Source: a virus. From it: a stretch of 28,437 bases of DNA. Shown in pieces: positions 1-28,437 of this stretch. The stretch covers positions 1-28,437 of IMG/VR virus record IMGVR_UViG_3300025110_000093. One strand, written 5' to 3'. Positions within the stretch are counted from its first letter, which is position 1. Each line of letters opens with the position of its first letter. The position numbers and the translations under genes were made by a program. The notes below the pieces were generated by a model that searched no databases, had not been told where the DNA came from, and worked only from the letters and a program-made list of their open reading frames with translations.

Positions 1-32
1 TTAAGGGTTTTAGAGTTTCCCTATTGTTATTA

Positions 33-125
33 TTATTTATCCCCACTATACTCATCTTCTATTAAGGTGCAGCAGAAATAGGCTTCTAGCACACAAGCAA
101 TTATAACCACTCCCCATATTATCAT
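33..125 (-). CDS. 30-residue putative membrane peptide
   Basis: A short ATG-to-TAA frame of 30 codons. Residues 1-13 (MIIWGVVIIACVL) are strongly hydrophobic and could span or insert into the membrane. The C-terminus is acidic and hydrophilic (IEDEYSGDK), and there are three cysteines (11, 18, 19). It lies about 17 nt downstream of a consensus Bacteroidota promoter and is the first frame on that transcript, which is the main reason to believe it is real. No family is recognised. It could be a small membrane regulator or toxin-like peptide, or the leader of a longer operon that continues off the left edge. Confidence 0.45.
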   Translation of the reverse strand: MIIWGVVIIACVLEAYFCCTLIEDEYSGDK

Positions 126-141
126 AAATGTTTTCACAATA

Positions 142-174
142 CAAATATATAAAAATAATTCAATTTTATACAAA
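142..174 (-). promoter_or_regulatory. Bacteroidota-type promoter, reading left
   Basis: On the minus strand a TTTG (174-171) is followed after 21 nt by TATATTTG (149-142), a perfect match to the TAnnTTTG -7 element of the Bacteroidota primary sigma factor. It starts immediately after the stop codon of the helicase-loader gene, so it opens a new transcript that reads the 30-codon frame and leaves the window on the left. Confidence 0.7.
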
Positions 175-750
175 TTAATTTCTAAAACTTTTACCCTTGA
201 TAATCACCACTTTACACTTCCTTAACCTATCCAAAGTCCTTTCATCATATCTTTCTTTAAGTGCTTGTGGTGTTAAATTTGTAGTGATTAGCAATGTTTT
301 AGAACTATCCTCAGCATAAGAAATTGCATCAGCAACTGCATCTATCTTAGTGCCATAATCATTTTTAATACTCTCAGTTCCTAAGTCATCAATAATAATG
401 AATGGTGCTTTGTTTCTATCAACTGTACCTAATTCTTTTGCAGGAACGCTTCTTAATATCTTATTTGTTCTAGTTCTAAATATAGCAGGAATAACAAAGT
501 TTAAGATAGTTGATTTGCCTAATCCACACTCACCCATCAACATCAAACCTCTACCTTTTGTATCTACCATCCAGTCAATAATCTCATCATAAGCAGGTAA
601 ATGCTCATACTTCTCAACTGTTCTATCGTAATACTCAAAAGACTTAATGAACATTTCTTTTATTTCTTCTCTTACTCCAAGTTTATATCTATTGTAAACC
701 TTTGGCTGCAGGAAGTCTGCATTTTTAAATGTATCTTCTATTGTTCTCAT
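175..750 (-). CDS. DnaC/IstB-like AAA+ helicase loader
   Basis: This 191-residue ATPase probably loads the host replicative helicase at the phage origin. The Walker A motif is GECGLGKST (residues 73-81), Walker B is FIIIDD (117-122), a sensor-1-like ITTN is at 155-158, and RTLDRLR (171-177) fits the arginine-finger region of DnaC-type loaders. The N-terminal 60 residues are helical and charged, as expected for a helicase-binding part. It follows the winged-helix replication gene by 3 nt and is the last gene of the early operon. No helicase is encoded in the window, which suggests that it acts on the host DnaB. A general IstB-like ATPase is the alternative, but a transposase partner is absent. 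Confidence 0.85.
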   Translation of the reverse strand: MRTIEDTFKNADFLQPKVYNRYKLGVREEIKEMFIKSFEYYDRTVEKYEHLPAYDEIIDWMVDTKGRGLMLMGECGLGKSTILNFVIPAIFRTRTNKILRSVPAKELGTVDRNKAPFIIIDDLGTESIKNDYGTKIDAVADAISYAEDSSKTLLITTNLTPQALKERYDERTLDRLRKCKVVIIKGKSFRN

Positions 751-753
751 AGT

Positions 754-1353
754 TTAAAATTTACCATCACCATAATCTCCTCCTGCTTGATGTCTATGTG
801 ATGTAGTGTTATTGTTAGTAGTTTTATTTTGTCTTTTCTCCCAAGTTCTTACACAAGCCTTCCAATCTTTCATTTTGTTTTTACCAACTTTCCAATCTTT
901 ACTTTCATAGAAATCAAAAAAAGTTTCTGAATCAATACTATTATTTCTATGTAAACAATATTCTTTAATATCATTAACTGTTGGTTTTTTAAATCTTGCC
1001 TTACTATCTGTAAGATTATTATTACTATATGTAATATTATTATTATCTCTCAACTTATCTTGTGTAGGGTACTCAAATAATTTTATGTACCTAGACAAAA
1101 TTTCTTTACTACCCTCTTTGTATATATTTTTGCGTGTAATAAATTTATTATCCTCTAAACATTTTAACCAATTTTGAATAGAAGTTTTACTTACTTTATA
1201 CAACTTAGCAAAGTAATTAGTTGAAGCATTACACTTACCATTCATGTTAGTTAATGCACTTATTTCTGCATACAATAATTTAGCATTTGGTGTAATTTCT
1301 GCATACCTAACTTCAGAAGGTATTATAGCATAGTAGTTTGGGTTTTCTTTCAT
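754..1353 (-). CDS. winged-helix phage replication initiation protein
   Basis: A 199-residue protein of the phage replication-organiser type. Residues about 5-75 form a helix-turn-helix of the HTH_36 kind: an ITPNAKLLYAEI helix, then SKTSIQNWLKCLEDNKFI as recognition helix and wing. After a variable Asn-rich linker (about 100-120) the C-terminal part (about 122-180) has the conserved pattern TVNDIKEYC, FFDFYESKDWKVGK, MKDWKACVRTWEKR seen in many phage replication proteins. The tail is His/Gly rich. Its place directly before the DnaC-like loader is the classic initiator-loader pair. The start is supported by an A-rich leader containing TAACTAA 11 nt before the ATG. Confidence 0.8.
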   Translation of the reverse strand: MKENPNYYAIIPSEVRYAEITPNAKLLYAEISALTNMNGKCNASTNYFAKLYKVSKTSIQNWLKCLEDNKFITRKNIYKEGSKEILSRYIKLFEYPTQDKLRDNNNITYSNNNLTDSKARFKKPTVNDIKEYCLHRNNSIDSETFFDFYESKDWKVGKNKMKDWKACVRTWEKRQNKTTNNNTTSHRHQAGGDYGDGKF

Positions 1354-1364
1354 TGTTTTTAGTT

Positions 1365-1874
1365 TTAGTTATTTTTTTGTATCTCTAATTCATAGCACTC
1401 TGTATAGGTGGACATCACTACAGTCCATTCACTTACCTGCTCATGAGTAAACCAACAAAATCTTGCGTATAAGGCGTTCAATGGTTGTATGAACAGATAG
1501 TGCGTAATTTTCTTTTTAGGATTGTTATGGGCTTTAAAATTAACCCTAAGCGCATTCCCACCACTTCTTACGCCTTTAACATCAATATAATTTAATTCAC
1601 CAATACCTTCCATAATTATATCAGCATCAACAATTGGTCTTGCCTCAAGTAATGGTGCAGCCTTGTATCTTATGCCTTTATTGTTCTCCATTAAATGTCT
1701 TGCAATAAGTTCTGCAAATATTCCTAACTGAGATATAGAGTGTTCTTGATTACCTCTATATTTTTCTGTGTTTTTATTATAAACATCAGCAGATAACATA
1801 CTCCTTACCTTAGCAAGTTCATCAGATAGTTTGATGAAAGTGCTAGGATAAGTTGTTTTTTTCCATTTAATCAT
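1365..1874 (-). CDS. PD-(D/E)XK nuclease-like protein
   Basis: A 169-residue protein with a plausible PD-(D/E)XK core: Glu55 in a helix (GIFAELIARHL), Asp85 in a strand (IVDADII), and Asp98-Val-Lys100 in the next strand (LNYIDVKGV). This order and spacing fit the restriction-endonuclease fold used by phage resolvases, recombination nucleases and some restriction enzymes. No motif says which substrate it cuts. It sits between the SSB-like gene (1-nt TAATG overlap) and the replication initiator, so a role in recombination or resolving branched replication products is reasonable. The assignment rests on motif pattern only, and the nuclease activity is inferred. Confidence 0.5.
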   Translation of the reverse strand: MIKWKKTTYPSTFIKLSDELAKVRSMLSADVYNKNTEKYRGNQEHSISQLGIFAELIARHLMENNKGIRYKAAPLLEARPIVDADIIMEGIGELNYIDVKGVRSGGNALRVNFKAHNNPKKKITHYLFIQPLNALYARFCWFTHEQVSEWTVVMSTYTECYELEIQKNN

Positions 1875-2149
1875 TAGAATGGTAAATCATCATCACCTGT
1901 TGTTGCTTTAACTTTTTTAGGTGAAGTTTTTTTATCTGTTGGTGGCTCATAAGTATTTACATAAGCATAATGAGTTGCACCCTTTTCAGATGGTTCTCTT
2001 CTTTCTGAAATCACCATAGAAACCCAACCATTCTTTGAGTTTGCTTGTAGATCATCCATCTTAAAGTTAGCAACCATCATTTTACCATACTTCGTATCAA
2101 TATTTTTGATACTACTTGGTAAGTAAACCTTCTCTTTCTTGTCTGTCAT
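1874..2149 (-). CDS. short SSB-like protein with DDDLPF tail
   Basis: A 91-residue protein that ends in GDDDLPF, very close to the DDDIPF tip with which bacterial SSB recruits replication and repair proteins. The N-terminal 60 residues are beta-rich (KVYLPSSIKNI, KMMVANFKM, NGWVSMVISE) and could be a minimal OB-like fold. A Lys/Thr/Pro-rich linker (about 72-85) joins it to the tip, as in SSB. It overlaps the DnaA-like gene by 38 nt. Known SSBs are usually longer (OB fold about 110 residues), so this is either a compact phage ssDNA-binding protein or a decoy for SSB partners. Function is inferred from the tail and the neighbours. Confidence 0.55.
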   Translation of the reverse strand: MTDKKEKVYLPSSIKNIDTKYGKMMVANFKMDDLQANSKNGWVSMVISERREPSEKGATHYAYVNTYEPPTDKKTSPKKVKATTGDDDLPF

Positions 2150-2552
2150 TTTTTGATTTTTTAATTTTATATAATTTAGTTAATGATTCATTGATTTGTT
2201 CTAATTGAGTTTCTAGTCCTAATATCTCTTCATCCACCTCAACTTCAATAACCCTATCTTCTACTCTATTAAAAGCATCAGAATCTTCTGGATAGTTATT
2301 GTAAAAGAACTCAAACTTTCTTGTATGGTGTATAATAGATGCGTGATGTAAGTTTGTTACTCTACCTATCTCACTAAGAGTTAATCCAAACATCTCTCTT
2401 AATATATAGATATACATCCTTTTAGCAAATATAATGTTTTTCTTTCTACTACCTAAAAATATTTCTTCTTTCTTAATGTTGTAAATTTTTGCTAATTCTT
2501 CTGTAATTACATTATGGTAGTAATCACTAAATTTTAATCTTCTTCTTCTCAT
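2112..2552 (-). CDS. stand-alone DnaA domain IV-like DNA-binding protein
   Basis: A 146-residue protein whose residues about 12-85 match the C-terminal DNA-binding domain of DnaA: a helix ending in AKRMYIYILREM, then LTLSEIGRVTNL, then the signature-like HHASIIHHTRKF (69-80), comparable with the DHSTV-HA-RK recognition helix of DnaA. There is no AAA+ domain. A Glu-rich helical tail (about 98-135) may form a coiled coil. It probably binds DnaA-box-like sites in the phage origin or competes with host DnaA. It lies within the early replication operon. Confidence 0.7.
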   Translation of the reverse strand: MRRRRLKFSDYYHNVITEELAKIYNIKKEEIFLGSRKKNIIFAKRMYIYILREMFGLTLSEIGRVTNLHHASIIHHTRKFEFFYNNYPEDSDAFNRVEDRVIEVEVDEEILGLETQLEQINESLTKLYKIKKSKNDRQEREGLLTK

Positions 2553-2564
2553 TTTATTATAATT

Positions 2565-2807
2565 TTAATTTAAGTCGTACACTATTGTATCAACTATGTC
2601 TTGCGTTTTTAATCCAATAAAGTCTGCTAATGTCTTGGCATGAATGAATCTAAGTGATGGTGGGTTTTCTATAAACTTTCTACTTGTAGCATAATTAACT
2701 CCAAGTATCTTACAAAGTTTTAAATTAGATATACCATATATTCTTAGTAAAGCCTCAAACTCATTTCTAGATTCCCTGATTTGTACTAATGAATATTTAT
2801 TTGTCAT
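2565..2807 (-). CDS. small helix-turn-helix protein
   Basis: An 80-residue protein with a likely helix-turn-helix at about residues 25-60: ISNLKLCKILGVNYATSRKF, followed by a further helix with AKTLADFIGL. The layout is that of XRE/Cro-like or plasmid/phage small regulators. It overlaps the preceding gene by 11 nt. It may regulate the early operon or be a DNA-binding accessory. No specific family is recognised. Confidence 0.5.
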   Translation of the reverse strand: MTNKYSLVQIRESRNEFEALLRIYGISNLKLCKILGVNYATSRKFIENPPSLRFIHAKTLADFIGLKTQDIVDTIVYDLN

Positions 2808-3012
2808 CTCTCTTTATGTATTTTTCAATCTTAGATCTTTCAACTTTAAATTTAGTTTTACCAATATGATAAAAATCTATAAGTTGTTGTTTGTCTAATA
2901 TATTCATTATATCATCCTCAACAATCTCACCTAAAAGGTGTTTCTTGTTCCATACAATATAAGTGTAAACTTTTAAAAAGTGATTAAAAATCTCTATGTC
3001 CAAATACTCCAT
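2797..3012 (-). CDS. small unknown early protein
   Basis: A 71-residue protein if it starts at the ATG at 3012 (MEYLDIEIFNHF). An upstream ATG at 3066 would add 18 low-complexity Lys/Asn residues and overlap the previous gene by 83 nt, so the shorter form is preferred. Features are an acidic centre (GEIVEDDIMNILD) and a basic end (KFKVERSKIEKYIKRDDK). The pattern FYHIGKTKFKVERSKIEKYI resembles the end of excisionase/MerR-like small DNA-binding proteins, but this is weak. Function unknown. Confidence 0.4.
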   Translation of the reverse strand: MEYLDIEIFNHFLKVYTYIVWNKKHLLGEIVEDDIMNILDKQQLIDFYHIGKTKFKVERSKIEKYIKRDDK

Positions 3013-3250
3013 CTTTGAACATTTTTTCCCATTGTTTTCTTGTGTCTTTTTCATATTTGTTTTCATTTATCATAGTTATTATTTCTTCTGCTTCTAGTTC
3101 TGTTAAATCATTTATTCTTCCTAGAATATCAGATTTCATTCTTGTGGTTAATGAAGTTTGGTCAATGTTACTCTCAATGATAAGCCATTGGGTATCTGTA
3201 ATACCACTAGGCTCACCATCAAGAATATTATCTATCCAATCATCATTCAT
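2984..3250 (-). CDS. small acidic unknown early protein
   Basis: An 88-residue protein that begins one nucleotide inside the end of the putative annealing gene (stop and start share a base), so it is translationally coupled. It is acidic and probably all-helical, with segments TDTQWLIIESNIDQT and LTELEAEEIITMINENK. No catalytic motif is visible. The tight coupling to the recombination gene suggests a partner role, but nothing in the sequence proves it. Confidence 0.5.
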   Translation of the reverse strand: MNDDWIDNILDGEPSGITDTQWLIIESNIDQTSLTTRMKSDILGRINDLTELEAEEIITMINENKYEKDTRKQWEKMFKDGVFGHRDF

Positions 3251-3810
3251 TAATCTATAATCTCATCCTGACCAAATACTCCTTGCTCATAAAACCCTGA
3301 AATTTTAAGCACCACTCTACTCATTGCTCTCTTTTCTGCCATAGCAACAGGAAACTTCTTACCTCCTCCCATTAAGTTATTGTCAGATGCTTCACCAAAA
3401 CTCATAGCGTTCTTAACCTCATTACCAACCTTCATTGTTGCTGCTGCTCTTAATACGCATATTCCTTTTTCTATATCCATAGTGATTACTTCGTAGCCAA
3501 CTGTAATATTATTTCTTGAAACAATCTTGTCTATCCCAGTTCTTGTGATAATTACAAACCCTCTCTTGTCTTTGTAAATATCTTCTTCTACTAAACCATT
3601 CTCTTTGTACATTCTTCTTAAAGCCTCTTTTCTTGTTTCTACAATTGGCTCAGGTTGTTTCTTTAGTTTTTCTTGCATTGTTTTTTTTGTCATTTTTTTA
3701 TTATTTTGATTATTATTATGATATTGTTCTGCAATATCGGTTAGCGTGTTAATTTCTTGTGATTGTTCTTGCATTTTCATTTGCATAAATTCCTCTTTCA
3801 TTCTTCCCAT
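3250..3810 (-). CDS. putative ssDNA-annealing recombination protein (ERF/Rad52-like)
   Basis: A 186-residue protein, first gene of the early operon. The N-terminal 60 residues are Met/Gln/Asn/Lys-rich and probably disordered. Residues about 82-175 form the conserved part: beta strands GFVIITRTGIDKIV, VGYEVITMDI, GICVLRAAATM, then a helix AMAEKRAMSRVVLKISGF (156-173) and an acidic tail. The AEKRA-SR-vL helix after a beta region is typical of phage ERF/Sak-type annealing proteins. Position before SSB-like and nuclease-like genes fits a recombination function. The family assignment is from pattern memory only. The ATG has a TAACTAA-containing leader and lies about 30 nt after the promoter. Confidence 0.45.
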   Translation of the reverse strand: MGRMKEEFMQMKMQEQSQEINTLTDIAEQYHNNNQNNKKMTKKTMQEKLKKQPEPIVETRKEALRRMYKENGLVEEDIYKDKRGFVIITRTGIDKIVSRNNITVGYEVITMDIEKGICVLRAAATMKVGNEVKNAMSFGEASDNNLMGGGKKFPVAMAEKRAMSRVVLKISGFYEQGVFGQDEIID

Positions 3811-3841
3811 AATTTTTTATTGTTTTAGTTATTAATTGAGG

Positions 3842-3873
3842 CAAAGATATAAAATTGGAATTACCCACCAAAA
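3842..3873 (-). promoter_or_regulatory. early operon promoter, Bacteroidota type
   Basis: Minus-strand TTTTG (3873-3869) is separated by 19 nt from TATCTTTG (3849-3842), a full match to the TTTG-N19-TAnnTTTG consensus. Transcription should begin near 3835, giving a roughly 25-nt leader before the ATG at 3810. It drives the recombination and replication genes down to 175. This is the strongest promoter match in the window. Confidence 0.8.
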
Positions 3874-3913
3874 CATTTTTAACAATTTTTTGATAAATGT
3901 TTGCGTACTAGGT

Positions 3914-3949
3914 TAAAACTATTATATTGAGAAGAATAAAACTATTATA
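3914..3949. repeat. 13-bp direct repeat upstream of early promoter
   Basis: TAAAACTATTATA occurs exactly at 3914-3926 and 3937-3949, 23 bp apart, about 40-75 bp upstream of the -33 element of the early promoter. The position suits an activator or repressor binding pair. AT-rich intergenic DNA makes chance repeats possible, but 13 exact bases twice in 36 bp is notable. Confidence 0.5.
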
Positions 3950-4009
3950 ATTAATAGAAAATAGAACAAGGTTAGTTTAGTTGAATCTTTTATTTTCATT
4001 GTAAAAATA

Positions 4010-5101
4010 TTAAAAGTAATGAACTAAACGAGCCACCTGACCACTTGTTTTTTCGTGCAAAAACCCTTCAACTGCTTTAGGAACTCCAACATATCCTTTT
4101 CTTGAGTGCCAACTATCAGTTCCTGATGGACTACGCATATACTCTACAGTAACCCCTATAAAGTCTTTAGCATCTAGCCACTTGTGTTTAACTTTGTGAT
4201 GTAAATGATGTAGATACCAATATCTATATTGAGTTTCGCTCCACATTATTGGTTTCTCTTGAGCCATCATTAAAGGTAAGTTTGCCATCTTAGCACCATC
4301 TCCATGCTCTAAGCCAATTAAGTTCTTACCATACTTATAATACTTTCTATGTGCTACACTAATATCAAAAGTAATATCTCTGTCGTTTCTAAACCAACTC
4401 TTTAATGCGTGTGCCAAATGAAACCCACTTTGATAATCATGATTACTCATTGAATGAACAACATCTACAGGTGCTACCTCTCTTAATATCTCTATACACT
4501 TAACATATAGTGCTAAAGCAACCTCAAAATGTTCCCACCACTTACCATCTACATCTTGACCTGTACCTGCTGTGGTTTGATTATATACATTATCAATATG
4601 TAAAACATCATTACCTATGCAAAATAATATCCTTTCTACCTCAAAGCCATCTGCCTTATATATAAGTCCTTCTAAGCCCTCTAAAACACGCATACAGGCA
4701 GTTTCTACATCATAACCATCACCAGTTTCAACTCCATTAGCATATTTACCTATATGTATGTCTGCAGGGTTTATTACTAATAGATGATTAGCATCTTTAT
4801 TATCTCTTTTTACTGAAGGGTAATAAGGTGAATGATTTTCAATGAAGTTGCTAATCTTATCTAACATATCATTTTCATTAGCAGTTATATCTTCTTTGGT
4901 TACAATGCTGAATCTGTACTCACCACTAGCAGATTGCCAATGTTTGACACTTACAACATCATCTTTTTTTATACCTCTCTCTGCAAGATGTATGTCTAGT
5001 GCTGTGTTTCCGTTAATATTTGTTGTGCTTTCTGCTCTATTTTCATAAACCATCTCAACTTCTTCTTCAGATAGTCTAAGTCTTTTACCATATTTCTTCA
5101 T
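4010..5101 (-). CDS. calcineurin-like metallophosphoesterase
   Basis: A 363-residue protein with all motifs of the metallophosphoesterase fold: ADIHIGKY (Asp114, His116), FCIGNDVLH (GND 163-165), MSNHDYQ (Asn220, His221, Asp222), GLEHGD (His266) and LHHLHH (298-302). Phage members are annotated as SbcD/Mre11-like DNA repair exonucleases. The residues for two-metal binding appear complete. The N-terminal 25 residues are basic and helical. The gene stands alone between a terminator-like hairpin (5160-5185) and the early promoter region. No SbcC-like ATPase partner is visible, so it may act alone in DNA processing or host DNA breakdown. Substrate not determinable. Confidence 0.75.
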   Translation of the reverse strand: MKKYGKRLRLSEEEVEMVYENRAESTTNINGNTALDIHLAERGIKKDDVVSVKHWQSASGEYRFSIVTKEDITANENDMLDKISNFIENHSPYYPSVKRDNKDANHLLVINPADIHIGKYANGVETGDGYDVETACMRVLEGLEGLIYKADGFEVERILFCIGNDVLHIDNVYNQTTAGTGQDVDGKWWEHFEVALALYVKCIEILREVAPVDVVHSMSNHDYQSGFHLAHALKSWFRNDRDITFDISVAHRKYYKYGKNLIGLEHGDGAKMANLPLMMAQEKPIMWSETQYRYWYLHHLHHKVKHKWLDAKDFIGVTVEYMRSPSGTDSWHSRKGYVGVPKAVEGFLHEKTSGQVARLVHYF

Positions 5102-5159
5102 AGTTTTATGTATTGGTTATTATGCAATTATACAAAAAAAAATGCTTATATAATACAAA

Positions 5160-5185
5160 AGTGAGATGTTTTTAAACATCCCACT
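5160..5185 (-). terminator. hairpin terminator after lysis genes
   Basis: The plus strand reads AGTGAGATGTTT, two bases, AAACATCCCACT. As minus-strand RNA this forms a 12-bp stem with one G-U pair, followed by UUUUGUAUU. It lies between the holin and the phosphoesterase, so it probably ends or attenuates the late transcript. Confidence 0.65.
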
Positions 5186-5240
5186 CTTGAAAACTATAAA
5201 CAATGAAAACCAAGATAGGCACAACCCTACCTAAGTTATG

Positions 5241-5274
5241 CAAAGATAATTATTTTTTACAATTATCACTACAA
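5241..5274 (-). promoter_or_regulatory. weak promoter candidate before phosphoesterase
   Basis: Minus-strand TATCTTTG (5248-5241) is a perfect -7 element. The best upstream TTG (5274-5272) is 23 nt away, at the limit of the usual spacing. A transcript from here would run through the hairpin at 5185-5160 before the gene at 5101, so it might be attenuated. Part of it overlaps the holin stop region. Confidence 0.35.
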
Positions 5275-5528
5275 TTAATTTTATTTTTTTCAAATACTGA
5301 AAAGCATAATGGTAATATACCTAATCCTGTAAGTATCAAAGAGTTAGTATCAATACCATTTTTCTCAATGTATAAACTAGCAGCAATTACTATCACCCCA
5401 CTAATCGTTCTTTTACTACTCCACTTGCCTTTAGTGTCTGTAAAAAGTTCTTTTACTGCTTTTAATAATTCTGTTATTGGCTTTACACCACCCTTTAGTA
5501 ATGCTTGACCTATCCATTTCTGTATCAT
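5250..5528 (-). CDS. holin-like membrane protein
   Basis: A 92-residue protein with two likely membrane segments, TISGVIVIAASLYI (about 41-54) and LILTGLGILPLCFSVF (about 64-79), preceded by an amphipathic basic N-terminus and ending in a charged Lys/Asn tail. Size, topology and position next to the peptidase fit a class II holin that releases the endolysin or depolarises the membrane. Its ATG overlaps the stop of the previous small gene by one base. Family not identified; called holin from topology and context. Confidence 0.6.
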   Translation of the reverse strand: MIQKWIGQALLKGGVKPITELLKAVKELFTDTKGKWSSKRTISGVIVIAASLYIEKNGIDTNSLILTGLGILPLCFSVFEKNKINCSDNCKK

Positions 5529-5689
5529 TATTTCTTTTTTGTATAGTTAGGAACTAGAGCATCAATCATTGTATCTAACCACCCAAAGATTTTGTTATCT
5601 TTTTCTGTTGGAGTTAAATTAGTAATAACTTTAGCAAAAGCCATTAATCCAATTAATAATTCAACCCAATTTTCTGTAATAAAATTCAT
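5528..5689 (-). CDS. 53-residue lysis-cassette membrane protein
   Basis: A small gene between peptidase and holin. The protein has one hydrophobic segment (WVELLIGLMAFAKVI, about 8-22), then a polar part with LTPTEKDNKIFGWLDTMID and a basic end YTKKK. The start has a TAACTAA-containing A/T-rich leader and the stop shares a base with the holin start, so it is in a coupled cassette. Proteins of this look occur beside holins in flavobacterial phages. It could be an antiholin, spanin-like helper or second holin subunit. Confidence 0.65.
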   Translation of the reverse strand: MNFITENWVELLIGLMAFAKVITNLTPTEKDNKIFGWLDTMIDALVPNYTKKK

Positions 5690-5718
5690 AATATATATTT
5701 AATTAGTTAATATTCTGT

Positions 5719-6090
5719 TTAGTATAGCCACATCACAGGACTTGGCTTATCTGAATCTATATCGGTGTGTATAAAAGATTTAGCCACTCCGAATCTTTTA
5801 AAACCAACATATCCTAAAGCATCTAAAATTATTGCTCTACTTTTACTGTCTGAGCATTTAATATCTACTGCTAATCCTTTTAAATGTGCTGATGTTTTAG
5901 AAGTGTGGTAGCCACGCCTTGTTAAATCATCATGATGTTTTTGACATCTATATCCACTTGTTATAACAAATGGTATTTTAGCAAACTCTCTGGCATCATC
6001 TAGTAACTGTAGTAATTCATCATTTACAATAGTTTCACCACAACCACACTTGCAGTCAAATTCACTTCTTTTAAAGTATTTAAGATTCAT
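5719..6090 (-). CDS. M15-type peptidase endolysin
   Basis: A 123-residue zinc peptidase of the M15 (VanY / L-alanyl-D-glutamate endopeptidase) fold that cuts the peptide part of peptidoglycan. Zinc ligands are visible as SAHLKGLAVDI (His69 and Asp76) and FIHTDID (His108). SGYRC (45-49) is the usual strand before the active site. An N-terminal CKCGCG cluster (13-18) is common in this group. There is no signal peptide, so release needs the neighbouring holin. It overlaps the preceding gene by one base (TAATG). Confidence 0.88.
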   Translation of the reverse strand: MNLKYFKRSEFDCKCGCGETIVNDELLQLLDDAREFAKIPFVITSGYRCQKHHDDLTRRGYHTSKTSAHLKGLAVDIKCSDSKSRAIILDALGYVGFKRFGVAKSFIHTDIDSDKPSPVMWLY

Positions 6091-6659
6091 TATTTGTATT
6101 TATTAATTATTTCTTCAAAAAAATCAGTAAATTCTTCTTTTATATCTTCTTCTATTGTGTATTCTTCTTTTTCTTCCTTCTCCATGCCATCTACATCATA
6201 AGTAAACAATATAAGCATTTCTTTATCATCTTCTTCTACTTTAACCTCTAACTCACCATCATGATGTAATGTTTCCATCATTTCTTTTGTAAAATGAAAG
6301 TGATGGTCATGCTCTTCATCTGAATAATATTTTCTTTTTTTAGCCATGTTTTCTTTATTTTTATCTATTTGTTCTAACTTTTTTATAGCCCAATTTACAC
6401 CTGCATCACCTCCCCAAGCATCCCACATTATACCTCCACACCCTTCATCATAAGGCACATCTTTATGTTGTTGGTGTCTTTTAAAGGAAGCCATACGAGC
6501 AATAGTATCTCTACTCAAACTATCTCTATTGGCTAACTGTCTTGCTCTAGTCCATCCAACTTGAGTTCCACAATCGCTGCCATTTTCCTCCTTATACTTT
6601 ATAGCCCTCTTAGCATTGTTAGTTGCTGCTTGTGGATAATCATTATAAGTTTTAGCCAT
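6090..6659 (-). CDS. conserved phage domain protein with acidic His-rich tail
   Basis: A 189-residue protein. Residues about 1-97 contain a domain found in many phage proteins with the patterns AATNNAKRAIKYKEENG, CGTQVGWTRARQLANR, ARMASFKRH, PYDEGCGGIMWDAWGGDAG and NWAIKKLEQI. In other phages this module is often attached to head or protease-associated proteins, but its function is not known to me. Residues about 115-189 differ: first His-rich (EEHDHHFHF) and then strongly acidic (Glu/Asp). The tail might bind metal or act as an internal acidic scaffold. Translation is coupled to the peptidase gene. Confidence 0.65.
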   Translation of the reverse strand: MAKTYNDYPQAATNNAKRAIKYKEENGSDCGTQVGWTRARQLANRDSLSRDTIARMASFKRHQQHKDVPYDEGCGGIMWDAWGGDAGVNWAIKKLEQIDKNKENMAKKRKYYSDEEHDHHFHFTKEMMETLHHDGELEVKVEEDDKEMLILFTYDVDGMEKEEKEEYTIEEDIKEEFTDFFEEIINKYK

Positions 6660-6660
6660 A

Positions 6661-7122
6661 CTACGCTGTTACTACAACAAATTCAATGTCAATCGCATCT
6701 GTATTTGCATTAGCACCGATTTGAGTTATATCTGTAAGAGTTCCAATAGTTGTACTTGATGCTACTGCATCAATCTCGTTATCCATTAATAAGAAACTTT
6801 CACCTGCTTTTATTTTAACAAAGAAAGAATCTGCAGTACCTGTAACTCTTAATTCTAAATAATTAGTATCATCTAAATTAGTAACTCTAAAATATTTATA
6901 GTTAGTAATATCTGCTTGACCTGCATCATCTACCGATCCAAAATTAATTATATCTGTCCAAGCACTACCTCTTGATCCTGCTGCAATTCTCATTACTCTT
7001 TGGTAAACCTCTCCATTACTTGTAAAGGTTTTATTCATTGTATTACCATAACCAACACCATTAAGGTCATAACTCTCTGTTATTGTTACTGTTAAATCTG
7101 CTGCTGTTACTGTTGTTGCCAT
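6661..7122 (-). CDS. putative beta-rich virion protein
   Basis: A 153-residue protein without Cys, rich in Thr, Val, Asp and Asn, with alternating beta patterns (TVTITESYDL, YFRVTNLDDTNYLELRV, SFFVKIKAGESFLLM, IDIEFVVVTA). It has no signal peptide or membrane segment. Composition and position among head genes suggest a capsid decoration or minor structural protein. No family recognised. Confidence 0.55.
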   Translation of the reverse strand: MATTVTAADLTVTITESYDLNGVGYGNTMNKTFTSNGEVYQRVMRIAAGSRGSAWTDIINFGSVDDAGQADITNYKYFRVTNLDDTNYLELRVTGTADSFFVKIKAGESFLLMDNEIDAVASSTTIGTLTDITQIGANANTDAIDIEFVVVTA

Positions 7123-7149
7123 ATTATATTATTGTTTTTTTATTTATTT

Positions 7150-7830
7150 TTATATTGCTGATAAATAAGTATTTACATTCGCTGTAAGTTCTGTGCTTTC
7201 TGTATCATATATTTGTATTTCGCTAATAGTTCCGTCATAAGCGTTTGTATCAGGGTTTCTTACTCCTATTGCATCAATATTTGCTGTTCCTGCTAAAGTT
7301 TCTGTATCAGTTTGTGCTACGCCATTAACGTAAAGTGTAACTAAGTTAGAAGCGTTACGAGTAACTACTAAATAATTGTCTGCCGTTAAATCTCCGTCAT
7401 TAACATCAATATCAACGTGTGAGCCATCTGTTTTAAACCTTAATCGTGTGCTGTTAGTTATTTTAAAAAACTCATTGTTTATAGTATTATCTCCCAAAAC
7501 AATTACATTATTTAAATCAGGATGAAGTCTTATACCTATAGTAAAAGTACCTGATAATTCTATGTCACTTCCTGTAGTCTGTAAACTTTGAACATCAGTA
7601 GCAACAAATTTTATTGCACCTCCATTATAAGCAGGTTGCTTTTGTGCAAAATTTTGAACCATGTGATTACTTCCTGCTGAATCAGACCATCTACTAACAT
7701 CTGAACCATTTAAAGTAATTCCTGTTTGATATTTATACCAAGATATTAACTTAGCACCTTCATCAGAAGGCTTCCAACCTCCTAATAATTTGATAGTATT
7801 TAAACTTAAAGATTGTCTTAAACTTAACAT
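7150..7830 (-). CDS. concanavalin/LamG-like lectin virion protein
   Basis: A 226-residue protein. From about residue 27 it shows a laminin-G/concanavalin-like jelly roll: LISWYKYQTGITLNGSDVSR, WSDSAGSNH, a FTIGIRLHP strand, DNYLVVTRN, VTLYVNGVAQ and the closing DGTISEIQIYDTE strand. The same strand order occurs in the C-terminal half of the tail protein at 23236-24375, so the two domains are relatives. Likely role is binding surface glycans from the capsid or at the tail. There is no signal peptide. Placement among head proteins suggests capsid display, which is inferred. Confidence 0.65.
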   Translation of the reverse strand: MLSLRQSLSLNTIKLLGGWKPSDEGAKLISWYKYQTGITLNGSDVSRWSDSAGSNHMVQNFAQKQPAYNGGAIKFVATDVQSLQTTGSDIELSGTFTIGIRLHPDLNNVIVLGDNTINNEFFKITNSTRLRFKTDGSHVDIDVNDGDLTADNYLVVTRNASNLVTLYVNGVAQTDTETLAGTANIDAIGVRNPDTNAYDGTISEIQIYDTESTELTANVNTYLSAI

Positions 7831-7840
7831 ATTCTAATTA

Positions 7841-8128
7841 TTATGCAGATGCGTTACCATCATGTTCCATATAACCAATACCAACACCACTCGTTAAAGT
7901 TATTGCTGTAATTCTCATAAACAAAGTTGTTCCTGCAGGTAAAGTTGTTTGTAATGCAGATTCACCTATTACTCCATCAGCAGTAATTGCACTAACTACT
8001 GACTCAACAGGAAAATATACACAATACCAATCTTTACCTGTTTGTGCTGCAGTAGTAAAAACCTCAGTTCCACCACCCTTACCTAGCATCTCAAATAGTA
8101 ATGTATTATCTGTATCAAATGTACTCAT
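7841..8128 (-). CDS. small putative virion protein
   Basis: A 95-residue beta-rich protein with Gly/Thr-rich stretches (KGGGTEVFTTAAQTG, TLPAGTTLFMRITAITL). The pattern looks like a small virion surface or head-fibre-attachment protein. It lies between the lectin-like protein and the XhlA-like membrane protein. Its family is not recognised. Confidence 0.5.
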   Translation of the reverse strand: MSTFDTDNTLLFEMLGKGGGTEVFTTAAQTGKDWYCVYFPVESVVSAITADGVIGESALQTTLPAGTTLFMRITAITLTSGVGIGYMEHDGNASA

Positions 8129-8162
8129 TTTATTTTATTTTTAAATTGTTATTATTTTATTT

Positions 8163-8396
8163 TTATTCTGTAAAAAGTTTTATCAATGCACCTAAAGTTA
8201 TAGCGTAAATCATCCACATTGCTTTCACTAAAACCTTTCTCATTGCTGTGTTTCTGTTCACTCTAGCAGTAACTCCTTTATCTGGGTTTAGTAATCTATC
8301 TGTAATCATATCTAATTTACTATCTAAATTATCCATCTTTTCATTTATTGAACTTATGTCTTTTTTCATAGATACTATCTCCTCTTTTGTTGTCAT
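8163..8396 (-). CDS. XhlA-like coiled-coil membrane protein
   Basis: A 77-residue protein with a heptad-type coiled coil at about 5-36 (IVSMKKDISSINEKMDNLDS, continuing KLDMITDRL) and one C-terminal membrane helix at about 54-74 (LVKAMWMIYAITLGALIKLF). This layout is that of XhlA-type hemolysin/holin accessory proteins, so it may help lysis, although the main lysis cassette is 2.5 kb further on. Its start shares a base with the stop of the previous gene. Confidence 0.6.
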   Translation of the reverse strand: MTTKEEIVSMKKDISSINEKMDNLDSKLDMITDRLLNPDKGVTARVNRNTAMRKVLVKAMWMIYAITLGALIKLFTE

Positions 8397-9034
8397 TAGA
8401 ATGTTGTTGTTTGTACTGCTATATTCATATATATTGATGAACCACCACTCGCTTCCTTAACCATTGGGAATATAATATCTCCTGCTGCTAATGCTGCTGT
8501 AGATATAGTTGTTTCATTTATTCTAACACCCTTATTATTGTTACCTAGACCATCTACTGAAATTTCATCAATTACAATAGGAGTTACTGATGTTGTAACA
8601 TTCTCTACAGGTGTGATTTTACATATAGCAATAGTAACCGCATTAGAGCCATTACTTGTAAGCCATCCACTTATAGATGTAACACTAGCAGTTTCAGGTA
8701 TGACACAAGCCTGACCTATTCTAAAGAAACTTGTAGGAGTTAAATTTCCTGAAGATACTGTTCCTGTACCATAATCAACAGCCATTTCATAAGGAGATTT
8801 AGTGTCTGCTATATCCTCTCCATAGAAGTAATTTGTAGCACCTGTAACATAACCCTGCATCTTATAATTAGTAACACCCATATAAGACTTACCTTTCCAT
8901 TCTAAACTACCATCAGTTCCTGTTGCAGATGTTCCTGCACTTTTACTTAAAACAGTATCATTAATAGCAGTTTCAAACCCCTTTGGATTATGTCTATTTA
9001 TACTACTTAAATTTTTATGTTCGTTTGCAGCCAT
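8396..9034 (-). CDS. putative virion structural protein
   Basis: A 212-residue protein with a short helical N-terminus (NLSSINRHNPKGFETAINDT) and then a Thr/Ser/Gly/Ile-rich beta region (about 95-212), e.g. ASVTSISGWLTSNGSNAVTI and DIIFPMVKEASGGSS. The N-terminal peptide may anchor it to the particle while the beta domain is exposed, as in head fibre or decoration proteins. This is inferred from composition and position after the connector gene. Confidence 0.5.
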   Translation of the reverse strand: MAANEHKNLSSINRHNPKGFETAINDTVLSKSAGTSATGTDGSLEWKGKSYMGVTNYKMQGYVTGATNYFYGEDIADTKSPYEMAVDYGTGTVSSGNLTPTSFFRIGQACVIPETASVTSISGWLTSNGSNAVTIAICKITPVENVTTSVTPIVIDEISVDGLGNNNKGVRINETTISTAALAAGDIIFPMVKEASGGSSIYMNIAVQTTTF

Positions 9035-9047
9035 TTATATATTTATT

Positions 9048-9632
9048 TTAACAATCATCACAAGGACAGTTATCCTTCCAACTATTATAATTTCTAGTAG
9101 GTCTTGAATATATACTATCATACATTATTATACCATGATTCTTATAAACATCATCATTACAAGGTTTATTAGACTCATAAGTTGGATATTGACCACTTTG
9201 GTCATCATCATTCATATAATCTAGCATATCTTTTAAGTATATCTCAGCCTTTCTGTAAGTGTCCTGCTTATAAGCGTTTAACTCAGAAGGGTCTATAATA
9301 GTAGCAAACTCATCAAGATTATGTACAATACCTGCACTACTACTATTACTCTGGACTTCATTGATTACCTCAAACCTAACAAACCAACACAAAGTTCTTG
9401 TTAAGAAATCATCCATTAAAGTTTGATTAGCAGTAGTTAAAGTACCATTATTGTGTTGTGTTTTTAATTCTTCATAAAACTTCTTACCGATTGCCTCTTT
9501 TAAATGTGCTAATTCAGCAAGAAGTAATGTGCTGCTAGAAATTAAAGCAGTATCAGTATTAGCATTAGTGAAACTATTACTTATAACTTCTGTTGCTGTT
9601 ACTAAAGGTATATATTGATTTACATTTGCCAT
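9048..9632 (-). CDS. putative head-tail connector protein
   Basis: A 194-residue, mainly helical protein that directly follows the portal gene (2-nt gap). The segments NQYIPLVTATEVI, LLAELAHLKEAIGKKFYEEL and LTRTLCWFVRFEVINEV match the helical layout of head-tail adaptor proteins (gp6/gp15-like, as in Bacteroidota phages). The C-terminus is unusual: Asn/Tyr/Asp-rich and ending in CPCDDC, which could form disulfides or bind metal. Function is inferred from position and fold pattern. Confidence 0.55.
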   Translation of the reverse strand: MANVNQYIPLVTATEVISNSFTNANTDTALISSSTLLLAELAHLKEAIGKKFYEELKTQHNNGTLTTANQTLMDDFLTRTLCWFVRFEVINEVQSNSSSAGIVHNLDEFATIIDPSELNAYKQDTYRKAEIYLKDMLDYMNDDDQSGQYPTYESNKPCNDDVYKNHGIIMYDSIYSRPTRNYNSWKDNCPCDDC

Positions 9633-9634
9633 AG

Positions 9635-10969
9635 TTATTCTTTTTCAATTTCAGTTACTTGCATATCTCCCACCTCATCATCACCTTTGCCATCAGCATC
9701 ATCATCTCTAGTTACAATAATCTGCTCTCTATCAGTTATGAACATATTACCCTCCTCTAGCATTGGTAAATCTTCATCTAACATTCTTCTTTGTTCATTA
9801 ATAGTAAGAACTTCTTTAGGATCAATCTGAGTTGCAAAACTAATTGGTGGCTCATAGTGAATCACTAATTCTTCAGGCAAGAAACCTAACTCTTTAAATA
9901 AAACCCCTCTAATCCCATTTAACAATAAATCAGAAGTGTCTTTAATTACAGTAGTCATTGCTAAATCATAAGCGATTCTAATCTCACTACCTGTATTGTT
10001 CATTTTACCTGAACTAACTAAACCACTTAATGATGGTTGCCATCTATGAGCAGTTACAATGTTTTGGTCAGTTATTCTTTGCAAGTCTATCCAACTACCT
10101 TCTTGGTCATCTTTGATAATTTGAACATTAGCACTTGAAGTATCTCCATTCTTAACAATGAACATAATCTTACCATTGTTTCCATCTCCAACAAACTTCT
10201 TTTGTGCCTCTCTTACTAATTTCTTTGCTTCTTCCTCACCCATATCTCCATTAATCTCAACAATTGCTGAAGGTTGAAACCCATTCTTGAATTTAGTGTG
10301 ATTCCATTTACCAATTTCATAATCAACTGCAATATGCTCTAATGCAGCAATGTAATCAGGCAAACCATAGAATTGGAATGTAGGCTCGTAATCTTTAAAC
10401 TGGATTACAAATCTATTTCCTTTCACTTTAGGATAAATAGGAATGATAGATAATTTATCTTTCATAGTATTGTACTTAGCCCAATCAGGATGTACATATA
10501 CTTCTTTCTTGTTTTTAGACATTCTAACAGTAGTTGCATCTATGTGATATAGATTTAGTCCACCATCATATAATACACCCTCTAAATAGGCATTTCCAAA
10601 TGAATAGTAATCATCTGCTAATTTCTTAAAAACCTCTCTTAACGATTCTCCATCAGCATTTACATCCTTGATGTATTCTTTAACATCTTCATTATTCGTA
10701 ACAAACTTAGCACCACTTGTAAAGATAGTCTTTTGTGCTAATACACTTCTATGAGTAGAAGATTTACGCTTTAATTCTGCTAAATACTGAGGGAATAGAT
10801 TGTTAGTACCAAAAGGAATAAACTTAGTTCTTACTTTTGCTAAATCTAATGGTTCTTCAATATGTTCAGGAATTGCTAAATTAAAAACTCCAAATTCAAA
10901 AGTATTACTCTTTTGAGTCTGAAGATTCTTTACCTGACTTTTTCTTTTTGGTTGCTTTCTTTGGCTCAT
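9635..10969 (-). CDS. phage portal protein
   Basis: A 444-residue portal, the dodecameric ring through which DNA enters and leaves the capsid. Typical segments are LFPQYLAELKRKSSTHRSVL, SFGNAYLEGVLYDGG, the FYGLPDYIAALEHI clip/stem region, QPSAIVEI and the Gln/Asn-rich crown region with DQNIVTAHRWQP. The N-terminus is basic and the C-terminus acidic (DDDADGKGDDEVGDM). The ATG at 10969 lies 65 nt inside the preceding frame, and no better in-frame start exists nearby. Oddly for a tailed phage, the gene lies downstream of the capsid gene and far from the terminase. Confidence 0.85.
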   Translation of the reverse strand: MSQRKQPKRKSQVKNLQTQKSNTFEFGVFNLAIPEHIEEPLDLAKVRTKFIPFGTNNLFPQYLAELKRKSSTHRSVLAQKTIFTSGAKFVTNNEDVKEYIKDVNADGESLREVFKKLADDYYSFGNAYLEGVLYDGGLNLYHIDATTVRMSKNKKEVYVHPDWAKYNTMKDKLSIIPIYPKVKGNRFVIQFKDYEPTFQFYGLPDYIAALEHIAVDYEIGKWNHTKFKNGFQPSAIVEINGDMGEEEAKKLVREAQKKFVGDGNNGKIMFIVKNGDTSSANVQIIKDDQEGSWIDLQRITDQNIVTAHRWQPSLSGLVSSGKMNNTGSEIRIAYDLAMTTVIKDTSDLLLNGIRGVLFKELGFLPEELVIHYEPPISFATQIDPKEVLTINEQRRMLDEDLPMLEEGNMFITDREQIIVTRDDDADGKGDDEVGDMQVTEIEKE

Positions 10970-11186
10970 CTTTTGTTTTTGTAGTTGATAATTTTTCTAC
11001 TAATGTAGTCATCCCTAAATCTTCATAAGCATACGCTAACTCCTCTTGAGTTGCTGTAGCCCATTTAATTTTAAAACCATTCTTGTAACAAGTACCTGAT
11101 GATGATTTTGCTTTATATTCTGCCATAACTGTATATATTTTTAAGTGTGATAAATCTACAACTTTTTTTGCATTACAATCACACAT
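10905..11186 (-). CDS. small Lys-rich unknown head-module protein
   Basis: A 93-residue frame between the putative tail-tube-like gene and the portal. The N-terminal CDCNAKK is followed by a beta-like part (YKAKSSSGTCYKNGFKIKW), a short helix (TQEELAYAYEDLGM) and a very basic Lys/Ser/Thr tail. A second ATG at 11126 (MAEYKAK) also has a good A-rich leader and would give 73 residues. The basic tail could contact DNA or an acidic partner. Its last 65 nt overlap the portal gene. No family recognised. Confidence 0.5.
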   Translation of the reverse strand: MCDCNAKKVVDLSHLKIYTVMAEYKAKSSSGTCYKNGFKIKWATATQEELAYAYEDLGMTTLVEKLSTTKTKDEPKKATKKKKSGKESSDSKE

Positions 11187-11266
11187 ATTATAAAAAAGAT
11201 ATTAATAGGGAAATGTTGTTAAACTTTTTACGAACAAAGTCCAACCTATTTCTATATCTTTAATTA

Positions 11267-11842
11267 TTATGCTCCTGCTGTTGCAGTTAATGCTGCAGTA
11301 TCAACAGTAACAGTACCTCTATACTCTCTTGGCAATTCAAATTGTCTTGCCATTAAGTTAATTGTAATACCATTCTCATCTGAATAAGCAGCACCTGTAC
11401 CACCCTCAAAACCTGTTAAACTCAAGAAAGTTTGGCTTTTTGCCTGAACATCCTCATTAGCGTATTTTGCACTAGCACCTAAAACCCACCAATTTCCATT
11501 AGTATCTAAAACCATTCCCATCATACAAGCATTTTCAAAGTTTTTTAATTCTTCAAATTTTGTTGCATCAATATTAGGAAGCATAAAAGATAAACCACAC
11601 TCAAAAGAAGTTGAACCATTCTCTTTTGTTGCAGTAATAGTCATTGCAGGTACTTCATTTTTAAACTCATAAACAAACCAAGCAGAATCACCACCTGATT
11701 GAATATTAGTAATAGTGTGTGCAGTTCCTATACCATAAGTAACTACATCTGCAGTAGCCCATTCTCTAATTAAAATTTGAGAAATACCACCTGTTGCTTG
11801 TAAGTCAGCACATACTACACCTAAACCTGTATCTATTGCCAT
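11267..11842 (-). CDS. putative tail-tube-like or minor virion protein
   Basis: A 191-residue, beta-rich protein immediately after the capsid gene and hairpin. The order ISQILIREWATADV, WFVYEFKNEVPAMTITAT, STSFECGLSFMLPNI, helix KFEELKNF, then MGMVLDTNGNWWVLG and a Gly-rich end resembles phage tail-tube/major tail proteins: strands, one helix, then a strand with an NGxxWxLG turn. The strong A/T leader with TAACTAA suggests high expression. A head decoration protein is the alternative. Confidence 0.45.
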   Translation of the reverse strand: MAIDTGLGVVCADLQATGGISQILIREWATADVVTYGIGTAHTITNIQSGGDSAWFVYEFKNEVPAMTITATKENGSTSFECGLSFMLPNIDATKFEELKNFENACMMGMVLDTNGNWWVLGASAKYANEDVQAKSQTFLSLTGFEGGTGAAYSDENGITINLMARQFELPREYRGTVTVDTAALTATAGA

Positions 11843-11878
11843 TTTTTTATTATTTTATTAGTTATTAAAAGTAATTAT

Positions 11879-11901
11879 GAGAGGAGGACTAGCCTCCCCT
11901 C
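11879..11901 (-). terminator. hairpin after major capsid gene
   Basis: The plus strand reads GAGAGGAGG, ACTAG, CCTCCCCTC. On the minus-strand RNA this is a 9-bp GC-rich stem (one G-U pair) with a 5-nt loop, in an otherwise very AT-rich region. It is followed only by AUAAUUACUUUU, so it is a weak or partial terminator, or a 3-prime stability element for the capsid mRNA. Confidence 0.55.
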
Positions 11902-11918
11902 TATTATTACATTATTGT

Positions 11919-12926
11919 TTAGTAAAAGATTCCCCATTGAACAAGTGAAGGGTACAAGAATTGTACTCCTAACTTGTAGTAACCTCTGAAGAACATTTTT
12001 TCTTCTAAGTCATCATAAAATACTTTGAAAGAACCTTCTGGGTCTGTTACATCAGAACCAATGATTAAGTTATCAACTGCACAGTAACAAGCACCTTCTG
12101 TACCATTAACACCTCCTCTTAGGAACATTGCAGGGTCTAAGTCTGCTAAAATAGTGTCCCACTCATACATAGGAACAATCTCAACACCTCTGAACTTAAC
12201 AACTAATAAACCATCTTGTTGGTTAGTGATTGCTAAATCTGCAGAAGTACCTTCTAAGTTTGATAAGTAAGCATTGTAAGTCTTAGGAGTTACAAAGATT
12301 TTCTTATCTGAAGCAGCAACTTGTTGTAATGCTGCAGGTGCATCATCATACATTTTTCTTAAAATACCAAGTGATTCTGCTGCTGTAGGTGCTGTAGGTG
12401 CTACTGCACTATACTCAGTTCTTGCAGCCAATACAGTTGCATCATCTCCCATTAATTTCATCCATCCTGTTACACCTTGATAGTTTGCAGTAGAGTCATC
12501 TCCACCCCATGCTAATCTTACTACATCAGAAGCAATACCTTTTACAGCACGATTTACAATCGCATCTGCTAATTGAGTACCTTCAATGTTCATTACATCA
12601 GCACCATTTCTGTACATTTCCTCAATGTAAGTTCCAAAGAACTCATCAGTACATTGCTCAAGAGCAACTCTCATTCTACCTGCAGTAATTGTTTTCTCAT
12701 CAATGTTAAATTGAGTAGAACCACTTGTTGCTGAACAACCTGTGTATTTTTGTGATATTTTCTTAAGAGCAGCAGAAGTAAACACATTCATTTTGTGCTT
12801 TACATTAGGTATAACTCTATAGTTACGCATAATGTCCTCACTTCTAAATACTGGCTCATAAAATATTTCGTTAAGGTTCGCACCTGAATAAGTTGCGAAA
12901 GTTCCTTTATTTGCTACATTTGCCAT
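11919..12926 (-). CDS. major capsid protein
   Basis: A 335-residue protein that directly follows the protease-scaffold gene, the usual order for HK97-fold major capsid proteins. The N-terminal about 50 residues are followed by KKISQKYTGCSATSGSTQF and TITAGRMRVALEQCTDEFFG (about 80-97), then a long helical region and a C-terminal beta part (LVVKFRGVEIVPMYEWD, GSFKVFYDDLEEKMFF). It is rich in Ala, Gly and Thr and without a signal peptide. The start has a long A-rich leader with TAACTAA, and the gene is followed by a hairpin, both fitting very high expression. The capsid call comes mainly from position, size and composition. Confidence 0.7.
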   Translation of the reverse strand: MANVANKGTFATYSGANLNEIFYEPVFRSEDIMRNYRVIPNVKHKMNVFTSAALKKISQKYTGCSATSGSTQFNIDEKTITAGRMRVALEQCTDEFFGTYIEEMYRNGADVMNIEGTQLADAIVNRAVKGIASDVVRLAWGGDDSTANYQGVTGWMKLMGDDATVLAARTEYSAVAPTAPTAAESLGILRKMYDDAPAALQQVAASDKKIFVTPKTYNAYLSNLEGTSADLAITNQQDGLLVVKFRGVEIVPMYEWDTILADLDPAMFLRGGVNGTEGACYCAVDNLIIGSDVTDPEGSFKVFYDDLEEKMFFRGYYKLGVQFLYPSLVQWGIFY

Positions 12927-12939
12927 TTTTATTTATTTT

Positions 12940-13350
12940 TTAGTTATTAAATTTATTTCTCATTCTCTCTGCCATTACATTGTAAAAACCTGCATTAGCA
13001 TCTTCTTTTTTGTTTTCAACTACAGCAGGGTCTGCTTCAGTTACAATTTCCGTACCTTTAGCACTTGCTTTGTTGATTTTAGCGTTTAACGCTTCAACCT
13101 CTAATGTTAAAGTTTCGTTAGTTCCTTTTGAAGCAACTAATTCTTCCTCTAACAAAGAAATTTTGTTTGATAATTCAATGTTACTAGTTTCAAACTCAGA
13201 AATTTTATTCATAATTTCATCATTATCCCCTAGATTAACAGTTATCGCAGTTTGTTCAGCAACATCTTCAGAAACTTTTACATCACCTTTTACAGCAGTA
13301 ACAATCTCCTCAACTTTGTTGTTAAACCATTCTTTTAACTCGTTAGTCAT
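12940..13350 (-). CDS. nested in-frame scaffold protein (internal start)
   Basis: An in-frame ATG at 13350 (codon 209 of the protease-scaffold gene) would give a 136-residue scaffold, MTNELKEWFNNKVEEIVTAV onward, ending in the same coiled coil and MRNKFNN end. The bases before it, TATTAATATAAATAACAAAAAA, look like the leaders of separate genes here (for example those at 11842 and 12926) and unlike the surrounding coding sequence. The peptide just upstream (SININNKK) looks like an encoded leader, not a fold. Separate expression is inferred from leader likeness and from analogy with lambda Nu3. Confidence 0.5.
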   Translation of the reverse strand: MTNELKEWFNNKVEEIVTAVKGDVKVSEDVAEQTAITVNLGDNDEIMNKISEFETSNIELSNKISLLEEELVASKGTNETLTLEVEALNAKINKASAKGTEIVTEADPAVVENKKEDANAGFYNVMAERMRNKFNN

Positions 13351-13974
13351 TTTTTTGTTATTTATATTAATACTTAATTTATTCTGTATTTCTTCTTGTG
13401 TGATATTCTTAAATTTAGAAACATCATACTTTGCAGCCACTTTAATAGAATCAGAGATAGTGTCAATAAAACCTAATTCGTATGCCTCATCAGCATTTAA
13501 CCAAGTTTCTTCATCCATCATTTGAGCAAGAGTATCATAAGATAATCCTGTCTTTTTTCTGTAAATGTCTGTAAGTTCGTTTGAGATTTTATCAAGAGTG
13601 TCTGCAGTTTTTCTCATATCTTTAGCCTCACCCATTGTACCACCCCAAGCGTTATGTATCATAAATAAAGAGTTTTCTGCCATTACAACCTCATCAGCAC
13701 CAAGAGCAATAATAGTAGCAATACTTGCTGCTATACCCTCAATATAAACTGTAGTCTTAGCCTCTCTCCTTTTGATTACATTGTACATTGCCATACCATC
13801 AAACACATCTCCACCTAAACTGTTAATGCGTAAATTGATAGGCATATCTTTTAATCCTTTAATGTCAGTAATGAACTCTTGTGCAGTTACACCATAAGTT
13901 CCTATTTCATCAAAGATATATATGTCAGCAGTTTTATCTGCTTTGTTCTGAATGTTATACCATTTTTCGTTCAT
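12940..13974 (-). CDS. ClpP-type prohead protease fused to scaffold
   Basis: A 344-residue protein from the ATG at 13974 (a GTG two codons upstream is less likely). Residues about 15-175 are a ClpP/S14-like head maturation protease: INLRINSLGGDVFDGMAMYN, catalytic Ser84 in GIAASIATI, His107 in FMIHNAWGG and Asp136 in NELTDIY. Residues about 209-344 are a separate scaffold-like region with long coiled-coil heptads (about 258-302), such as ISEFETSNIELSNKISLLEE. The enzyme should cut the scaffold during capsid maturation. The arrangement, with a possible internal start at residue 209, recalls lambda C/Nu3. Confidence 0.8.
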   Translation of the reverse strand: MNEKWYNIQNKADKTADIYIFDEIGTYGVTAQEFITDIKGLKDMPINLRINSLGGDVFDGMAMYNVIKRREAKTTVYIEGIAASIATIIALGADEVVMAENSLFMIHNAWGGTMGEAKDMRKTADTLDKISNELTDIYRKKTGLSYDTLAQMMDEETWLNADEAYELGFIDTISDSIKVAAKYDVSKFKNITQEEIQNKLSININNKKMTNELKEWFNNKVEEIVTAVKGDVKVSEDVAEQTAITVNLGDNDEIMNKISEFETSNIELSNKISLLEEELVASKGTNETLTLEVEALNAKINKASAKGTEIVTEADPAVVENKKEDANAGFYNVMAERMRNKFNN

Positions 13975-14030
13975 AGGCACAAAAATAGAAGTAAAATAAA
14001 TTAGTTTTACCTAATTTTCTTACAAAACTT

Positions 14031-14363
14031 TTAGTATGTGATGTTATTAGATGGAATTGCTTTTTTTCTTTCCTTGTAAACTATGTTCTGGGCTTGACTT
14101 TCACTTATCTTATATTTAATAGATAAGTCCATCCAAGTGTAAGTTCTACTACCTTTGTTACCTACTAACATTCTATCAAAGTCAGCAATAATCATATAGT
14201 TTCTGACTCTTTTTGGATCTATTATGCCTTTCTCAACAAGATGTCGTATCATGTCCTTGCAGGTTGGTGATTGACCAAATCGCTTTTCTAATTCAACTCC
14301 ACAAATATCAATGAAGTCTTTAACTACATCTACCTTATTTTGTCTTTGTTTTTTTTGAGGCAT
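14031..14363 (-). CDS. small helix-turn-helix protein
   Basis: A 110-residue protein from the ATG at 14363 (the upstream ATG at 14402 would overlap the previous gene by 68 nt). The N-terminus is basic (MPQKKQRQNKVDVV). A helical middle with GQSPTCKDMIRHLVEKGIID and a C-terminal helix-turn-helix, YTWMDLSIKYKISESQAQNI (about 80-100), then KERKK, suggest DNA binding of a sigma-region-4 or Mor-like type. Its position between tape measure and head genes would suit a late regulator. No specific family is recognised. Confidence 0.5.
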   Translation of the reverse strand: MPQKKQRQNKVDVVKDFIDICGVELEKRFGQSPTCKDMIRHLVEKGIIDPKRVRNYMIIADFDRMLVGNKGSRTYTWMDLSIKYKISESQAQNIVYKERKKAIPSNNITY

Positions 14364-14628
14364 TTTTCTTTTTAGGTGTTTGTTCAGTTTCAATCCACTC
14401 ATCTACAATAGTTTCCCAAAACTTACAAACTGCTGCTCTACAAGAAGTACATTTAATGTCTTGCTTATGTTGAGGTAGTAATAAGTGCCATTCTGCAAAC
14501 ATTAAGTTTAACGATTCAGAGTGATAGGTAGTGAAATTTTTCTTGTAATTCCTGTTAGTGATAACAGCATCTGTCATCATCTTTCTTTTTTTCTTACTGT
14601 AATTTTCAGCGATTTCTTTAAAATTCAT
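14335..14628 (-). CDS. small Cys-containing unknown protein
   Basis: A 97-residue protein if started at the ATG at 14628 (an upstream ATG at 14667 overlaps the previous gene). A helical part (ESLNLMFAEWHLLLPQHKQD) is followed by CTSCRAAVCKFWETIVDEWI and a basic Lys-rich tail. The CTSC and following Cys could bind a metal ion with a partner. It lies between a Cys4-type protein and the helix-turn-helix protein. Function unknown. Confidence 0.5.
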   Translation of the reverse strand: MNFKEIAENYSKKKRKMMTDAVITNRNYKKNFTTYHSESLNLMFAEWHLLLPQHKQDIKCTSCRAAVCKFWETIVDEWIETEQTPKKKNASKKTKTK

Positions 14629-14638
14629 TTGTAAAGTT

Positions 14639-14833
14639 TTACCATTTATTTTTAGGACATTTACCAAAAAACTCTTTTGTTAATGATGTCTTTGCATCTA
14701 GGAAACACTTACATTCAGCACATCTAGCACCTCTTGTTATCTTTGGTTTCTTTAGTAACATAAAGTTTCGGTAAAAACTACAACTTTTACATATATCTAA
14801 TCTCTCTAACTTAGTCTTTTTATCAACAAACAT
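14639..14833 (-). CDS. small zinc-ribbon phage protein
   Basis: A 64-residue protein with a Cys pattern ICKSC, CAEC, CKC-F and CPKNKW, that is two or more Cys pairs arranged as a zinc ribbon. The ending GKCPKNKW is the mark of a family of small proteins encoded next to tail genes in many phages. Their role is not established; a structural or assembly role is likely. It starts about 20 nt after the stop of the tape measure gene. Confidence 0.65.
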   Translation of the reverse strand: MFVDKKTKLERLDICKSCSFYRNFMLLKKPKITRGARCAECKCFLDAKTSLTKEFFGKCPKNKW

Positions 14834-14853
14834 TTGTTTATTTTTTTTGATTA

Positions 14854-17508
14854 TTAAATTGTTGCCTCAGATTGTATTACACTTACTGAGTTTTGACTAT
14901 CAGTAATATCTGCTTCAACTACTACTACTTTACCAGAACTTCCCATAGCACCTACCATTTGATTCTGACCTATCGCATTAAATTGTTGTTGGCTAAATGA
15001 AGGTTGGTTAAGTAATCCACCATCTGCAAACTTAACACCACCTCCTGCAGCGTTCATTGCTGATAATTGTTTACTAAACATTGCTGTACTTCTTTTATTA
15101 ATAACAGCCTCGCCACCTTCTAATTCAACAACTCTACCACCTACTGCAAACTTCTCACCACCTTGTGCGTGTGATTTACCATGCACCATACCACCATTTG
15201 CAAATTCTTCAATCATTCCACCTCTTGCTTTTTTACTTATTCCTGCAACAGTTTGTGCTAAAATTCCTGCTATTGATAATGATGAAGTTATATTATTTGC
15301 AGATACTAATGCTGCAGCAGTTGCAACAGAAGAACCAAATGTTGGTATAGATAGAGCAAGACCTTCTGCAGTAATTTGAGCATTTGTTCTAAGGTTTGTA
15401 ACTATAACATCTTTTACTGCCATTGCTTGTTGAATTAAGAAGATAGCCTTCGCTAAATCACTCCCTTCTTCTGCAAACCCTGATGCAATATTCAAATACC
15501 CTCTTACTGCTGCTGCTTTCGCTTCTTGCAGTCCAACAAAAGCATCTCTCTCATTCTGCATATTCTGAAGTTTAATACCTTGTATTCTTTGTTCTTCAGT
15601 AAGTTCTAATTGTGCGTATTGTTGTTGAAGTGCAATTTTTTCTTCTTCAGATGTTAAAGTGTTTGCTAATTTTGCATTTATAAAATCTAACTGTACTTGT
15701 AATTTATCTTCATTGTAAAAAGTTTCTAATCCTTTTAAATATGCTTCTCTTTCCTCTAAAGATTTACCCTCTGCAAGAAATAATGCTTCTGCATATTCTA
15801 ATTGAAGGTCTAGTAATGCTTGGTTTTTTGCTTGTGTTTCATTAATAACCTCACTAACTTCTGGGTCGCCTTTATCTGCATCTTCTTTTGCTTTTTTAGC
15901 AGCATTAAGTCCATCCATTATATTTTTAAAACTTAATCCCAATTGCTTGGCAGTTTCTTTATATCCTTCAATTAATGTATCTTTATCATCTTCATAGTTA
16001 TCAATTATATCTTTATTAACAGCACCAAATGCTTCTGTTAAGTCTATATTCATCTGCAATGCTTGACTATTATTTTCATCTGCAATTAATAAATCTCTTT
16101 TTGATTCTGCTAATGATATATTGCTATTTACTTGCCCTTTAATTGCTTTTGATTGTGCTTTTGCTAACTCTGCTAATTCTTCTTCCATAGCCATAGCAAC
16201 AATTCTCTCCATCATTAAATTATTAACCTCAATCTGCATATCTCTTATATCTTCTAAGTCATCTTTTTCTGATACAAGATTAGGTAAGTAATCGCCATAT
16301 TTGTTATTCAAATCTTGAATAACCTGAACTCTAGCCTCTTGACTTAAATTACCTTGTGTTAATAAGGTGAATTGGTCATCCATTTCTTGAGTTGTTTGTT
16401 GTAGAAGTTCAAGGTTAGTTTGTTGAGGTGCTATAGAATCTGTAATTGCATTTGCAAACTTAGCCAAATTATCTACAAAATTTGCTAAAATACCACCCTT
16501 TTCACCCATTAATGCAATTTGTAATCCCTCTGTAGCAGAAGTAAATCTTTTAAATGAACCTTCAAGAGTATCGCCAACAATATCAGCCATTTCCTTTGCA
16601 GAACCATTTGCTAAATCTAATTGGTCTGTTAAATCTGAAATTCTCTCAGACCCATTAACCATTGTTTGAAATGCAGCAACCTGTCTTAAATCTACAAGTT
16701 TCATCATTTCAGCATTAGAAAGCCCTTCAGAATTTAATTGTTGTAATGCTCTTTCTAAATCATCTGAACTGTTTACTGTAAACCCTAAATGTTTTGATAA
16801 GTCAGATGCAGGGTCTTGCATTTTCAAGAATATGTTTCTTAAAGATGTACCTGCAATAGAAGCCTCAATACCTGCATCAGTAAGTGTACCCATAACTGCT
16901 GTAGTTGCTTCTAAAGATATGTTAGCACCTGCAGCAATAGGTGCAACCTTAGTCATAGATGTTTGGAATTTTTCAATATCTAAAGCAGAACTTGTAAATG
17001 CTTTAGCCATAACATCAGCAACCCTTGATGTTTCACTAGCATCCAATCCAAAACCCCTAACAGAAGCACCTGCTACGATAGCAGCCCTAGCCAAATCAGT
17101 ATCTGTTGCTGTAGCAAGTAAAAGAGTAGCCTCTTGAGCCTGAAGTATCTCTTTAGTTGAAAACCCTAACTTACCAAAATTAGTTTGCAACTCTGCAACT
17201 TGTTGTGCTGTAAAGAATGTTGAACGACCTAACTGTTGTGCTGTATTGCTTAATTTCTTAAAATCTATATTAGATGCACCAGTAATTGCCTTAACTTTAG
17301 CCATTTGAAATTCAAAATCTCTAAAAGATTTAATAGCACTACCTATAACTTTATTAATAGTTGCAAAAGCAGCAGCAGCAGCAGCAACCCCTGCAGCCAT
17401 CTTCCCAAAACTCTTAGTTGATTTATCTGCTGATTTACCTACTTTGTCTAACCCTTTTTGACCTTTTACTACTACCTGAACTACTATTTTCTCTGTATTT
17501 GTTGCCAT
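14854..17508 (-). CDS. tail tape measure protein, TP901 type
   Basis: An 884-residue protein. Residues about 66-240 match the TP901 core of phage tape measures: FQMAKVKAITG, LGRSTFFTAQQVAELQTNFG, ATLLLATATDTDLARAA, SVRGFGLDASETSRVADVMA, FQTSMTKVAPIAAGANISLE and MGTLTDAGIEAS. The N-terminus has an Ala-rich hydrophobic stretch (about 34-48). Residues about 380-670 form long charged coiled coils, followed by a hydrophobic region with small residues (about 690-765) and a Gly-rich tail. It sets tail length; with about 0.15 nm per residue this predicts a tail near 130 nm, which supports a siphovirus. Confidence 0.92.
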   Translation of the reverse strand: MATNTEKIVVQVVVKGQKGLDKVGKSADKSTKSFGKMAAGVAAAAAAFATINKVIGSAIKSFRDFEFQMAKVKAITGASNIDFKKLSNTAQQLGRSTFFTAQQVAELQTNFGKLGFSTKEILQAQEATLLLATATDTDLARAAIVAGASVRGFGLDASETSRVADVMAKAFTSSALDIEKFQTSMTKVAPIAAGANISLEATTAVMGTLTDAGIEASIAGTSLRNIFLKMQDPASDLSKHLGFTVNSSDDLERALQQLNSEGLSNAEMMKLVDLRQVAAFQTMVNGSERISDLTDQLDLANGSAKEMADIVGDTLEGSFKRFTSATEGLQIALMGEKGGILANFVDNLAKFANAITDSIAPQQTNLELLQQTTQEMDDQFTLLTQGNLSQEARVQVIQDLNNKYGDYLPNLVSEKDDLEDIRDMQIEVNNLMMERIVAMAMEEELAELAKAQSKAIKGQVNSNISLAESKRDLLIADENNSQALQMNIDLTEAFGAVNKDIIDNYEDDKDTLIEGYKETAKQLGLSFKNIMDGLNAAKKAKEDADKGDPEVSEVINETQAKNQALLDLQLEYAEALFLAEGKSLEEREAYLKGLETFYNEDKLQVQLDFINAKLANTLTSEEEKIALQQQYAQLELTEEQRIQGIKLQNMQNERDAFVGLQEAKAAAVRGYLNIASGFAEEGSDLAKAIFLIQQAMAVKDVIVTNLRTNAQITAEGLALSIPTFGSSVATAAALVSANNITSSLSIAGILAQTVAGISKKARGGMIEEFANGGMVHGKSHAQGGEKFAVGGRVVELEGGEAVINKRSTAMFSKQLSAMNAAGGGVKFADGGLLNQPSFSQQQFNAIGQNQMVGAMGSSGKVVVVEADITDSQNSVSVIQSEATI

Positions 17509-17519
17509 ATTATTATATA

Positions 17520-18059
17520 TTAACTAACTTTTGCTTTTGTATTATTTTTAATTTTCTCTCTAATCATACTTGCCATATCTTTACCTATAGATGGTGCTAA
17601 TTTCTTTGCTACTTCTTTACTAAACTTATTTGCTACATATCCTGCAAAGTTTGTTCTTCTAGGTAATTTATTACCTTCTTTGTAATACCAATAAGGTTCT
17701 CTCATTGAGCCATTGAAATTCCTATTACCATATCCTACTTTTTGCATCCTTTTTAAAATCATTTCAGGAACAGCACCACCTGGAAATTCCACAAAAGTAC
17801 CATTACTCTTTTTAGCATTTATCCAACTCTTTATTGCACCAAGATTTGGTATTTTAGCAAAAGAAGGATTATTAACTGCCTTCCAATAACTAGCAGATGA
17901 TATTACATTTAAAGTATTACCCTTAACCTCAACCCTCAATCCTCTACTCAATCTACCTGTAGCATTATGCTTTTGTGCAATAAGTTCTTTCTGCAAACCT
18001 ACCTTTAGCATTTTACCAACACTCTTTAACTTCTTTAATGTCTTTTTAAATTTAATCAT
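17520..18059 (-). CDS. HK97-gp10-like tail completion protein
   Basis: A 179-residue, very basic protein. LKVGLQKELIAQKHNATGRL followed by VEVKGNTLNVISSASYWKAV, then IKSWINAKK, matches the HK97-gp10/tail-completion family, which joins tail to head or terminates the tail. The rest is Lys/Arg-rich with a long helix near the end (SKEVAKKLAPSIGKDMASMI). It overlaps the previous gene by 8 nt and is followed by the tape measure. The location fits tail assembly. Confidence 0.65.
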   Translation of the reverse strand: MIKFKKTLKKLKSVGKMLKVGLQKELIAQKHNATGRLSRGLRVEVKGNTLNVISSASYWKAVNNPSFAKIPNLGAIKSWINAKKSNGTFVEFPGGAVPEMILKRMQKVGYGNRNFNGSMREPYWYYKEGNKLPRRTNFAGYVANKFSKEVAKKLAPSIGKDMASMIREKIKNNTKAKVS

Positions 18060-18771
18060 TAGAAAGTATATTGCCTGAGTTTCTTCTTAATACTTTGTGG
18101 TCATTACCCCACTTATCAGTAGCATAAGAAGGTACTAAGTATTCTTGCTTTTCTTTTATTGACATACTTGTTATTGCTACACTAACTGAAGATGTATCAG
18201 TTGTAGTAAAATATATCTGAATAACATCATTAGCAGTTTCAGCAGTAAATGTTGAGGTGATAATATTGGTAGAAGTATTACCAACAGGATAATCTATTCT
18301 ATTAGTACTTGTTTGTGTGTACCCATCAGTATTAGGTTTATATGTGTCTACATAAATAGTACCTGTATTTGTACTAATAGCAGTTTTAATTTCTACTTGA
18401 TATTCATTACCTGAAATTAAGGATAGTTTTTGATATATACCACTATATGATAGCAATCCACCTGCTCTCTGTCCATAGAATAGAAAAAAACCTGCAGCAG
18501 TTGTCGGTGCTGATACTGATGTATATGGAGAACCACTTGTATGATACCTATACCATCTTCCAATGTCATTTGCAGGACTATTTATTAAAGCATCAGTATG
18601 TGGGTCTGCTGCTGTTGTAGCGTAATCTGTGTCTGAAGCAAGTTGAGTTATGTAAGCAAGAGCATCACCAAAATTCAAATACTCCCCACTATAAGTTGTT
18701 ATACTAGAAAATACATCTAGTCCACTTTGTTGTGCTATCCCTCTACTTGATATTTCTTTTTTATCTCTCAT
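18052..18771 (-). CDS. beta-sandwich putative tail protein
   Basis: A 239-residue protein without Cys. Residues about 95-208 look like a carbohydrate-binding-module-type beta sandwich: FFLFYGQRAG, YSGIYQKLSLISGNEYQVEI, GTIYVDTYKP, VIQIYFTTTDTSSVSVAITS. The final 30 residues are polar (YLVPSYATDKWGNDHKVLRR). A role in binding surface glycans or in tail decoration is likely but unproven. It lies between the 898-residue tail protein and the gp10-like gene. Confidence 0.5.
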   Translation of the reverse strand: MRDKKEISSRGIAQQSGLDVFSSITTYSGEYLNFGDALAYITQLASDTDYATTAADPHTDALINSPANDIGRWYRYHTSGSPYTSVSAPTTAAGFFLFYGQRAGGLLSYSGIYQKLSLISGNEYQVEIKTAISTNTGTIYVDTYKPNTDGYTQTSTNRIDYPVGNTSTNIITSTFTAETANDVIQIYFTTTDTSSVSVAITSMSIKEKQEYLVPSYATDKWGNDHKVLRRNSGNILSND

Positions 18772-18774
18772 ATT

Positions 18775-21471
18775 TTATAATCCTATATTACCATTATCAG
18801 GTGCAGGGTCGCCCTCATTACCAAGTCCTCCTGTATTATTATTACCATTAAAAGATGGTGCTGTTGCTGCGAATATACCTACCTGCAACCATTCAATCAA
18901 CTCTACTTTTGTAGTTTGGTTTTTATTTGGCTTAAAATCAACTATTTTATTTATTCTCCAATAAACACCATCTATATATATTAATTTTGTAAAATCTAAA
19001 TTAATAATGTCTATTGTTTTTAAATCTATATAAACAATTCTTAATCTTGGTTTTCCTTTAATCATCTCAAACATAGTCTTATAATATGTTTCGTATAAAC
19101 CCTTACCTGCTGCATAAGATGTATATACTCCTGTTGCATCATCATAATCTCTTACATTAACATTTCCATAAGACAGTATTGGACTTGAACTATCATCTCT
19201 ATTGATTGATGTTGCTTGAGGGTATTTGTTTGATGTTACAGAAGTGTTGGCTGCATCTGCCAATATAAACCCAAATTGATTAGCCCAAGTTTGAACCTTT
19301 GCTAGTTTAATGTCAAAACCTGCTGCTACAGAAGGTGGTGAGTATTTATTCCAATATAATAATCTTGGTAAAAATTCATAGCCTTTTGGGGGTCTATAAG
19401 TATCATTTGCACCTGGCGTTCCTTCCCATAAACAAGCAGAAAATGCTGTGTCTATTTGTCCACCTGTAGTATCTTGGTCTTTAGTATTATGTGTTCCTGC
19501 AAAGAATGGGTTTTCATATTTACTTTCACCCTTCTCAAAAGTTGAAGGTAGTGTTTCTTGATATGGATATTCATCTTCTATTCCATCAAACAACAACTCA
19601 CCTCTCTGCTTAACTTTCTCATCTTTGCTGTCTGACTTATATTTAAAAACAAAATCTCTTTTTAAGTCGCTTTTAATCCAATTGTCGTTTATCTGTTTAC
19701 TTCTATCTAATTTATAAGTCCAATCTATTGCATCAGCATAATCCTTGTAGAAAGTATTGAATGGCTCTATATTTACAGTTTTAGTAGTTTCATTAGTAGT
19801 CATTTTAAGATTAAATGCGTGTGCAATACCCTTAATAAAATCAATTTGTTTGTAATCTTTATTAATAACTTTATCTAAATCATAAGTCTGACCATAAGAA
19901 ACTGACTCACTATTAAGAGTAATATCAAAAGTGCTAGAACTTGAAGTTCTAATAAAAGTATGACAATTGAATACTTGATTGTTTACGTTTGGGTCAGAAA
20001 TCATTTCCTCAAATTTAAAACCTGCTGTAAGTCTTATTTTATCCCCCTTGTTAAACCAGAAAGTATCGTTATTAAAACTAGGAATTACCTCATAATCAGT
20101 AATAACACTATTATCTTCATTGGTTTTGCTAGAATTAGGAAATAGAACTTTATATGGAGTCTGCTCTATCTCTAACCTTTCTATTGTTTTAAAAACAGTT
20201 TGACCTACAGTTTTCACATCAATATTTATACATAATTTGACTTTTGAAGCACCTCTTTGAGCAGAACCTCCTTTTATCATATTAGCCAATCTTGATTCTA
20301 ATCCGATTAATTTTACATTATAATAACCATACTCCCCTATTGTTATATCATCATTGCTCATGTCTACATAAGAACCATTATCTAAAGTTACATTTAGATT
20401 TAAAGTGCTTAATGGAATTAGTTTCGTTCCTGTATTACCTTGAGCAGTTGGTTCTCCAATATAATTATCATCACCTTCATTAAAAGTAACACCACCAAAA
20501 TATGGGTCAAATATACCACTATCAGTAACTGTTGATGTCACTCCACCTTGTACATAACCACTTGCATTTAAACTTTCTCCATTTAAAAAATTACTCTCTA
20601 CAGAAAACTCATCATACTTTTCTTGAGCATTATTATACCTAAAATTAGGCAATAACCATACCAATTTTTTAAACATATCTGTTTCCATAAAAGTGGAATT
20701 TATACTATACCCAACTTGATTAAATATCTTTTCTAATGTAGTTTTAACAAATACTGCAGGTCGCCAATCTGCTGATGGTAGAGGTGTGCTATAACTATTA
20801 CCTGAATTATCAAAGCCATAATAACCAATTTCAGTTCCAGAAGTTCCTATAGCATCAGTAAAAGTATCTAAAAGTTGTATTGTTTTTGGTTCTCCATCAG
20901 GATTATAATCACCATAAGAAACTATTGGATATACTATTGGAGATGTAGATGAATCACAATCATCATTAAACCAAGTGGTTCTAATACTTGTTTTGTTGTA
21001 TTCTAAATCTTTACCTGCACTACCCCAATCTATCTGATACATATATTTACTAGACAAAACATTAGCCCAACTTAAATTGTTTCCAAAAAACACACAATTA
21101 TAATAAGATGGTTTTTCTCCATAACCACCAACCCCTGTAACTTTAATTAATCCTCTTATAGAGAAAAGATTATTGACAAGTATTCTACATTTTTTATTCT
21201 CAGTAAGATTTACATCATTATCTATATTTGGAGTATAAGTGTGCTTTAATAACTTATTGTTATTTTTTGTGGCAGGTATTTTAAATGTTTTACTATAATT
21301 ACCACTTGTTGAAGTTAATTCTTTTATGTCTGATATTTGGAATGTCATTGCTAGTGGAAAGTTAGAATGGTCAGTTACATCTAACTCACCAACTACACTC
21401 TTTTCCCAATCAATAACAGTATTAGTGTTATCAGTATATACATAATCTAATATCTCTATTTTTACCGACAT
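18775..21471 (-). CDS. large tail/baseplate protein
   Basis: An 898-residue protein with beta-rich, Tyr/Asn/Ser/Thr-rich sequence throughout. The N-terminal part contains FPLAMTFQISDIKELTSTSG, NYSKTFKIPATKNN, and IRGLIKVTGVGGYG, typical of Dit/Tal-like baseplate proteins of flavobacterial phages. No enzymatic motif is obvious. The C-terminus is Gly/Asn-rich (NNTGGLGNEGDPAPDNG). It is probably the tail tip or hub protein. Position before tape measure in the transcript differs from the usual tape-measure-first order, since here tail tip genes are read earlier. Confidence 0.6.
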   Translation of the reverse strand: MSVKIEILDYVYTDNTNTVIDWEKSVVGELDVTDHSNFPLAMTFQISDIKELTSTSGNYSKTFKIPATKNNNKLLKHTYTPNIDNDVNLTENKKCRILVNNLFSIRGLIKVTGVGGYGEKPSYYNCVFFGNNLSWANVLSSKYMYQIDWGSAGKDLEYNKTSIRTTWFNDDCDSSTSPIVYPIVSYGDYNPDGEPKTIQLLDTFTDAIGTSGTEIGYYGFDNSGNSYSTPLPSADWRPAVFVKTTLEKIFNQVGYSINSTFMETDMFKKLVWLLPNFRYNNAQEKYDEFSVESNFLNGESLNASGYVQGGVTSTVTDSGIFDPYFGGVTFNEGDDNYIGEPTAQGNTGTKLIPLSTLNLNVTLDNGSYVDMSNDDITIGEYGYYNVKLIGLESRLANMIKGGSAQRGASKVKLCINIDVKTVGQTVFKTIERLEIEQTPYKVLFPNSSKTNEDNSVITDYEVIPSFNNDTFWFNKGDKIRLTAGFKFEEMISDPNVNNQVFNCHTFIRTSSSSTFDITLNSESVSYGQTYDLDKVINKDYKQIDFIKGIAHAFNLKMTTNETTKTVNIEPFNTFYKDYADAIDWTYKLDRSKQINDNWIKSDLKRDFVFKYKSDSKDEKVKQRGELLFDGIEDEYPYQETLPSTFEKGESKYENPFFAGTHNTKDQDTTGGQIDTAFSACLWEGTPGANDTYRPPKGYEFLPRLLYWNKYSPPSVAAGFDIKLAKVQTWANQFGFILADAANTSVTSNKYPQATSINRDDSSSPILSYGNVNVRDYDDATGVYTSYAAGKGLYETYYKTMFEMIKGKPRLRIVYIDLKTIDIINLDFTKLIYIDGVYWRINKIVDFKPNKNQTTKVELIEWLQVGIFAATAPSFNGNNNTGGLGNEGDPAPDNGNIGL

Positions 21472-21474
21472 ATA

Positions 21475-23232
21475 TTAGTTTCTTTGTGTTATTACTTTAT
21501 GTGCTAAAGTATATTCAATATTAAATTTAACTAGACCATTTTCTTGATTAACAGTTTCAATATCACTATTTGTAATGATTACAGGTATATACTCTTTGGT
21601 AGATGGTCGTAAGTATGGGTTTCTTTCCTTACCCATCTTTGTTGCCTCTGTGTCCATCTCTATCCAAACATTAGGTGATAACATCATTTCTTCTAACCAC
21701 TTTGCTACACTTTTATTTAAAGGTTCTGTATAAACACTTTGTACTCTTTCTGCATTTACATTAGAAACTTCTCTACCTCCTTTATATATATCACCACCCC
21801 TCATTGTGTCTGAAATATAAAGATCATTGTCCATTACTGTACCTTGATTTTCATTATCCTGATACCAAGTTCTATCACCACTTTTTCTTTCTATAACATC
21901 TCTGCTTATTGTTAATCCCTCAACTACATTTCTTTTTGCAGTATAACTATCAATGCCACCAAGAGAGTTTAGCCAATGAAATCTAACAAACCCATAAGAA
22001 TTTTTCTCATCTTCTCTATCTATAATGTATTTGTATTTGAAGGTAACTACTTCTTCATTGAATGGACTCCACATTCCTATTTTCACTAACTCTGCTGTAT
22101 AATAAATAGTATAATCTGTTATTGTGTTTGAAGTATAAGGATTCCAATACGGAAAGGTAGTTCTACTATTAGATTTCGCCCAAACATTACCACTATTTAA
22201 AATGTAGTATGGTGAGATATTCTGAATGAACATTTGATTTTGAACATCTTCTATAATTGTATAACCACTAGTAGTAATAAATGTTAATAAGTTATCTTCA
22301 AAATCTCTTAAATAAAATGTATTTTCTACCCCACTAGAAGTATAAGTAACTATTTTAATTGCATCAGCACCAACACTATCTGAGCCTGATCCATTAATAT
22401 CATCATGATAATTTTTTCTAATATAAAACTGCAAAAATTCTGCTTCTTCATCAAGTCTTACAGGCTTTTTAAAATCTTCAGTTACACCTCCACCACTAAA
22501 AATTGGGCATCTTGTAAGAAATCTATGACCATGAAAATACTCTATATTATACCTATTATAATACAAAATATCTTTCTCAAATTGATTAACTGAGTTTATA
22601 ACAGTAATAGTCTTTGAATTTCCACCACCAGATGCACTTACTATCTGACCATCCCCATTTATTATTTCATAGGTTACTGATACTTTTAATCTCCTAAAAG
22701 TTCCGTTTCTAGAAACATTATACCTACTTATTGGAGTACCCATTGCAGCACCTGATGCACCAAGAACATTATCTTGCATTGTTAATCCACCATTCATACC
22801 TCCATAGTAATTACTTTGCCAAGTACCTTTATTTATTGGACATAAACTATAAGAAAGTTCATTTGAAACTAACTGACTAATATCTACTGTAAATCTATGA
22901 CCACTAGGCTGACTTCCATCATCATATCTCTTATTTGCTATATCTCTTGACTTTTTAATACTACCTAAATCTTGCCAATACCCATCACCAACACTTGTTT
23001 CAACCTTAAAAATAACATTTACCACATCACCATTACCCCCTGAAAAATTAGCAGCAGAAGGCTCTGTTCCTTCATCAACCCCTGCAGATGTCCAAAGAAC
23101 CTGATACCTTAATGGGTCATTTACACTTTTAAGATAATTTCCTCTGTAATCCCAAAAAGAACCTGCTAGGTTTGAATTATTAAAATCTAATGGTTGTATT
23201 TGCCAACTTACATTTCCGTTTATCCCTGCCAT
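21475..23232 (-). CDS. tail tip/structural protein
   Basis: A 585-residue, Tyr/Asn/Gly-rich beta protein without signal peptide. Segments such as WQIQPLDFNNSNLAGSFW, KKSRDIANKRYDDGSQPSGH and NKSVAKWLEEMMLSPNVWIE followed by KEYIPVIITNSDIETV indicate a structural domain with repeated beta strands. It lies 3 nt before the 898-residue protein and 3 nt after the lectin-fused protein, so the three tail genes form one translational block. Likely tail tip or fibre; family not recognised. Confidence 0.55.
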   Translation of the reverse strand: MAGINGNVSWQIQPLDFNNSNLAGSFWDYRGNYLKSVNDPLRYQVLWTSAGVDEGTEPSAANFSGGNGDVVNVIFKVETSVGDGYWQDLGSIKKSRDIANKRYDDGSQPSGHRFTVDISQLVSNELSYSLCPINKGTWQSNYYGGMNGGLTMQDNVLGASGAAMGTPISRYNVSRNGTFRRLKVSVTYEIINGDGQIVSASGGGNSKTITVINSVNQFEKDILYYNRYNIEYFHGHRFLTRCPIFSGGGVTEDFKKPVRLDEEAEFLQFYIRKNYHDDINGSGSDSVGADAIKIVTYTSSGVENTFYLRDFEDNLLTFITTSGYTIIEDVQNQMFIQNISPYYILNSGNVWAKSNSRTTFPYWNPYTSNTITDYTIYYTAELVKIGMWSPFNEEVVTFKYKYIIDREDEKNSYGFVRFHWLNSLGGIDSYTAKRNVVEGLTISRDVIERKSGDRTWYQDNENQGTVMDNDLYISDTMRGGDIYKGGREVSNVNAERVQSVYTEPLNKSVAKWLEEMMLSPNVWIEMDTEATKMGKERNPYLRPSTKEYIPVIITNSDIETVNQENGLVKFNIEYTLAHKVITQRN

Positions 23233-23235
23233 ATC

Positions 23236-24375
23236 TTAATATATTTTATATTTTAAATTTAAGTAACCTCTTACTTCAGCAATTTCAGTATCAGTTAAGG
23301 CTCTGTTAAAAATTATTAATTCGTTTAATTGTCCATCCATATAATTTGTGCTATTATAAGAGCCAATATTAAATGTTGCAGTATTGAAAACAAAAGTATT
23401 ATCAAAACTTGAATCATTATCATTAGCAGTTATAGAATTTGCAGAATCATAATATTCTAAATCTATTCTTTTGTTATTTTTCTTTAATATTGATATATGA
23501 TTATTCGCTTTATTATCTACAGAAGTATTTGCAGTTATTGTATTAGTTCCATCACTTACTGTAGCAGTAATATATCCACTAGCATTAGTTCCTATAGATA
23601 TAGCAGCACTTGAATTATACCATCCAAATACATTATCACTTGCTTTATCAATTCTACTTACTTCAAATATTGTAAAGTCTGTTGTTACAGGTAAATTACT
23701 TCCTGAAATAAAAGTATCATTAGTACCATCAAAATCTAAATATGCTTTGTCGTTAATACCATCATACCCATATCTTAGTGGTTGATTTGCTGCTGTAGTC
23801 TGAGCAACATTATTGCTATTACCTGATTGGTCAGCCCAAGCACTAACTCTTTTAGATGCTATGTCAAATGTAACACCACTATCTGATTTTAACCATACTT
23901 TTAAATCAGAATAATCTGATGGGTAGTTAGATACAGGTCTGAAGCATTTTGTAAACGCACTCATAGTAAATGTTAGTTTTATTTGCACCAATCTATCATT
24001 TGCCACTTCTTTAACTCTTTCTATAGCAATACTCTCATCTTCTAAGTACGCTTCTACATTTGCATCTTGATAATTTTTAAGTACCATATCTAGCCACTCA
24101 TTAGCCAAATCTTGTAAATTATCCCATCTCTTTTGAAGTGTAACTACTGATTGTGCTGCTTGAGAGTATAAATTATAGAAGTTTATTTCAAATGTATATT
24201 CTTCTCTACCATTATACACCACAGGTATAGTTGATTCAGGTGGTTCAACTAGCATTAATGGGTACTGAGTGTCATGGTCTTGGTTTACTTCACTTTCGTA
24301 ACCAAATTTTACATCACCATAAGTCCATTTGCTGTCAAATACTGTTATTATGTCTGTTAATCTTGTTATTGCCAT
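23236..24375 (-). CDS. tail protein fused to lectin-like domain
   Basis: A 379-residue protein in two parts. Residues 1-150 form an alpha/beta domain (DVKFGYESEVNQDHDTQYPL, EEYTFEINFYNLYS, RWDNLQDLANEWLDM, RLVQIKLTFTMSAF) that resembles small phage tail or neck proteins. Residues about 155-379 are a LamG/concanavalin-like jelly roll (LKVWLKSDSG, SAWADQSGNSNN, AYLDFDGTND, DFTIFEVSRID, MDGQLNELIIFNRAL). The lectin half is related to the protein at 7150-7830. The fusion probably places a glycan-binding domain on the tail for host attachment. Confidence 0.65.
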   Translation of the reverse strand: MAITRLTDIITVFDSKWTYGDVKFGYESEVNQDHDTQYPLMLVEPPESTIPVVYNGREEYTFEINFYNLYSQAAQSVVTLQKRWDNLQDLANEWLDMVLKNYQDANVEAYLEDESIAIERVKEVANDRLVQIKLTFTMSAFTKCFRPVSNYPSDYSDLKVWLKSDSGVTFDIASKRVSAWADQSGNSNNVAQTTAANQPLRYGYDGINDKAYLDFDGTNDTFISGSNLPVTTDFTIFEVSRIDKASDNVFGWYNSSAAISIGTNASGYITATVSDGTNTITANTSVDNKANNHISILKKNNKRIDLEYYDSANSITANDNDSSFDNTFVFNTATFNIGSYNSTNYMDGQLNELIIFNRALTDTEIAEVRGYLNLKYKIY

Positions 24376-24377
24376 TA

Positions 24378-24716
24378 TTACAATGTTATATTATTTTTAT
24401 TATGTATTTTCTCTTGAACAGCAATTTCATAGTCGTTTTTAGCAGTATTCCAACTTAAATAAGTCAAAACCTTGTATAAATTTGTTTTCTTCACACTATC
24501 TATGTCATTTTCACCATTCATTCTAAATATCCCTTTTTCTGCAACCATATATAAACTATTAAGCCAACCATAAGGCTTTATGAACTTGTTGTAGATTCCA
24601 ACTGTAGAAACTCTATTTTTGCTTCCTCCACTTCTTCCTCTGTTTTCCCCAAAAACATTTGGAAAGTCCTTGTTAATTTTACGCTTTGCATTGTCAAAAA
24701 AAAACTGAACTCCCAC
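24378..24716 (-). CDS. tail assembly chaperone frameshift extension (GT-like)
   Basis: A 112-codon frame in the -1 frame relative to the upstream chaperone, overlapping it by 139 nt. Its only in-frame start near the overlap is a GTG inside the T9 region, so independent initiation is unlikely. If ribosomes slip at 24704-24696, the 187 first residues of the upstream protein are joined to 106 of these (FDNAKRKINKDFPNVFG onward), a 293-residue product. The extension is basic with helices (YNKFIKPYGWLNSLYMVAEK). This is the lambda G/GT arrangement. Confidence 0.65.
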   Translation of the reverse strand: MGVQFFFDNAKRKINKDFPNVFGENRGRSGGSKNRVSTVGIYNKFIKPYGWLNSLYMVAEKGIFRMNGENDIDSVKKTNLYKVLTYLSWNTAKNDYEIAVQEKIHNKNNITL

Positions 24717-25258
24717 ACGAAGTCCATTGTCAATTCTTTAAACTTTTCAGTTTTGGCAGGTACTGCATCATCATCATATTCCTCATCAGCCCTTCTGCAC
24801 AGTATTGCCATTTGCTCTGGTAATACATCAAACCTTCCATGTTTCATTATCTCTATCGTACTCTCTAAGTGAGTTGATTCAATATAATCTCCAAATGTGT
24901 TTCTTCTTAGAAATTCTTTTGGAAATAGATATTCCTCACCCTCAAATTCAAATTTATCTATTCCTTTTGGCTTATATTCTTCTAATGTTTGTGAGAATAT
25001 TGCTACTGCATTATTTACACTATCAACATCTAGCATATTCATCTCATTATGGCTAACACCTGTAATATACATGAAAATATCTCTATTCATCTTCAATAAC
25101 TCTACTTGAGAGTGTTCTGCTTCAATAACATTACCTTCATCATCTCTTTTGTTGTACTGATTGATAATTGAGTATAGTCCACACCAATATCTAAGTGTTA
25201 TATCCTTCCATTCAGTTGGAATATCATAACTTTTTTCTTGAATTTTAATTTCAACCAT
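24578..25258 (-). CDS. tail assembly chaperone (G-like)
   Basis: A 226-residue protein upstream of the tail genes. Segments SYDIPTEWKDITLRYWCGLY, YKPKGIDKFEFEGEEYLFPK and LESTIEIMKHGRFDVLPEQM suggest a mostly helical chaperone of the phage tail type. The final part after residue 187 is only in the unshifted form. In tailed phages such chaperones bind the tape measure during tail assembly. It begins about 6 nt after the unknown gene at 25264, and its end overlaps the extension frame. Confidence 0.65.
   Translation of the reverse strand: MVEIKIQEKSYDIPTEWKDITLRYWCGLYSIINQYNKRDDEGNVIEAEHSQVELLKMNRDIFMYITGVSHNEMNMLDVDSVNNAVAIFSQTLEEYKPKGIDKFEFEGEEYLFPKEFLRRNTFGDYIESTHLESTIEIMKHGRFDVLPEQMAILCRRADEEYDDDAVPAKTEKFKELTMDFVWEFSFFLTMQSVKLTRTFQMFLGKTEEEVEEAKIEFLQLESTTSS
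24696..24704 (-). promoter_or_regulatory. T9 slippery site for -1 frameshift
   Basis: The minus-strand RNA reads AGU UUU UUU UUG ACA in the chaperone frame, which contains the classic heptamer U UUU UUU. A -1 slip on UUU UUU puts the ribosome in the frame that reads UUU GAC AAU GCA, exactly the overlapping extension. No other long homopolymer is in the overlap. No stimulatory hairpin was recognised by eye. Confidence 0.7.
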
Positions 25259-25263
25259 ATCTA

Positions 25264-25701
25264 TTAATTTTTTGTTAAATCTAAATCTAAAATATCTTGC
25301 ATTATTTTTTTACTTTCTTTTTCATCTATAAGAATATCTGCAAGTTCACTTGTTGCGTTTTCGCAAATAGAACCAATTTCTTCTAAACTACTTCTCATTA
25401 AATAATCATTCTCACCATCTTTTAATGCAGTTAAATACCCAATAGCAGTATAAAATACCATATTAGGTATTAAAAATATAAATTCTTCTAATAAACCATC
25501 ACCATTCCTCTTGTCTACCATAGTATCATAAAAATTGTTTGAATATAAGAAAACCGAGTTCATTATATCTAAAAAGTCCTGATACTTGCCTTCTCCAACA
25601 TCTTCAGTTGCAAAATACATTACTTTTTTAATGTTTCTTAGATGTAACTCAACAATCTCTTTATGCTTATTACTTATGTATGATATTTCTATATTTTTCA
25701 T
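25264..25701 (-). CDS. unknown protein between terminase and tail chaperone
   Basis: A 145-residue, mostly helical and acidic protein: MKNIEISYISNKHKEIVELH at the start, a central more hydrophobic part (LLEEFIFLIPNMVFYTAIGY, about 70-89) and the acidic end ADILIDEKESKKIMQDILD. The hydrophobic helix is amphipathic enough for a bundle, and no membrane role is claimed. It is the first gene after the -7 motif at 25748-25741 and is followed closely by the tail chaperone, so it may be a tail assembly factor. No family recognised. Confidence 0.5.
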   Translation of the reverse strand: MKNIEISYISNKHKEIVELHLRNIKKVMYFATEDVGEGKYQDFLDIMNSVFLYSNNFYDTMVDKRNGDGLLEEFIFLIPNMVFYTAIGYLTALKDGENDYLMRSSLEEIGSICENATSELADILIDEKESKKIMQDILDLDLTKN

Positions 25702-25740
25702 AATTTTTTGATAATTTTTTTAGAATTACTCAAAACTAAG

Positions 25741-25748
25741 CAAAAATA
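25741..25748 (-). promoter_or_regulatory. possible promoter for tail operon
   Basis: Minus-strand TATTTTTG (25748-25741) matches TAnnTTTG perfectly and lies in the 99-bp gap between the terminase stop and the next gene. The -33 element is poor: the nearest TTG is 25 nt upstream. It could be a promoter that needs a phage activator, or a weak constitutive one. The start of the gene is about 40 nt downstream. Confidence 0.45.
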
Positions 25749-25800
25749 GTAAATATACTATGAAATATTTTCACAATTTTTAAACAAACTGAAAAAAAGT

Positions 25801-27243
25801 TTAATTAAAGTAAACTACCTTGCCTCCACCACCCCAAATTTCCTTATTTACAGCCATAACTAAACAATCTACCATATCATCATGTTTTGCTGCTGGAAAT
25901 CTGGTGAGTTGGTCAAGAAACTCTCTATTCCAATCTCCATTTAGTAAACTCACTCTACCACTCTCAAGTGAGGCACTAATATCACTAACTCTCGCTACTT
26001 TGTCTTTTGTTGGTGGTTTATCTTCTTTAACATTAAGTCCTGTTTCTCTAACTAATGTTTGTACAATAGATTTACCTGATGCTTTAGGCTCTACAAATAT
26101 TCGGCTTTTTGTAGTATATCCATTCTTTTTTACCCATTGAGGAATGAATTTAACTAATTCAGGAAATTCTTTATGTACATTAATACAATCTACTATCTGC
26201 CATTTGTTGTCTTTATAGGTATATGCTAGTAGTGCTGATGGGTCATTCTTTTGATTTGCAGTATATGCAGGATCAATAACAAAGTTTACTGTAGCCTCAT
26301 CCTTTCTATATCTATCAATCTTAAACCAATCTTTATGAATCATACCACTATCTAGTGGTGTTGGTGTTTGTTGTAGTTGCCCTGCATAACCATAAGTACC
26401 TAATGCACTCTTATAGTCATCTAATACCTCTTTACTAAATCTATCTTCCCAAAACAAGCCATTTTCTTTATTATAAAACTTTTCTAGTGATTTTGGTTTG
26501 ATATTACCATCTTCATTTGTTGCAGGTATGCAAATGTGTTTATATTTTGTTCTTGTTTCCCTATCTAACAAGAAACCACTTAAATCTTCTTCATGCACTC
26601 TTTGCATAATTATAATCCTCACTCCAATATCTGCTTGATTCAATCTTGAGTAGAATGTTGTCCTATACCATTCATTAGCGTTTTCTCTTTCGGTTGCTGA
26701 GTTTGCCATTTGAGGTGATAGAGGGTCATCTACAATTAGGAAATCTCCACCCTGCCCTGTTACAGTACCACCAACAGATGTTGCTCTTCTCATTCCAATA
26801 TGATTATTCTCATATCTCTCTTTTAAGTTTTGGTCTTTTTTAATGTGAAATACATCACCCCATCTTTTCTTAAACCAATCACTAAATATTATATCTCTTG
26901 ATTTAGTTGCAAGTTCAATAGATAGTGTAGCAGAATAAGAAGAAGTAATGAATCTTAGTTTAGGAGATTTTATCCAAGCCCATACTGGAAACATAACAGT
27001 AACTATTAATGATTTCGTACTTCTAAAAGGTACATTAATAATTATATCTTTAGTTTTTGGCTTTTGTGCTATTATTCTCTCACATTCTTCTTGTAGAGTA
27101 TCGCATATATATTTATGATGCCAATTAGTTGATAATGGTACTGCAGGTTCTACTACTATCCAAGCAGCCTTAAAGAACTCATAGAAACTCATCTCACATA
27201 GTTTCTTTTCAAGTGCGAACTTTAATAATTTTTTATTAGTCAT
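25801..27243 (-). CDS. terL: terminase large subunit
   Basis: A 480-residue packaging motor. Residues 71-78 are the Walker A equivalent (VPFRSTKS), following a beta strand DIIIN. Walker B is FLIVDD (168-173) and a coupling-type motif is IIMQRVHEED (211-220). The nuclease domain is visible with DPAYTANQKNDPS (Asp324), RIFVEPKASG (Glu385) and AAKHDDMVDC (Asp455/456/459), all matching the large terminase RNase H fold. The Walker A sequence is unusual in having RSTKS where GK(S/T) is preceded by Gly. The gene overlaps the small-terminase gene by 8 nt. Confidence 0.9.
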   Translation of the reverse strand: MTNKKLLKFALEKKLCEMSFYEFFKAAWIVVEPAVPLSTNWHHKYICDTLQEECERIIAQKPKTKDIIINVPFRSTKSLIVTVMFPVWAWIKSPKLRFITSSYSATLSIELATKSRDIIFSDWFKKRWGDVFHIKKDQNLKERYENNHIGMRRATSVGGTVTGQGGDFLIVDDPLSPQMANSATERENANEWYRTTFYSRLNQADIGVRIIIMQRVHEEDLSGFLLDRETRTKYKHICIPATNEDGNIKPKSLEKFYNKENGLFWEDRFSKEVLDDYKSALGTYGYAGQLQQTPTPLDSGMIHKDWFKIDRYRKDEATVNFVIDPAYTANQKNDPSALLAYTYKDNKWQIVDCINVHKEFPELVKFIPQWVKKNGYTTKSRIFVEPKASGKSIVQTLVRETGLNVKEDKPPTKDKVARVSDISASLESGRVSLLNGDWNREFLDQLTRFPAAKHDDMVDCLVMAVNKEIWGGGGKVVYFN

Positions 27244-27652
27244 CTAATTCAGTATAATCAATATCTTCTGCATCCTCAAGTCCTCTAATTTGATTTTTAA
27301 TATCTTCAAGAGTTGCACCTTCATTTAGATTAATCTCAATCTTAGTATCTGTGTCTTTCTTAATTTCTGTTGATTGTAGTTTTGGCATAGCATAGTTCAT
27401 TAGTTTTGCTATTGCATCTATATATGCTCTAGGGTCTTCATCAAACAATATATCTAATGCCATCTTAATCTTTACAGGCTGTCCTTCTAGTGCATAAGCA
27501 AGTGATTTACGAGTCATCTTAGCCACTTGTCTTGCCTCATTATTTTTAGGTTGTAGTGCTTTTGGAGTCTTATTATAGTTCTCATCTATCTTCCCAAGTT
27601 GAGGTCTTTTCTTCCTTGCCTCACTACCTAACTTCTTATTATCTTCTTTCAT
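27236..27652 (-). CDS. terS: probable terminase small subunit
   Basis: A 138-residue protein just before the large terminase. It has a basic N-terminus, a helical centre with ARQVAKMTRKSLAYALEGQP and KMALDILFDEDPRAYIDAIA followed by KLMNYAMPKLQS, and an acidic C-terminus (GATLEDIKNQIRGLEDAEDI). The helical centre followed by MPKLQ is the pattern of small terminases of Bacteroidota phages, which recognise the DNA packaging site and stimulate the large subunit. Its acidic tail may contact the large subunit. The call depends on position and pattern. Confidence 0.65.
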   Translation of the reverse strand: MKEDNKKLGSEARKKRPQLGKIDENYNKTPKALQPKNNEARQVAKMTRKSLAYALEGQPVKIKMALDILFDEDPRAYIDAIAKLMNYAMPKLQSTEIKKDTDTKIEINLNEGATLEDIKNQIRGLEDAEDIDYTELDD

Positions 27653-27890
27653 TATTATATGTTTCTATAAATATTGGTGTTTTTTCCCCAACATAACAAT
27701 TTATTGTATTGTAGTAAAAAAATTCTTCTGCTTCTTGATAGTCCATACCATCTCTCAATAAAGAATCTATACATTTACCAATATCGTAAACAACTATTAC
27801 CTCTCCATCTCTTTGGCAAGTTCCAATTATAGCATCATCAAAGCCATCAGCAATTAAGCAATCATTTTCTTCTAATATTTCTTTTATCAT
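27639..27890 (-). CDS. small conserved phage protein (FDDAIIG family)
   Basis: An 83-residue protein with GFDDAIIGTC, VVYDIGKCIDSLLRDGMDYQ, EAEEFFYYNTINCYVGEKTP. Similar small proteins with a FDEALIG motif, a DIxKxI helix and an AYVGExTPIF end are widespread in phages of many hosts but without known function. The start has a TAACTAA-containing leader. It is the first gene of the packaging operon and overlaps the small terminase start by 14 nt. It may be an early-late regulator or an accessory. Confidence 0.65.
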   Translation of the reverse strand: MIKEILEENDCLIADGFDDAIIGTCQRDGEVIVVYDIGKCIDSLLRDGMDYQEAEEFFYYNTINCYVGEKTPIFIETYNNERR

Positions 27891-28001
27891 CTTTTATAGT
27901 TTTAGTTAATTTTTCGCAAGATACAAAAATTATTTAAACTGCTTTCCTAATTATTATATAAAATTGAACTTCCATTATTTAACATTATTGTAAATTGTAA
28001 G

Positions 28002-28019
28002 AAAACTATGCAAAACTAT
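28002..28019. repeat. AAAACTAT tandem pair, 10-bp spacing
   Basis: AAAACTAT occurs at 28002-28009 and 28012-28019, one helical turn apart. The same octamer is the core of the 13-bp repeats at 3914-3949, lies at 5190-5197, and in reverse orientation is in the leaders at 5100-5107 and 27896-27903. The recurrence in intergenic DNA hints at a shared binding motif. Confidence 0.45.
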
Positions 28020-28043
28020 AATTTTAAACACCTACCTTCGTGC

Positions 28044-28055
28044 CTCTTATAAGAG
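28044..28055. promoter_or_regulatory. perfect 12-bp palindrome CTCTTATAAGAG
   Basis: A perfect 6+6 palindrome in the non-coding region, followed by an imperfect inverted repeat (AGTATAT at 28054-28060, ATATACT at 28073-28079). It is a possible operator for a dimeric regulator. Confidence 0.35.
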
Positions 28056-28345
28056 TATATGTTATTCTTCTAATATACTTATAATCGCCACATCCTATAG
28101 TAAACATTATTGCTCATATCGCAAAGTATGTTACAACTTCCAAAATAAATGTTTATTCTACAAACATAGTATTTATAAAATTGAACTTGTATTCTGTGTG
28201 TGTGCGTTTGTGTGTCCAAAGAGAATATATACATTGGTTTACGGAATCTAAAAACAAAACCTTTTATTTATTCTTTCAACATCTTTTTACTAAAAAACTC
28301 TAAGAATTGAGCCAAAACAAACTAAAAACCTGTTTAAAGTTCTAA

Positions 28346-28377
28346 TATCTTGATAAATAAGTGTTTATATTGATAAA
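28346..28377. repeat. TATnTTGATAAA pair with 20-bp spacing
   Basis: TATCTTGATAAA (28346-28357) and TATATTGATAAA (28366-28377) match in 11 of 12 bases and lie exactly 20 bp apart, about two helical turns. TTGATAAA also occurs at 3890-3897, upstream of the early promoter. The pair could be operator half-sites, but AT-richness lowers significance. Confidence 0.35.
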
Positions 28378-28437
28378 ATGTGTCTTTTTTTAGTGCAAAG
28401 TTGCGTATAAAGAGAAAATTTGCAGTCATATCATAAC

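Follow-up and report, generated by a model that had tools for sequence, protein, structure and literature searches.

The window, that is, the whole stretch of 28,437 nucleotides of IMG/VR virus record IMGVR_UViG_3300025110_000093 that was analyzed, carries on its minus strand an open reading frame of 226 amino acids (positions 24578 to 25258; ATG at 25258, stop at 24578), the predicted G-like short product of the gene studied here. Within this frame lies a run of nine T's (T9; 24696 to 24704, minus strand), which is read as AGT TTT TTT TTG and places a U_UUU_UUU heptamer (24704 to 24698) in the X_XXY_YYZ phase. The -1 frame is open, stop to stop, from 24737 to 24378 on the same strand. From the slip site onward it encodes a predicted extension of 106 codons (24381 to 24698, minus strand, with its stop at 24378 to 24380), a candidate T-like domain carrying the motif P[FY]GWLNSLYxLAEKxVF. 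A -1 shift at T9 would yield a fusion of 293 residues, with EFSFFFDNAK as the predicted sequence across the joint. The +1 frame is closed right at the end of the run by a TGA (24694 to 24696, minus strand), so translation of a message lacking one U would terminate there.

An earlier note on this DNA had described two tail-chaperone frames joined by a programmed -1 frameshift at this T9 site. The exact -1 relation of the second frame, the phase of the heptamer, and the product lengths (293 residues for the fusion and 226 for the unshifted form) were all borne out. The reported overlap of 139 nt holds if counted from the GTG at 24716 and is 160 nt if counted from stop to stop; the overlap does lack an ATG, as claimed, though that GTG is present.

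Two T9 runs were found on the minus strand of the window, compared with 0.65 runs of nine or more expected from a first-order Markov estimate. In such an AT-rich window a T9 alone is within chance, so the run by itself means little and conservation is the evidence. The second T9 (5142 to 5134, minus strand) is intergenic; it lies with two terminator-like hairpins in the segment from 5232 to 5134, between the genes at 5250 to 5528 and 4010 to 5101. An AlphaFold model of the frame-0 protein had a mean pLDDT of 76 and a pTM of 0.69. The extension modelled alone was of moderate quality (pLDDT 68.5) and had no match in a fold search of the PDB.

Upstream of the shift gene lies the terminase large subunit gene (TerL; 25801 to 27243, minus strand; phrog_38, E = 1e-99), and a 145-aa ORF stands between the two. 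The shift gene is followed by a gene of 379 amino acids (23236 to 24375, minus strand), which combines an N-terminal part that is, in our reading, tail-terminator-like with a LamG-like domain. Large tail genes, an HK97-gp10-like gene, and the tape-measure protein gene (14854 to 17508, same direction, approximately 7 kb downstream; phrog_1533, E = 1e-61; PF10145, E = 1e-34) come next. A candidate tail-tube protein of 191 amino acids is encoded at 11267 to 11842.

Relatives of the window gene (family 1) were collected from IMG/VR with the frame-0 protein, its profiles, and the -1 extension, and they reach down to approximately 45% identity. Every family-1 relative examined had exactly T9 at the same position and retained an extension of approximately 101 to 107 amino acids. 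For one of these scans (A1) the result is not circular, since it used peptide patterns distant from the site. The residue before the two phenylalanines (FF) was Ser, Ala, or Gly, always encoded by AGT, GCT, or GGT, and in family 1 the heptamer is followed by two T's and preceded by none. Substitutions in the extension numbered 256, 155, and 601 at codon positions 1, 2, and 3, respectively, a periodicity expected of coding in the -1 frame. A tblastn search of INPHARED with family-1 proteins gave no match, and two scans of genome contigs found no relative. Immediately upstream of the slip codons, the window has GAGTTC (24707 to 24712, minus strand), which is kept at synonymous positions in family 1 (GAG in 73 of 77 and TTC in 76 of 77), including in members with another residue in place of the Trp ahead of it; TTC makes up only 21% of the Phe codons in the genes of the window.

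The AlphaFold model of the frame-0 protein matched BFVD entries that included I6R9M9 of Nonlabens phage P12024S and R9VW65 of Flavobacterium phage 6H. I6R9M9 corresponds to P12024S_38 (assigned by protein length), the gene directly after TerL, and its slip site is a T9 read as CTT TTT TTT TAT, from which the -1 frame runs on into a related domain. P12024S and P12024L (Nonlabens, Persicivirga) thus resemble the window in having a homologous N-domain and extension, a T9, and a gene directly after TerL. P12024S_38 differs in that its run is offset one base upstream with respect to the codons and in being unannotated as a shift. It is only 31 to 35% identical to the members of its family (family 2, a second large group) that were tested, and from the window it is detectable only through fold or profile. 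Profile comparison by hhalign aligned the two families over the N-domain (E = 1.6e-10) and over the extension (E = 3e-10), and the N-domain alignment has the FF-codon region close to its end; by these profiles, both domains are homologous across family 1 and family 2.

Relatives of P12024S_38 were checked at the run, and those examined had T9 or T10. An independent family-2 set was assembled through the extension only, with the pattern F[GNS]x[KQR]WGWY, which is located far from the run and matched at least 600 stretches. Among the matches listed, 80 loci were kept, with T9 in 61 and T10 in 19; none had a run of 7, of 8, or of more than 10. Family 2 has one or two T's before the heptamer and one or two after it, and in one relative (L500) the T before the heptamer is lost and three follow. 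A change of the second Phe codon from TTT to TTC would be silent in both frames when TAT, TAC, or TGG follows, and it was never seen in the 80 kept loci among the matches listed. In Flavobacterium phage 6H (approximately 10927 to 10050, minus strand), the protein AGN89393 is a fold relative, and downstream of it lies a -1-frame segment (MKGVLLSMAESGVYG...) that is unannotated and resembles the extension. No clear shift site joining AGN89393 to this segment was found; a -1-frame stop follows a T6C site.

Across both families, the run was 9 or 10 nucleotides long at all 242 distinct sites from IMG/VR or phage genomes (242/242). Because the script that compiled these sites accepted only runs of at least T7 containing an all-T heptamer in phase, the statement that the run is never shorter rests instead on separate listings, in which a run near the site was reported at any length from 6 up or the longest run was taken. 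In these listings, the relatives examined always had T9 or T10 and never T7 or T8. Background runs of T6, T7, T8, T9, and T10 at the same loci numbered 339, 96, 36, 10, and 2, respectively. The codon before the core varies (AGT, GCT, GGT, GTT, CTT, ATT), as does the residue before FF (S, A, G, V, I, L, F), and the third base stays T. Across the superfamily the run begins in all three codon phases, yet each run still includes an in-phase heptamer, with a shift of -1 in every case. We chose as representatives 80 sites sharing less than 80% identity with one another over 300 nt, 25 from family 1 and 55 from family 2. The +1 frame meets an immediate stop in all 25 family-1 representatives (background, 10.5%) and closes within three codons in family 2 (background, 37.5%); these representatives are relatives of one another, and the rapid closure may be a consequence of amino-acid constraint.

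These sequence comparisons show conservation of the run, the frame, and both domains, and on that conservation rests the conclusion that the frameshift is used. The earlier note had made its proposal depend on the T run and the -1 frame being kept in relatives, and both were kept in all those examined. Its programmed -1 shift at T9 is therefore well supported, and the two products are predicted. As in lambda-type G/GT genes, the conserved run, frame, and extension place a -1 shift near the 3' end that would give two products.

The best-known system of this kind is lambda gpG/gpGT with its HK97-type relatives, in which, as in the window, one tail-module gene with a -1 shift near its end gives a short form and a two-domain long form. 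The slip site in lambda is G_GGA_AAG, whereas that of the window gene is a homopolymer. The window gene also differs in having no sequence match to the lambda gene, in lying near the terminase rather than between the tail tube and the tape measure, and in its longer N-domain (226 amino acids) and extension (approximately 106 amino acids). We propose, with a probability of roughly 0.78, that one gene gives rise to forms of 226 and 293 amino acids with T9 as the switch and works like gpG/gpGT. Both forms would share the first approximately 187 residues, and the long form would add a predicted helical domain of approximately 106 residues from the -1 frame.

The shift could be made by the ribosome or by RNA polymerase, since ribosomal -1 slippage on U_UUU_UUU and the insertion of one extra U lead to the identical fusion. 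A purely ribosomal mechanism, which we regard as possible but give less than even odds, would consist of tandem -1 slippage of two tRNA-Phe on U_UUU_UUU, with the additional T's fixed by the amino acids encoded. An in-phase heptamer at every site and a shift that is -1 throughout are what this mechanism predicts, although any T9 contains such a heptamer. The lambda G/GT shift is ribosomal (PMC5009743), and two tail-chaperone genes assayed elsewhere shifted at 6 to 7% (PMC3711429). The absence of T7 and T8 from the relatives examined speaks against a purely ribosomal shift, as does the absence of U_UUU_UUC, which is also X_XXY_YYZ and is synonymous in both family-2 frames. In E. coli, U_UUU_UUU is reported to be much less shift-prone than A_AAA_AAG (PMC5009743).

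A stimulator, which is common though not obligatory at ribosomal frameshift sites, was not found. No conserved stem-loop or pseudoknot was detected downstream (mean downstream-fold z = -0.24 and -0.13), and single downstream folds differ from relative to relative. SD-like motifs lie upstream in 18 of the 25 family-1 representatives and in only 5 of the 55 from family 2. An upstream Shine-Dalgarno stimulator was considered and rejected, GGGAG occurring in many family-1 members, though at 5 nt, and being absent from most of family 2. Anti-SD pairing is, moreover, largely unavailable in Bacteroidia ribosomes (PMC8710568).

Slippage of RNA polymerase on T9 to T10, with one U inserted or two dropped, has in our estimate about an even chance of being the mechanism, and joint action of ribosome and polymerase is quite unlikely. 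Bacterial slippage on runs of nine A's or T's is established (PMC5009743), and a run of about this length or more is present at every site. Polymerase slippage is favored because the run is never shorter than nine although the flanking codons differ, and because downstream structure is absent and SD-like motifs are few in family 2; closure of the +1 frame within three codons in all representatives was also counted for it. On the length floor of nine and the missing stimulators, we lean slightly towards polymerase slippage. Few independent events (family 1, family 2, and L500) underlie the compensation of length around the heptamer, and constraint on the amino acids could account for some of this compensation. 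As for a ribosomal shift at the U UUU UUU of the earlier note, the heptamer is indeed in phase, but polymerase slippage gives the same product and fits the length of 9 to 10 at least equally well.

Transcriptional slippage in Shigella mxiE and Thermus thermophilus dnaX provides a parallel, in that a run of nine A's or T's is used and an extra U in the window gene would give an extension of the same kind. The slip run of mxiE is U9. That of dnaX is nine nucleotides long (PMC5009743). Both are cellular genes with RNA evidence, whereas in the window it is the length of the run that suggests slippage. A further parallel is the gp56/gp57 pair of Cellulophaga phage phi17:1, two overlapping genes of a Bacteroidota tail module whose junction holds a homopolymer (A9 or A10); it differs from the window in having an A run and the classical place before the tape measure, and the likeness is one of arrangement. 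The junction of phi17:1 (28610 to 29322) carries A10 with a -1-frame extension, and those of phi12:1 and phi18:1 carry A9 with a +1-frame extension. In each of the three phages, a message with 8 or 11 A's at this run would bring the two frames together. The A9/A10 difference fits polymerase slippage or a sequencing indel.

That the shift gene encodes a tail assembly chaperone is plausible from its anatomy and position. The earlier note had named it as such, and in support of this the gene stands first in the tail module, which holds no second pair of this kind; against it, the gene lies near the terminase, approximately 7 kb ahead of the tape-measure gene and not immediately before it as in lambda, and Pfam and PHROGs gave no match to a chaperone family. 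A PDB fold search returned nothing below E = 0.001, and the only chaperone-named match in BFVD was weak (E = 0.35). In neither family does the gene lie between the tail-tube and tape-measure genes, and similarity in sequence or fold to known chaperone families was not found; on these grounds we say that it works like gpG/gpGT and assign no membership. The short form would, by analogy with lambda gpG/gpGT, coat the tape measure, and the extension of the minority long form would recruit tail-tube subunits.

Alternatively, the shift may be real and the protein another two-form tail or packaging factor, an explanation that we judge rather unlikely. Besides the lack of a chaperone family match, it is favored by the position of the gene near TerL, approximately 7 kb from the tape measure. 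Against it, the gene opens the tail module in both families and is followed by a terminator-like gene, and neither the window, where an 11-nt gap is found, nor the relative L484 has any other overlapping G/GT-like pair ahead of the tape measure. Synteny is kept, including in family 2, in the order TerL, shift gene, tail genes, phrog_38559 gene, and tape measure. The family-2 counterparts of the 379-aa gene, at approximately 150 amino acids, are too short for its LamG-like domain.

It is highly improbable that the two frames are separate genes with no shift, the second using a start of its own (the GTG at 24716 or similar). An xTG GGA GTT CAG sequence is present in the -1 frame of most family-1 members and could serve as such a start. 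However, family-1 members have a -1-frame stop directly ahead of the run (L063) or 6 nt ahead of it (L064, L217, and others), which leaves no way for their extension to be initiated independently ahead of the run. In 34 of the 55 family-2 representatives, the -1 frame contains no ATG, GTG, or TTG from the upstream stop to the conserved WGWY motif, and a second frame that lacks a start codon in many members is reachable by a shift only. With separate genes, the T run would also have no reason to be conserved. An independent start was rejected on these three grounds. A homopolymer sequencing or assembly indel, or a broken gene, has a practically negligible probability even though homopolymers are error-prone, because the isolates P12024S and P12024L and 242 distinct sites drawn from many samples all show the same run and frame relation.

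The related viral sequences are probably from Bacteroidota phages. The Bacteroidota host given in the earlier note fits, as the isolates of named host with the nearest TerL are Croceibacter, Chryseobacterium, and Cellulophaga phages, and P12024S adds to this support; in the isolates with the nearest TerL, the shift gene was absent after TerL.

Recoded tail chaperones are known and count, in the PRFect and GeneTack papers, as programmed frameshifting or recoding. Our literature search, which had most subscription journals outside its scope, found no paper on this family or on transcriptional slippage in tail chaperones. Under the proposed reading of one gene with two products and a T9 switch, two linked and unannotated protein families from hundreds of viral contigs join the recoded tail genes, and the shift explains why the second domain was missed or called a stray ORF. 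That a large and mostly uncultured group of Bacteroidota phages sets its tail-protein ratio by polymerase slippage on T9 to T10, through two kinds of message, is a tentative proposal to which we give slightly less than an even chance. The strict length of 9 to 10 with no detectable stimulator offers a clear test of polymerase against ribosome in setting the ratio of a phage tail protein, and this question of mechanism arises in hosts where Shine-Dalgarno pairing plays little part in ribosome function.
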